Of a DNA stretch of 49,166 nucleotides, positions 1-49,166 are shown piece by piece. The DNA is from a virus. A model generated the notes under the pieces. It was given only the letters and a program-made list of their open reading frames with translations. It had not been told where the DNA came from and searched no databases. Position 1 is the stretch's first letter, and every line of letters starts with the position of its first letter. The position numbers and the translations under genes are program-made. The stretch spans positions 1 to 49,166 of IMG/VR virus record IMGVR_UViG_3300046642_000279; one strand, given 5' to 3'.

Positions 1-66
1 CCCGACGCGATACGGCTCGCCGCCATCCATGTCCTCAATCTCGATTACGACTCGCGCGTTCCTCAC
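1..66 (-). CDS. N-terminal fragment of small phage protein (second copy of the 48806-49069 gene)
   Basis: This is the first 22 codons of the 87-residue protein fully present at 48806-49069, cut by the window start. The GTG start at 64-66 overlaps the TGA stop of the upstream gene (63-65) in a GTGA joint, and GAGGAG lies just upstream. It is present only because the contig ends overlap; the genome has one copy. Confidence 0.85.
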   Translation of the reverse strand, partial: MRNARVVIEIEDMDGGEPYRVG

Positions 67-126
67 TCGCGATCCTCCTCTCCAATTTTGAATGTCTTCA
101 CGGTCTTCCAGGTTCGCTGGACAACC
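1..126. repeat. Terminal direct repeat, copy 1 (circular overlap)
   Basis: Bases 1-126 are identical to 49004-49129; identity stops at base 127 (t here, g at 49130). Genes read through the joint without interruption, so the contig closes into a circle of about 49,003 bp. A short exact overlap like this is normal for an assembled circular or circularly permuted phage genome. A true 126-bp packaged terminal repeat cannot be excluded from sequence alone. Confidence 0.95.
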
Positions 127-284
127 TCCATCGCAACGAACCCGGACGGCTGTTCTCCGACCGTCGCCGCCTCTGCCTCCATCTCCGCATGGACCAGCGA
201 GGTGAAGGTCACGTCGCGGCGGTAGCGCTTGCCATCAGCGCGCACCGCCACAACGGAGAACTGTTCGGTCGGCTCCTCTGTCAT
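63..284 (-). CDS. Small hypothetical protein (73 aa)
   Basis: This is a 73-residue acidic protein of unknown function. A longer open frame exists upstream, but its extra N-terminus is Arg/Gly-rich and overlaps the neighbouring cupin gene out of frame. I chose ATG 284 because it forms an ATGA overlap with the cupin stop at 281-283. The C-terminus ends in a GTGA overlap with the next gene, which crosses the circular junction. No domain recognised. Confidence 0.75.
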   Translation of the reverse strand: MTEEPTEQFSVVAVRADGKRYRRDVTFTSLVHAEMEAEAATVGEQPSGFVAMEVVQRTWKTVKTFKIGEEDRE

Positions 285-928
285 GCCGCAGCCTCCGCCC
301 GCCGCGCGTCTTCGCGGTCCATCACGATGAGCGCTTTGTTGATGATGGTGCGGACCTCGCGATCCTTCGCTGGACGCGGCTCCGCGCTGACCCACTCCTG
401 TCCCTTCGGCCAGTAGACGTTGGCGAAGTCCGGATGCCCATCCTCCGGCACCGACCGTTTGATGATCGTCACAGCCCCGTCATCCGGACGGCTCTCGTGC
501 ACCTCGGTCGCCTTCTGCGAGTAGGAACAACCGGCTGTGCAGATCTCGGGTGGCTGCGGCGCTAGATACACCGGACCTGGCTCCCCCTCCAACCCGCCGC
601 CCTCACCGCAACGGATCATCTGCCGCATCGTTGGGATTTTGGCAGTCACCCCGCCGTGTGCTGGTCCGATTGCGCTCTCTTTGAATCTCTGGTTGACCAC
701 TCGACCGGCGACGACCAGCGAGGTGAAGTCCCAGGGGTGAGTGTGGAATGAGCTGACTCCGGGTGCGGCCTGCTCGGAGTCCCAGATGTGCAGCCGGATG
801 TCTTCTGTCAGATAGCAGCGGAGCATGCCCAGCCCCTGCAACGACCACTCGATGCGGTCTGAGCAGTCCAGCACGCTCCGCACCAATGCCCTGCAAATGT
901 CGATGTTCGGGTCAGTTCCGATGTTCAT
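281..928 (-). CDS. Cupin-like protein (215 aa)
   Basis: The core motif HTHPWDF followed by GRVVNQRF resembles the first metal-binding cupin motif (HxH then a conserved G). A second cupin-like protein at 7499-7969 has the parallel motif HNHPWSF...GRYDEKF. This copy is longer, with a Cys-containing insert (ICTAGC) before a second His (TEVHESRP) and an extra C-terminal region. Cupins bind a metal in a beta-barrel and serve as isomerases, dioxygenases or sugar-modifying enzymes; the substrate here is unknown. It starts in an ATGA overlap at 925-928. The fold is probable, the activity undetermined. Confidence 0.65.
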   Translation of the reverse strand: MNIGTDPNIDICRALVRSVLDCSDRIEWSLQGLGMLRCYLTEDIRLHIWDSEQAAPGVSSFHTHPWDFTSLVVAGRVVNQRFKESAIGPAHGGVTAKIPTMRQMIRCGEGGGLEGEPGPVYLAPQPPEICTAGCSYSQKATEVHESRPDDGAVTIIKRSVPEDGHPDFANVYWPKGQEWVSAEPRPAKDREVRTIINKALIVMDREDARRAEAAA

Positions 929-1152
929 ATCGTCTCCAGCTTCCCTAGCGACGCCAGGATTTGAGGTTTGGCGTGGTCTGGACCACAGAAGTGGGAATCC
1001 AGAATCACATTGTTGCGCGGATCACCACCCTGTCTGATGTCGATGGCCACCCAGCCTTCAGGCAATCCAAAGTAGCCATCTTCCTCCCCGACGACGGTCT
1101 CCTTGCAGCCGGGGAAGTCGCACTTGTATCTGGTGTTGGTCTCTTGACTCAT
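925..1152 (-). CDS. Small Cys/His protein, probable zinc-binding (75 aa)
   Basis: This is a 75-residue protein with an N-terminal C-x4-C pair (KCDFPGCKE) and a C-terminal HFCGPDH cluster. The spacing fits a single structural zinc site. The middle (PEGWVAIDIRQGG) resembles short zinc-ribbon proteins common in actinobacteriophages. It is joined by ATGA to the cupin gene and by TGATG to the gene before it. Function unknown. Confidence 0.7.
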   Translation of the reverse strand: MSQETNTRYKCDFPGCKETVVGEEDGYFGLPEGWVAIDIRQGGDPRNNVILDSHFCGPDHAKPQILASLGKLETI

Positions 1153-1742
1153 CAGTCTTTCCTCGCTTCCATCATCGACCGCTTGGCCATGATCCGGTAG
1201 TTCTCTTTGTCGGTCTTGCCTGCTTCATCCCAGTCGCAGTCGGCCATCATGTTGTACAGACGTTCCGCCTCGACCTCGACTTCTGCATCAGTCGGCTCGA
1301 TGTCCGGACTGGCCACCTGGATCTTGGGAGATTTGGGTTCCGGTTTGCGGGTGGGTGGCGCCAGAGGAGGGGTCGGCTTGGGAGGTTCAGCCTCGCTGCG
1401 TTCTCCCTTGATCCGGTCGCGCAGCTGCTCGCCCTTATCGCCTACGGTGATCTCATAGGCAAATTCGGCAGCGATGTCCATCAGCTCGGTGGACCCCTCT
1501 TGCTTCGCCACCTTCACGATCCGGTTGATGAACTCCTCGGCCACCTCATAGTGGATGCTGGCTTCATCAGAGTCGGGAGCGCCAGGCAACTCCTGCTTCA
1601 CAACTCCGACGCCGAGCAGCACCATGCCGAGCTTCCAGTCGTCTGGTTCGAGAGGTCTGCTGGGGTCGGCCAGTTCCTCTGTTACTTTCAAGATGGTCTG
1701 CTCCATCTTCTCGTGCGCTTTTGCTAGTGTCTCGTTGTCCAT
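1152..1742 (-). CDS. Hypothetical protein with Pro-rich linker (196 aa)
   Basis: The N-terminal part (about residues 1-115) looks helical and acidic. A Pro/Lys-rich linker follows (about 116-145), then a compact C-terminal helical segment ending KRSMMEARKD. I do not recognise a family. It overlaps the preceding RepA-like helicase gene by one base (TAATG at 1742) and the following gene by TGATG, so it is probably translated with the helicase. A replication accessory role is only an inference from position. Confidence 0.7.
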   Translation of the reverse strand: MDNETLAKAHEKMEQTILKVTEELADPSRPLEPDDWKLGMVLLGVGVVKQELPGAPDSDEASIHYEVAEEFINRIVKVAKQEGSTELMDIAAEFAYEITVGDKGEQLRDRIKGERSEAEPPKPTPPLAPPTRKPEPKSPKIQVASPDIEPTDAEVEVEAERLYNMMADCDWDEAGKTDKENYRIMAKRSMMEARKD

Positions 1743-2578
1743 TAGCCCCTCCTGCGTTTCGGTTTGCGTTTGACTGACTTTTTCTGCGGCGGAAACATTC
1801 GCATCGCCTGGCTGCTCTGGAACACCTCGCCGTGAGCATCTACGTCCAGGCTGATCTTGTCGAAGTGCACTCGCACCTCGTCCGGCATAGCCGCGTCCTT
1901 CATCCGGTCGCAGGTGAGCTGGACGCTCGCCCCGTTGTCGGAGATGCGCGGGTTGGCGGTCTTGTACATGGCGAAGGTCGCGTTGCGGAGAGCGGGCGAG
2001 CCTCGGTCCCGGCCGGTCGATATGCCCTCATGGTGGATCACCAGCACAGCCGAGCTGAATGAGCGCCGCAACGTCTCTGCCCCCTCTACGAACATGCCCA
2101 TCTCTTTGGCGCTGTTCTCGTCACCCAGGAAGTTCCGGGCGAGGGTATCGATGATGATCAGGTCGAGCTGGTCGCTCTTGTCCATGTACTCATACAGCTT
2201 CCGCGCCCAGAACTCCAGCTGCTTCTCCTGGTCCACCAGCACGTTGGCGTTGTAGTAGTTCCAGCTCAGGAAGTCGTTGTCGATCTGCTTGTGCTGCGCC
2301 TTCCATGCGTCCACGCGGCTGCGCAATCCTGACGTGCCCTCGGCCGCTACGTACAGCACCTTCTTCTGCTCTAAGGCGGCGAGCTGGAGACTCCAGCCCA
2401 AAGCGATGAAGCTCTTCATCGTGCCGCCCTTGCCGTAGATACCGGTGATCTCGTTGGCGGCGAGCCAGCCAGGGATCAACCAGTTGATCGGCGGCTCGTT
2501 TTCCAGAGCCTCCATCCCGCCGAACTCACCCGGCAGGCCGTCCGTTTTGTAGCGCGCGAGCTGCGACTCCTTGCTCAC
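1742..2578 (-). CDS. RepA-like hexameric DNA helicase / AAA_25-type ATPase
   Basis: This RecA-fold NTPase of 278 residues carries Walker A GKGGTMKS (about residues 49-56), a hydrophobic Walker B strand ending in Asp (LDLIIIDT, about 138-145) and VIHHEG as a likely sensor strand. Length and motif order match plasmid RepA helicases (about 280 aa) and phage AAA_25 proteins, which unwind DNA at forks. The tail is very basic (KRKPKRRRG). It is the best candidate for the replicative helicase, since no DnaB-type protein is seen. The GTG start sits in a GTGA overlap with the upstream gene. Confidence 0.8.
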   Translation of the reverse strand: MSKESQLARYKTDGLPGEFGGMEALENEPPINWLIPGWLAANEITGIYGKGGTMKSFIALGWSLQLAALEQKKVLYVAAEGTSGLRSRVDAWKAQHKQIDNDFLSWNYYNANVLVDQEKQLEFWARKLYEYMDKSDQLDLIIIDTLARNFLGDENSAKEMGMFVEGAETLRRSFSSAVLVIHHEGISTGRDRGSPALRNATFAMYKTANPRISDNGASVQLTCDRMKDAAMPDEVRVHFDKISLDVDAHGEVFQSSQAMRMFPPQKKSVKRKPKRRRG

Positions 2579-2778
2579 GTAAGCGCCTCCAGGTACTCAT
2601 CCCATCCATCACGCTCGACCAGGGCGCGTGAGAATCCGAACGGCTGGGTGCGAGGCTTCGCGTCCGGGTTGTCGATCACACCGATGGTCGCTCGCTTGGA
2701 GAAGTCACGCGCAGCCCGACGACGGTAGGGCGGCGTCGTCTCTGGCAGTTCGTCGGGACGCGGCTGCTTGGCGATCAC
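2575..2778 (-). CDS. Small hypothetical protein (67 aa)
   Basis: This 67-residue protein has a basic middle (PYRRRAARDFSKRATIG) and an acidic end. It lies between the RepA-like helicase and a 99-aa protein, joined to both by GTGA overlaps, with a GTG start at 2778. No family recognised; position suggests a helper of replication. Confidence 0.65.
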   Translation of the reverse strand: MIAKQPRPDELPETTPPYRRRAARDFSKRATIGVIDNPDAKPRTQPFGFSRALVERDGWDEYLEALT

Positions 2779-3074
2779 CGCGCCTTTCTCCTAGCCCGCC
2801 ATACCTTCAGGCGTTTCGCCGGTTCCCACAGCCTGCTCGGCGCGGTGTACACCAGCGTCGGCTGCCCTTCCACCTGGACTTCGATCCGGTTGTGGCCTTC
2901 CATGATCAACTCCTCGACCTTCGCCCTTTCCAGCTCGCCAATCCACCTAACCATCATGGTGATCCGAGCCGATACTGAGGTCATCATCTCTGGCGGCAAC
3001 ACGCTCCAATCCAGAAGTGTTTTGATCGTCCGACCGGGAACCCGAAACTCGATTGTCTTGGGAGCAAGTTTCAC
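2775..3074 (-). CDS. Hypothetical protein (99 aa)
   Basis: This 99-residue basic protein begins with a possible beta-rich segment and ends WRARRKAR. It starts at GTG 3074 in a GTGA overlap with the gene before. No recognisable domain, membrane segment or metal site. Confidence 0.65.
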   Translation of the reverse strand: MKLAPKTIEFRVPGRTIKTLLDWSVLPPEMMTSVSARITMMVRWIGELERAKVEELIMEGHNRIEVQVEGQPTLVYTAPSRLWEPAKRLKVWRARRKAR

Positions 3075-3310
3075 AGCTCGTCTTCCTTTATTGGTTTGGT
3101 GTGCCCCTCGGGACCCATCGTGTAGTAGGCATACCCGTTGTCGTGACGCTGCTTGACCATCGACTCGACGGCGTTGTCGCGAACCGGGATGGCCAGGCGG
3201 ATCGGCCCGCTGTCCTCATCTATCGAGAACACCACCTCGGTCTTAGCGCCCGCCGACGCCATCGCTGCAGCCTTGTATAGCTGGTCTCTGTTCAGTCTGA
3301 GGTTAGGCAT
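3071..3310 (-). CDS. Hypothetical protein (79 aa)
   Basis: This 79-residue protein of unknown function contains a beta-like stretch (KTEVVFSIDEDSGPIRLAI) and an acidic C-terminus. The ATG start at 3310 follows a 20-base spacer from the gene before; the stop overlaps the next gene's GTG. Confidence 0.65.
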   Translation of the reverse strand: MPNLRLNRDQLYKAAAMASAGAKTEVVFSIDEDSGPIRLAIPVRDNAVESMVKQRHDNGYAYYTMGPEGHTKPIKEDEL

Positions 3311-3330
3311 GATTCCCCTGCAAACGTCGC

Positions 3331-3543
3331 TTAGACCTTGCCTTCTCTTTCTTCTTTGCGGAGTTTGAGGAAGTCCTTGCAGGTCAGCGCCACCTCGCGT
3401 TCGACTGCCTCTGTCGCCAGCTCCGGTGAGCCAAGCTCGGTGGTCTTGATACGCAGGTATTCATCCATCACCTGGCCGACTGCGCCGCTCGGCTCCGGTC
3501 GGCTGTAGACGTACTGGGTGACTGCCATTTTCGGGTGCTCCAT
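3331..3543 (-). CDS. Hypothetical protein (70 aa)
   Basis: This 70-residue protein is largely helical in its second half (ELATEAVEREVALTCKDFLK). It begins at ATG 3543 in a TGATG joint with the preceding gene. No known family. Confidence 0.65.
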   Translation of the reverse strand: MEHPKMAVTQYVYSRPEPSGAVGQVMDEYLRIKTTELGSPELATEAVEREVALTCKDFLKLRKEEREGKV

Positions 3544-3743
3544 CAGAAGTGCCTCCTGTGTGGTGGTCGTCTAGGTTCGTGGTCATCGGGTCGAATCTTG
3601 ATCCCTCCAACCTCTGCGGCAAATTTCATATCGTTGTAGTTCAGCAGCATCCGACTCCAAGCCTCATCGCCCCGCTTGGAGTTGCCGGTCGGCGCGTTCG
3701 CTCCGGTCGCCACCCGCCGTCGATTCTCTGCTGGAGTGTTCAC
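3543..3743 (-). CDS. Hypothetical protein (66 aa)
   Basis: A longer frame starts at 3788, but that would overlap the 3740-4090 gene by 49 bases. I chose GTG 3743 because it forms the GTGA joint used throughout this genome. The product is basic, with a Pro/Arg/His-rich C-terminus (EPRRPPHRRHF). Function unknown. Confidence 0.6.
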   Translation of the reverse strand: MNTPAENRRRVATGANAPTGNSKRGDEAWSRMLLNYNDMKFAAEVGGIKIRPDDHEPRRPPHRRHF

Positions 3744-4090
3744 ATCGCCCTCTTGGTTCCGGTGTATCCGTTGTAAGCCTCTGGCCATGACGATGCGGTG
3801 GTGAAAACCTCCGCCACATTCATCACATATTTTTTGAAGTAGTCCTCGCGAAGAATGCCAGGCCAGGGACTCGGGTCTCCTCCAAAGGCCACATTGCGAA
3901 TGTCGAGCATCCTCTTCTCTACACCCTTATGGCCTGTGTGCTCAAGTTCTACGATTCCAGCTGTGAGTATTTCCATCACCTTGATCCGTCGGTGATGAAC
4001 CCCCTCTTCAGCGTACACACTTTCGGGCACCCACAGCCTGCCAGAAAACGGATCGGCTCCGACCTCGTTGATGTGATCACCATAGCTCAT
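3740..4090 (-). CDS. Hypothetical protein (116 aa)
   Basis: This 116-residue soluble protein contains repeated aromatic and His residues (EGVHHRRIKVMEIL, ELEHTGHKG). It lies directly downstream of the DNA polymerase gene after a 15-base spacer holding an AAAGGATC ribosome site. No family recognised; linkage suggests a replication-associated role. Confidence 0.65.
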   Translation of the reverse strand: MSYGDHINEVGADPFSGRLWVPESVYAEEGVHHRRIKVMEILTAGIVELEHTGHKGVEKRMLDIRNVAFGGDPSPWPGILREDYFKKYVMNVAEVFTTASSWPEAYNGYTGTKRAM

Positions 4091-4105
4091 TTTATTTTGA
4101 TCCTT

Positions 4106-7100
4106 TCATGGTTCCAGCACCCACATGTTGTCGATGAAAACGATGCCCGACCGTTCGCCTAGCGTTCCCTTCATCTTGCCCTTGCGGCCTTTCAGCAGCA
4201 CCAGCTCGTCGCCCTCAGTCTTCAGCTTCGACACCATCTCTTTGAAGCGCGGGTACTTGGTCCGGGGCACGACGAATGATGCCAGGTCGTCGGCGTCGCG
4301 GCAGGTGATCACCGCCCATTCGCTGAGGTGTGGATTCTTGATGGTGGAGGGGTCGAGCGCTTCGCCGGTCTTCGCCCGGTTGCTCTCGAAAATGTCACGG
4401 AAGTTCTTGTGGGTTGGCTGCCCCAAGAACACGACGCGGCTACCGCCGTCCGCTTCGAAGATCTGGTCAGCTCCATGTGTCGGCCGGGGCAAGGTCGTGC
4501 CGCTCGCGTCCGTCACACCCTCATGGAGATCCTCATTCAGAGAGGCGATGTTCTGCGCGAGCTTGTAGATGTTGAATGGGTCCTCGCTCTGCACGAACGC
4601 TTCGATCTTCTCGATGGACTTCGGCCCGACGCCGGGCACCCGCTCTAGGTCTGCCCACTCCTCATAGGGTCCGTGTTCGATGATTTTCGCGGCCGATTTC
4701 TCAGCAATGCCAGGTATCTGCCGCAGCCCTGCTCGGATGGTGGTGTCATCTTCCTTGCGCCAGTCGGCGTCGGAGTCGAGCGCGGGCGGGAGGATCACCA
4801 TCGGCGGACGCGGACCCATCCCCTTGACGGCATCGCGACGGATCGACGCCACCTTGTCGTCGTTTTTGATCTTGGCTAGCGACCCGGCGTAGAAGGCGGC
4901 AGGGTGGTGGCGCTTCAGCCACATGCACCAGGCCGCGATCATCGAATAGGCCGTGGCGTGCGCGGCGTTGAAGGCGTAGGCGCCAGCTGTGATGCACATA
5001 CCCCACACCCGTTTGATGTCTTCCGGGTCCATCGGGGGAACGTCGATCCGTTCGTGCACTTTCAGCGCGCCCTTCTCGAACTCGGCGTACTGGCGGTTGA
5101 ACTCCTGCTCGCCCAGCTTCTTGCTGATGATCTTCCTGATGTAGGCAGCTGAGGTCCAGTCGAACCCGCCGATCAGCGAGACGATCCGGAGTATCTGCTC
5201 CTGGAAGATGATCTGATATTTGGTCTCCTCGGTGATCAGGTCGAGCGCCGGGTGGATGCGGTCCTCGGCGTTGGCCTTGCCGAACTTCGCGGCGACGTAG
5301 CCCTGGACCGCGCCGTTGTGCAGCGGGCCGGGTCGCGAGAGCGCGTTCACCGACACCACCTCGTTGAAGTTGTCGGGCTTCACCGCGCCGTTGACGATCC
5401 GGGTAGCTCGCCCATCAAACTGGAACACCCCGACCACATCATTTTCCCTGAAGCCCTGGATGATCGCCGGGTCATCGAGCGGGATTGCGTACAGTTCCTC
5501 CAGCGTCATGCCCAGCTCGTTGAGAGCCTCAGCGATGGCGTCCATGGTGGACAGGCTGAGGTAGTCGAGCTTCTCCATGCCCTGGCGCTCGGCGTCGTAC
5601 TTGTCCATCGCGATCACCTGCTTGACCTCGCCCTTGATCTCCCTCTCCAGCAGGGCTGTGACATTTGTGATCGGCTCCGACGACACCACCAGGCCAGCGG
5701 CGTGAACTCCGAACGCCTTAGCGTTGCCCTCCAGGTCCATCGCGTAGACCAGGCCAGGGTGTTCTTTGACCACCTCATAGGCCGCGTCGAACTGGTCCAC
5801 GGTGTCCTCGATGGTGGCCGACGCGCGAAGGTCGCCACTCGACCGTTCGATCATCAGCTCCTTGATTGTCTCGACAGCGCCGATGGGAATCTTGTGGACG
5901 CGGGCCGCATCCTTCAGCGCCATTTTCGATTTGAACATCGTGAAGGTTCCGATGTTGCTGACGCAATCGTCGCCGTACTTTTCAACCAGATATTGCCTGA
6001 CCATCGGCCGACCGTAGGTGGCAAAGTCCATGTCGATGTCCGGCATGTCTTCGCGGCTCCAGTCGATGAAGCGCTCGAACACCAGGTTGTCGAACATCAT
6101 CGGGTTGACCTCGGTGATCCGCAGCAGCCAGCACGCCAGAGATGCCGCAGCCGATCCGCGAGCCGGGCCGACAGGAATCTGTTTGTCCTTGGCGAACACG
6201 ATGGAGTCGGCCACAATCAGGAAGTAGTTCTCATACCCCTTGGCCTCGATCACCTCCATCTCCTTTTTGAGCTGAGCTTTGTAGCGGTCGCGCTCCGGCG
6301 GCGGCAGCTGGTCGCACTTCCGATACTTCCACCCCTCACGCAGCAGGTCGCGCCACAGCGCGTTTGCAGTCGCGTAGCCGGGTGGGAGGGGGAAGGTGAC
6401 CCGTGGCTGCCTCGGAAGCGTTACAGAGGCTCCCTGCGCGATCTCCTCGGTGCTTACGATGGCCTCGATTGCCTGCTCCTTCGACAGGCCGGTGCCGAGC
6501 AGTCTGCGGTACAGAGCCATGTCGGTGGGCGGCGGCGCGAGCGGAACGTCATAGCCCCACTCCTGCTCCATCTCCTCAAGCGTTCGGTTTTCACCAGGCC
6601 TGATGTTGTGCAGGATTTTCTGGATCTCTGCCTCCTCAGGTGCCGTGTAGTGGCAGTCCATGGTGGCGACCAGCGGACGCTTGATTCTCTTGGCGATGCG
6701 AGCGAGCATCGGGTTGGCCTGGCAGGTCTTGACCAACTCGGGGAAGGCTTGGACCTCGACGTAGAAGTCATCGAACCATTCCGACATCTTCAGCGCCGCT
6801 TGATAGCCGCGCTTCTCCGATGCGTCCTCGACCGCGACGTGCTTGCCTCCGACGCAGGCCGTGAACAGAGCCGAGCCTTGGCACCCCGACAGGATCACCA
6901 GCCCCTTCTGGTGTTCGCGTAGCCAGTTCCAATCGACGGTCGGCTCATAGTAGAACCCCTCCCGCCAGCTCCGGCTGGTCAGCGTCAGCAGATTGCCATA
7001 ACCCTCGGCGTTCTTGGCGATGACCGTGAGGTGATTCTTTTTCTGTGAGCGCCGGTCCTCGTCTGTCCAGCCGACGTAGAACTCGCAGCCGAAGATCGGT

Positions 7101-7498
7101 TTGACCCCTTGCTCCTGTGCGGCCTTCTCCAGCTTCACGTGGCTGAAGATGTTGCCATGCTCGGTCATCGCAATGGCGCCCATGTTGATCTCGGTCGCTC
7201 GACGCACATGCGCCTCGGGCATTTGGAACCCATCCAAGAAGCTGAAGGTGCTGTGGTGGTGGAGCGAGACGAACCTCATCGGCTTGAGATTCCCATGCGC
7301 CCGCGCGGCTGCGGCCTGTCGTTTTTGCGCACGGACGCTGAGCGGTTGGAACTCGACGTGCTCCCGCTGACGTTTCTCAAACGCCTTGCCTTCGTGGAAC
7401 TTCTCGGTGCCCTTCTCCGAGCGGTCTATGTCGTGAGTGGTATCGACCTTGTCGTCACGCCAGCTGCCGCTGCTTCCTTGTCCGGTGTTCTCAGACAT
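4106..7498 (-). CDS. dnaE: DNA polymerase III alpha subunit (DnaE-type) with PHP domain
   Basis: This 1130-residue C-family DNA polymerase is the phage replicase. The N-terminal PHP domain (about 75-290) keeps the metal-binding pattern: SLHHHSTFSFLDG at 79-90, TEHG at 112-115, CEFYV, NHLTVIAKN and ATMDCHY near 279-284. It may therefore retain 3'-5' exonuclease activity. The catalytic core has GPARGSAAASL (about 444) and PDIDMDF (486-492, catalytic Asp 489 and 491). The third Asp is probably D645 in GMEKLDYLSL. A helix-hairpin-helix (RVPGVGPKSIEKI) lies in the C-terminal part. The first 70 residues are a charged extension. No sliding clamp is seen, so it may use the host clamp. Confidence 0.95.
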   Translation of the reverse strand: MSENTGQGSSGSWRDDKVDTTHDIDRSEKGTEKFHEGKAFEKRQREHVEFQPLSVRAQKRQAAAARAHGNLKPMRFVSLHHHSTFSFLDGFQMPEAHVRRATEINMGAIAMTEHGNIFSHVKLEKAAQEQGVKPIFGCEFYVGWTDEDRRSQKKNHLTVIAKNAEGYGNLLTLTSRSWREGFYYEPTVDWNWLREHQKGLVILSGCQGSALFTACVGGKHVAVEDASEKRGYQAALKMSEWFDDFYVEVQAFPELVKTCQANPMLARIAKRIKRPLVATMDCHYTAPEEAEIQKILHNIRPGENRTLEEMEQEWGYDVPLAPPPTDMALYRRLLGTGLSKEQAIEAIVSTEEIAQGASVTLPRQPRVTFPLPPGYATANALWRDLLREGWKYRKCDQLPPPERDRYKAQLKKEMEVIEAKGYENYFLIVADSIVFAKDKQIPVGPARGSAAASLACWLLRITEVNPMMFDNLVFERFIDWSREDMPDIDMDFATYGRPMVRQYLVEKYGDDCVSNIGTFTMFKSKMALKDAARVHKIPIGAVETIKELMIERSSGDLRASATIEDTVDQFDAAYEVVKEHPGLVYAMDLEGNAKAFGVHAAGLVVSSEPITNVTALLEREIKGEVKQVIAMDKYDAERQGMEKLDYLSLSTMDAIAEALNELGMTLEELYAIPLDDPAIIQGFRENDVVGVFQFDGRATRIVNGAVKPDNFNEVVSVNALSRPGPLHNGAVQGYVAAKFGKANAEDRIHPALDLITEETKYQIIFQEQILRIVSLIGGFDWTSAAYIRKIISKKLGEQEFNRQYAEFEKGALKVHERIDVPPMDPEDIKRVWGMCITAGAYAFNAAHATAYSMIAAWCMWLKRHHPAAFYAGSLAKIKNDDKVASIRRDAVKGMGPRPPMVILPPALDSDADWRKEDDTTIRAGLRQIPGIAEKSAAKIIEHGPYEEWADLERVPGVGPKSIEKIEAFVQSEDPFNIYKLAQNIASLNEDLHEGVTDASGTTLPRPTHGADQIFEADGGSRVVFLGQPTHKNFRDIFESNRAKTGEALDPSTIKNPHLSEWAVITCRDADDLASFVVPRTKYPRFKEMVSKLKTEGDELVLLKGRKGKMKGTLGERSGIVFIDNMWVLEP

Positions 7499-7969
7499 CT
7501 ATTTGACGTACTCCTGCCATGGCACGTAGCCCTCGCTGGTGAAGAATCCCCAGCCCTTTGGCTTTCTAGGTCCTCTAATGATCAAGGTCTTCAGGCCGGG
7601 CGCGGCGTAGGTAATGCGATGCGCTGCATGCGCATCCATCCTATGCGCGCTGAAGCGTTTGTGTGACTTACGCCTCCACATTCTGTTCAAAGACTTTTCC
7701 GGATTCCAGAAGAACTTCTCATCATACCGACCACGCAACACAATGCTGATGAATGACCATGGATGGTTGTGTGGGTCACGGTCGCCATCCGGCTCAAATA
7801 TGTCGTGCAGGTACACCCCGAACCAGGGTGTGTCGATAATGCGTAGTCGAGCTAGATATTTCTCTCCATTCAAGCAAGGGATCACAAATCTCTTCCAGAA
7901 CGCCCAGTTAGGCGACTGCTTGCCTTTGGTGCCATTGTCGTTTACCGGAACGCCATTGCCCATACTCAC
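7499..7969 (-). CDS. Cupin-like protein (156 aa)
   Basis: This compact cupin-like protein carries the HxHPW motif (DPHNHPWSFISIVLRGRYDEKFF) and a second His cluster (HAAHRI). It ends in a Trp-rich segment (KGWGFFTSEGYVPWQEYVK). It is related in motif to the longer protein at 281-928 and lies immediately upstream of the DnaE gene. The GTG start at 7969 is in a GTGA overlap; an ATG two codons in is the alternative. A metal-dependent enzyme acting on a small molecule or sugar is possible, but no substrate can be inferred. Confidence 0.7.
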   Translation of the reverse strand: MSMGNGVPVNDNGTKGKQSPNWAFWKRFVIPCLNGEKYLARLRIIDTPWFGVYLHDIFEPDGDRDPHNHPWSFISIVLRGRYDEKFFWNPEKSLNRMWRRKSHKRFSAHRMDAHAAHRITYAAPGLKTLIIRGPRKPKGWGFFTSEGYVPWQEYVK

Positions 7970-8298
7970 TCACCCCTTCTTCCAGCTTCTGAGTTCTGCA
8001 CAAAGAACGCTGCATAGTTGATGGCATCGATGGCCTCGTCTACAGCCTCCTCTGACTCGGCTGTGTCCATCGACACCGATTTGCCAACGCGGGCTGCCTT
8101 GCTCCGCAAGTGGTGGGCGCTGTCGGTGTAGCCCATCTCCTTCCAGAGCTGGTGGTGATGCGCCTCCCGCTCCGCGTAGATATCCATGGCGTTGAGCAGC
8201 ACAGCAAGCTGCGCCTTCATGTCCTGTTCCGGAACGCCAGTGCGGAGTAGCCCGGCCCGTTCTAGGACCGCGCTGAGTGTTGCTTCATCGCGCTTCAC
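7966..8298 (-). CDS. Hypothetical helical protein (110 aa)
   Basis: An upstream extension of the frame runs over the HD-domain gene out of frame and is Arg-rich, so I rejected it. The GTG at 8298 forms a GTGA joint with the HD-protein stop. The product is acidic and helical, with a His/Glu cluster (YAEREAHHHQLWKEMGYTD). No family is recognised with confidence. Confidence 0.65.
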   Translation of the reverse strand: MKRDEATLSAVLERAGLLRTGVPEQDMKAQLAVLLNAMDIYAEREAHHHQLWKEMGYTDSAHHLRSKAARVGKSVSMDTAESEEAVDEAIDAINYAAFFVQNSEAGRRGE

Positions 8299-9002
8299 TG
8301 AGCCTCCTCCTTGAAGTCGCCATCCGTCACACGCGGCGTCCCTCGATAGATGTCCCGGTGGCTGCCGGTCGGGAACAGGTTGTTTGCGTAACGCCGCAGC
8401 CAGGGATGCTTGGTGGCTAGGCCGAGCATGTGGTCGTTGTAAGCGCGCTCGCAGATGCCGTCGAGCTGCCGGTTGCCCAGCCACCACTCTTCTGCGCACT
8501 TGATGACGACACCGACCACATCAGCGAACGCGACCAGCTCACAGTTCGGGTCGCCATGGATGCCCTTCGCGTCACGCCAGCCCAAGTAGGCAGCGTCTCC
8601 GGCATGCCCTAGTTCGCGGCTGAAGCGGTACATGTTCTTGTCGTCGGCGTCGCGGATCGCCTCGGCCAACGGTTTGGTGCTGTACTTGAATGACCGGATA
8701 ATGTCGCCGCTCATCGCCTCGCTGAGGTCGTGGTCGATGGCTCGCTCTAGCAGCACCTCCAGATCCAGCCCGTCGAACACACAGCCAAATTCGCCGGAGT
8801 CCACGGTGGGCTGCGCGATGTGCTTCTGGTCGTAGTAGATCACCATGCAGATGAACGCCACTTCCCAGCTGTGCTCAGCGACGTTCTCGGGATGAAGCAC
8901 CGGGACGCTGGAGAACCGTTGTATGTGGTGGAGTCGACGGACCGGGCCGGTGAGCTGCTCATACAGCCCACCGGCCTTGATCTGCATCGCCAGGTCGGTC
9001 AT
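8295..9002 (-). CDS. HD-domain phosphohydrolase, YfbR-like 5'-deoxynucleotidase family
   Basis: This is a 235-residue protein when started at ATG 9002 (ATGA joint with the ThyX-like gene). HD-superfamily metal ligands are visible: an early His (HHIQRF), VAEHSWEVA (H44), IDHDLSEAMSGDI (H91-D92) and a later Asp in AFADVVGVVIKCAEEW. The AEHS...HDxSE...GDI pattern is that of YfbR-type enzymes, which dephosphorylate deoxynucleoside monophosphates. The phage dATP hydrolase DatZ belongs to the same broad fold. It sits with a ThyX-like protein and a deoxyribosyltransferase, which points to reshaping of the dNTP pool. Substrate specificity is not readable. Confidence 0.8.
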   Translation of the reverse strand: MTDLAMQIKAGGLYEQLTGPVRRLHHIQRFSSVPVLHPENVAEHSWEVAFICMVIYYDQKHIAQPTVDSGEFGCVFDGLDLEVLLERAIDHDLSEAMSGDIIRSFKYSTKPLAEAIRDADDKNMYRFSRELGHAGDAAYLGWRDAKGIHGDPNCELVAFADVVGVVIKCAEEWWLGNRQLDGICERAYNDHMLGLATKHPWLRRYANNLFPTGSHRDIYRGTPRVTDGDFKEEAQ

Positions 9003-10033
9003 CGCTGCTCCTCCATGTCCATCGGATCGTGGCCGGGGTCGAGCGCGAATGGGATCGGCCCGACTCCGGGCTGTTCCAGGTCCACCCGGTCCTTGTCCCA
9101 CTGGGCGAACTGCATCGCGTCGTTTTGAGATGCGGCGTACAGGTGCTCATCGTCGGCGGCGTCGTAGGGAACCGTCTTGCCGAACGCTCCGCATGGAGGG
9201 AACAGCATCGAGCGGCTGACGCACTGGCCGCGCTTCTCGCACCCGGACCTGAGCATCTCATCCATCCAGGGGTGAAGCTCGACCACCTGGTCACGCATCA
9301 CCCGCACCAGGTAATTGGTCTCGTGTTGAGTGAGGCCATTGCACAGCCGCTGCTCGCACAGCTTCTCCAGCGCCCGCAGATCCATGACGTGCATCCATTG
9401 GGTCTGGAAGCCGAGCGGCAACGCCACGTAGCGTGCGTCCTGCGGCGGTATGCCCGCATCGACCAGCGCCCCGTACACCGCGCGCTGCTCATGGACCAGC
9501 CTGTTGACTCGTTGCCAGAGGTGGTCGCGAACTCCGGCTTGTGTTGGGAGGGGTGGAACCAGATCACCGCCGACCTTCTGTTGCATTGAGTCGGGCGGCT
9601 CAACCGATGTCTCTCCCGGCTGTAGCTGCAGGTCGTTGATGGTGTTCGGGATCAGGATGTTGAAGTTCCGCTGATCGTTGTCACGGGTCGTCTGGGCACC
9701 GGCACCGGAGCCAGCGCCGGAGCTGCCCTCGGCCAGCCGCAGCATCTGGTCCATGCAGGATCGGCTCGCTCGGATGCGGAATCCGAACCCGCCGCGCTTC
9801 GCCGCGCTCAGCACCTTGCCCGCCTTCACCTCCTCGATGGTGTCGGCCAGCTCGTCTGGACTCGGCTCCAGCATGATGTCGCCCCAGGTCGCCTCACGGG
9901 CGAAGTAGGCGATGCGTGCCGGGTCGGTCTCGATCTTGACTTCCACCCCCTCATATCCCGGCAACCATTTGCTCTGGTTCTGCGGCGGGTCGGTCATCCG
10001 CCTCGGCTTCTTGGTGAACTCCAGCTCGGTCAT
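8999..10033 (-). CDS. Divergent ThyX-like (flavin-dependent thymidylate synthase) protein
   Basis: ThyX makes dTMP from dUMP using FAD and methylene-tetrahydrofolate. Family-like segments here are SRSCMDQMLR (about 90-99), ILIPNTI (about 126-132), GIPPQDARYVALPLG and LRALEKLCEQRLCNGLTQHE. The signature RHRx7S is not intact: the aligned residues read R99-L100-A101, seven residues, then S109. They run through a Gly/Ser-rich stretch. The C-terminus has extra Cys residues (CEKRGQC). It is either a degenerate ThyX or a relative with altered chemistry. It overlaps its neighbours by ATGA on both sides. Confidence 0.65.
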   Translation of the reverse strand: MTELEFTKKPRRMTDPPQNQSKWLPGYEGVEVKIETDPARIAYFAREATWGDIMLEPSPDELADTIEEVKAGKVLSAAKRGGFGFRIRASRSCMDQMLRLAEGSSGAGSGAGAQTTRDNDQRNFNILIPNTINDLQLQPGETSVEPPDSMQQKVGGDLVPPLPTQAGVRDHLWQRVNRLVHEQRAVYGALVDAGIPPQDARYVALPLGFQTQWMHVMDLRALEKLCEQRLCNGLTQHETNYLVRVMRDQVVELHPWMDEMLRSGCEKRGQCVSRSMLFPPCGAFGKTVPYDAADDEHLYAASQNDAMQFAQWDKDRVDLEQPGVGPIPFALDPGHDPMDMEEQR

Positions 10034-10599
10034 ACCAACGGCTCCTTGTCCGCCGCCAGCACCTTGTCGGGATGCCAGCCGCCCTCTTGAAGATGTTTGC
10101 CGCCGCCCATCGCGAACTGGCCGATGGCCATCTTCAGATCGAACATGCCCTTGGCCACGGCATCGATGGTTCCGGCGAGCATCAGGTTCATGCTCTGCCT
10201 CTCGTCGTCGTCGTGGATGTAGGCGAGTGTGCAGCGGTCCGGGTTCGGCGGGCTGCCGAACGCCGCCGGAGTTCCCGCCAGGGAGCCGTAGTAGCCCATC
10301 TCCCAGACGACTCCGGTGTCGGTGCTGCTCGGCTTGCCGCTCTGGTCGTGGCCGGAGCTAGCGCCGCCGACCCAGGCAACCAGCAGCTCGCACTCGATCA
10401 GGCCGACGACGTTGCCGGTGAGAACTTCGCGGCGCTCCTCTGGCGAGCAGTCGGCAGGTTTGCGACCGGCGAAGATCGCCTGGCTGTGGTGGTACGGGCT
10501 GAACACCTCCAGGCCGCAGCCCTCCAGAATCTCTTTGATCTCGTCCACCACACCCCGCTGGTGGTCGTTGAATATCGGTGCGGCAATATATGCCCTCAT
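10030..10599 (-). CDS. Nucleoside 2-deoxyribosyltransferase-like protein
   Basis: This 189-residue member of the nucleoside deoxyribosyltransferase / deoxynucleoside 5'-phosphate N-hydrolase family has an N-terminal Rossmann-like strand (RAYIAAPIF). The hallmark DTGVVWEMGYY gives D94 and the likely nucleophile E100, and a later SMNLMLAGTIDA segment resembles the family's substrate region. A typical member is about 150-160 aa, so the insert between residues 40 and 95 and the C-terminal extension are additional. The enzyme cleaves or swaps the base of deoxynucleosides. It is coupled to the ThyX-like and HD genes. Confidence 0.75.
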   Translation of the reverse strand: MRAYIAAPIFNDHQRGVVDEIKEILEGCGLEVFSPYHHSQAIFAGRKPADCSPEERREVLTGNVVGLIECELLVAWVGGASSGHDQSGKPSSTDTGVVWEMGYYGSLAGTPAAFGSPPNPDRCTLAYIHDDDERQSMNLMLAGTIDAVAKGMFDLKMAIGQFAMGGGKHLQEGGWHPDKVLAADKEPLV

Positions 10600-10799
10600 C
10601 TTTCTTCTTCCTCCTCGCTGATAGCAGCAGCGATTCCCTCTAGACCAGCAAGGATTCGATTGCCAAGTCCTTCAGCATTGTTTGTCATTGCGATTGCGGT
10701 GGCGATGATCCGAGAGTCTGGACTCGCCTGGGCGAAATCAAGCGAGTCTGTCAGCCCCGGAAAGGGATTGTTGTCCTCAATCGAATCTGCGACTCTCAT
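10596..10799 (-). CDS. Small hypothetical protein (67 aa)
   Basis: This 67-residue protein has an Ala/Ile-rich helical stretch and ends in an acidic run (SEEEEER). ATGA joints link it to the primase gene upstream and the deoxyribosyltransferase gene downstream. Function unknown. Confidence 0.65.
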   Translation of the reverse strand: MRVADSIEDNNPFPGLTDSLDFAQASPDSRIIATAIAMTNNAEGLGNRILAGLEGIAAAISEEEEER

Positions 10800-11734
10800 G
10801 CTCCACTCGCTTTCTGGTCAGCCTCAGCCATCAGATTGCCAAGCACATACCAATGCTCACGGTCTGCGCCCAGCAGGAGATCGCTGAGGTCTTTCCCATC
10901 TTTTTTGGTTACCGGGAACGGCAGGTTGATGTAGCGCACCTTCTGCGCCACCTCTGCCAACGCCTCGGCTGTGGCAATGGCGGACCGGATGCCCACCTGG
11001 TCACGGTCCGGGCAAATAAACACCCGGCGATTCTTGAACAGCTCTGTCCACTCCTCGTGCCAGGGCTTGCCCGCTCCATCGGTTCGGGTCACGGCGCAGT
11101 AGCCAGCCTGAAGTGCAAGCAGGGTGTCCCACTCGCCCTCGCAGACCAACACCGACTCATGGCTGACGGTCCGGGTGATCGGACCAATCGGGTAGAGCCT
11201 CGCTGTGCCCATCCCTTTGACGCTCCAGATCTTGCGGCGTCCGTTGGTCGGCTTCATGTCGTAGGTCCGAACGTTCCAGATGTCCCGCTCTGGCGAGAAC
11301 ACCGGGATCTTGAAGTACCGGCCGTTGTAGCCGATGCGCGCCTTGACGGCTGTCTCTAGTTTGATGCCCTTTCGTTTGAAGAGTGTGTCGATGGCGGCTC
11401 GGTCATCGAGCAGCCGCTGGTGCCAGCGTTCCACGTCGCCGGAGTCGAAGGGAGCCTCGACATCGCGAGCTGCCACAGCCCGCTGTCTCCGGCGATGTGC
11501 GCCCTGCTGCACGGGTTTCCAGGTGTCCTCGGCACCTACCAGCTGTCGGATCGACCCGCCGCCGCAGCCCGCGTGACAGAACCACAGCCCCTTCTTGGGG
11601 TTGAGGGACGCGCTGCGGCGGGAGTCGCCGTGGAGAGGGCAATGAAATTCGATCTCTCCACGCTCATCTGGTCTCGATCCGTTGATGTACGGGGCGAGCT
11701 TCTCCAGCTGTTCCGGTGTTGCTGGTGGCGCCAT
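10796..11734 (-). CDS. DnaG-like DNA primase
   Basis: This 312-residue primase synthesises RNA primers. It has a CHC2-type zinc finger (C32-x2-H35, then FCHAGCGGG with C53 and C57) followed by a TOPRIM domain. The TOPRIM acidic residues are in VLVCEGEWDTLLAL and ICPDRDQVG. The DnaB-binding C-terminal domain of bacterial DnaG is absent, as in many phage primases. I moved the start from 11770 to ATG 11734, which forms a TAATG joint with the preceding gene. It probably works with the RepA-like helicase and the phage DnaE. Confidence 0.85.
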   Translation of the reverse strand: MAPPATPEQLEKLAPYINGSRPDERGEIEFHCPLHGDSRRSASLNPKKGLWFCHAGCGGGSIRQLVGAEDTWKPVQQGAHRRRQRAVAARDVEAPFDSGDVERWHQRLLDDRAAIDTLFKRKGIKLETAVKARIGYNGRYFKIPVFSPERDIWNVRTYDMKPTNGRRKIWSVKGMGTARLYPIGPITRTVSHESVLVCEGEWDTLLALQAGYCAVTRTDGAGKPWHEEWTELFKNRRVFICPDRDQVGIRSAIATAEALAEVAQKVRYINLPFPVTKKDGKDLSDLLLGADREHWYVLGNLMAEADQKASGA

Positions 11735-12027
11735 TAGCCCAGCTTCTCCTGCACCTGCTCGGCCGACCACTCGCCGTCGCCACAGTTGATGAACTCGAAC
11801 AGCAGTTTGCGAGTCCGGGTGATGCTGTGGTGGAACGCCTGCGGCTCGACGGTCGCCTTGCCCTTGCTGAACGCGCTGGCCTGCGCCTCAACGTTGATGC
11901 CGGTGAAGTGCCATGTGGCGCTCTTCCCCTCGCCCCGGACTAGCCGGTATGGCCAGTCCAGGTGCGAGAGGTAGGACGCCAACGTGAGGTTGGCGGTGGC
12001 GAACTCTTTGTTAGAAGGGTTCGTCAT
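11734..12027 (-). CDS. Small protein, possible DUF5659-like (97 aa)
   Basis: The segment FATANLTLASYLSHLDWPYR, then an aromatic region and a helical C-terminus, resembles small DUF5659-type phage proteins, but this is a weak match by eye. I chose ATG 12027, which overlaps the end of the SSB-like gene by 17 bases; ATG 12057 is an alternative. It sits between the SSB-like and primase genes. Confidence 0.6.
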   Translation of the reverse strand: MTNPSNKEFATANLTLASYLSHLDWPYRLVRGEGKSATWHFTGINVEAQASAFSKGKATVEPQAFHHSITRTRKLLFEFINCGDGEWSAEQVQEKLG

Positions 12028-12973
12028 CGGGGTTGCCGCCGCTGGTGCTAGCGGCATCTTCGAGCCGTTTCACCAGAGCTTTCTTGCCGCCTTTGGTCTC
12101 CAGCCCCTGCTCCGAGCAGGTCGCTTTCAACTCTTTGACGGACATCGCGTTGAAGTCCGTGGTCTCCGCGTTCTCCAGCGGCACCTCGATCTCCAACTCC
12201 TCGGCTATGGCGGCGCGGAGTTCGTCATCCTCCTCATAGTCCGTCACGTCAAGCTCCAACTCGGCCTGATCGTTGTACGCCTCCAGCTGCTCGCGGTCGA
12301 GAGCGGCGAGAGCGTCCCAGTCCTCCGGGTCCTCGATCTCCTCGCCCTCCTCCAGCTCCAGAGCCTCGATGATTTCGTCCTGCTTTTTCTCGGCTTTGGA
12401 GCGTTTGGTGAACTTGATGTCGGTCAGCTCCTGTTCGACCGCGAACTCCTTGAGTTCGTCCAGGTCCATCTTGCGGACCCCGGCGGCATCAACCTCTTCC
12501 GGCTCGGCACCGCCAGCGGCGGCAGCTGACTCGGCGGGAGCGTCGGCTTCTTCCTGCGCCTCCTCGGCCTCGTCCTCGGGCAGCGGCTGCATCGACCCGA
12601 CCTTGGCTGAGGTGCCGTACTCCTCGTCCGTTTCGTGCTTCACCCGCACGACGACGATGGTGCCGATGTGGTCCTCGGGATCGAAGACGCCTTTGCGTTT
12701 GCCATCCGCGCTGACAACTTCCAGCGCTTCCAGCAGCTGGCCGAGCTTCCACTGGCTTGTGTCGTCGTTGTACTTGATGTAATCCCAGACCCTGCGGCCC
12801 TTCCAGTCGCCGCCGATGACCTCCAGCTCGACCGTGTACATGTCGCCACCGTCTGACTTCGATGGAGCGTCAACGATCTCGTTGATCTTCATCTTGTAGA
12901 CGCCCTTGGGAATCGGGGTATCGAAATCCTGCCCCGGCTCCACATCGCTCAGATCGAATTTGAGCTTTGCCAT
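12011..12973 (-). CDS. Probable phage single-strand-binding protein analogue (DUF669-like) with helix-extension-helix repeats
   Basis: The N-terminal 130 residues resemble DUF669-type proteins found beside phage recombinases (PIPKGVYKMKI...DYIKYND). A strongly acidic, low-complexity region follows (131-165). Three helix-extended-loop-helix segments come next: KMDLDELKEFAVEQELTDIKF (about 168-206), LDREQLEAYNDQ...ELRAAIAEEL (225-260) and a SAP-like MSVKELKATCSEQGL...KKALVKRLE (277-305). The last residues PDDEPF resemble the acidic tip of bacterial SSB (DDDIPF), which recruits partner proteins. This suggests an SSB substitute with extra DNA-binding modules. It lies next to a Sak4-like ATPase, as in other phages. 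Confidence 0.7.
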   Translation of the reverse strand: MAKLKFDLSDVEPGQDFDTPIPKGVYKMKINEIVDAPSKSDGGDMYTVELEVIGGDWKGRRVWDYIKYNDDTSQWKLGQLLEALEVVSADGKRKGVFDPEDHIGTIVVVRVKHETDEEYGTSAKVGSMQPLPEDEAEEAQEEADAPAESAAAAGGAEPEEVDAAGVRKMDLDELKEFAVEQELTDIKFTKRSKAEKKQDEIIEALELEEGEEIEDPEDWDALAALDREQLEAYNDQAELELDVTDYEEDDELRAAIAEELEIEVPLENAETTDFNAMSVKELKATCSEQGLETKGGKKALVKRLEDAASTSGGNPDDEPF

Positions 12974-12978
12974 TTGTG

Positions 12979-13818
12979 CTATTTCCTTCCGGTAGTCCGC
13001 CGTTTGGCGGTGCGTTTACGTTTGGTAGGACCGGCTGTGCTGTCCGGTTTGACTTTGCTTCCCTTGATCGCCTTAACGAGCTTCTCCCCTGTCGGTTCGA
13101 CAATCCCGTGGCGTCCAGATTTCAGCTCGGGGAAGCAATGCAGCTGGTCCTTCCCCATGAAGCCCTTAGCGTCGGACAGGAGCACCCGACTTCCTGCTTT
13201 GTCGTCTTTGCCTTTCTGCTCCTGCAGATAGCAGATGATGTTCATATAACCACAGATCTTCGGGATCATATTTTTGCCCTGAATCCACGGTGCCCAGACG
13301 TACTCCTCGGCCACCGGGTCGAACCACTCATACGGGTGAGCGGTGATCCCGAAGTTGAAAGCACCGGCCTTAGCAATGCCGGTCATCTGCCGCACCCACT
13401 TGGCGATGCGGTCGAAGTTCACCTTGTAGTCGCCTTGATCCGGACCGAACTCCGGCACCAGCAGACCACCCTTCTCGACGCCGCGATCCGGCCGACGCAT
13501 CAACACATCATCCATCACGTCATCTAGAAGTTCGTCCTGCATCAGGCTGATGGAGTCGAGCCAGACCCACTTGTATTTCTCGTGCGCGCCCTGCTGGAGC
13601 CACGAGAAGTATTCATTCATGTCATTCCAGTCCTCTGCGACCAGCTCGGTGCAGTCGGACCCTGGCGCGACGCTGTCGGTGTTGTCCTGTGGCGGCCTGA
13701 TGATCAGGCATTTCGGACAACCGCCGACGATGTAGCGGGTCTTACCGGCTCCGGGGACACCGAACAGCATCACGGTTTTCCCCTTCCCGATTTCAAGCTG
13801 TTGCGGTTCGGGCGGCAT
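12979..13818 (-). CDS. Sak4-like RecA-fold ATPase / phage nucleotide-binding protein
   Basis: This 279-residue P-loop ATPase has Walker A GVPGAGKT (20-27) and a Walker B strand ending WVWLDS (Asp about 88). The sequence continues FNFGITAHPYEWF, then ICGYMNIICYLQEQKGK, like AAA_24/Sak4 proteins. These are short RecA-like cores that anneal or exchange single strands together with a phage SSB. The adjacent SSB-like gene supports this. The C-terminus is a Lys/Arg-rich tail (KRKRTAKRRTTGRK). A role in recombination-dependent replication is likely. Confidence 0.75.
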   Translation of the reverse strand: MPPEPQQLEIGKGKTVMLFGVPGAGKTRYIVGGCPKCLIIRPPQDNTDSVAPGSDCTELVAEDWNDMNEYFSWLQQGAHEKYKWVWLDSISLMQDELLDDVMDDVLMRRPDRGVEKGGLLVPEFGPDQGDYKVNFDRIAKWVRQMTGIAKAGAFNFGITAHPYEWFDPVAEEYVWAPWIQGKNMIPKICGYMNIICYLQEQKGKDDKAGSRVLLSDAKGFMGKDQLHCFPELKSGRHGIVEPTGEKLVKAIKGSKVKPDSTAGPTKRKRTAKRRTTGRK

Positions 13819-14168
13819 CAGTCATTCCTCCAGTCGAATGGGCGGCACGTTACGCGCCAGGTCGGAAAGTCCCAGCTCATCTGCGGCAGCCAGATGTCGA
13901 TCACCCTGACTTTGTAAATCAACGCCGCGAAGCTCTCCATGGTGAATGAGCAAGCCTTGTTCAGATCGGCCATGGTCTGGGCAAAGCTGTTCATGTTCTC
14001 GATGGTGACTCGACTCTGCCCACCGATAACGGTTTGAGGCTCGCCCATCGGCACAGCCGCGTGTCCCTCGGTCACCGGATGCCAGATCATCCAGAGCAAG
14101 CGCCAAGCGACTAGCAGCAGGCCGACCGCGATGGCTGCGGCAAAGTAGAGGACTGGTGAGTGAGGCAT
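13818..14168 (-). CDS. Single-pass membrane protein (116 aa)
   Basis: The N-terminus contains one strong transmembrane segment (VLYFAAAIAVGLLLVAWRLLW), followed by about 85 residues with several Trp/Cys residues. The ATG is preceded by AGAAGGG. It forms a TGATG joint with the ATPase gene. It lies among recombination genes rather than in the lysis cassette, so a lysis role is not implied. No family recognised. Confidence 0.7.
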   Translation of the reverse strand: MPHSPVLYFAAAIAVGLLLVAWRLLWMIWHPVTEGHAAVPMGEPQTVIGGQSRVTIENMNSFAQTMADLNKACSFTMESFAALIYKVRVIDIWLPQMSWDFPTWRVTCRPFDWRND

Positions 14169-14186
14169 GTTATTTTGACCCTTCTG

Positions 14187-14357
14187 TTATTTTGATTGTT
14201 GTCTGAGCTGGCGATTCTGACAGCTCTTGCAATAGCCGCCGCCCTCGACAAACTGCTGGCAGCCGATGGCTTCGCATTTGCCTTCTTCCAGCTTCCGCTG
14301 CCGAAGCATCGCCCCAATCTGGCTGGGCGGCGGTAGGTGGTCTAGTTTCGTCTTCAC
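14187..14357 (-). CDS. Small zinc-finger-like protein (56 aa)
   Basis: This 56-residue gene begins at GTG 14357 in a GTGA joint with the upstream gene. Four cysteines, CEAIGC and CKSC, separated by eight residues, make a likely zinc site (Cx4C...Cx2C). The rest is basic and helical. A DNA- or protein-binding accessory factor is plausible; the function is unknown. Confidence 0.65.
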   Translation of the reverse strand: MKTKLDHLPPPSQIGAMLRQRKLEEGKCEAIGCQQFVEGGGYCKSCQNRQLRQQSK

Positions 14358-14632
14358 AGGAGCAATCCCTTGAAAACATGCCAGACGTAGGTGCCATGCT
14401 GGACGGTGCCGAGATGCTCGACCTCGCCGTGCGGCATCGCATGGCCGGTGCCGACGACGAAAATCTTGTGCTTGATTTTGTTCATCGTTTCCGGAGCCAC
14501 CAGCGCCCAGAGGAACAGCTGCGGCGAGCCGTCGATCTTCTGGACCCCGATGTTCAGAACCTGAGCGCCGACCGGCAATTCCAGCTCCTGCTCTCCCAGG
14601 CTCAGCCCGTATTTGTAGACCGTTCGTCTCAT
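14354..14632 (-). CDS. DUF7352-like phage protein (92 aa)
   Basis: The pattern RRTVYKYGLSL...ELPVGAQVLNIGVQ...LWALVAPE...VVGTGHAMP...HLGTVQHGTYVWHVF matches a small beta-rich family common in actinobacteriophages (DUF7352, named from memory). The function of the family is unknown. It forms a TGATG joint with the nuclease gene. Confidence 0.75.
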   Translation of the reverse strand: MRRTVYKYGLSLGEQELELPVGAQVLNIGVQKIDGSPQLFLWALVAPETMNKIKHKIFVVGTGHAMPHGEVEHLGTVQHGTYVWHVFKGLLL

Positions 14633-15792
14633 CAGCGCGCCTTCCCCTCTTCCTCAATTTCGTGTGCGTCGTACGGGTCCCACTCGCGCATCGTGCTGCG
14701 GAGTAGCAAGCCCCAGTCGTCGCCGCTCTCGTGCAGTTCGCAGAGGTCGCGGACCGGACAGAATCCGCAGTGACCCATCTGGCCTGTCTCCGGCGTCTTG
14801 TAGATCGGCAGCACCCCACGACGGTGCGCCATCATCAACAGCACCTCGATCACCGCGCGTTCGCGCGCCTTGGTCCGCTCGACCTCGGAGCGGTAGACCA
14901 GCTCGCGGTGGAACATCGGCGGCGGCTGCTTCTTGCTGATGCTTCCGTCTTGGTTGAGGTACAGACCCTGGGCGTTCTGCTCGCGGCCATCGCGCTTCGC
15001 CTTGCGCAGGAAGGTATAGAGCATGCCGTCCAGTTCGCGGAGCTGCCGCTCTTTCAGCAGTTTTTTGTTGATCAGGTGGTCTACGCCCCAGGTCCAGTAG
15101 GCGGTGCCCTGCTCATCGAGCGACGACTTGCCCCTCGCCTCCTTTTCGGGATCCTTGCCGGTCGTCTTGTAGTCCTGAATGCGGACGCCGCCATCCATCC
15201 GATTCTCCCACACGCCGTCCATCGTGCCGACGTACCAGAAGAGTGGGTCCTTGCCTTCCGCTTGGCGCTTGGTCACCCCGGCGAGTCGCAGCAGGTCATC
15301 GGAGATCGTCCCGCCGTTCTCGATCCGCATGCTCTGGTCGATGTAGACCGGCACCTTGAAGGTCATCTCAGACTGGATCACTTTCCAGTCCTCGTCGCGA
15401 CCGTACTTCTCGATGTACAGCTCCAGCATGTCGATGCCGACAGCGAGCGCGTCATCCCAGTCGTCGTCAACCTTCATCTTCCACTCGGTCTCTGCGTCCT
15501 TGCGCTCGGCGGCAAAGAGCTTCTCGAATGTCTCGGCTGGTTTCGGACCGCGCTTGATGCCTGGCGGGTAGCGGACCTCTAGGGCAGCATGGATCAGCGT
15601 GCCGAACTTCAGAGCCGGATGCTCCTGGATCGGCTTCAGGTGATCGCCGTAGGTCCGGACCCACTGCCAGGTGCACCTCTTGAAGGTCGAGCGCTCGCTG
15701 GTCCGGAGAAGGAGTTGCGGCTGAGCTGGTGACTTCTTAGATTTTTTGGACGGCGCTTTGCGGCGACGTTTTGCTGGGGTTGAAGCTGGCAC
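14632..15792 (-). CDS. PD-(D/E)XK exonuclease, Cas4/RecB-like, with Fe-S cysteines
   Basis: This 386-residue nuclease of the RecB/Cas4/AddB type carries H68 in GTLIHAALE, Asp in GTMDGVW, and a catalytic DYKT near residue 205. Four cysteines are spaced as in 4Fe-4S nucleases: C40 (FKRCTWQW) and CGFCPVRDLC (C342, C345, C351). The first 25 residues are Lys/Arg/Ser-rich. It likely resects DNA ends for the adjacent Sak4/SSB-like pair. The GTG start at 15792 has an AAGGGGAG ribosome site. No CRISPR array is present, so it is not a CRISPR adaptation gene here. Confidence 0.85.
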   Translation of the reverse strand: MPASTPAKRRRKAPSKKSKKSPAQPQLLLRTSERSTFKRCTWQWVRTYGDHLKPIQEHPALKFGTLIHAALEVRYPPGIKRGPKPAETFEKLFAAERKDAETEWKMKVDDDWDDALAVGIDMLELYIEKYGRDEDWKVIQSEMTFKVPVYIDQSMRIENGGTISDDLLRLAGVTKRQAEGKDPLFWYVGTMDGVWENRMDGGVRIQDYKTTGKDPEKEARGKSSLDEQGTAYWTWGVDHLINKKLLKERQLRELDGMLYTFLRKAKRDGREQNAQGLYLNQDGSISKKQPPPMFHRELVYRSEVERTKARERAVIEVLLMMAHRRGVLPIYKTPETGQMGHCGFCPVRDLCELHESGDDWGLLLRSTMREWDPYDAHEIEEEGKAR

Positions 15793-16104
15793 TGGAACTC
15801 CCCTTTGTTTTTGTATTTTGATTGCGACGGATCGGCAGCCCGTTCGTCGTGTGCTTGCCCACTCCTACTAGGGCTGCCTCTCCTTCGCGCCGGGCACTAT
15901 AACGGCTCGCGCAGCGGGACGGAGAATCGGCGCGGCCTCTACCCCTCGGAACCCCCGTGCATCCCGGGAGACGGCTGCATATCGAGCCGTTCTCGGAGCG
16001 AAGCGGGAGGCCGACGCCTACCACAGCGCCGAGCCTCCCGTCCCGCCTAGATGCCACAGCCGGTCCCTCTAGAGCGACTGCGCCCACGGTGTCCAGAGGA
16101 GCAA
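15793..16104. other. Structured intergenic region between helicase and nuclease genes
   Basis: This is the longest non-coding gap (312 bases). It holds a perfect 9-bp inverted repeat (15901-15909 with 15983-15991), an 8-bp one (16004-16011 with 16033-16040), and a 6-bp stem at 16091-16096 / 16109-16114 that includes the helicase stop. A TATAGT box reads on the minus strand at 15896-15901, with no clear -35. An A-rich stretch and strong ribosome site precede the nuclease gene. A TTG-started frame (16108 to 15737) exists but has no coding look. I see no tRNA. Confidence 0.6.
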
Positions 16105-18135
16105 TCAACTGGACCCCGCAGCTTTCGCCTGCTCGGCCTTTTCCAGATCCTTCTGCATCCGGCGTCGCAGGTCAAGGACAGTTTTGTTGTTGAGCTGCTT
16201 GTCGGCAACGAGCTTCTGGATGTATTCCTCTATTGACGCCTTGGTCCGGTAGTAGTAGATGCGGACCTCGTCCTTGTCCATCGTCTTGTCGTCGCCCCGG
16301 TGCGCCCGGTCCTCAGCTTGCTCCTGGTTGTCGGGCACCCAGGTCTCATCCATGATGTGGACGGTGTCGGCCTGCGTCAGGGTGATCGAAGCTCCACCCG
16401 ATTCGGTCGTCATCACCATCACACGGGGCGGCGTGCCCTGGCTGACCATCCGCTTGATGTCGTCGGTCCGACTTCTCTGCGGGATCTCCAGCAGCGGCTC
16501 GATGCTCTGCAGCTGGAATGCATTTTTGAGAGCCGTCCGGGTGATCTGCTTGGTGTCGCCAGTGATGACCCCGACCGGCACGCTGTGCTCCTTCGCCAGG
16601 TAATCCGCGATGGCGTAGACGAATGGTTTGAACTGGGAGAAGACGAGAGCGCATTTCAGATCCTCGTCCATGTCCTTGCTGACGCCGATGACGTTCTCCT
16701 CTTTGAGTTTCTCCACCAGCTGGAGGAACTTGCCGGAGTCGGTCGTCGGCTCGACGCTGATCTGCGGGATGCCGTGGTTCTCGCGGCCGGTCTTCTTCAC
16801 CTCGCAGAAGGCCGACGCGAACTGCTTGAGTCGCGTGTACTCGGCCAGCACGTTGGTGGCGGTGAGCCGTCCGCCCTCCTCGGCGTCTTCGATCCGCCAC
16901 TCGGCCTCGGTCGCGAAGTGCCGATACTGCTCATGCTGCTTCGCGGACATCGTGCACCAGACGCTGATGGTCTGCTTGGGCGGAATGCCCGGCAACGCCT
17001 CGCGCTTGGTGCGGCGGACCAGGTACGGCTTCAGGTGGTTGTAGAAGTCCACCTCGCGGCCCGGCATGATCCCCTCGATGCTCGACCCGTAGCGGTTGGA
17101 GTTGACCACCAGCCAGTGGCGCGCCCAGTTCCACCGGGAGCTGAACTCGCCGGGGTTCAGGAAGTGGAGCGCGCCCCAGAGCTTGATCGGCTTGCCGCCC
17201 ATCGGAGTGCCGGAGAGCGCGTACCGTCGCGACGGCTGTGTCATCTCGGCGATGGCGTTGACCCCGTTGGCGCTGAGCGTCTGCGGATTCGACAGCCCCA
17301 TCAGGTGGAACTCGTCAACGGTCATGCTGTCCCAGTCGATTTCACCCAGTTCGGGGCAGCTCAGCTCTTCGCGCCATTTGAAGTTCTCGCCTTTGCCCTC
17401 CTTGACCCGCTTCATCCGAGCCATCGCCGGGTTCAGCACCAGCCAGAAGGCGCAGTCATCGTCGGCCATCTCCTTGGCTTCTTTGATGGCCTTCTTGCGC
17501 TCATTCGGAGTGTCGCCCGTGAGGATCACCGGCTCGTCCCAGCCTGCGAGCTTGTAAGCCTGCAGCAGCTCGTCCTCCCAGACCGTCCGCAGCGAGGTGA
17601 CCGGAGCGAAGACGAGATGCCGTCCCCACTCCATGCCCGCCTCAAAGGTCGCGGCGATGGTCTCGATGGTCTTGCCCGCTCCGGGCTGGTTGGCGTTGAT
17701 CGCGTTCGTCTCGGCCATGAACTTGATGTCGGCCTTCTGGTAGGGCCGGAGCGCAAACTTGCGCTTCATCCCTTTGAGCTTGACGCCTTTCTGCATTCGT
17801 TTCGGGATGCGCTCCAGCTCGGCGTCGTCGGCCTGGCTCATGCTGATGAGCTTGGTCTCCTTGGTGACTTCGCCCTGGCCCCAGGCCTTCAACTTCGGGC
17901 CGATGCCCAGGTCGTTGCCGAACTGCTCGCGGAGCTTCCGCATCGTCGGCAGGTCTAGGTCGAGCCGCCAGAGCGGTCCGCCCTTCTCCTTGGGAACGAA
18001 CCTGGCGCTGGGCACCCGCTTGATGCCGACGACGCGATCAGGCGCGTACTTGAAAGTGACATTGACGCGGTCGCCGTCCTCGCTGACCTCTGCGTTGACG
18101 GGGTGCGCGATCTTTGCTGTGGTAGTGGGACTCAT
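16105..18135 (-). CDS. SNF2-family DEAD/DEAH-box helicase
   Basis: This 676-residue superfamily 2 ATPase has an N-terminal accessory domain (about 1-120; KYAPDRVVGIKRVPSARF) typical of phage SNF2 proteins. Walker A lies in NQPGAGKT (149-156), with a variant Walker B DEFH (TVDEFHLMG), motif III SGTPMGG, and C-terminal helicase motifs (TTESGGASITL, DNQEQAEDRAHR). It probably remodels or unwinds DNA during replication or recombination. The ATG has an AAAAGGAG site and lies behind a candidate promoter-leader at 18152-18177. The last residues form a Gln/Lys-rich helix. Confidence 0.9.
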   Translation of the reverse strand: MSPTTTAKIAHPVNAEVSEDGDRVNVTFKYAPDRVVGIKRVPSARFVPKEKGGPLWRLDLDLPTMRKLREQFGNDLGIGPKLKAWGQGEVTKETKLISMSQADDAELERIPKRMQKGVKLKGMKRKFALRPYQKADIKFMAETNAINANQPGAGKTIETIAATFEAGMEWGRHLVFAPVTSLRTVWEDELLQAYKLAGWDEPVILTGDTPNERKKAIKEAKEMADDDCAFWLVLNPAMARMKRVKEGKGENFKWREELSCPELGEIDWDSMTVDEFHLMGLSNPQTLSANGVNAIAEMTQPSRRYALSGTPMGGKPIKLWGALHFLNPGEFSSRWNWARHWLVVNSNRYGSSIEGIMPGREVDFYNHLKPYLVRRTKREALPGIPPKQTISVWCTMSAKQHEQYRHFATEAEWRIEDAEEGGRLTATNVLAEYTRLKQFASAFCEVKKTGRENHGIPQISVEPTTDSGKFLQLVEKLKEENVIGVSKDMDEDLKCALVFSQFKPFVYAIADYLAKEHSVPVGVITGDTKQITRTALKNAFQLQSIEPLLEIPQRSRTDDIKRMVSQGTPPRVMVMTTESGGASITLTQADTVHIMDETWVPDNQEQAEDRAHRGDDKTMDKDEVRIYYYRTKASIEEYIQKLVADKQLNNKTVLDLRRRMQKDLEKAEQAKAAGSS

Positions 18136-18151
18136 GTTGATTGCTCCTTTT

Positions 18152-18177
18152 GGGGTTGACTGCTAAGCGGGACTATA
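18152..18177 (-). promoter_or_regulatory. Candidate promoter-leader module upstream of SNF2 helicase
   Basis: On the minus strand, TATAGT (18172-18177) is followed after exactly 12 bases by TCAACCCC (18152-18159), then AAAAGGAG and the ATG at 18135. The same arrangement recurs near 20023, 46783 and 48140. No clear TTGACA -35 is visible. TCAACCCC would fall just inside the transcript, so it may be a leader signal or an operator. Confidence 0.5.
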
Positions 18178-18182
18178 GCCGA

Positions 18183-18572
18183 TCACGGCGCGGTGACGCG
18201 GTACGCCTCCTCAACCGGCGCTCGTCCTTCCGTCCGACCGTTGTACAGATCGCCCTCGATCAGCGCCATGACGTGGCCGTCCGTGAACAGCAGATAGGTC
18301 CCATACTCATGGGTGGCTGCGAAGACCGCAACCGTTTCGCCCGGTACGTAGACCAGATCAGCTTTGAACCCGACGCGCCGGAGCGCCAGCTGCATGCCGA
18401 GCCGCGAGATGCCCTCGCCGTCTTGATAGTCCCCCGCCTCTCGGCACAGCCGCTCGCTCTCCGAACGCGACTGCCGGGTGATCGCCTGGAATGCGATGAC
18501 GCCACAGTCCGAGCCGGTGATGTTGCTCAGCATGATTTCGCTGCGTTCCTCTGGGGTTAGCGTGCTGTTCAC
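18183..18572 (-). CDS. Papain-like / C39-like cysteine peptidase-fold protein (129 aa)
   Basis: Starting at GTG 18572 (GTGA joint with the zincin gene) gives 129 residues. DCGVIAFQA (C23) followed by a Gly-rich helix, then YLLFTDGHVMAL (H100) and a downstream Asp/Asn, follow the Cys...His order of C39-like and related peptidase folds. That assignment is by motif only; no family was confirmed. Its partner gene encodes a secreted metalloprotease, but this protein has no signal peptide. It could instead be a non-catalytic or transglutaminase-like protein. Confidence 0.5.
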   Translation of the reverse strand: MNSTLTPEERSEIMLSNITGSDCGVIAFQAITRQSRSESERLCREAGDYQDGEGISRLGMQLALRRVGFKADLVYVPGETVAVFAATHEYGTYLLFTDGHVMALIEGDLYNGRTEGRAPVEEAYRVTAP

Positions 18573-19132
18573 AGCTTCCCCATCATCCGGCAGATCGCGT
18601 TGTGGCGTCGCGCCCCGGCCATCGGGTCCGAGCTGAACACAGTGCCTTCGCCGTTGTGGTAGCCGGGTCGAATGTAGGGCGCGACGGAGCATTGGGCGTA
18701 GATGTCAGCGAACCGCTCGTTGGGACTCCACCAGCTGGAGGGTTCTCCTTCTATCACCCATTCGCCGGACTGCCTCATAATTTCCATGAAGCGAGTCCGC
18801 ATCCACTCCGGCGTCATATCGGTGTCGGCGTTATGTCCCAACTCATGCAGGAATGTCTGGCGAACCTGGCCAACCGTCATTTCCGGCGCCAACCAAATCA
18901 TCTGTTCGCTGGGCTGAGTGCAACCGGCGTAAGTCAGCTCGCGGCCAGGACAGCCATGAGTGCCTGCGACTTCAACAATGTTAATCGTCACTTCCGGAGT
19001 CGGCATCGCGGATTCATCAACCCATTGCTGGTAGGGGTAAGGCGAGGCGACCGGCGCGACGATGGTTGTGTGCGCTGCCGCGCTAGCTGGGAACACCAGC
19101 GCGGTCAGCAGCACAACGAGCAGTCGCCTCAT
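18569..19132 (-). CDS. Secreted zinc metalloprotease-like protein (zincin, HExxH)
   Basis: The 187-residue product starts with a signal peptide: two Arg, a hydrophobic core and an ASAAA-H cleavage site near residue 20. The zinc motif HELGH occupies residues 96-100. NERFADIYA downstream offers a Glu as a likely third ligand, as in gluzincins. Four Cys residues could form disulfides after export. Secreted proteases are unusual in phage replication regions. Possible roles are altering the host surface, degrading competitors' factors or aiding release. It shares overlaps with the C39-like gene and with the 19129 gene. Confidence 0.75.
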   Translation of the reverse strand: MRRLLVVLLTALVFPASAAAHTTIVAPVASPYPYQQWVDESAMPTPEVTINIVEVAGTHGCPGRELTYAGCTQPSEQMIWLAPEMTVGQVRQTFLHELGHNADTDMTPEWMRTRFMEIMRQSGEWVIEGEPSSWWSPNERFADIYAQCSVAPYIRPGYHNGEGTVFSSDPMAGARRHNAICRMMGKL

Positions 19133-19401
19133 CGGTCGTCACCCCAAGCGGCGTCGTGCGGATCGGACTTGGACATGGCGTACGCCTCGGCCTTCTCTCG
19201 TTTCGCCTGCGGCCCGTCGATGCCGAACAGAAGGCAAGCAACGTCCTCGCGGGTGTCGAGCTGGTAGCCGACGATGGAGCCGTTCAGATCCTGAGCGACC
19301 CAGCCATACGATCCCAGGACGGCAGAGCCGAGTGGCCTGCCGTCGATGGAGATCTCGGCTGAGTCGTTGAAGGTGTTGGTGGAGAAGTTGAACATGCTCA
19401 C
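19129..19401 (-). CDS. Hypothetical protein (90 aa)
   Basis: This 90-residue protein has a beta-like N-terminal half (AEISIDGRPLG...SYGWVAQDLNG) and a charged C-terminus. I chose GTG 19401 for its GTGA overlap with the DUF6011-like gene; ATG 19395 is two codons later. Function unknown. Confidence 0.6.
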   Translation of the reverse strand: MSMFNFSTNTFNDSAEISIDGRPLGSAVLGSYGWVAQDLNGSIVGYQLDTREDVACLLFGIDGPQAKREKAEAYAMSKSDPHDAAWGDDR

Positions 19402-20003
19402 CACCCCATCTTGCCGCGACAGACCGGACCGATGCCAGCCTCGATGCTGTCCGGGTTCGTCAGGGTCCGGCCGCAGTGTCCGCAGTGGCCCAGCTCTTTG
19501 CCGTAGCGGAGCATGGCCTCTTTGGGTCCGGCCTTCGCGACCTTGTCCAGAATCGTCTGGACGTTTCGGAGCGGGATGCGCTCCCAGCGAGGTTCACCGT
19601 ACGGCCCGCCGAGTCCCAGCTTGACAAAGATGTGACCGGCCCAGCGGCCCTCGGTCGGACGGTCCACCCGATAGAAGTCGGTGGTGCCGTCGTCGCCAGT
19701 CACCGCGTAGCGGCCCTGCGGCACATCGGATTTGATCGGGCCGAACTGAAACGATCCTTTCTGCTGCGCCGGGTGCTTCAACGGCAGAGCCTTCAGGTGG
19801 CCGATCATGTTGCTGGCGCGAACCTTGCCAAGCCCATCGACCTGCGGCTTGATGATCGCGACGTAGGAATCCATCCCGGCCTGGGTGTCGGACCCTGCCG
19901 CTTCCTTCATCGCGTCGGATGCGAGAAGGTCGCGAGAGCCGAGCAGACCCAGCAGATAATCCCTCTGCCTCTGGGTGGCTGGCGCTTCCGTGGTAGTGGT
20001 CAT
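19398..20003 (-). CDS. DUF6011-like zinc-binding protein (201 aa)
   Basis: The C-terminus carries the pattern CGHCGRTLTNPDSIEAGIGP then VC, a small zinc-binding module common in actinobacteriophages (DUF6011, by memory). The N-terminal part begins ATQRQRDYLLGLLGSRD, resembling small helical domains often fused to it. A central beta-rich region follows. It is the first gene after the long intergenic control region at 20004-20158, with a strong AAAAAGGAG site, so it is probably expressed early. Exact function unknown. Confidence 0.75.
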   Translation of the reverse strand: MTTTTEAPATQRQRDYLLGLLGSRDLLASDAMKEAAGSDTQAGMDSYVAIIKPQVDGLGKVRASNMIGHLKALPLKHPAQQKGSFQFGPIKSDVPQGRYAVTGDDGTTDFYRVDRPTEGRWAGHIFVKLGLGGPYGEPRWERIPLRNVQTILDKVAKAGPKEAMLRYGKELGHCGHCGRTLTNPDSIEAGIGPVCRGKMGW

Positions 20004-20022
20004 GCGTTGCTCCTTTTTGAGT

Positions 20023-20057
20023 GGGGTTGAACCTGCCCCTACAGCATAACGTATTTC
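20023..20057 (-). promoter_or_regulatory. Candidate early promoter and leader for the replication operon
   Basis: Minus strand: GAAATACGTTATGCT (20043-20057) is followed 12 bases after TATGCT by TCAACCCC (20023-20030), then the AAAAAGGAG ribosome site. The 15-bp upstream element is identical to 48156-48170. It lies just downstream of the long hairpin at 20086-20149, suggesting that late transcription ends and replication-operon transcription begins here. Confidence 0.6.
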
Positions 20058-20089
20058 GCGCTAATTCGCGCTGGCTGTGTTGATTCGCG
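20054..20089. repeat. Phased direct repeats (A/T)TTCGCG
   Basis: Three 7-bp copies lie on the plus strand: TTTCGCG 20054-20060, ATTCGCG 20064-20070 and ATTCGCG 20083-20089. Starts are spaced 10 and 19 bp, about one and two helical turns, so all face the same side of the DNA. They overlap and flank the candidate promoter element. This looks like an operator or iteron cluster. Confidence 0.5.
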
Positions 20090-20149
20090 TTGCGTTCCCT
20101 GGCGGCCACCCCTCTCCCCCGTAGGGGGAGGGGTAGCCAGAGCAACGCG
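20086..20149. terminator. Long imperfect hairpin between lysis and replication operons
   Basis: The outer arms CGCGTTGC (20086-20093) and GCAACGCG (20142-20149) pair perfectly. The inner core CCCCC-GTA-GGGGG is centred at 20121-20123, with further pairing of CCCCT/AGGGG and CTGG/CCAG. A T-run follows on the plus side (ggtttt) but not on the minus side, so termination of the leftward late operon is inferred from position. The same core occurs at 48757-48769. Confidence 0.6.
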
Positions 20150-20158
20150 GTTTTCGAG

Positions 20159-20560
20159 CTATCTAACGGGCGGACTGGAACCCGCGATACCTGATGCCAC
20201 AGCCGCAGGTGCGGGTTCCGGCGTGTTCGCCTTCCGCCACACGAAATAGGCCGCTACAGCCGCGTACAGGAATGCGCCGATCTTCACTCCTAGATCACTA
20301 GGTATTTGAGCGAAGAACTGCGCGACCGCAATTGCTCCTGTGACGAACTGCATGATGGCCTTGTCGATGGCATCTTCTGTCGCGTTCTTGATGCCGATGA
20401 CTGCGACGACTCCAGCGCCGAGAGGGATCAGTGCGATCACTTTCGCCTGGAAGTCGCCGGTGACGTGGAACCCGAAAATGCTGCCGCCCGCGAACAGCGC
20501 GATGGCTGCGAACGCGAACACCAGCAAGCTGATGATTCCCTTGCTGTATTTCTGTATCAC
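20159..20560 (-). CDS. Putative holin (133 aa, three membrane segments)
   Basis: Three hydrophobic segments are visible: IISLLVFAFAAIALFAGGSIF, VIALIPLGAGVVAVIGI and IGAFLYAAVAAYFVW. A short Pro/Ala-rich tail ends in Arg. Size, topology and placement 11 bases after the amidase gene fit a class I-like holin that permeabilises the inner membrane to free the endolysin. It is the last gene before the hairpin and replication operon. An alternative is an accessory membrane protein, since another membrane protein precedes the amidase. Confidence 0.7.
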   Translation of the reverse strand: MIQKYSKGIISLLVFAFAAIALFAGGSIFGFHVTGDFQAKVIALIPLGAGVVAVIGIKNATEDAIDKAIMQFVTGAIAVAQFFAQIPSDLGVKIGAFLYAAVAAYFVWRKANTPEPAPAAVASGIAGSSPPVR

Positions 20561-20571
20561 TTGATGCCTTT

Positions 20572-21198
20572 CTATTTGCCCGGCTGGATCAGGTCGATCC
20601 CGTGATGCTTCCGGATGTTGTTGATCTCCTTGCGGAGCCGTTCCGTGTGCGGCGCGGTCGCATGGAGCTTGTGCGCGATGAAGAATTTGCCCAGGAGGAT
20701 CACATAGCCCTCCGGGTATCCGTCACCGCAGTCGCTGTGGCCGGAGCCGGAGATGCCCAGGTCCTTGTGCTGGAACACTCCGGCCCGTGTTATGGATGAG
20801 CCTGAGCAAGCGCCCTTCTCCAACGGCACCCCGTAGTGGGTGTGTCCGTAGGCCAGGAATTCGGCCGCGCCGTGGAGCTGGTTGTGGCGGTGCTTGTACC
20901 ACTCCTCCTTGGAGTAGGCGGCGAAGGCGATCTGCTCCAGCGACAGCGTGATGCTGTTGAAGTTGCAAACGGCCCAAGCCTTTGCTGCGTCCTCGACGTA
21001 GCGGCCGAACTTGCCCGCGACGTTCACGCCGATGTGAGCCGACGCTTCCTCCCCGTCGAAGATCGAGCCGAGCTGCTTCAGGTCGGCCATGTCGCTGGGG
21101 TTGTCGGACCCCTCGGTGGTGTGGAGGACCAGCCCGTGAATGCGAGCGCCCTCGCGACTCGACTGGTGCTTGGTGATGTGGGTGTAGTCAATGTCCAT
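20572..21198 (-). CDS. Endolysin, N-acetylmuramoyl-L-alanine amidase (Amidase_2/PGRP fold)
   Basis: This 208-residue enzyme cleaves the amide between MurNAc and L-Ala in peptidoglycan. Zinc ligands are H26 in GLVLHTTEG and H154 plus D156 or C157 in GSGHSDCGDGYP. The catalytic domain spans about residues 1-165, and the basic C-terminal helix region (HTERLRKEINNIRKHHG) may bind the wall. There is no signal peptide, so it probably depends on the holin. The start has an AAGGAG site 5 bases upstream. Confidence 0.85.
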   Translation of the reverse strand: MDIDYTHITKHQSSREGARIHGLVLHTTEGSDNPSDMADLKQLGSIFDGEEASAHIGVNVAGKFGRYVEDAAKAWAVCNFNSITLSLEQIAFAAYSKEEWYKHRHNQLHGAAEFLAYGHTHYGVPLEKGACSGSSITRAGVFQHKDLGISGSGHSDCGDGYPEGYVILLGKFFIAHKLHATAPHTERLRKEINNIRKHHGIDLIQPGK

Positions 21199-21207
21199 TG
21201 CGGCTCC

Positions 21208-21570
21208 TTATTTGAACTGCTCTTGGCAGTTGATGGGTGCGTATCTGTCGATGTCCCTTTTCAGGATTCTGATTTTTGGTTCCGAAAGTTCGATGGCCTG
21301 CTGGACGGTCAGGTGGAGAGCCTCCAGCACTTTCTTTCGCGGGTGTTCTGTTTCCTGAAGTTCATCTTCCTTTTCTTCGCGAAGCCCCAGTCGCAGCGGG
21401 TTTCCGCTCTGTTCGCAGCCTGCGATCAAGCTGTTTCGAAGTTCGTTTTCCTGAAGGCTGTGGAAGTAGAGATAAGCCCCCAGGGCAACTCCGGATGCGG
21501 CGATCACAGCGAGCAGCGCCATGACCGTCCATTTGATTCGAGACCGCCGACGCCGCCGCTCCGGCGTCAT
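21208..21570 (-). CDS. Single-pass membrane protein in lysis cassette (120 aa)
   Basis: Starting at ATG 21570 (TGATG joint) gives a basic N-terminus (TPERRRRRSRIKW), one transmembrane helix (about residues 14-36) and a charged coiled-coil-like periplasmic or external region. The topology resembles small lysis accessory or antiholin-like proteins. No specific family recognised. Confidence 0.65.
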   Translation of the reverse strand: MTPERRRRRSRIKWTVMALLAVIAASGVALGAYLYFHSLQENELRNSLIAGCEQSGNPLRLGLREEKEDELQETEHPRKKVLEALHLTVQQAIELSEPKIRILKRDIDRYAPINCQEQFK

Positions 21571-21866
21571 CAGTGAGCCGCCTGAATAACCAACGATGCG
21601 ACGGCAACGGTGAACATCATGCCGACCGCGATAGCGCCAAACAGACCGCGCTTGATCCATTTCATATCGTTCTTCATTTCTGCGATGTCGTCGCCTTGCT
21701 CTTCAACCTTCCCCTCTATTCTGATAAGGGCTTCACCACGGGTGCTCTCGCGTTCGCGGACGCGGGCGAGCGCGTCGTGATTGGACCTTGTGCGAGCGTC
21801 CATGCCCTTCATCCGCTCATCCATCCTGGCCATCCAGCCAGCATCTGAAAAAGACGCTCCCTCCAT
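21570..21866 (-). CDS. XhlA-like hemolysin / holin-associated protein (98 aa)
   Basis: A Met-rich, charged helical N-terminal two-thirds (KVEEQGDDIAEMKNDMKWIKR) leads into one C-terminal transmembrane helix (GLFGAIAVGMMFTVAVASLV). This is the layout of XhlA family proteins, which act with holins and amidases at the membrane. It is the first gene of the lysis cassette, joined to the minor tail gene by a one-base overlap. Confidence 0.7.
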   Translation of the reverse strand: MEGASFSDAGWMARMDERMKGMDARTRSNHDALARVRERESTRGEALIRIEGKVEEQGDDIAEMKNDMKWIKRGLFGAIAVGMMFTVAVASLVIQAAH

Positions 21867-23611
21867 CAGCTCACCCCCAGCGAAGTTAGCCCCGCCTGTA
21901 GTCTTTCAAGCAGCGCTTGCAGGCCGGACGGCGGCGCGTCGATGTCGATAGCTGCGTGCCGGTCGGTGTGCGTGTACTGCTTGCCAACGATCTTCCTATA
22001 GCTGACGTCAGACGAGTCCACAAAGCTGATGTAATCGCCTGATTTCACCTGCGCTGCAGGACGGAACACCCCGGCGTCATCAAGCACATAACCAGACAAC
22101 GAGGCGCTGCCAGACCTACTCAACAAGTTTGCTTCTTCAAGGAACCGCTTGCCGACAGCGATGGCTGTGGCAGGGGTTGCGATCCCTTGGAGATCCAGGA
22201 TGTCACGGCGCGTCCGGTTCGCTCTGACGGCTGGGTGTTCTGGATCGGTTATTTCAAGTTCGGGTGATTCGACGCGGCAGCCGGAGCCGGGTGCACCAAC
22301 GAGCCGGGTGGAGCCATCGGGATCCTGGTAGCGGACTGTGATGCGACGCCACAGCCGCTGTGAGTCTTCTCCTACTTCGCTGAGTTCGGACGGCCCGGTG
22401 TACGCCTTCCAGAACCTGCCGTAGGTCGCTGGGCGTCGGTACTCAAACCTTTTTCCGTTGTACACGAACCAGTCGAACAGACCATATTTGGTGACGTCAT
22501 TGATGATGTCGGCGAGAGCGACGCCTTCGCCGTACCAGGCTTGCGGCACAACAAATTCGTCGTCGTCTATGAAGTCAGGATCAATGGTGAGCGGCGAAGC
22601 GAAGTTGGCTATGACGTATTCAAGAATCTGCTTGGCGCCGAATCCGATGTTTGGCCATGTGCCGCGTCGCGAGATGCCATGGTTCCCGATCACCTTGACG
22701 TTGTTGAACATGTGTGTGTTGATCATCTGCCCGACGAACGCCCCGGTGTAGAAGGCGGACATAATCGCATACTTTCTACCCGGCACAGAGGCTTTGACTT
22801 CCTGCGCGTTGGCGCTCGCCCCGTTGTAGTTTTTGGTTACGTCGAACAAAGTGCGAACATCATCATTCGAGAGAGCGATGACCTCTTCCCAGGTTACAGT
22901 TCCATCACCTAGAAAATCAAATAGCACAGCCCCGATGTCTGCGCCGTCGCCGTAATACGTCATCTCGTTGCCGAGAACCAGCCCGGCCACTTTTTCCTGC
23001 CCAGAGGTGTCGAGCATGATTCCAGGCGCAGTGGCTGCGGCATCTTGGAATCCGGCCGACATTGAAGCCGAGAGCATGTAGCTGACGGCGATCAGTTTGC
23101 GACGGCGTTCTGCTGACGACTCGCCCCAGCGGCTTAGGTCGGAGTCGATGATGCCGACCTGTGCGGCGTTGTCGTCCTCCAGCACGAACTGGTAGCCGAG
23201 CGCCGCTGGCGAGATGGAGATCTGGTCGCCGCTGACTTTCGGACCCTTGTCCAGCGAGCCTTCCCAGATCGGCTCTACTCCCGGCTGGTAGATTTTGATG
23301 TCGCCGTAGGTTGCTAGGTCTGGGTAGGAGGCTCGCGGATCACGCGCCAGGGTTCCCGATGCGTCTTTGTAGCCGCCAGGGATCTCATCGCTGCAGGTGA
23401 TCTCGGACAGCACGTTCTCCGGCGCGTTCTCGTCTTCGGCCCAGCGCGCGGAGCCGCCGCCAGGGATGTCGATATGAACCGCGAGCCGGTCGGGAGGGAA
23501 CTGCGCGGTGACCGTGACGTTCGGAGCCGGTACTGGCGGCGCTGGTCCTGGTTCGCCCGGTTCACCAATGGTGCCGGAACCAATTGTTCCTGTTCCAATT
23601 GTGCCCGGCAT
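21866..23611 (-). CDS. Minor tail / baseplate hub-like protein (581 aa)
   Basis: The N-terminus has tandem TIG repeats (GTIGTGTIGSGTIG) and a Pro-rich linker. The following region carries mixed alpha/beta segments seen in siphovirus tail hub proteins. These proteins form the tail tip below the distal tail protein. There is no clear enzymatic motif. It is the last large structural gene before lysis. Confidence 0.65.
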   Translation of the reverse strand: MPGTIGTGTIGSGTIGEPGEPGPAPPVPAPNVTVTAQFPPDRLAVHIDIPGGGSARWAEDENAPENVLSEITCSDEIPGGYKDASGTLARDPRASYPDLATYGDIKIYQPGVEPIWEGSLDKGPKVSGDQISISPAALGYQFVLEDDNAAQVGIIDSDLSRWGESSAERRRKLIAVSYMLSASMSAGFQDAAATAPGIMLDTSGQEKVAGLVLGNEMTYYGDGADIGAVLFDFLGDGTVTWEEVIALSNDDVRTLFDVTKNYNGASANAQEVKASVPGRKYAIMSAFYTGAFVGQMINTHMFNNVKVIGNHGISRRGTWPNIGFGAKQILEYVIANFASPLTIDPDFIDDDEFVVPQAWYGEGVALADIINDVTKYGLFDWFVYNGKRFEYRRPATYGRFWKAYTGPSELSEVGEDSQRLWRRITVRYQDPDGSTRLVGAPGSGCRVESPELEITDPEHPAVRANRTRRDILDLQGIATPATAIAVGKRFLEEANLLSRSGSASLSGYVLDDAGVFRPAAQVKSGDYISFVDSSDVSYRKIVGKQYTHTDRHAAIDIDAPPSGLQALLERLQAGLTSLGVS

Positions 23612-24201
23612 CAGATCTCGCTCAAAACCATCCAGGGGGTTACGGTGGCGCTAGCTTCCAAAATTGCTTCCACTGTTTCCGGAATGGCTATGGATTCCGC
23701 CTTGAAGGTGAACAGACGATTGGCCAATGTCCCAGCCCCGCCGATGTCGCCATAGAACCCGCTGTTATTGATGATGGCTGCGAGGCTTGGCGTTCCGGTC
23801 TTGATTTCGCAGCCAAGTCCGGCGCGGTAGATCACTCCGGGTTCGCAGGTGACAGTGGTGGTGAATTCCTGTTTCTTGACTCCACTCACAGTCATGTTCT
23901 GTTTAACTAGTCCAGACGATCCGAGCCGTTCCAGTTTCGCCCCGTTCACCCGCAAGATCGCGCCATCCCATTTGTCTTCGGTTCCGGTACCAACCGTCGG
24001 CAGAACCCAACGCAAGAATTTGAACTGACGTTCTCTCGGCACTGTGAAGTGAGTGAAGTACGCGCGTTTGGCAACAGGTTCCACCGTCGTCCCAGGCCAG
24101 ATGCCGAGCGGAATTACATAGGGCAGCAGGTCGAAGTTGTCATACCTGCCGATGCCTGGAATCTCCAGAGGTGAGTGGGTGTGTGAGTTGGGTCCGGGCA
24201 T
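23611..24201 (-). CDS. Minor tail protein, probable (196 aa)
   Basis: This 196-residue beta-rich protein with repeated Thr/Gly/Val strands lies between the deacetylase and the hub-like protein, with one-base overlaps on both sides. A tail-tip or fibre attachment role is inferred from position. No family recognised. Confidence 0.6.
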   Translation of the reverse strand: MPGPNSHTHSPLEIPGIGRYDNFDLLPYVIPLGIWPGTTVEPVAKRAYFTHFTVPRERQFKFLRWVLPTVGTGTEDKWDGAILRVNGAKLERLGSSGLVKQNMTVSGVKKQEFTTTVTCEPGVIYRAGLGCEIKTGTPSLAAIINNSGFYGDIGGAGTLANRLFTFKAESIAIPETVEAILEASATVTPWMVLSEI

Positions 24202-25559
24202 TAGCTCTCCAGTACCTCGCAGACGGTCTTGACAGGAAGGCCGCTAGCCGCGACCTTTTCGATGTGTTCTTTGAACACCGCTTCATTCATCTGGGTGCCG
24301 CCCGCAGCTCCAGCAGCGACGATCTGGTGGTAGCTGAGGATCAGCCAGGTGTTGTATTTTTTGCACTCATTCACGGCGGTTTCGATTTCTGCCGCTGTGA
24401 TGGTCGAGCCGCCGCTGAGGAATGTACGCAGGCGGAATGACTCGCCGGGAGGGAATGTCTCGTGCGCTCCGCTGTTGCCGCCCTTGCCGCCGGTCGTACC
24501 TCGAATCGCGTTGAAGAACTTCTGGGCGATGGCCATTTTGGCAGCGTCAAATTCTCCCTTGGGCCACATGAATAGGTCGCGTCGCTTGAAGTTGTTTTCG
24601 ATGAGCCAGCGCTTGATCCGCTTCAGCTCTTCTTCGACGGCGGCGTTGGTCAGCGTCGCGTACCCGGCGTTGTGATTGGCCACGGTGTCGGCATGAGCGC
24701 AGACATCCCAGAAGGATTTGTCCTGAAGCGCTCTGACCTGTGCCAGCGTCATGTAGTTGGCGGTGCCGACCACATCGCGGATAATGCAGCTGGTTCCCCG
24801 GTAGCCGAATGTGTCCATGAAGGGTCGGGCACGTTCGTACGTCGATGCCCATCCATCGTCAAACACCAGACTGACAACGCCACCCGATGGAGTTGGCACA
24901 GCCGCGACCTCATTTACCTTCAATTCGGCTGTTTTACCTAGCTGGGCTTCAAAGCGGAACTCGATGTAGTTGACTGCTGCTCTGTTGATTGTGCCAGCTG
25001 GCGAAGCGTTGGCGAGGTCTCCCCAGGGAATCGTGATCGTCGCCCACTCGCCGTCTGAGATGTACGGCTGCGTGCTGCTACAGAATCGGTAGTGGACATT
25101 GTTGGTGGCGAGGTTGTCCGACGACAGGTAGATTTCGCAGACGCCGATGTTCGGCAGGTTGCTGATTTTGAATGTGATCTCAAGATCTTTGCCGGTGAAG
25201 TCGTACGGCCCGACTGTTTTCTTGCGGACTTTGGTTTGCGATTCGTCTTCCAGCGTCAGGATCTTGATCGACTGTTTGCCGATGACGCTGTCTTCGGCGT
25301 CAACAAAGGTTCCGGTGCCGCTGTATTTTTCGAATGCGTGCCCTGGCTGGAACTGCTGGATCACAGTTTTCTGCGGTCGGGGAGGCAGCTTCAGCGAAGG
25401 CGTCGCCGTATCGACGTTGCCCATTTTTATGCCGAGAGCTTCCTCGATCCTGTTGATGGCATCGGCAAGCGAGTTGTGATAGTTTTTGTGATTCGTCAGC
25501 GAGATGGTGCCATCGAGAACTTCTTTGAACAGATTGTCAAGTTCTTCTGGCCAAGCCAT
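24201..25559 (-). CDS. Tail-associated polysaccharide deacetylase (CE4/NodB-like)
   Basis: This 452-residue protein begins with a helical stalk-like region (about 1-50), then a carbohydrate-binding-like beta domain (about 75-215). A NodB-type domain follows from about residue 225. The catalytic SLVFDDGWAS supplies the Asp pair, and CAHADTVANH the metal His ligands with spacing longer than canonical. FMWPKGEFD and LILSYHQI match later CE4 motifs. Such enzymes remove acetyl groups from surface glycans. In a tail gene cluster this suggests receptor or capsule modification during adsorption. Confidence 0.8.
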   Translation of the reverse strand: MAWPEELDNLFKEVLDGTISLTNHKNYHNSLADAINRIEEALGIKMGNVDTATPSLKLPPRPQKTVIQQFQPGHAFEKYSGTGTFVDAEDSVIGKQSIKILTLEDESQTKVRKKTVGPYDFTGKDLEITFKISNLPNIGVCEIYLSSDNLATNNVHYRFCSSTQPYISDGEWATITIPWGDLANASPAGTINRAAVNYIEFRFEAQLGKTAELKVNEVAAVPTPSGGVVSLVFDDGWASTYERARPFMDTFGYRGTSCIIRDVVGTANYMTLAQVRALQDKSFWDVCAHADTVANHNAGYATLTNAAVEEELKRIKRWLIENNFKRRDLFMWPKGEFDAAKMAIAQKFFNAIRGTTGGKGGNSGAHETFPPGESFRLRTFLSGGSTITAAEIETAVNECKKYNTWLILSYHQIVAAGAAGGTQMNEAVFKEHIEKVAASGLPVKTVCEVLES

Positions 25560-27475
25560 TATTTCGCCTCCGATGTGAAGTGGTATCCAGGGAAGTAGCG
25601 GACCACGGCGCTGAGTTTGTGCATCCCCGCGTCGCCTTGCGCCAGGTGGTCGCCTTTGCTCGGCACGATGATCCCGCGCGCCGCGCGACCCTCCAGGCCA
25701 GACGGCGGTGCATAGGGCAGGAAGCCGTCTGGGACGCCGCGTGCCCAGACTTCATCGGTTATGTGCTGTCGGTATACCCCGTCGCTCCGCAGCTCGATAG
25801 AGCGGCCTGCAAAGCACACCCGGTTTTCATCGACGGCTTCCGTGTAGTAGACCGTGATTTTGATTTGATCGACGCTGGCAATGCATTCTTTGCCTTCGAG
25901 CTGGAGCTGTTCAATGCCCAACACAACTCCAAAGTTTGCGGCGTTAACATCAGCAGGAGTAAGGGTCAATCCCCAAAGGTCATATCCATAATTCACAACT
26001 TCGTCAACGGTGTTCCAGACATGTCCGATGCTGGCTTTGTTAGTTCCTGAAACAACTCCGCCCTTGACCAGTTGCACCACCTTGTCGGTGATGCTTCCTG
26101 TTGTAAGGCCGCTGAACTTCTTCTCGATGCTGACGACAACAGCTGTGATGGTGGCGCCAACTGGAATAGCAAATCCGAACCCGGTTGCCTTCAGCTGGTG
26201 TGAAGAGAATGCGCCGCCTTTGAGTGTTGCATATACATTGTCGGATGCTTTTGCATTTTCGGGATTTGTCCATGCTGCACCTTCGCCCCCACCGGCAATG
26301 TCTTCAACTTTCGTCGGCGGTTTTTCAGACTGGAAGTCGGCAATTTGAGTGGCGGAAGGAGTTGATAGCGCCAGGAACTGCTCGGTCGTCAGGAAGAACA
26401 TGCAGTCCAAACCGATTTCGCCGGTCCCGCTCCGCGCCCTTGCCAGCAACCTCCATTCCCAACGCTGTTCACCAAGGATTGCTGTTTCAAGACGGGCTTC
26501 GCCGAGATCAATCTTTGAGAATTCACTGCTGCCGACCGGAATGCGAACCGGCCTATTTGCGGTCCAGCGTGACGAGCCGAGCGCACGCCATTCCAACTTG
26601 AGTTCAATGTTTTCTGCCACCGCTCCGAAGTCCTGCGCGCGGAGCCACACTCTGCGCACCCCTGTGTGGGTCATGTGCCCGGCGGTGGGAATTTTCGAGC
26701 TGAGGACATTGATGAATCCGGCGGTGAGTTTCACCTGGACGCGCGAAGCTCCAGACGATCCCGCGCTTCCTTCTTTGAAAGACCCTCCACTCAGAGTGAG
26801 TTTCTCACACTCATAGAAGGCGTCGGCGGTGGTTGTGCGGGTTTCGACCGGAGCCAAGTAGCGCGACTCGATGCTGTGGAGCAGACCTTTCCAGTCACTC
26901 GCATCTTCGTTTTTGACGGTCACCCGGACAAGCCCCGGAGCCGATCCCTTGACGCTTTCGATTTCCCACTTCAGGTGCGGCAAGCCTTCAGATTTGAAGG
27001 TTGCAGATTCCACCGCCGTCGTGCCGTAGACGTACGGCCCGGTGACGAGATTCAGCGTCACATCGGGTGCCTTCTTCCGGTGTGCGAACATCCACCCCTG
27101 CAGGCCGCCCAGGGCAGCCCCGTAGACCTGTTGCGCCACAGATGTAGAGAAGCCCCCGGATGCGTCGAAGTCGCGCCTTACAAAGCCTCCCTCGCGCTGC
27201 CACAGGCCGACCTTCTTCTGCAGCTTCGATGCTGCTTCCGCGAGGTTAACCGCGCCCTCTTGCATCACCATCAGCTGGAGCTGGACGTTGCGGTTCGGTG
27301 GGTGCCGGTCGGCGGGCACTTCACCGAGAGCCTGGCGGATCAGGAACAGCTCATGTTCGGAGTCGCCCCAGTCAGGCTCGCCTCGGATGGCGAGGCCAAT
27401 GTCATCCAGGCCAAGTTCTGCGCGGTTCGCGATGAACGTTGCTGGGTCGCAGGTTACTGTCTCAGTTGATGGCAT
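25559..27475 (-). CDS. Minor tail protein (638 aa)
   Basis: It follows the tape measure gene, the usual place of a distal tail protein in siphoviruses. The protein is beta-rich, with a large C-terminal region containing several predicted jelly-roll-like stretches. A late segment (SDNVYATLKGG...ATGFGFAIPVGATITAVVVS) resembles fibre-associated beta modules. No enzymatic motif recognised. A receptor-binding role is possible. Confidence 0.65.
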   Translation of the reverse strand: MPSTETVTCDPATFIANRAELGLDDIGLAIRGEPDWGDSEHELFLIRQALGEVPADRHPPNRNVQLQLMVMQEGAVNLAEAASKLQKKVGLWQREGGFVRRDFDASGGFSTSVAQQVYGAALGGLQGWMFAHRKKAPDVTLNLVTGPYVYGTTAVESATFKSEGLPHLKWEIESVKGSAPGLVRVTVKNEDASDWKGLLHSIESRYLAPVETRTTTADAFYECEKLTLSGGSFKEGSAGSSGASRVQVKLTAGFINVLSSKIPTAGHMTHTGVRRVWLRAQDFGAVAENIELKLEWRALGSSRWTANRPVRIPVGSSEFSKIDLGEARLETAILGEQRWEWRLLARARSGTGEIGLDCMFFLTTEQFLALSTPSATQIADFQSEKPPTKVEDIAGGGEGAAWTNPENAKASDNVYATLKGGAFSSHQLKATGFGFAIPVGATITAVVVSIEKKFSGLTTGSITDKVVQLVKGGVVSGTNKASIGHVWNTVDEVVNYGYDLWGLTLTPADVNAANFGVVLGIEQLQLEGKECIASVDQIKITVYYTEAVDENRVCFAGRSIELRSDGVYRQHITDEVWARGVPDGFLPYAPPSGLEGRAARGIIVPSKGDHLAQGDAGMHKLSAVVRYFPGYHFTSEAK

Positions 27476-27478
27476 TGG

Positions 27479-30400
27479 CTATCGCCTCCTTTTCGATCCG
27501 GGCGATGGCTTGGCTGCGCCGCTCGCGTCTTTGCGTGTGATCTTGCGCACGTCCTTCTCGAAGCTCTGGCCGTTGACCTTGCCGGTCACCTTGCCGTCGG
27601 CCTCATGGAAGTGCACTTCTTCAAAGTTCAACTCATGATGTCGAGAACCTTTCAGCGCAGCCGTCGCCTCATGCGCTGGCAAAACCCGGCTACCCTGCGG
27701 AGCGAAGATCGGCTCTGGCCCATGCTCCCCAACCCAGGCCATCGAATGTCCGGCGGCGAGCGCGCCACCCTTGGCGAAGGAGCCAGCGAACGGCACAGCC
27801 CCCAGCGCTTGCACGGACGGGAAGTTTGAGAGGACTCCGAACTGTGACTGCGAAGTCAGGTAGCGACTGCGCCACGTTTCCGCGATCTCTCTCTCAACGC
27901 TGGCCAGTTCTGTTTCGCCAGGGGTGGATGGAGTTTTGACCTTCGCTGCTTCTTCGCCGATTTCGCGGAGCCGCTGCTGCACGGTCAGGACTTCTGGTCC
28001 GAGTGTTCCGATGGCCGGGATGCCTTTGATCTGCTCGGTCGGTCCGCCGACTCCCTGGATCTGCTGCAGGCCGATGAAGGGAATCTTTTTGACTTCGCCG
28101 CCGCCGCCAAACAGGTTGGCTGCCGTTTCGCGCAGGCCGGTCTGTTTCGATTCCAGCGAGGGGATGATCCCCATCGGATTCTGGACGAGTCCCTGTTCAA
28201 CGCGGCTGCGGCTAGCCTGTTCCCCCTGGATCTTCTGGATGTGTTCTTTGATCGCCTTGATCTGCGAGGTGCCTTCAGCGCCGGAGTGGGCGAGCGCGTT
28301 CTTTTTGGATTCCAGATTGCGCTCCATTTGGTTGATTTTCGCAGTCTGCGCGGCAGCGGCGGCTTTGCCTTTCGGCGTCGGCTGGCGACGGGCTTCCGCA
28401 ATCTGGTGTTCCATCGTGTGGACTTCTTGTTCAATCGCCTGTTTCGTCTGGTTCGAAGCAGCCTCGATGTCTTTGATTTTCTTTTCGAGAGCTTTCTTTT
28501 CCTGTTCGGCCTTGCGGATCGCGGCGCGGACATTCAGCAGCCGACCCTTCGCATCCTTGAGGAGCTTCTGGACGCGCGGCATGTATTTGTCCTGTATCTT
28601 TTCATGAGTCGCAATCACTTCGCGGCGCATCGCCAGCAGCGAGGACAGCTGTTTGTTGAGCCAGTAACCCTCGCCTTGGTTCGCGAAGTTGCCCTGAGTC
28701 GTTTCGCCTTCTTCGTTGGTGATAGAGAGGCTCGACGCGCTCGTTGCATACTCGCCAAATTTTTCGGCTTCTTTGGTGAGGTCACCCAGACGACCAAGCT
28801 GGGCTTTGTCCAGACCGACTCCATCAATGCGGCGGTGGAGCTTTTTCAGCTGGCCTTTGTACTTGGGCTGGTGTTTGCCTTTGGCCAGCCCCTTCAAGAC
28901 ATTTTCGATGCTCCGACCAATCGGCTTCTTCTTTTTCTTTTTCATCAAGTTGTTGATGGAGCTAGCACCGGCTTCGCCTTCACCGCCGCCACCAGAGAAG
29001 AGGCCAAACTGTTTCATCGTCGCGATGGCTCGGTCTTTTTGGAGCAGGTAGTTGGCTCGACCTTCGTTGCCTTCACCGACACCGGAAGCCTGGACGATCT
29101 GAGCGATGGCGTTCGCTGGCAGCGACGGGTTCTTGCTATGCTGTTCCATCGCACTGCGGCCGGTCCAGGTCGGGTGGCCGGTGAGGAACCCGCTGATCTC
29201 GCTAGCGGCATCCATGATCGGAGCGCCGCCGGACCCCAGCCCCTGAAGGACGTTCCCCGGAGCGGACGCCCCCATGCTGCTCTCGGCCCACAGCGCCTCG
29301 AACAGAGCCAGGGCAGGTACGTATTCGGCGTGCGCCCGTTTCACGATCTGCGCAGCCTCGCTGGCTACTGAGCCGCCGATTCCTTTGAGGCTAAGTTCGG
29401 AGTCGCCGCCACCCCACTTGCCCGGCGTATGTGATTTGAGATATTTGTTAGCGGCCGTCGTCTGCTTGTTGATGGACCCCTGCGCCAGACTCTTGAATGC
29501 TCCATCCGGTCCGGTCATTTCCAGTTCTTTGATCTGCGACACTAGCCCGGTCATGCCAGCAGCGTGACGAACGTTGAAGGGTCCGCCACTGTCGCCTTCC
29601 GACACCTCGCCCATGCCGATGCTCGACGGGAACCACCCTGCGCCGCCTCCGGGGTTGGAGCCGCTGGTGCCGAAGAACCTACCGGCGATTTTCATGAAGG
29701 CGTGTACGGCGTTGGCATAGACCGTGATCGGCCCGGAGCCGGGTGAACCCCAGCTCGCGAGTTCGCCTGACACCATCGGCTTCTGCAACAGACCTGCCGC
29801 ATTCAGCACCGCCGACACCGCGCCGGAGCAGTCGTACGGTCCGACAAAGCTGCCGTGGCCTCCACCCCAGACGTAGGGGAATTGCTGCGAGTTGATTTCC
29901 TTGGCTTTCGACAGCGCAGCGCCCATGCCCATCACGCCGCCTTCTGCGAAGCGCGGCCTGTTGTTGTTCAGATTTTCCAGAGCGCCGAGCTTGCGCATGT
30001 CCTTCGACGCCCGGCTGTTCAGAATGTGGACCACCTCATGCGGCTCGACCATCGCGGTCATCGGCACCTTGTCGCCCGACGTATTGCCAGGAACGATCAT
30101 GCCGCCAGCCTGGTGGTTGCCTTTGTGTTCGGATTTGTTTTTGAACCCGAACTGGACAGCCGACACACCCATCTTCTGTAGCGCAGCGCCCAGACGTTTT
30201 TCGATAGTCCGCGTCGCGATGCCTGACGATTCCGCGATCTTGACAGCGTCTTCGTGGAAGATGATGCTGCCTTTGCTTGCCGATGCGGCGAACCTCTTGT
30301 TGGCGAGCGTCCCGCTGGTGGCAAATTCTTCCATGCCTTCTTTGACGTGCTTGGCGCCGATGGTGATGCCTCGGAAGTGACGGCCGAGCGCGGCCTGTTC

Positions 30401-32734
30401 GCCACCAATTTCGCGCAGCGCGCGGGCGAACTTCTTGCCGCCGACGTGAGCCGCTTCAGCAACATCGTTTTGAATCTTTGACCGGACCTTCCCTTCTTCA
30501 TTTTCCTTGCCGACCAGTCGATGCAGCAGCTGCCAGTTTTCCTTGCCGCGCTTTTTTTCAACGTCGTATTTGTGGTTGAGGTGATTCACCTGAGCTTCGA
30601 TCCCGGGCAGCCTCGCCTTTTCCGACGCGACGACAAGCAGGGTGCGGTGGCGGTAGTCAGCTAGCGCGTGACCGCTGAGCCGGTGCGCATGGGCTGCGCC
30701 TTCCGCCGTCTTCTGGTCGCGGTGCTGCATCTCAGAGAGTTCATGCTCAGCCTTCCGAGCCTCGGCTGACGCCGGACCGAATTTCTTGATGACGGCGTTC
30801 AGATGTTCGTGCGCCCGACTCGCCTGCTTCGTCGCGGCATGGTGTCGCTTGGTCGCAGCGGCCAGATTGTTTTCGGCGCTGTGCAAACCTTTAACGGCAT
30901 CGCGCTGGCTGTGGACGGCTTCCGCAGCATGGTGCGCCTGGCGCTGCACCATTTCCTGTACTCCGGTGAGTTTGGTGTCGCTGATCATGCTGTTCAGCAT
31001 GCCGCCGAGAATCGAGCCGATGCCAGAGCCGACCATCGCGCCAGGCAATCCACCGACGATGCCGCCGACGATGCCTCCTGCCGCAGCCCCACCGGCCTTG
31101 TAGAGCGCCGCTTTGCTATCGCCTTCCACGGCCGACTTGACAATGTTCCCGATGCCGACGACGGCGAGAGCCATCGGCAGCATTTTGGCGAGGCCGCCAG
31201 CGAACCCTGTTGCCGCTCCTCTCGCCCCCGCCATCATTCCACCAGACTCAACTGTTGTCGCAGCCGTGGCTGCTACTGGAACCGACCCGGTGACGACGCC
31301 GGAGCTGTTCGCGATCAGCAACTCTTTCTGGGCCGTGATGACCCCGGCGATGGATGCGGCCAGCTCAGCGTTCGCTGTGGCGGCTGCCTGAGTCTCAATG
31401 GTGTTCTGGCCCAACACCATGTTGTTGCGCTCCAACCACAGGATCAGCGAGCCGGTCTGCGTCGTCAAGTATCCGAACAGCCGGAGCAGCGGCCCTATCG
31501 CAGCGGCTGTGGCAAGGATCGCCAGCACGGTGGCCTGGTTGCCGTGCGACAGGTGGGCGAAGGCGTCAGCCGCGCTGCCGATAGCTCCGGCGACGGCGAT
31601 GAAGGCGGGCACGACGATGGGCACGATCACCTTGCCGATCTTCACCAGATCAACCTGAATGTTCGCCCAAGCCCTCTGGAGTTCCACCAGTGGGTTTTCT
31701 TCTGCGGCTTTGACCTCGGCGGCGTATTTGTGGATGCCCTTGCCGACCAGCTGTTCTTTTTCAAACAGTTCCTGGTAGTTCTGGGTGAGCATCTCGATGG
31801 TCGCGCTGGATTTGGCGCCGCCGAACGCTTCGATCTGAACTCGGTTGGCCTCGTTGGCCGAGAGCTTGTCCAGATGTTCTGCCAAGTATTTGATTGCTTC
31901 CGGCAAGCCCTTGTGCCGCATGATGTTGGCGAGGGTTTCGGACTTGATGCCGATTCCGCCGAGAGCTTCTTCCGCCTTTTTGGTGTGCGGCACCAGCATT
32001 GTGATCGCCGTACGCAGCCTGGTGGATGCCATGATCGCGGGCACGTTGCGGTCGGTCATCACCGTCAGCGCGCTGGAGTAGTCGCGCATGCCCAGACCGG
32101 CGGCGACGAACGCTGGCAACACTCCGGTGGACAGCGCGCCCTGGAGTTCTTCCATCCGCATGTCCCCGGTACCAACCGTCGCGTTCATTTCGGCGGCAAG
32201 GTGGTTGAATGCTTTGGAGCCGTGGATGTCCAACGACTTCGCCGCACCAACGAGAGCTTTGGTGGTCATCTCCAGATCGGAGTTGCCGACCGTAGCCAGT
32301 TTGATCCCCTCGGTCAGAGCGTGAACGCCTTTCGCCCCTTTGTACCCAGCCGAGCGAACCCGGAACAGAGCTTTGGCAACCTCGTCTGGTCCGAACTTCG
32401 ATGCCTGCGACAGCTTCAAGACTTCGCCGCGCAGGTATTTGGTTTCTTTGGCGGACGCTCCGGCCTGAGTCTGGATCAGGCTCATTGACCGTTCGAATTT
32501 GAGGTTCACATCTACCGCAGCCGCCGCGATTCCAAGTAGCGGCAGGGTGATCGCCTTGGTCATCGTCCTCCCGGCACTGGTCATCATCGCGCCGGACTTC
32601 TTCATGGATTTGCCCATCGCGACCCCGGCCGCATCCGTCTTGACTAGGGAGCTTTGGACCGTACGCAACTCAGCGTTGGTCGGCCCAACTCCCTGCGCCT
32701 TGACGACTACGGCCAGGACCGCTGCAGGCATCAT
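27479..32734 (-). CDS. Tape measure protein with two putative peptidoglycan hydrolase domains
   Basis: This 1751-residue protein sets tail length. The N-terminus (about 60-330) matches the TP901-type core (SLIQTQAGASAKE...LSQASKFGPDEVAKAL). Hydrophobic, Gly-rich segments lie near 450-580. An NlpC/P60-like segment (FPYVWGGGHG...YDCSGAVSAVL, about residues 950-1000) is followed by a lysozyme-like one (ALFEALWAESSMGASAPGN, about 1135-1200). Long coiled coils (about 1380-1510) precede a short C-terminal domain. It likely digests the cell wall during DNA entry. The start overlaps the frameshifted chaperone stop (ATGA). Confidence 0.9.
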   Translation of the reverse strand: MMPAAVLAVVVKAQGVGPTNAELRTVQSSLVKTDAAGVAMGKSMKKSGAMMTSAGRTMTKAITLPLLGIAAAAVDVNLKFERSMSLIQTQAGASAKETKYLRGEVLKLSQASKFGPDEVAKALFRVRSAGYKGAKGVHALTEGIKLATVGNSDLEMTTKALVGAAKSLDIHGSKAFNHLAAEMNATVGTGDMRMEELQGALSTGVLPAFVAAGLGMRDYSSALTVMTDRNVPAIMASTRLRTAITMLVPHTKKAEEALGGIGIKSETLANIMRHKGLPEAIKYLAEHLDKLSANEANRVQIEAFGGAKSSATIEMLTQNYQELFEKEQLVGKGIHKYAAEVKAAEENPLVELQRAWANIQVDLVKIGKVIVPIVVPAFIAVAGAIGSAADAFAHLSHGNQATVLAILATAAAIGPLLRLFGYLTTQTGSLILWLERNNMVLGQNTIETQAAATANAELAASIAGVITAQKELLIANSSGVVTGSVPVAATAATTVESGGMMAGARGAATGFAGGLAKMLPMALAVVGIGNIVKSAVEGDSKAALYKAGGAAAGGIVGGIVGGLPGAMVGSGIGSILGGMLNSMISDTKLTGVQEMVQRQAHHAAEAVHSQRDAVKGLHSAENNLAAATKRHHAATKQASRAHEHLNAVIKKFGPASAEARKAEHELSEMQHRDQKTAEGAAHAHRLSGHALADYRHRTLLVVASEKARLPGIEAQVNHLNHKYDVEKKRGKENWQLLHRLVGKENEEGKVRSKIQNDVAEAAHVGGKKFARALREIGGEQAALGRHFRGITIGAKHVKEGMEEFATSGTLANKRFAASASKGSIIFHEDAVKIAESSGIATRTIEKRLGAALQKMGVSAVQFGFKNKSEHKGNHQAGGMIVPGNTSGDKVPMTAMVEPHEVVHILNSRASKDMRKLGALENLNNNRPRFAEGGVMGMGAALSKAKEINSQQFPYVWGGGHGSFVGPYDCSGAVSAVLNAAGLLQKPMVSGELASWGSPGSGPITVYANAVHAFMKIAGRFFGTSGSNPGGGAGWFPSSIGMGEVSEGDSGGPFNVRHAAGMTGLVSQIKELEMTGPDGAFKSLAQGSINKQTTAANKYLKSHTPGKWGGGDSELSLKGIGGSVASEAAQIVKRAHAEYVPALALFEALWAESSMGASAPGNVLQGLGSGGAPIMDAASEISGFLTGHPTWTGRSAMEQHSKNPSLPANAIAQIVQASGVGEGNEGRANYLLQKDRAIATMKQFGLFSGGGGEGEAGASSINNLMKKKKKKPIGRSIENVLKGLAKGKHQPKYKGQLKKLHRRIDGVGLDKAQLGRLGDLTKEAEKFGEYATSASSLSITNEEGETTQGNFANQGEGYWLNKQLSSLLAMRREVIATHEKIQDKYMPRVQKLLKDAKGRLLNVRAAIRKAEQEKKALEKKIKDIEAASNQTKQAIEQEVHTMEHQIAEARRQPTPKGKAAAAAQTAKINQMERNLESKKNALAHSGAEGTSQIKAIKEHIQKIQGEQASRSRVEQGLVQNPMGIIPSLESKQTGLRETAANLFGGGGEVKKIPFIGLQQIQGVGGPTEQIKGIPAIGTLGPEVLTVQQRLREIGEEAAKVKTPSTPGETELASVEREIAETWRSRYLTSQSQFGVLSNFPSVQALGAVPFAGSFAKGGALAAGHSMAWVGEHGPEPIFAPQGSRVLPAHEATAALKGSRHHELNFEEVHFHEADGKVTGKVNGQSFEKDVRKITRKDASGAAKPSPGSKRRR

Positions 32735-33334
32735 AGGTCGAACGCCTCCTTTTCAGCAGCCTTAGCCTCTTCAACTTCGACTTCTGAAAGGACACCCCAC
32801 AGAGCTAGCTCTGGGTTAGAGATGGATGACATTAGCTCTGCGTGCGTTCTCTTGAGTTTGTCAGCTAGGTAGAACTCAAACCTGAGCTGGCTCCTCGGGT
32901 TTTGGAAACTCCTCGCGAGCCTTCGCGAGAGCCTCCTTGTCTATATTGCTCAACTCATCCAGCGCTTCGATCACGCGGGAGAAGCCGCGCCCGGATGTGA
33001 GGTGGAGCTGTCGGACCTGATCCTCATCGAATCGCGGCTCGACAACGCCCTGCTGGAACTGCATGATCTCCATCTCGCCCCAGGCGACTTTCGTCTCTTC
33101 GCCCTGGAAGGCCAGCCCGCGCTGGCGGATGCCAGACGACTGAGCTGCCGTGAACGAGCGGATCTTGACTGAGCAGTCCCACTCGGGAACCTCAATCTCC
33201 TTCTCCTGAATGTCGGCCGGAGCCTTCTTCAGAATCGCCTCGACGGTGCCTATCGGCAACGTTCCGGACTGGGTTCCGGCCAACGCCTGTCCTGGCGTCA
33301 GCTCGGAACCCGAACCCTCGTTTGGTGCACCCAT
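32731..33334 (-). CDS. Tail assembly chaperone, frameshifted long form
   Basis: The zero-frame chaperone stops at 32876. A second minus-strand frame, open from 32970 to 32731, continues with FEFYLADKLKRTHAELMSS...EAFDL. Its TGA overlaps the tape measure ATG in an ATGA joint, which argues strongly that it is translated. The shift needed is +1 (or -2), not the usual -1, because the -1 frame meets a stop at once. Candidate slip sites are CCAAAACCC-G (32896-32905) or the GTT-TGA stop itself. Reinitiation at an internal ATG is an alternative. Confidence 0.75.
32876..33334 (-). CDS. Tail assembly chaperone, short form (152 aa)
   Basis: This 152-residue zero-frame product sits between the major tail protein and the tape measure, the classical place of the tail chaperone G protein. 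The acidic sequence includes EIEVPEWDCSVKIRSFTAAQ and GEMEIMQFQQGVVEPRFDEDQ. Such proteins coat the tape measure during tail assembly and dissociate as the tube polymerises. Confidence 0.85.
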   Translation of the reverse strand: MGAPNEGSGSELTPGQALAGTQSGTLPIGTVEAILKKAPADIQEKEIEVPEWDCSVKIRSFTAAQSSGIRQRGLAFQGEETKVAWGEMEIMQFQQGVVEPRFDEDQVRQLHLTSGRGFSRVIEALDELSNIDKEALAKAREEFPKPEEPAQV

Positions 33335-33361
33335 GATGACTCCTTTCAGCCTAGCTAGCGG

Positions 33362-33829
33362 CTAGACCAATTCGGCGGCGATTGCCGCTTCTTTTTCGAC
33401 CACTTCTGCGGCGGACACGCACCTTGCGATGCCCGTCTGGGTCACGTTTTTGATGGTCGGTTCCGTGGTGGAAGCCGCGCCAACTGCTCCGCTCAGCGGT
33501 TTGTAGTTGAACAGCTTCCCGCCCATCACGTAGCACGGGTTCGTGGCCGAGATTTCCCCGGAGCGAGCCTGCACCTTGGTGATGAACTTTTTGGAGGTGG
33601 CCTTGATGACCGACAGCACGGCGTCCACCTGGGCCGCAGCGAAGTCCTGGAAGATGCTGAACGTCATCGCACCGTCCCGCAATCCGGTCTCCGTCTGTTT
33701 GAAGTCGCTGCCGAACGTCGTGACATCGACTTCGTCATCCGGCTGGTCGATGTCCAGCTGGCTGATACGTCCTGTGAGGTTCGTCCCGTCGATGGTGATG
33801 ACGGGTTTCTTGAGGATCTCCTTGGACAT
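33362..33829 (-). CDS. Major tail (tube) protein (155 aa)
   Basis: The beta-rich 155-residue protein has ITIDGTNLTGRISQLDIDQPDDEVDVTTFG followed by GLRDGAMTFSIFQDF. That order of segments is seen in siphovirus tail tube subunits. Position (upstream of the chaperone and tape measure) agrees. The ATG is preceded by AAGGAGTAACGA, a strong ribosome site expected of an abundant virion protein. Confidence 0.8.
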   Translation of the reverse strand: MSKEILKKPVITIDGTNLTGRISQLDIDQPDDEVDVTTFGSDFKQTETGLRDGAMTFSIFQDFAAAQVDAVLSVIKATSKKFITKVQARSGEISATNPCYVMGGKLFNYKPLSGAVGAASTTEPTIKNVTQTGIARCVSAAEVVEKEAAIAAELV

Positions 33830-33832
33830 TCG

Positions 33833-34036
33833 TTACTCCTTCCCGCTGCCCGACTTGCCCGACTCGGGCGCAGACGGCGAGCTTGATGCGGACGAACTGC
33901 CGCTGGTGGGGACGACCTCGATGGCGCCACGCGACACCATTCGGTCCTCTTGGTCTTTGGTTATCTCAGCCTGTCCGGTCTGACCCGGCTCGATGCCGAG
34001 CTGCTCCAGCGTGCTGATGTTCTTGTACGTCTTCAC
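33833..34036 (-). CDS. Small structural-region protein with Ser-rich tail (67 aa)
   Basis: An N-terminal compact segment (STLEQLGIEPGQTGQAEITKD) is followed by a Ser/Gly/Ala-rich C-terminal tail. It lies between tail terminator and tail tube genes and may be a small virion or assembly protein. Function not known. Confidence 0.65.
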   Translation of the reverse strand: MKTYKNISTLEQLGIEPGQTGQAEITKDQEDRMVSRGAIEVVPTSGSSSASSSPSAPESGKSGSGKE

Positions 34037-34045
34037 GCTTCCTCC

Positions 34046-34441
34046 TTATTCGTCTTCAGAGTCGAGCTTGAACTCAGCACCGACGTGATCAATTCGCTCA
34101 CCTTTGACAATCTCGTCGTAGTCCACATCGTTAATGTGGCGGAGATCCTGGTGAACCTTTCCTTCTATGGCCAGAGTCGCACCATTCAGAAGTTGCTTGA
34201 GCCGCTTCGCGATCTCCTCGACTTCATCGCGAGCGCCGACGCCCTTGATCAACCAAACGTCCTGGTCAATCGGCGGGCCGTCGAATGCCCACTCGGGAAC
34301 ACCCGACGCCTTGGAGAAGACCACATAGGGAAGGGTCGCGCCGTCGTCAGGGTGGCGGTGGAACACCTGTCCGCCCACCATGCCGGAGAGCGTCTGGTCG
34401 TCCTTCATCAGCCGGGCCAACGCCCTTCGCACCGGGTTCAC
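34046..34441 (-). CDS. Tail terminator-like protein (DUF3168-like, 131 aa)
   Basis: RRALARLMKDDQTLSGMVGGQVF...TLPYVVFSKASG matches small tail-completion proteins (DUF3168-like), which cap the tail tube before it joins the head. The helical middle (ARDEVEEIAKRLKQLLNG) agrees. It starts at GTG 34441 in a GTGA joint with the HK97 gp10-like gene. Confidence 0.75.
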   Translation of the reverse strand: MNPVRRALARLMKDDQTLSGMVGGQVFHRHPDDGATLPYVVFSKASGVPEWAFDGPPIDQDVWLIKGVGARDEVEEIAKRLKQLLNGATLAIEGKVHQDLRHINDVDYDEIVKGERIDHVGAEFKLDSEDE

Positions 34442-34749
34442 AGGTACGACCCCGCCATGTCAGCCTCAAAGTCGCTACGGGTCTCCTCGACGGCCGGGCG
34501 CAGCATCGGCTGTGCCGACATGTACACGGTGCCGTACTCGTTGAAGATGGTGTAGGACACAAGGTTGAAGACGACACCTTCATTGGCGCTAACCATCATC
34601 CCCTGCCAACCCGCACGCATGTTTCCGGTGGCCACCCGGCTCTTGCTCATCGCCCGCCGCTGGATATTGGAGATCGCTCGACGGATCGCCGCAGACACTT
34701 TTGCCTGCGACAGCAAGATGATTTGAGGGAAGCGGCTAACCAGCGTCAT
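34438..34749 (-). CDS. HK97 gp10-like head-tail joining protein (103 aa)
   Basis: The basic helical N-terminus (AKVSAAIRRAISNIQRRA) is followed by TGNMRAGWQGM, YTIFNEYGTVYMSAQPMLRPAVEE, a pattern of gp10-type tail connectors (GTxxMxAQPxLRPAxE). I chose ATG 34749, overlapping the upstream gene by 14 bases; the longer frame would need a TTG at 34767. Confidence 0.75.
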   Translation of the reverse strand: MTLVSRFPQIILLSQAKVSAAIRRAISNIQRRAMSKSRVATGNMRAGWQGMMVSANEGVVFNLVSYTIFNEYGTVYMSAQPMLRPAVEETRSDFEADMAGSYL

Positions 34750-35053
34750 CGTCGTCGTCTTCCCCAAAGGTGCGCATGGTGTCAGGGTCCTCTGGACGCT
34801 TCGGCCTCTCGCTAGCTGGTATCCCGCTTGCCTCCGCAGCCGCGCGAGCGATTGCAGCGCCGTCCGGCTCCAGGTCTACCCCTAGACGCTCGACGGCCGC
34901 TGCATGGGCTGCCACAGCGTGTGATGTAGTCGCCTCGACCAGCTGCGGAGCGACCTTCTCCACCTCGTCGGGTTTCACGTCGTCGGCCGATCCAACCATC
35001 CAAACCCGGCGGTTGCGGTCGATGTCGATGGCCACCTCAATCGCGAGCTTCAC
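34736..35053 (-). CDS. Hypothetical connector-region protein with acidic tail (105 aa)
   Basis: Starting at GTG 35053 in the GTGA joint gives VKLAIEVAIDIDRNRRVWMVG, a short beta segment, an Ala-rich helix and a C-terminus ending in five Asp. The longer frame from 35125 runs across the neighbouring gene. It lies within the head-tail connector cluster; function not known. Confidence 0.65.
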   Translation of the reverse strand: MKLAIEVAIDIDRNRRVWMVGSADDVKPDEVEKVAPQLVEATTSHAVAAHAAAVERLGVDLEPDGAAIARAAAEASGIPASERPKRPEDPDTMRTFGEDDDDDAG

Positions 35054-35463
35054 GGCGTCAACTCTTTCACCTGGAGCCGCACCGTCGCCTCGTCTGTGAA
35101 GAACATCTCGGCGGTGATCGCCCACATCTGACCCTCGATTTCGACGTGATCCTTGGCGCTCACCACGGTGCCCTTGTCCAGGGTGATGATGTGGGTGGTG
35201 GACTCGTCTACGGCCTCGCCGGACAGCGTCGATGTACTCCGCGAGCGCAGCGCGTCGATCCGTCCGCGCACCCGCATCGGCTGTGGCGTCCAGCTGTTCC
35301 GGGTGTCGCCGCCACCATCGTCTTCCTGCGCTTTGACGAACACCAGAGCGGCTTCCGGCTTCAAGCCGATGCGACGCGCCTCCTCTTTGGCCTCCTCAGG
35401 GAAGATCGTCTGACCTGGGCCGCGTAGGCCGGTCGCTTTGGCTGGCAGCGCGCGCGGCGTCAT
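35050..35463 (-). CDS. Head closure / head-tail joining protein (137 aa)
   Basis: A basic N-terminal region precedes a beta domain ending DESTTHIITLDKGTVVSAKDHVEIEGQMW, typical of phage head-closure proteins that seal the portal. It is joined by ATGA to the adaptor gene and by GTGA to the next, in the standard order adaptor, closure, gp10-like, terminator. Confidence 0.7.
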   Translation of the reverse strand: MTPRALPAKATGLRGPGQTIFPEEAKEEARRIGLKPEAALVFVKAQEDDGGGDTRNSWTPQPMRVRGRIDALRSRSTSTLSGEAVDESTTHIITLDKGTVVSAKDHVEIEGQMWAITAEMFFTDEATVRLQVKELTP

Positions 35464-35852
35464 AGCCCTTCCCCGTCGCCACCTTCAGCGATGTTTACGA
35501 TGCGCTGCTCGCGTCGGTTGAAGAAGTCAGCGCCGATCTCTGCGATCTCAAAGTCGTAATCGCCATCAGCCTGTTCTTCATATTTGTCGGCAAGTTTTTC
35601 GAGCGCCCCGGCGACTTTGGCGCCGTCCGTCTTGAGTTCCAAGAATTCGATGCACTTGGAGACCATCGCCTCGTTAGCAGCCATCGTGCGTAGAGCGGTC
35701 GCCGCCGATATACGTAGGTCTGAGTTGAAGCTGATAAATGCTTCGATCTCGTTGTCTTCGAAGATGAAGGATTTGCCATCCGCTCCACCCACATCAGAGA
35801 TCAGCAAGCGGACCTTGCCAAGATCTGTAGTTACGTCGTATGTGTTAGGCAT
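35460..35852 (-). CDS. Head-tail adaptor protein (gp6/Ad1-like, 130 aa)
   Basis: VRLLISDVGG...FIFEDNEIEAFISF then an Ala-rich helix (ISAATALRTMAANEAMVSKCIEF) is the pattern of HK97 gp6-like adaptors that bind the portal. An AAGAGGA ribosome site precedes ATG 35852, lying inside the zinc finger gene, whose last 8 bases overlap. Confidence 0.8.
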   Translation of the reverse strand: MPNTYDVTTDLGKVRLLISDVGGADGKSFIFEDNEIEAFISFNSDLRISAATALRTMAANEAMVSKCIEFLELKTDGAKVAGALEKLADKYEEQADGDYDFEIAEIGADFFNRREQRIVNIAEGGDGEGL

Positions 35853-36021
35853 GTGCGATCCTCTTGTGTTCTCTCAACTCAGTTTCTGACCTGAATTTCA
35901 TGCCGCAGCCGTCGCAGGTGTGCGCCAGGCCGGTGAGAAGTCTTGGAGTTGACGCATGCGGCGGCCCGGCCGGGTGGGTGCTCTCCCGACCGGAACCGCC
36001 ACTTGTGCGCCGCTGACTCAT
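35845..36021 (-). CDS. C2H2 zinc finger protein (58 aa)
   Basis: This small gene lies in the gap between the capsid and adaptor genes. The product ends in a classical C2H2 finger (CDGCGMKFRSETELREHKR then IAH) with spacing Cx2C-x12-Hx4H and the conserved Phe and Leu of the fold. The first 34 residues are basic, low-complexity and Pro-rich. The stop overlaps the adaptor start by 8 bases. No clear ribosome site precedes ATG 36021, so its expression may depend on coupling to the capsid gene. It may bind DNA or a head protein. Confidence 0.7.
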   Translation of the reverse strand: MSQRRTSGGSGRESTHPAGPPHASTPRLLTGLAHTCDGCGMKFRSETELREHKRIAHA

Positions 36022-36031
36022 GGAGTCAGTT

Positions 36032-37204
36032 TTATTCGCCGGTGCCGTTGGACGCCACGGTGGCTTTGGCGCCGCCCGTGTTCGTCAGACGGGTTCCGCC
36101 AAGCACGTGGCGAATACGCCACGCCACGGAGTCGTCGTTGAATGACTCGTTTGGCTCGCCACCGCCGCCGCCGATCCGGCGAGCATCCGGAGCCTTTTCG
36201 TACAGGCTCGGGACCTCATACCCGCGCAGGAAGCCCAGCTCAAGAGCTGGCCGTCCGATGCCCGGATCGGCAAAGAGCGCCCACATGGTGCTCGCGCCTT
36301 TGGTTGTGGCGATCACTGGAATGTACGGCTCCACCTGGAGGGTGACGCGGTTTTTCATCCAGTTCTCGGCATGCACCTGCTGGGTCGCGGTTCCGCCTTC
36401 TGCCCCGATCCAGATTTGGGTTGCGTTCAGGATGTTGTTGGCGGTGACCTCCAGCGCAGGCGGGACGACCAGGGTGATTCCGTCCACCACAATCGGCTCG
36501 CCGTCGTTGTCTTTCTGTTCCGCCAGGAGCAGCATTGCCAGCTGCAATCCTTTGATGTCCAGGATGGGCTGTTTGCCCGCCCCGTCTTTGATGATGTTTT
36601 TGAATTCCGCTTTGTAGAGGGATGCGTGCGGACCGTTTTTGTCCACGAACAGTTCGGTGGCGAACTTCGCCTCCGAACGCCGTGCGGCGCGCGCGAGACG
36701 TTCCGGGTTGCGCCTGAACGCATCCAGATCGTCGTTGATCATCGCCTCCCAGCTGAGGTCGATCCGGCGTCCGAACTTCTTGACGCTGAATTCGTCCTTG
36801 CTGTCGGACAGGGGCACCTCGGGATATTCCTCCCGCTCCCCAACTGCTGGGAGTACGGCCTCGCCGCCGTCGAGCGCGAAACGCTTGACGGTACGGAAGT
36901 CCGGCACGGTGCTTTTGCGGCAGTAGGCCTGCCACGTGGGTTTCGTCTCGGAGAAGTATCCGAGCAGCTGTCGATCCAGCACGTCGGCAAAGAGAATCGG
37001 GAAATCGCTGGTGGTCATCGCCTCTCGGAGATGCTCCATCGGACGTTTTCCGCTCTCAACTTCACCGACGAACTGCATGGCCTCCATGAGCGCACGGGGG
37101 TCTGATCCTCGTGCAGAAACACGGGCACCGTCACCCCCGAACAGCCGCGAAACATCTGCCTCCTCGGCTCGCAGCTTCTCGACCAACTCTAGCATCTCAG
37201 CCAT
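36032..37204 (-). CDS. Major capsid protein (HK97 fold, Mu gpT-like, 390 aa)
   Basis: This abundant head subunit has TTSDFPILFADVLDRQLLGYF (about 64-84), VPDFRTVKRFALDGGEAVLP, REEYPEVPLSDSKDEF and FGRRIDLSWEAMINDDLDAF. That is the conserved run of the Mu-like gpT branch of HK97-fold capsid proteins. The first 60 residues are helical and charged, and may be a delta region removed by the protease encoded upstream. AAAGGAGA precedes the start. The usual neighbours (DUF2190-like, protease, portal) support the call. Confidence 0.9.
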   Translation of the reverse strand: MAEMLELVEKLRAEEADVSRLFGGDGARVSARGSDPRALMEAMQFVGEVESGKRPMEHLREAMTTSDFPILFADVLDRQLLGYFSETKPTWQAYCRKSTVPDFRTVKRFALDGGEAVLPAVGEREEYPEVPLSDSKDEFSVKKFGRRIDLSWEAMINDDLDAFRRNPERLARAARRSEAKFATELFVDKNGPHASLYKAEFKNIIKDGAGKQPILDIKGLQLAMLLLAEQKDNDGEPIVVDGITLVVPPALEVTANNILNATQIWIGAEGGTATQQVHAENWMKNRVTLQVEPYIPVIATTKGASTMWALFADPGIGRPALELGFLRGYEVPSLYEKAPDARRIGGGGGEPNESFNDDSVAWRIRHVLGGTRLTNTGGAKATVASNGTGE

Positions 37205-37219
37205 CTGTCAGTCTCCTTT

Positions 37220-37561
37220 CTAGTACCCGATCTTGACGAGGATTTCGGTGGTCGCGCCGGATTCCACTACTTCCAGCGCGTACCCAAATCGCACGCCTTC
37301 TTCGTTGTTGACATTGAGTTCAGCACCTTTCTTGAAGATGATGTCCCCAATTTCGATTTTTTTGTTCCCGGCTTTGTTTTTGCCGACCACTTTCAGCCGG
37401 TAGATGCCGTCATGATCGACGGTGGCTGTGCCATCGGCACGCCGGTCGATCATTGCGACGCCGGGGATCTGCCCGATGATTACTGGGTCGCCGGATTTGA
37501 CTCCGGCTTCCACGGGCATGCCAAATGTGTCGCCCTCATCGAAGACGCGGTTCTTGGCCAT
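37220..37561 (-). CDS. DUF2190-like capsid decoration protein (113 aa)
   Basis: FDEGDTFGMPVEAGVKSGDP followed by VIIGQIPGVAMIDR and TVDHDGIYRLKV closely follows the pattern of DUF2190 proteins, small beta-rich proteins encoded next to Mu-like capsid genes. The C-terminus GYALEVVESGATTEILVKIG matches too. It likely sits on the capsid surface and stabilises it. Confidence 0.8.
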   Translation of the reverse strand: MAKNRVFDEGDTFGMPVEAGVKSGDPVIIGQIPGVAMIDRRADGTATVDHDGIYRLKVVGKNKAGNKKIEIGDIIFKKGAELNVNNEEGVRFGYALEVVESGATTEILVKIGY

Positions 37562-37564
37562 CCG

Positions 37565-39064
37565 TTACCGCCCCTCTGCCGCAGCCTTCGCTGCGGACTC
37601 GGTCATGCCGCGAGCTTCAAAGCCCTTCTGAAGCGCGGACTTGTCCTCGTCTGAGCCGCCGCCGTTGCTGCCGCCGGACTCATGGAGCTGGTCACCGGAA
37701 CCGACGCCGCGAACCTTGCCGCGACCGCTGGCCTCTCCGATGTACTCGATCTCCTCGCGCAGCTTCGCGCGAGCGCGCTCCTGGAGGACGCTCTTGTCGA
37801 GCTTCCCATCGGAGTCGGTCGGCAGCTCGCCTCGCAGCGAGTTCTCGACCACACGCGCAGCCGCCTTCTCGGGCAGCTCCTTGTGTTCGGCGAGAATGTC
37901 GCTGACGACCTGACCGGCCTCACGCAGCTGGAGAGCTTCCTCAGCGCGATCCGCACGATCACTGTTCTTTTTGTCAGACTCTTCCAGAGTCGCGATTTTG
38001 GTGTCGCTCTCTTTTCGAGCCTCCTCCAGCTTTCGGACTGACTCTGTCAGCTCCGACAGCTTTGCCTCGTCGCCCATTTGGGCCTCCTTGGTCTCACGGC
38101 CGGAGCCGTTATTGGCAAATGGATCAGGACGACCAGCCTTCTCGGCGGTCTCCTGGATGAAGGTTTTAAGTGCCTCGCTCAGATCGCTGTCGTCTGAGAT
38201 GATCGACGGCGCGGAATCCGCGAATGCGGCAAGCGGATCAGTCTCTTCAGTCGGCTCATAGGTGGTGACGCGCTCGACCTCTTCGCCTTCGCCCGTCAAC
38301 GCCACGTCGCCATCTGTATTGCGGACGTAGGAGATGCGCTTGAGAATCCTGTCGGAGCCGGACGGGCGGATGGAGAACACCGCCCAGTTCTCGTCAACGT
38401 CGAAGTTGTCCAGATAGACGTAGGTGTACGGTTCCTTGGAACCCCACTTTTCTTCGCCCGCCTTTTCCAGGTTGGTGTTCAGGTCGGAGTTGAGAGCCTC
38501 ATCGACAGATCGCGCAGCCCTGGCCGACTCGATGAGTGGCAGCACCTTTGCCTGCGCGCTCTCGACCAGCGGACCGACCTTGCCTCCCGCACCCGCCAGG
38601 GTGACGTAGTCGATGCTCACACCCTCGGTCAGATGCTTGATGATCGGACCGGTCTTGCCCCCGGCGTCGCCACGCTCGCTGGTGCCGAACGCTCGGATGC
38701 TGAGGCCGATGTGCTCAGCCATCGCGTCGATCACCGGAACCCAGTGCTCAAAGATTTCGCACACCGTCACCGACGATATGCCTGACATGTGTGGAGTCTC
38801 GACTACTACCCCGACCAGATCACGGACGGAACGCTCAGGACGTTCCTTGTCCTCCCTCAACGTCGGGTGGTCCAGATACATCTGGGTGCCCACCGGGAAG
38901 ATGCGCGGTATGTCGCGCTCCAGAACTGCCTCGGAGTAGTAGCCGGACGAACCCCACCCAGCTTCGATGATGACGATCTCACGCCGTGTTCCGGTGGCCG
39001 CGCTCTCCCTGAATGGAGTTTGGGCACGTGCCTCCAGAATGTCGGTCAGCTCTGCAGTCGTCAT
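37565..39064 (-). CDS. Prohead protease fused to scaffold (499 aa)
   Basis: The N-terminal half is a phage capsid maturation protease: MYLDHPT (His 66) and HIGLSIRAFG (Ser 122) fit the Ser-His pair, with SIDYVTLAG following. A segment around 210-250 (PYTYVYLDNFDVDENWAVFSI) is unusual for this family and may be an inserted domain. The C-terminal part (about 335-490) is an acidic coiled coil and low-complexity region, as expected of a scaffold. It probably assembles the prohead and then digests itself and the capsid N-terminus. Confidence 0.8.
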   Translation of the reverse strand: MTTAELTDILEARAQTPFRESAATGTRREIVIIEAGWGSSGYYSEAVLERDIPRIFPVGTQMYLDHPTLREDKERPERSVRDLVGVVVETPHMSGISSVTVCEIFEHWVPVIDAMAEHIGLSIRAFGTSERGDAGGKTGPIIKHLTEGVSIDYVTLAGAGGKVGPLVESAQAKVLPLIESARAARSVDEALNSDLNTNLEKAGEEKWGSKEPYTYVYLDNFDVDENWAVFSIRPSGSDRILKRISYVRNTDGDVALTGEGEEVERVTTYEPTEETDPLAAFADSAPSIISDDSDLSEALKTFIQETAEKAGRPDPFANNGSGRETKEAQMGDEAKLSELTESVRKLEEARKESDTKIATLEESDKKNSDRADRAEEALQLREAGQVVSDILAEHKELPEKAAARVVENSLRGELPTDSDGKLDKSVLQERARAKLREEIEYIGEASGRGKVRGVGSGDQLHESGGSNGGGSDEDKSALQKGFEARGMTESAAKAAAEGR

Positions 39065-39090
39065 CGTCTTCCTTTCAGCTAGCCGGTCTC

Positions 39091-39489
39091 CTAGAAGGAG
39101 ACGTTGTAGACCTCTAGTTTGATTCCGGCTTTGTTGACTTTGACTTCCAACTGGCCGTTGGCGTTGTTGTAGATGCTCGGGTCGAACGGACCCATGACCT
39201 CGATTTTGGAGATCCCGACTTCGTTTTCCAGGTCCGCAATCGGGTTGCCCCCGACCAGGTTGGGAGTCACCACGGTGACTTTGACTGCTTCAGCCGGGGC
39301 GATCACGCGGATCAGTGTTGCGCCGTCCGCGTTCGGAATCAGCTGGGTGTCCGCGATGTTGATCGGTTCGAGAACGATCGGTTCGATCCCGGCCGCTACC
39401 GTCTTCTGGCGAGCGCGCGGGACTTCCGCCATCATGAACATCGCGGCAAGACCGAATGCGATGCCGAACTTCTTGAGCAACTTCTTCAT
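39091..39489 (-). CDS. Structural-region protein with hydrophobic N-terminus (132 aa)
   Basis: The first 22 residues (KKLLKKFGIAFGLAAMFMMA) look like a signal peptide or membrane anchor. The remainder is beta-rich (ATLIRVIAPAEAVKVTVVTPN) without an enzymatic motif. It lies between the MuF-like protein and the protease, where an exported protein is unexpected. It may be a minor virion protein or a membrane-acting factor. No family recognised. Confidence 0.65.
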   Translation of the reverse strand: MKKLLKKFGIAFGLAAMFMMAEVPRARQKTVAAGIEPIVLEPINIADTQLIPNADGATLIRVIAPAEAVKVTVVTPNLVGGNPIADLENEVGISKIEVMGPFDPSIYNNANGQLEVKVNKAGIKLEVYNVSF

Positions 39490-39497
39490 CTTTCCTC

Positions 39498-40292
39498 CTA
39501 GACGACCGGGCCGAAAGCCAGGACGCAGTTTGGGTGCGTGTCGTTTGCCTCTGCTTCTGCTTCATCAAAGGTGAACACAGCACCGTTACGGGCAGCGCAT
39601 TCCTCATCGCTCTCCCCATCGAATGCCATACATTCTTTCACCTGAGGTGATGCCCTGTACACTTCTAGCGAGCTGATCCGCGCCGAGTGCAGAGTCTCGG
39701 TGCGCGCGATCATCCGTGCGCGGTAGCCAGCCCCAGCATTGGTGAAGCGGCCCGCTGGCACGTATTGCTCGATCAGCTTTGCGGTGACCTTCGGGTTCGC
39801 ACCGAGAATGCGGCCGTCGTCTATCACTTTGAGCAGCGCGGATTTCGTATCGCCTGTGATGTCAACCAGGCCCATCCGCTTGCCGCCCTGTTCCAGCATC
39901 GACTGCGCCAGCTTGTCGCGCATCGTCGGCTCGATGCCGTAGCGCTTCAGGACCTGCATGGTTAGCACAGCCCCGCGACGCCATGCGCGCTCGAAGACGG
40001 GTTTGAGTGCGTCCTGCTTCCAGCGAGCGAGGCCAGCGGCGGCGAGGATCGCGGCGATGCGCTCCTCCTCGTTGGCCGACGACTCGATCAACACGCCGCC
40101 CATCCGGCTGGCTGCTGAGCCGACGTGCTTGCCCAGGCTGGCGAAGGCGGGCTTCAGTTCGCTCCGCATCATCGCTTCTTTGCGAGGCTCCACGGCGCGC
40201 AGCGCGTAGACCACGGCGGCTCCGGGGGTGACGGCCTCCTGCATCGCGCGGACCTCACGCAGCATGTCACGGCGTGTGAGTGTGGTGCTCAT
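39498..40292 (-). CDS. MuF-like head morphogenesis protein (264 aa)
   Basis: RMIARTETLHSARISSLEVYR followed by KECMAFDGESDEECAARNG and HPNC is the conserved end of SPP1 gp7/MuF-like minor head proteins, with the Cys and His probably binding a metal. The first 150 residues are helical. The protein associates with the portal inside the head and starts in an ATGA joint with it. Confidence 0.8.
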   Translation of the reverse strand: MSTTLTRRDMLREVRAMQEAVTPGAAVVYALRAVEPRKEAMMRSELKPAFASLGKHVGSAASRMGGVLIESSANEEERIAAILAAAGLARWKQDALKPVFERAWRRGAVLTMQVLKRYGIEPTMRDKLAQSMLEQGGKRMGLVDITGDTKSALLKVIDDGRILGANPKVTAKLIEQYVPAGRFTNAGAGYRARMIARTETLHSARISSLEVYRASPQVKECMAFDGESDEECAARNGAVFTFDEAEAEANDTHPNCVLAFGPVV

Positions 40293-41947
40293 TTGACGCC
40301 ACCTGCGGGCGCTGGTTTGGGCGGGGGTCCGCCGTTGCCCGGACCTGGCGGTGGCCCACCACCCGGCGGCTGTGACATCCCTGCGATCTGGTTTTTCAGA
40401 TCTTCGACGCTCTGTTTCAGCTCATCCTCTTCAGCTTCGTCCAGCTCTTTGATGGCTTCCTCGATGTCCTCGACGCCGAGAACTTCCATCAGCATTTCGG
40501 ACAGTTTGTGCGGCGGAATGGTCCCGGCCTCTGCGCGGCCTTCTAGGGTCGCAGCGGCGACGATAGATTTGACGACCTCCAGCTGGTCGTGTTCCAGGAT
40601 CGGCGGGAAGCTGACTTCCAGGGTCGGGTCTACGTCGGGGTCAATGTGCTGGTTGCCCTCATCATCCCAGGTGATTTTGCCGGGCAGTGCGCCGATCCGC
40701 ACCTTGGCGTCCACGTTGTAGCGGACGATGTCCCTACGCAGCTGAGCTTCCGTCTCCTGTTCGGAGAGGATGAACAGCTCGGTCGGCCGGTCGAGCGTCT
40801 GGGCCGTAGCGAGCGCGCCCTGCTGCGGGTCGTTGCTCAGGATGGTGTCGGGGATGTTCATGCCCGACGCCACCATCAGGCGGCTCGGCTTCGCGTCCTC
40901 AGCACTGGTGTGCGCTCCGCTCTTGGGGATCGCTGCGATTTCATCGCCCTCTTTGCCGACGAACGCTGCGCCCGATGCGATGTCGTTTGTTTCGCGGGCT
41001 TCGTCGCCGTCCTTGACAGTCGAGCGGAGTTTTTCCCTCGCCTGTTTGATTTTGCTGCCTTTGGTTTTGACGTTCCAGGCGAATTTGGCCAACGACGCCA
41101 CCAGCGAGTGCCAGTTCTCCAAGAATTTCTTGTACGCCCGCGCCCAGTCGAGAGCGGCGTAGGTCTCGGGCACTCCGAACAGCATCGACTTCATGCCGCC
41201 CGTCTTGACGTGGATCACCGGAGCGTCCCAGACCACATCGTACACACCGATCTTGGCAGGCTGGTGTTTGGGGTAGTAGCGCCAGTCGGGGTAGAGCGCT
41301 TTCTTGGTCACCTGACGAGTCGTGCCGTCTTCCTCGTCAAAGACCATTTCCATCCATTCGCGCATGTAATACTTGATGAAGCGAGCGTCGCCGTCGTTGG
41401 TGTGGATCTCCCGCATCTGGTCGGCGGGGATCGACCGCAGCGATAGGTTCGCCTCATGGTCGGTGAACATTGCGATGAAGATGTTGCCGTCAACGAGCTT
41501 GTCCACCTGTGTCAACAGCGCAGCCTGGTGTGAGTACAGCTCGACGCGGTTGTAGTCGTCCTCTTCCAGCGGCTCAACGACCTCTTTCTGCACCCGGTCG
41601 TCTACGGCTTTCGTTTCGCAGCCCTGCGCCCAGGTGTAGAAGGTGACGATGTTGACGGCGCGCTGGATCAGCGGGTGGCTCAGGTAGTACGCCCGCGACA
41701 GGCTGATGATGTTGTCCAGGCCGCGACGGGAGAATTCCCGTTCCATCCGCCAGCCTGCGCGCCGCCACCCTTCTTCCTCCATCGCCAGCTCAAGGACGCG
41801 AAGGTTCTCGTGGATGATGTCGTTGTTGAGCCGCTCCTGGCCTAGCTGCTCATGCAGCGCCTCGATGGGATCGACTGGCGGTCCCGCACCGGGATCACCA
41901 CCGCCTCCGGTGATCGCCTCCCGCAATGTCTGGATCGGACCTGCCAT
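40289..41947 (-). CDS. Portal protein (552 aa)
   Basis: This large protein between terminase and MuF genes carries portal-like features. The region GLDNIISLSRAYYLSHPLIQRAVNI near the N-terminus, a central segment VWDAPVIHVKTGGMKSMLFG, and a long helical part follow the portal plan. The C-terminus is a Glu/Asp helix followed by a Pro/Gly-rich tail (PPGGGPPPGPGNGGPPPKP). It forms the dodecameric channel for DNA entry. Confidence 0.85.
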   Translation of the reverse strand: MAGPIQTLREAITGGGGDPGAGPPVDPIEALHEQLGQERLNNDIIHENLRVLELAMEEEGWRRAGWRMEREFSRRGLDNIISLSRAYYLSHPLIQRAVNIVTFYTWAQGCETKAVDDRVQKEVVEPLEEDDYNRVELYSHQAALLTQVDKLVDGNIFIAMFTDHEANLSLRSIPADQMREIHTNDGDARFIKYYMREWMEMVFDEEDGTTRQVTKKALYPDWRYYPKHQPAKIGVYDVVWDAPVIHVKTGGMKSMLFGVPETYAALDWARAYKKFLENWHSLVASLAKFAWNVKTKGSKIKQAREKLRSTVKDGDEARETNDIASGAAFVGKEGDEIAAIPKSGAHTSAEDAKPSRLMVASGMNIPDTILSNDPQQGALATAQTLDRPTELFILSEQETEAQLRRDIVRYNVDAKVRIGALPGKITWDDEGNQHIDPDVDPTLEVSFPPILEHDQLEVVKSIVAAATLEGRAEAGTIPPHKLSEMLMEVLGVEDIEEAIKELDEAEEDELKQSVEDLKNQIAGMSQPPGGGPPPGPGNGGPPPKPAPAGGVK

Positions 41948-41951
41948 GCGC

Positions 41952-42107
41952 CTACGGCTCGACCCTTATGACGATGGCTGCTCGTCCCTTTTTGATGTGT
42001 GCGTCCGCCTGCTTCTGCGCATGCGACTCCTGGTAGGTCGCGCCGTTGAGTGGCACCTGCGTCGTCGCATCGACGCACTGGAACATGGTCATCTGGAGCG
42101 TCGTCAT
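41952..42107 (-). CDS. Small hypothetical protein (51 aa)
   Basis: This 51-residue gene is joined by TGATG to the papain-like protease. It ends four bases before the portal ATG. The product has a central polar part (QESHAQKQADAHIKKGR) and a short hydrophobic end (AAIVIRVEP). It resembles small head-region proteins of unknown role. Confidence 0.65.
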   Translation of the reverse strand: MTTLQMTMFQCVDATTQVPLNGATYQESHAQKQADAHIKKGRAAIVIRVEP

Positions 42108-42880
42108 CAGATCACCTGGATGGCGCGGAAGTCAGAGGCGTAGCCGCCGAACAGGAAGCTCTCCGGAATCCAGACGTGCCCGGCGTCCATGACGTTCGGT
42201 CCCCAGGAGTTGCGCACCTCCAGGTAGCCGGGTTTCCATCCGATGATGCACATCTCGTGCCCACCCAGCCAGCCTTCGCCGGTCTGATAGTCGGGCATGA
42301 TGCCGGTCCGCATGCAGGCTTCGCCCTCAAACGACTGAGGCACCGACATGCCGAACGCGACAGGCTTGTGGTCCTGCACCAGGATCTTGCACTCGACGGC
42401 AGTTGAGCGCGCGTGCGTGTAGTGCTTGATCCGGTGTGCCTCAGCGTCGGCGTAGGCATCGTCGCTCGGCTTGTCAGCGAAGGCGGTGATGTTGTACGGC
42501 CAGACTGTCTCGGGTGGAGCGCCGGTCTTGCGGAGCGAGGCGAAGCCGTCGCGGCCGTAGGCTCCGGCGTCGGTGGTGACGGACCCCTCACGCAGGCGCT
42601 CGCAGTAGTAGATGAACAGACGGCTGGGCACTCCGAAGTCGGTGCCCGCCTTCATGTTGGCGTACTGGAGCAGCGCAGCGATGGCGTTCGCTGTGCAGGA
42701 GCCGAGCTGCCCCTGGTCATACACAGGCGGCATCTCCTCGCGCAAGCTGAAGGTGTCCGGCAGCGCCACTTCCTGCTGGAGGTTCGGCGGCGTAGCGAAG
42801 GCCATCACATCGCGGGCATCAGGAAGGCTCGGCATCCATCCGTAGTTGCGGACACCCAACAGCTCAGCTGCGTAGCTCAT
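42107..42880 (-). CDS. Papain-like (C1A) cysteine protease (257 aa)
   Basis: Starting at ATG 42880 (TGATG joint) gives 257 residues. PVYDQGQLGSCTANAIAALL supplies the oxyanion Gln and catalytic Cys 62, GGHEMCIIGW the His 208, and RNSWG the Asn 224: the Q-C-H-N order of papain. There is no signal peptide or evident pro-region beyond about 45 residues. C1A proteases are unusual between terminase and portal. It may process a virion or host protein. A longer frame from 43000 overlaps the terminase and was rejected. Confidence 0.85.
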   Translation of the reverse strand: MSYAAELLGVRNYGWMPSLPDARDVMAFATPPNLQQEVALPDTFSLREEMPPVYDQGQLGSCTANAIAALLQYANMKAGTDFGVPSRLFIYYCERLREGSVTTDAGAYGRDGFASLRKTGAPPETVWPYNITAFADKPSDDAYADAEAHRIKHYTHARSTAVECKILVQDHKPVAFGMSVPQSFEGEACMRTGIMPDYQTGEGWLGGHEMCIIGWKPGYLEVRNSWGPNVMDAGHVWIPESFLFGGYASDFRAIQVI

Positions 42881-42951
42881 CAAATCAGCCCCAGTATGCG
42901 TAGGATTACAAGGATCAAGAAAATCACAATCAGGATTCCGATGAGGGTCAT
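42880..42951 (-). CDS. 23-residue membrane micropeptide
   Basis: This tiny gene starts at ATG 42951, overlapping the terminase stop by ATGA. It ends at 42880, overlapping the protease ATG by TGATG. It fills the gap between two real genes exactly. The product (begins MTLIGILIVIFLILVI) is almost wholly Ile/Leu/Val/Phe with one Arg, a single transmembrane helix. It resembles DUF3309-type peptides in composition. Its role could be holin-like or membrane-targeting, but nothing in the sequence proves it. Confidence 0.7.
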   Translation of the reverse strand: MTLIGILIVIFLILVILRILGLI

Positions 42952-44444
42952 AGGTCGGCTCCAATCGTTTCGGGTTCCCAGGTCTCCTCGACGTGCTCAT
43001 GTTCGCGCGGCTGACCTTCCCAGAAGGCCATCACCACGGCATCGCCGTCGTCGGTGCTGCGGCCAAGTCGTTTGATAATGTCTTCCTTCGACTCGACCTG
43101 GATACGACCACCACTCATCACCTTCCAGTGCGGAGCGGTCAGATCGCCGGTAAGCATGTCGTCGGGCGGCAGCGCAATCGCCTCATAGGTGCTGTCGGGG
43201 TCCAGCAGCTCGCGTAGGTTCCACCACGACGCTGCGCGGCAGTTGACAAAGCCCAGCTCGCCTGTGGAGTCCAGCACCTCGGTGCGCTCGCTCGCGTTGA
43301 ATGGCTCGCAGGGAAGGCCAAGCTCTAACAGCCGGTCCACCACCCCTGCGCCGATGCCGATCACATCGACAGTCGCGATGGCTGTGCGATCTGCGGTGAG
43401 TACGCCCTTGATCACCCCGGTGGTCTCCATCGTGCCCTGCCGGGTGAAGCGCCTCAACTCGGTGAGCAGGTTTCCCCGTCGCAGGGCAAGCACGGTCTTG
43501 TCCTTGCCGGATCGCGCGATGTCACAGCCGACGTTCGCTAGGGGCGCGTCGAAGTCGTCATGCTCAAGGTGCCAGCGCTCGTTGGCCGCTTCCACCCAGC
43601 TCAGCGGGATGACGGTGTCCTCCTCGCTAGAGGCGAACTCGCCCAGCACGCGGTTGATGAACACGGCGCTCTCTGTGCCCCACTGCTTGGCGCGCTGCTC
43701 AGCCCATTCCTTCGACATCCGACCAGCGGCCTGCACTTCCTCCTTCGACACCGCGCGCACTGCCCAGTCCTCAGTGCCGGGCCGTCGCTTTTGAATGTCG
43801 TAGAAGCGTCCCTGCGGCTCTCCTGGGGTGCTGCTTGCTAGGGCGAAGGCTTCCGCCCCGGTGTCTGCTCCAGCGCCGGAGAACGCGCCCTCTGAGGCGT
43901 CGAAGGTCTCCTGGCTGATAGACTTGCTCTCATCATAGATGTAGAGCAGCTGGTCAGCGTGAGCGCCCTCGATTTTGGCTGGGTCGTCTGAGGCTACGGC
44001 GAACGCCTCACCCGTACGCAGTTTGATCGCCATGTCCAGCAGCTCGTCGCCTTCACGGAACGGCCTGCGCTCCAGCGTCTCCCAGTCCAGGCGGGCCGAC
44101 CACTTTTTGATCTCAGGCCAGAGGAATTTTTCGAGCTGCCTCCACACCGATGCGGTAGTCGGCACTTTCCAATCCTCAGCCATGGCGTCGCGGGTCAAGC
44201 TGAACCACAGCACGATCCACGCTGCCGTGGTGGTCTTGCCTAGCCCGTGCGGTCCGCGTAGGGACATGCGGTGCTCAATGACGATCCGGTCTAGCACCTC
44301 GTCCTGGTACGGCGTCGGCCCTGGATCGTCGGGCTTCCAGATGAAGCAGTTATGAACAAACCCTTTCGGGTCGTCGTGGTAGAGAGCAGCCCCTCGCATC
44401 GGCGGGTCGATGATGTTGGCTGCCTCAGCGAAGGCCGTAGTCAT
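42948..44444 (-). CDS. terL: Terminase large subunit (498 aa)
   Basis: This packaging motor has an N-terminal ATPase with Walker A GPHGLGKT (64-71) and Walker B LLYIYDES. The C-terminal RNase H-like nuclease has acidic residues in NVGCDIARSG (about 322), ATVDVIGIG and DDGDAVVMAF. It cuts concatemeric DNA and pumps it into the prohead. ATGA joints link it to the HTH/zinc gene before and the micropeptide after. Confidence 0.92.
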   Translation of the reverse strand: MTTAFAEAANIIDPPMRGAALYHDDPKGFVHNCFIWKPDDPGPTPYQDEVLDRIVIEHRMSLRGPHGLGKTTTAAWIVLWFSLTRDAMAEDWKVPTTASVWRQLEKFLWPEIKKWSARLDWETLERRPFREGDELLDMAIKLRTGEAFAVASDDPAKIEGAHADQLLYIYDESKSISQETFDASEGAFSGAGADTGAEAFALASSTPGEPQGRFYDIQKRRPGTEDWAVRAVSKEEVQAAGRMSKEWAEQRAKQWGTESAVFINRVLGEFASSEEDTVIPLSWVEAANERWHLEHDDFDAPLANVGCDIARSGKDKTVLALRRGNLLTELRRFTRQGTMETTGVIKGVLTADRTAIATVDVIGIGAGVVDRLLELGLPCEPFNASERTEVLDSTGELGFVNCRAASWWNLRELLDPDSTYEAIALPPDDMLTGDLTAPHWKVMSGGRIQVESKEDIIKRLGRSTDDGDAVVMAFWEGQPREHEHVEETWEPETIGADL

Positions 44445-44806
44445 ATGGACACCGCGCCTCGACCCGACTGCGGGATGCGCCGCCCTGCTCGCTCGACTGC
44501 GATCCGTAGCCGCTGCATGCGCGGTGTGTTAATGTGCTCCGGTGGTGGTGGCACGACGGCGACGCCCTTGAGCTCTTCGCAGAAGCCACAGTGGCTGCCC
44601 CTCAAGATGTTCACATCGCAGGTCTTACAGCGACGCTGGTACGTACGCGAGCCTTGCTTCCGAGCTTGGGCTGTCGGGTTGAGCCACCACCAGATCGCCG
44701 CGCTCGACACACCGTACAGCTCACCAATCTCCTCAAGGGTCTTTCCTTCTCGACGCATACGTTCCGCAGCCGCGACGCTCTCGGCCGACTTGGCGTGCAT
44801 CGTCAC
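44441..44806 (-). CDS. HTH and zinc-finger protein next to terminase (121 aa)
   Basis: A helix-turn-helix (AAERMRREGKTLEEIGELYG then VSSAAIWWWL) is followed by a CKTC...CGFC zinc site and a basic C-terminus. The GTG at 44806 is in a GTGA joint; ATG 44800 is another start. Position directly before the large terminase suits a small terminase or a packaging-site recogniser. A stronger small-terminase candidate lies at 45348-45995, so it may be an accessory regulator. Confidence 0.7.
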   Translation of the reverse strand: MTMHAKSAESVAAAERMRREGKTLEEIGELYGVSSAAIWWWLNPTAQARKQGSRTYQRRCKTCDVNILRGSHCGFCEELKGVAVVPPPPEHINTPRMQRLRIAVERAGRRIPQSGRGAVSI

Positions 44807-44970
44807 TCGGCTGCCCTCCACTCCGGGTCGGCGTCGGTCAGCGGGATCTTGCGGTTCTCCTCATTCTGATTGCTCAGGCCGACCGCGATGCCCATCGCTC
44901 GCGTCTCGCCCCACACCTTCTCAAGCCGGTCCCACATCCGCTGACAGGGGACGCCGACTCCCTCAGGCAT
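44803..44970 (-). CDS. Small hypothetical protein (55 aa)
   Basis: This 55-residue gene is joined by GTGA to the HTH gene and overlaps the previous gene's stop by 8 bases. It has an amphipathic helix (QRMWDRLEKVWGETRAMG) and a polar C-terminal half (NQNEENRKIPLTDADPEW). Role unknown. Confidence 0.65.
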   Translation of the reverse strand: MPEGVGVPCQRMWDRLEKVWGETRAMGIAVGLSNQNEENRKIPLTDADPEWRAAE

Positions 44971-45226
44971 CGTCGGGTCGCATCCGCTCGTTGACGCCGC
45001 TCACGCGATCCTGGTGCTTGTCACGCGAGCTAGGTACATGCCACAGCCGTCCGGCCCACAGGATGCCGCCTGACTCCACCAGCTGCGTCCTACCGGGAAG
45101 TTGAGCTGGGGGAGCAGCCGCCGCAGTAGCCTGCTCAACCCCAGCCCTCTCCGGGTCCGTAGGTCGCGCCGTGCTAGGCAGGGAAGCCTCGGCAGCGTGC
45201 CTACGATCTGTGGACCCGGAGTTCAA
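44963..45226 (-). CDS. Hypothetical protein with TTG start (87 aa)
   Basis: TTG 45226 overlaps the stop of the Cys-rich gene in a TTGA joint and has a CAGGGAG ribosome site at proper distance, so the rare start is credible. The product has an Ala/Pro-rich N-terminal part and a C-terminal segment VESGGILWAGRLWHVPSSRDK. No family recognised. Confidence 0.6.
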   Translation of the reverse strand: MNSGSTDRRHAAEASLPSTARPTDPERAGVEQATAAAAPPAQLPGRTQLVESGGILWAGRLWHVPSSRDKHQDRVSGVNERMRPDDA

Positions 45227-45351
45227 GCTGATAGCTCCCTGCGGAAAGCCTGTCGCTCGCGGCGCTTCACCCTGCGACGTTCGCGCCGACCTCGGGTGTC
45301 ATGGCAGCAGGAGCAGACCTTGCGGCTCGCCTGGGTGCCCAGCATCCTCAT
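45223..45351 (-). CDS. Small basic Cys protein (42 aa)
   Basis: This 42-residue gene starts in an ATGA joint at 45348-45351. KVCSCCHDTRGRRERRRVKR shows three Cys and one His followed by a run of Arg and Lys, suggesting a zinc knuckle with a nucleic-acid-binding tail. It is coupled on both sides and may assist packaging or regulate the terminase genes. Confidence 0.6.
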   Translation of the reverse strand: MRMLGTQASRKVCSCCHDTRGRRERRRVKRRERQAFRRELSA

Positions 45352-45995
45352 GCGGCCTCCAACTCAACGAGGTGCTTGCGTACGACGCGCGGGGTCTTCG
45401 GGTCGCTCATGTCTACGCCCAGCTCCTTGAGGATCCCGGTGATCGCCTTGGCTATCAGCGCGCCCTGACTTTCAGCGAGCTTCACCCGGCGCTCTTCGAT
45501 GCCTGCCTCGATGCACGACTTGGCCACCTGCGTCAGGTGCTTGCGCTCGGCCTGGTACAGGCTCAGCATCAGGTCCGGCTTGTAGCTCGGGTGCATCCTC
45601 ACCCCAACGTCGTTGACGCCCTCGCTGCCGACCGGACCACCTAGTTCCTCAAGTTCGGCCACCTGGATGCGCAGCCAAGCCACATGACCGGCTGTGCGAT
45701 CTAGCTCTTCTTCAAGAGCAGTTTGAGGATCAGTCTGAATCGGGATGCCGTACTTCTCGACAGCGCTGGTGGCGATCAACCTTTGAAGCTCGGGCAGGTA
45801 GCTTGGTGAGGCACCACCATGGAGCTTGCAGCGCCCTACGCTGGCGTGGTCGGTACCCCAACCCGCAGGTCGCTCACAGAGCTTGCCTCGCTTACGCAGA
45901 GCAGCGTTGCACTTGCTGTCCGGTTTGACTGGTCCAACGTCTGAGGGTTGAGTTGCAACTGCCGCCTCAACCTGTGACTGTGTTTGTGCCCCCAT
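45348..45995 (-). CDS. Terminase small subunit-like protein (HGG type, 215 aa)
   Basis: The signature RGKLCERPAGWGTDH then CKLHGGASP is shared by proteins annotated as small terminase in many actinobacteriophages. The Cys/His residues suggest a zinc site. It is followed by a helical region with the stretch TAGHVAWLRIQVAELEEL and a C-terminal helical domain. ATG 45995 was chosen; earlier frame is upstream intergenic sequence. It probably recognises the packaging site and stimulates TerL. A TATGGT box lies 11 bases upstream of the start, so the mRNA may be nearly leaderless. Confidence 0.75.
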   Translation of the reverse strand: MGAQTQSQVEAAVATQPSDVGPVKPDSKCNAALRKRGKLCERPAGWGTDHASVGRCKLHGGASPSYLPELQRLIATSAVEKYGIPIQTDPQTALEEELDRTAGHVAWLRIQVAELEELGGPVGSEGVNDVGVRMHPSYKPDLMLSLYQAERKHLTQVAKSCIEAGIEERRVKLAESQGALIAKAITGILKELGVDMSDPKTPRVVRKHLVELEAA

Positions 45996-46006
45996 TCCGG
46001 GGCGAC

Positions 46007-46019
46007 ACCATAGCCGATC
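46007..46019 (-). promoter_or_regulatory. Possible promoter box upstream of small terminase
   Basis: Minus-strand GATCGGCTATGGT (46007-46019) closely resembles GATCGGCTATAGT at 18172-18184, with one difference. The TATGGT end lies 11 bases before ATG 45995, and the region between the upstream terminator and this gene is otherwise empty. No -35 is clear. Confidence 0.4.
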
Positions 46020-46090
46020 CAGGCGTGGCCCAGGCAGAGCGAGGGCACATAGCCACACATTTGCCCTGCAAACCACGTACGAACGCAAAC

Positions 46091-46110
46091 GACCCGCCAG
46101 ATGGCGGGCC
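46091..46110 (-). terminator. Probable rho-independent terminator
   Basis: CCCGCC (46093-46098) pairs with GGCGGG (46103-46108) over a tetraloop. On the minus strand it is followed by TCGTTTGCGTT. It lies 35 bases downstream of the zinc-ribbon/H1-like gene and before the terminase operon. Confidence 0.65.
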
Positions 46111-46144
46111 GCTCACGCTACGGGGTTCTAGGCTGGGAGGAGGC

Positions 46145-46594
46145 CTAGAACGGCTCGGCCGACGCTTTGGCAGCAGAGGCTGCTGCTTTGCGGCGGACTA
46201 CCCGACGTTTTTTGCCTTTGGGCTTGGTCGCCTTGGCGGCGGCAGGCTTGGCTTTCTTGACTGTGGCCTTGCCCTTCTTCGCGGCCTTCTTGGCTGCGCC
46301 CTTGCCCCGGTTGACGGCCTCGTCAAACTTCTCCTTGGTCGCCTTCCGTTTGTCCGCGCAGTCACCGCAGTAGTGACTCTTTTTGGCGTGCGCGGGCTTG
46401 GTCGCGTTCTTCGCTTTGATGACCTTCTGGTTGGGGATGTCGTTGTAGACGACGAACTGATCGGTGAGCGGCACCTTGGTGTGGCACCACTGGCACCGCT
46501 CCTGGTCACGCGTCTTCTGCCTGCGCGACCCGTCGTTGTTCCCCGCTGAGCCGAGTCCGGCTCCTGCGGCTTTCTTGGTTTTGGTTGCGGCCAT
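46145..46594 (-). CDS. Zinc-ribbon protein with histone H1-like tail (149 aa)
   Basis: The N-terminal half has CQWCH and YCGDC, two Cys pairs about 40 residues apart that form a likely zinc ribbon. The C-terminal half is Lys/Ala/Pro-rich (KKAAKKGKATVKKAKPAAAK) and ends in an Arg-rich patch, like histone H1 or mycobacterial HU tails. Such tails bind DNA without specificity. ATG 46594 lies 8 bases after AAGGAG; ATG 46600 is closer and less likely. It may compact DNA, act in transcription or alter the host nucleoid. Confidence 0.75.
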   Translation of the reverse strand: MAATKTKKAAGAGLGSAGNNDGSRRQKTRDQERCQWCHTKVPLTDQFVVYNDIPNQKVIKAKNATKPAHAKKSHYCGDCADKRKATKEKFDEAVNRGKGAAKKAAKKGKATVKKAKPAAAKATKPKGKKRRVVRRKAAASAAKASAEPF

Positions 46595-46625
46595 GATCAT
46601 GTCTCCTTCTGTTGACTGTTAGCTG

Positions 46626-46796
46626 TTATTTTGAAGGTCTAACGGTGATCCGCTTTGGGTTGGCGGCAACACTCCGCGCACCCTCAGCGACTCGCTCAGC
46701 GTCGGCTCGGCTACTCCATCCATTGCTAATGAGCCGACGCATCCTGAGTCCCGTCTTCTGGAGTTCGACAATCTCGAACGTTGGGGTTGACCTCAT
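46626..46796 (-). CDS. Small basic protein, possible leaderless gene (56 aa)
   Basis: The product contains FEIVELQKTGLRMRRLISNG followed by a helical segment with repeated Ala/Glu/Arg. The ATG at 46796 lies about 6 bases after a TATCAT box (46803-46808) and has no ribosome site, so the mRNA may be leaderless; GTG 46802 is in frame. A shared TCAACCCC motif lies inside codons 3-5. If that motif is untranslated, the start would be Met 19. Confidence 0.6.
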   Translation of the reverse strand: MRSTPTFEIVELQKTGLRMRRLISNGWSSRADAERVAEGARSVAANPKRITVRPSK

Positions 46797-46808
46797 GCCC
46801 ACATGATA
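46783..46808 (-). promoter_or_regulatory. Candidate promoter-leader module (gene 46626-46796)
   Basis: TATCAT (46803-46808, minus strand) followed 12 bases later by TCAACCCC (46783-46790). Spacing is identical to that at 18152 and 20023. Here the motif overlaps the predicted start of a coding region. It sits just after a strong terminator. Confidence 0.5.
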
Positions 46809-46832
46809 GCTGATTTGATCTCAGAAAGCAAA

Positions 46833-46871
46833 CACCCCGCCGCCTGGACCAGTCAACCAGACGACGGGGTG
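46833..46871 (-). terminator. Strong hairpin terminator
   Basis: CACCCCG (46833-46839) pairs with CGGGGTG (46865-46871), with further CCTGG/CCAG pairing inside. On the minus strand it is followed by TTTGCTTTCT. It lies in the 140-base gap after the gene at 46937-47206, and a candidate promoter begins immediately after it. Confidence 0.75.
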
Positions 46872-46936
46872 AATGTGCCTCGCTCGATGTCAACCCCTTG
46901 AGCATCGGCAAGTATGGAACGGGGAGGTTCCGCCGG

Positions 46937-47206
46937 TCATCCTAGCGGATCGGCCAGGTAACGCTTAGCCGCCGCCTCATAGCCGACGTGGAAAGCGAGG
47001 CAGACCAGGAAGGCTGCGTCTTCCATGCTCACCCCTCCCTCGTTGAGTCTGTCGTTGAGCCAGACCTGCCCAGTCTGCTTGCTGTACTCGCGGAGTTCGT
47101 CCGGGTCGATACCTCGCACCTCGCAGAACTCCAACACCGCGTTGGTGTCCGGCGAAGTCCGCGCGGCATCAGCAACAAACTGTGCGGCCTCCTCGATGAT
47201 GCCCAT
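46937..47206 (-). CDS. Hypothetical helical protein (89 aa)
   Basis: ATG 47206 is in a TAATG joint; a frame seven codons longer starts at 47227 and overlaps. The acidic protein (GIIEEAAQFVADAARTSPD...EFCEVRGIDPDELREYSKQTG) is mainly helical. It ends operon-wise at the terminator near 46850. Family not recognised. Confidence 0.65.
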   Translation of the reverse strand: MGIIEEAAQFVADAARTSPDTNAVLEFCEVRGIDPDELREYSKQTGQVWLNDRLNEGGVSMEDAAFLVCLAFHVGYEAAAKRYLADPLG

Positions 47207-47892
47207 TAGCGCAGCCCTCCGGTCCATGGCTTGATGCGCTCGCGGCTCGCACCGACTCGCTCACCGATGTCATGCTTGCCATCGTCCCAGACGTTGCGCC
47301 AACCTTTGTCGGTCTTGACATCAAGCAGCATCCAGTTCTCGACATCGGTGCGTCGGCGGTTCGCGTTGTTGGCTGAGTCCCACTTGAGCCTTGGCAGGAA
47401 CGTTGGCTCCTCGTCAGGCGCATAGTCCACGCCGACTCGACCCTCATACGCTTCGACCAGAGCTTTGGCTGTGGTCCGGTAGCTGTCGTGTCGAACGCGA
47501 ACCGTCTCACCCATCAGCTCGTTGAGCAACATCTGCTTGCGCTCCTCGGTCCGCGCATCCTTCGCGGCGCGTTCCTCGGCTTCGCGTTCCTCCAGCTCTT
47601 GCTCAGCTCGCTCTACGGCAGCAACAGCGTCTGCGTTGCATGCGTTGATCATCCGAACCAGCTCGCCAGCGAAGCCGACAACTTTGATCAGACGCTCGAT
47701 GTCCTGCAGCGGGTAGCTGGTGTTCTCGATGCTCAGCTCGGCCCACTCCATCTGGTCGTCGCCTTGCGCTGGCGATTCGACTTCGACCGCGATGCCATCC
47801 AGTTCGAACACGATGCCAGTCCGCCAGTAGCCGCGAGCCTCGCGCACCTCGATCTCGCCAAAGCGCGTGTTGAGGTTGTAGTCGGGGATCAT
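47206..47892 (-). CDS. Hypothetical coiled-coil protein (228 aa)
   Basis: A beta-rich N-terminal third (GIVFELDGIAVEVESPAQG), a strong coiled coil (ERAEQELEEREAEERAAKDA, about residues 95-125) and a C-terminal basic/aromatic part (NWMLLDVKTDKGWRNVWDDG) are visible. Its role is unknown. It is joined by ATGA to the 77-aa gene. Confidence 0.65.
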   Translation of the reverse strand: MIPDYNLNTRFGEIEVREARGYWRTGIVFELDGIAVEVESPAQGDDQMEWAELSIENTSYPLQDIERLIKVVGFAGELVRMINACNADAVAAVERAEQELEEREAEERAAKDARTEERKQMLLNELMGETVRVRHDSYRTTAKALVEAYEGRVGVDYAPDEEPTFLPRLKWDSANNANRRRTDVENWMLLDVKTDKGWRNVWDDGKHDIGERVGASRERIKPWTGGLR

Positions 47893-48122
47893 TGGAGACC
47901 CAACCCATCCGACTCAGCCATATCGTCGGCGCTCGGCACCAGCTTCACCGAACCAACGTTGGTCAGGTCGTAATACCAACCCATCTCGGTCACGGCTTCT
48001 TCATTCGCGGCCTTGATCGCCTCGGCCTTCGCCTCGTTCTCGTCACGAACTTCCGTAACGCGGATTTCAAATCCGCCACCGTACTCACGTGGGTCGCAGA
48101 TGAAAACGTCGTATGCCTTCAT
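47889..48122 (-). CDS. Small hypothetical protein (77 aa)
   Basis: This is the first gene of a short operon behind the candidate promoter at 48140-48170. The N-terminal KAYDVFICDPREYGGGFEIRV and a helix NEAKAEAIKAANEEA suggest a small alpha/beta fold. AAAAGGA precedes the ATG. Function unknown. Confidence 0.7.
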   Translation of the reverse strand: MKAYDVFICDPREYGGGFEIRVTEVRDENEAKAEAIKAANEEAVTEMGWYYDLTNVGSVKLVPSADDMAESDGLGLQ

Positions 48123-48139
48123 GGAAAATCCTTTTGGTT

Positions 48140-48170
48140 GGGGTTGACGTCAGAGAGCATAACGTATTTC
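48140..48170 (-). promoter_or_regulatory. Candidate promoter-leader with 15-bp element shared with 20043-20057
   Basis: Minus-strand GAAATACGTTATGCT (48156-48170) is identical to that at 20043-20057. TCAACCCC follows at 48140-48147, here with 8 rather than 12 bases between. It then leads to AAAAGGA and ATG 48122. The element overlaps the last codon of the RuvC-like gene. Confidence 0.6.
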
Positions 48171-48726
48171 AGATGATGAGGCCGTCCACCCTCAGACCAA
48201 AGTGGCGCCAGGCATCACGCATGTGCGTCGAGCCGACCTCCCAGAGGCCATAGCTTTTCAGCCGAGCGTCGGTCATCAGAGTCTTTGCGTGACTCGGCTG
48301 CTGCCAGCGGATCGCGTCGGTCTGGTCGTTAGCTATTTGAGTGAACTGCCTGCCGTCTTTGCCGGTGACAATCACCTTGTGCCACATCGCCACCGCTGCA
48401 GCCGCAACCCAACAGCTGGTGAGGTTGCCCGTCGCTCCACCCTCCTGCCGACGCCTCAAGATGAAGTCCTCGATGGCCACATGGATGTTCGGCAGCGGCA
48501 CGCTGTGTTCGACGTTCGCGTTGAACACAAAGTTGCGAAATATCGTGTCCAGTTGAGCTGCTTGCTCTAGCCACGGACCGGACACCTCTACTGCCTTCCT
48601 GTTGTGTAGTGTTGCGAGCGTCTCTCGGCGCGTTAGACGTAGATCGACATACCCAGCGGCTACTCCCGTCGTCCCACCGGGGTCGAGCGCTAGAACGGCG
48701 TGTGTCTTTTTCTTTGTCGCGTTCAC
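48169..48726 (-). CDS. RuvC-like Holliday junction resolvase / RNase H-fold nuclease (185 aa)
   Basis: VLALDPGGTTGVA (D15) is the first catalytic strand of RuvC-type nucleases. HVAIEDFIL (E86) gives the second acid, and a C-terminal HMRDAWRH (H168, D171) the last. Length is close to RuvC. It likely resolves branched replication or recombination DNA before packaging. The GTG start at 48726 lies right after the long hairpin at 48735-48784. Confidence 0.8.
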   Translation of the reverse strand: MNATKKKTHAVLALDPGGTTGVAAGYVDLRLTRRETLATLHNRKAVEVSGPWLEQAAQLDTIFRNFVFNANVEHSVPLPNIHVAIEDFILRRRQEGGATGNLTSCWVAAAAVAMWHKVIVTGKDGRQFTQIANDQTDAIRWQQPSHAKTLMTDARLKSYGLWEVGSTHMRDAWRHFGLRVDGLII

Positions 48727-48734
48727 TCGGAAAA

Positions 48735-48784
48735 CGTATGCCCTCCCCGCCCCTGGCCCCCGTAGGGGGCAGGGGAGGCATACG
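48735..48784. terminator. Long hairpin with CCCCC-GTA-GGGGG core
   Basis: CGTATGCC (48735-48742) pairs with GGCATACG (48777-48784). The inner CCCCC/GGGGG is around GTA (48762-48764), with CCCCTG/CAGGGG-like pairing between. On the minus strand it is followed by TTTTCC. It lies between the end of the replication operon (48806) and the RuvC-like gene, and shares its core with 20116-20128. Confidence 0.7.
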
Positions 48785-48805
48785 AAACATTCAAGATTAG
48801 GGGTT

Positions 48806-49069
48806 TCACGGGCTATCAGATCCCTTCTTTTTTGACCCCATTAAACGTTTCAGGGACTTGCCGAGAGCACCCATCTCGTCACCCATGAGATCCATCAATT
48901 CCTCCTGGGAAACATGGCCTGCAGCAGCCATCGGCATCCCTGCTTTTTGAAGAGCCTGCATCGCGGCCAATCCGTCTTTTGCATGCGTCACTTGCACCTC
49001 GACCCCGACGCGATACGGCTCGCCGCCATCCATGTCCTCAATCTCGATTACGACTCGCGCGTTCCTCAC
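48806..49069 (-). CDS. Small phage protein (87 aa), last gene of replication operon
   Basis: It starts at GTG 49069 (GTGA joint with the gene whose other copy is at 63-284). The N-terminal half is beta-like (ARVVIEIEDMDGGEPYRVGV). The C-terminal helical part ends with Lys/Gly residues (LKRLMGSKKKGS). Unknown function. The same N-terminus is present at 1-66 through the contig overlap. Confidence 0.75.
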   Translation of the reverse strand: MRNARVVIEIEDMDGGEPYRVGVEVQVTHAKDGLAAMQALQKAGMPMAAAGHVSQEELMDLMGDEMGALGKSLKRLMGSKKKGSDSP

Positions 49070-49129
49070 TCGCGATCCTCCTCTCCAATTTTGAATGTCT
49101 TCACGGTCTTCCAGGTTCGCTGGACAACC
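49004..49129. repeat. Terminal direct repeat, copy 2
   Basis: This is the second copy of bases 1-126, identical in full. It contains the end of the 63-284 gene and the start of the 48806-49069 gene. A circular map should keep only one copy. Confidence 0.95.
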
Positions 49130-49166
49130 GTGAAGACATTCAAAATTGGAGAGGAGGATCGCGAGT
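49068..49166. repeat. Snap-back inverted repeat at contig end
   Basis: The last 37 bases (49130-49166) are the exact reverse complement of 49068-49104, with 25 bases between. That spacer is itself an imperfect hairpin (TCCAG...CTGGA with GGT/ACC ends), so a 3' end could fold back, prime on itself and copy the preceding 37 bases. The native continuation (from base 127) differs. A library or assembly artefact is most likely. Confidence 0.8.

What the first reader, a model, noticed from the sequence alone, without database searches (positions are those of the whole stretch)
42880..42951. A 23-codon all-hydrophobic gene locked between terminase and protease
Stop-start overlaps at both ends (ATGA with TerL, TGATG with the papain-like protease) leave no spare base and are the rule for real genes in this genome. 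The product is one transmembrane helix with a single Arg. Such micropeptides are missed by gene callers. Placed just before a cysteine protease, it could anchor or regulate it, or act as a small holin-like or DUF3309-like peptide.
Basis: partly seen in the sequence, partly recalled or inferred. Interest (0 to 1): 0.75.

Follow-up and report, generated by a model that had tools for sequence, protein, structure and literature searches.

The report
Host-like membrane micropeptide carried by phages
A 23-amino-acid, almost wholly greasy gene really is squeezed between two genes of this soil phage; it is an optional extra that sister phages lack, and it probably belongs to a tiny membrane-peptide family, missing from the family databases scanned, that soil actinobacteria and their phages share almost letter for letter.

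Summary
The ORF is real: minus strand 42951-42880, MTLIGILIVIFLILVILRILGLI, with ATGA overlap to TerL and TGATG overlap to a C1A papain-like protease. It is the most hydrophobic of 60,398 stop-free 23-mers in the window; 18 of 22 codons have T at position 2 (0 of 200,000 shuffles). It is accessory: the two nearest relatives lack exactly this gene, and there the same TerL-embedded Shine-Dalgarno and ATGA start the protease directly. A 23-24-aa family M[TS]xVWILIVIILVLLxIALxRRxL, unmatched in Pfam, PHROGs, NCBIfam or the PDB, sits in the same TerL-portal interval of two related phages (L078, L017), elsewhere in two others (L124, L132), and in five chromosomal copies in four Solirubrobacterales/Actinomycetota genomes, four of them behind a SigB-type promoter match. 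Phage L078 and host L172 peptides share 23/24 residues over DNA differing at 18/72 bases: strong purifying selection. The window peptide is a divergent probable member (no unrelated one of about 300 transmembrane 23-mers scores as high; 11/23 identical to L017). Linkage to the protease is not supported, nor DUF3309 membership. Best reading: host-type membrane micropeptide cargo, translationally coupled into the late operon; that it acts on a host membrane partner is inference.

The parts
42880..42951 (-). 23-aa single-helix membrane micropeptide gene, MTLIGILIVIFLILVILRILGLI
   Evidence: relatives in L017, L078; profile test against real transmembrane 23-mers
42948..42980 (-). 3' end of TerL (WEPETIGADL plus stop): carries the Shine-Dalgarno and the ATGA start for whatever gene follows
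   Evidence: same end starts the protease in L001 and L014, the peptide in the window and L078, other small membrane ORFs in L081 and L020
42959..42962 (-). GGAG, Shine-Dalgarno-like, 7 nt before the micropeptide ATG, inside the TerL codons
   Evidence: sequence; same position before the protease ATG in L001 and L014
42889..42892 (-). GGGG, Shine-Dalgarno-like, 8 nt before the protease ATG, inside the micropeptide codons
   Evidence: sequence
42107..42880 (-). C1A papain-like cysteine protease, 257 aa, triad C62, H208, N224 invariant in 11 aligned homologues
   Evidence: Pfam Peptidase_C1 E 6e-10; alignment A5
42948..44444 (-). terminase large subunit, 498 aa
   Evidence: phrog_2 E 7e-32
41952..42107 (-). 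51-aa small gene between protease and portal, similar in L001
40289..41947 (-). portal protein, 552 aa, used as the anchor to collect relatives
   Evidence: phrog_10963 E 7e-64

Best explanation
The ORF is a translated accessory gene: a host-type single-helix membrane micropeptide that a lineage of phages of Solirubrobacterales-like soil actinobacteria carries as cargo in the packaging part of the late operon. Shown by sequence: an exact 71-bp presence/absence between TerL and protease; stop-start coupling on both sides, using the Shine-Dalgarno in the TerL 3' end and supplying a new one for the protease; a 23-24-aa homologous family in phages and in host chromosomes under strong purifying selection; a SigB-type promoter match before four of five host copies. 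Probable: the window peptide is a diverged member of that family. Inferred: made late in infection, it inserts in the host inner membrane and acts by helix-helix contact on the host membrane partner served by the chromosomal copy, keeping a stressed membrane or a membrane enzyme in a state useful to the phage until lysis. Rough odds: real gene 0.94, optional cargo 0.9, member of the family 0.7, host-mimic mechanism 0.4.
For: Hydrophobicity and codon-position signal. Clean absence in L001 (TerL 91%, protease 84% identical) and L014. Family members with coupling on both sides in the same interval: L078 ATGA/GTGA, L017 ATGA/TAGTG. Members elsewhere: L124 near head genes, L132. Host copies L172-L176 beside TetR, glycosyltransferase, TIG/PASTA and HD genes. 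L078 vs L172: 23/24 aa, 54/72 nt, differences by codon position 3/1/14; random placement of as many changes leaves 12 of 23 residues on average, observed 22, 0 of 20,000 simulations. GTTT-N13-17-GGGTA upstream of four of five host copies, 5 matches in 80 kb in all; SigB consensus in PMC8346170. Window versus family profile: 41.4 against mean 3.9, sd 10.1; only a family member scores higher among 302 transmembrane 23-mers; shuffles p 0.0008-0.007.
Against: The window copy lacks the family's Trp5 and C-terminal Arg-Arg and is only 7-11/23 identical, so convergence of greasy helices is possible; its codon comparison with L017 shows no significant constraint (p 0.09). No close relative shares the window's exact peptide, so its own conservation could not be tested. 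The host copy is rare (4 of 50 genomes of its family) and its function is unknown. Direction of transfer between phage and host is not shown. The host of this phage is not established.
Confidence: 0.6

Rival explanations
1. Membrane-active lysis or depolarisation peptide: an accessory holin-like or type-I-toxin-like helix that tunes the time of lysis.
For: A 23-aa nearly uncharged helix in a late operon; homologues of the neighbouring protease lie next to lysis-type genes in L008, L009, L010, L012 (neighbours read by eye). Other small membrane ORFs occupy the same interval in L081, L020, L019.
Against: The phage already has an endolysin and a holin-like ORF at 20159-21866; letter-level conservation of the family is more than a non-specific pore should need; host genomes keep it as a stand-alone chromosomal gene.
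Confidence: 0.18
2. Superinfection-exclusion or anti-defence membrane peptide carried as a moron.
For: Optional cargo, single membrane helix, patchy across related phages.
Against: It lies inside the late operon without room for a promoter of its own, coupled to structural genes; no match to known immunity families except a very weak one (phrog_1039, E 2.1) for a different peptide in L019.
Confidence: 0.12
3. Membrane anchor or regulator of the downstream papain-like protease.
For: Direct adjacency and a 1-nt stop-start overlap in the window.
Against: Protease without peptide in L001, L014, L011, L016, L022, L082; peptide separated from the protease in L078 and L017, and no protease found near it in L124, L132 and hosts.
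Confidence: 0.06
4. Not a protein gene: a chance ORF or a translational spacer whose product does not matter.
For: The 5' overlap is inherited from the TerL-protease junction; the closest relatives do without it.
Against: Codon-position signal, top hydrophobicity, own Shine-Dalgarno for the next gene, and similarity to a family under purifying selection in the same interval.
Confidence: 0.05

Closest known systems
Host chromosomal 24-aa peptide of Solirubrobacterales/Actinomycetota MAGs (L172-L176), found here; no library name
   Same: Length, start M-[TS]-[ILV], core ILIVI..L, single helix, stand-alone micropeptide gene
   Different: The window copy lacks Trp5 and the C-terminal ARRVL; host copies mostly have their own SigB-type promoter match and a strong Shine-Dalgarno, the phage copy is translationally coupled
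DUF3309 (PF11752) and similar small stress-type membrane proteins
   Same: Very small, Leu/Ile-rich membrane protein
   Different: DUF3309 model is 50 positions; no match of the peptides to it; nearest sub-threshold hits are DUF5437 (E 0.3) and a 53-aa NCBIfam hypothetical model PRK13682 (E 0.13)
Bacterial single-helix regulatory micropeptides (KdpF, CydX, AcrZ, MgrB types; from general knowledge)
   Same: Under 50 aa, one helix, act by binding a larger membrane protein
   Different: No sequence match; partner unknown here; none known to me as phage cargo beside a terminase
Phage holins, pinholins and superinfection-exclusion peptides (general knowledge)
   Same: Small phage membrane proteins, some made late
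   Different: No family match; not in the lysis cassette; the family is shared nearly unchanged with host chromosomes

Membership tests
M[TS]xVWILIVIILVLLxIALxRRxL micropeptide family (defined here) | 23-24 aa, one helix, starting M-[TS]-[ILV] | tested here: met
   window MTL..., 23 aa
M[TS]xVWILIVIILVLLxIALxRRxL micropeptide family (defined here) | Profile score above unrelated transmembrane segments | tested here: met
   41.4 vs mean 3.9 sd 10.1; only a family member higher among 302; shuffles p 0.0008-0.007
M[TS]xVWILIVIILVLLxIALxRRxL micropeptide family (defined here) | Trp5 and C-terminal Arg-Arg | tested here: not met
   window has Gly5 and ends RILGLI; therefore called only a probable divergent relative, not a firm member
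M[TS]xVWILIVIILVLLxIALxRRxL micropeptide family (defined here) | Same genome neighbourhood with coupling on both sides (TerL-portal interval), as in L078 and L017 | tested here: met
DUF3309 (PF11752) | Match to the Pfam model | tested here: not met
   no hit up to E 10; HMMER filters weaken this test for 23 aa
Holin | Match to holin families or place in the lysis cassette | tested here: not met
Holin | Membrane permeabilisation at the time of lysis | not testable with these tools
   needs an assay
Protease partner | Co-occurrence with the C1A protease | tested here: not met

The most novel reading that the evidence does not exclude
An undescribed, almost letter-for-letter conserved 24-aa membrane micropeptide, probably driven by a general-stress (SigB-type) sigma factor in Solirubrobacterales, has been taken up repeatedly by their phages and wired into the virion operon to act on a host membrane target late in infection; the window holds a diverged version.
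Probability: 0.4. Interest if true: 0.75.

Novelty: new variant of a known kind. Interest (0 to 1): 0.55.

Why it matters
Very small membrane genes are usually dismissed. Here comparative evidence shows that such a gene can be real, optional and shared between bacterial chromosomes and phages with nearly every residue fixed. It points to an unknown host membrane target that phages find worth manipulating in an abundant but little-studied group of soil bacteria, and it shows how a 71-bp gene can be slotted between essential genes without disturbing their translation.

Tried and rejected
tblastn of the peptides against annotated phages and plasmids gave nothing, expected with the low-complexity filter. 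A genome-contig scan with the portal alignment found no prophage. Pfam, PHROGs, NCBIfam and PDB sequence scans of the peptides gave no significant hit. A class-wide genome search showed the host gene is confined to a small clade (2 of 399, 4 of 50). A -1 frameshift fusion of peptide to protease was considered and rejected: no canonical slippery site at the overlap and the protease has its own start in relatives. Structure prediction was not run: a single helix would be uninformative.

Full report
Observation. Minus strand 42951-42880 encodes MTLIGILIVIFLILVILRILGLI. TerL's TGA (42950-42948) overlaps its ATG as ATGA, and its own TGA (42882-42880) overlaps the protease ATG as TGATG. It is the most hydrophobic of 60,398 stop-free 23-residue windows in all six frames (3.03 against 2.35 for the next), the only one of 347 ORFs of 18-45 aa with mean hydropathy of 2 or more, and 18 of 22 codons carry T at position 2, which 0 of 200,000 base shuffles reach. 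A chance ORF is very unlikely.

The junction. In the closest relative (L001, also held as L005 and L015; TerL 91%, protease 84%, portal 83% identical) the sequence reads ...GACATATGAGCTACGC: the TerL stop overlaps the protease start directly. L014 is the same. So the window has exactly 71 extra bases. GGAG in the TerL codons, 7 nt before the ATG, serves the protease in the relatives and the micropeptide here; the micropeptide's own codons bring GGGG 8 nt before the protease ATG. The 5' overlap is therefore a property of the TerL end, not independent evidence for the gene; the 3' overlap, hydrophobicity and homologues are.

What fills the interval in relatives. A wider portal-anchored scan shows the TerL-portal interval as a variable slot: no extra gene before the protease (L001, L014), hydrophilic ORFs of 45-57 aa (L011/L018, L022, L082), a 140-aa ORF (L016), other membrane ORFs right after TerL (L081 44 aa, L020 34 aa) or before the portal (L019 38 aa), and, in two phages, a clear micropeptide family: L078 MSIVWILIVIILVLLVIALARRVL directly after TerL (ATGA in, GTGA out, before a beta-helix/GH28 tailspike-like gene) and L017 MTLVWILIVIILVLLIIGLARRVL directly before the portal (ATGA in, TAGTG out).

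The family. DNA patterns from these peptides found further members in L124 (MTIVWILIVIILVLLVIALARRTL, near capsid genes, 70% GC) and L132 (MSVVWILIVIILVLLAIALIRRL), and in 84,980 bacterial and archaeal genomes only six hits, five of them chromosomal copies in four Solirubrobacterales/Actinomycetota MAGs (the sixth, Flavobacterium, is chance). The host gene is stand-alone with an AAGGAG(G)-type Shine-Dalgarno, next to TetR, glycosyltransferase, TIG/PASTA and HD-domain genes (for L175; similar neighbours read in L172, L174, L176). Four of five copies have GTTT-N13-17-GGGTA about 105 nt upstream; only five such matches occur in 80 kb of host loci, both strands; this is the SigB-type promoter form (PMC8346170). 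Within the host family 4 of 50 genomes carry it, within the class sample 2 of 399. L078 and L172 peptides agree in 23 of 24 residues while the DNA differs at 18 of 72 positions, 14 of them third positions; random placement of that many changes never leaves as many residues unchanged. The residues themselves are under selection, not only hydrophobicity.

Is the window peptide a member? It is 11/23 identical to L017 and 7-9/23 to the others, sharing M-T-L-[IV]-x-I-L-I-V-I with L017. Against the family profile (Met left out) it scores 41.4, whereas about 300 hydrophobic 23-mers taken from longer ORFs of the loci average 3.9 (sd 10.1) and none unrelated exceeds 32.9; shuffles of its own residues reach the score in 0.08-0.7%. 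It lacks Trp5 and the terminal Arg-Arg. I call it a probable divergent member.

Function. Co-occurrence argues against a protease partner: protease without peptide in L001, L014, L011, L016, L022 and L082; peptide apart from the protease in L078 and L017; no protease found in the DNA held of L124, L132 and the host loci. The protease is a sound C1A member with invariant C62, H208, N224. The phage's lysis genes are at 20159-21866. What is left is an optional membrane peptide, placed with the virion genes, that resembles a host peptide whose sequence is held nearly constant. The simplest mechanism is mimicry or supply of the host peptide, acting by helix contact on a host membrane protein late in infection; this step is inference. 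Lysis tuning or superinfection exclusion remain possible.

Known or not. No significant match in Pfam, PHROGs, NCBIfam or PDB sequences. A review of phage small proteins (PMC11323111) describes the kind but its main text has no transmembrane example like this one; other literature searches found nothing on this family. Limits: metagenome contigs could not be scanned; pattern scans miss diverged members; host assignment rests on the shared peptide only.

Noticed in passing
window 42948-44444 and L014:746-2104: Two TerL types with no detectable similarity over most of their length share the last 38 residues (55%), ending WEPxxIGAD[IL]; the tail recurs across about ten relatives with the same portal family. 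It may be a portal-docking tail or a recombination joint carrying the next gene's Shine-Dalgarno.
   Followed up: partly
L172, L174, L175, L176, upstream of the host micropeptide: SigB-type promoter match GTTTGG-N-GGGTAC at about -105 in four of five host copies, against an expected 0.016 per 250 nt.
   Followed up: yes
L008, L009, L010, L012: Homologues (about 40%) of the papain-like protease lie beside what read by eye as endolysin, Rz-like or holin-like genes in other phages, so this C1A family may have a role in lysis there.
   Followed up: partly
L078:2103-3650: A GH28/beta-helix tailspike-like gene sits between terminase and protease, outside the tail module.
   Followed up: no
L081:1657-1791, L020:4640-4744, L019:2549-2665: Other small, very hydrophobic ORFs of 34-44 aa, coupled to TerL or the portal, occupy the same interval; L020's is unrelated in sequence, L081 and L019 score weakly with the family.
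   Followed up: partly
window 20159-21866: Lysis cassette: amidase-type endolysin, 3-helix membrane ORF, holin-like ORF and one more membrane ORF.
   Followed up: partly
L173 and L174 (genome G002): One host genome carries two copies of the micropeptide, in different neighbourhoods.
   Followed up: no
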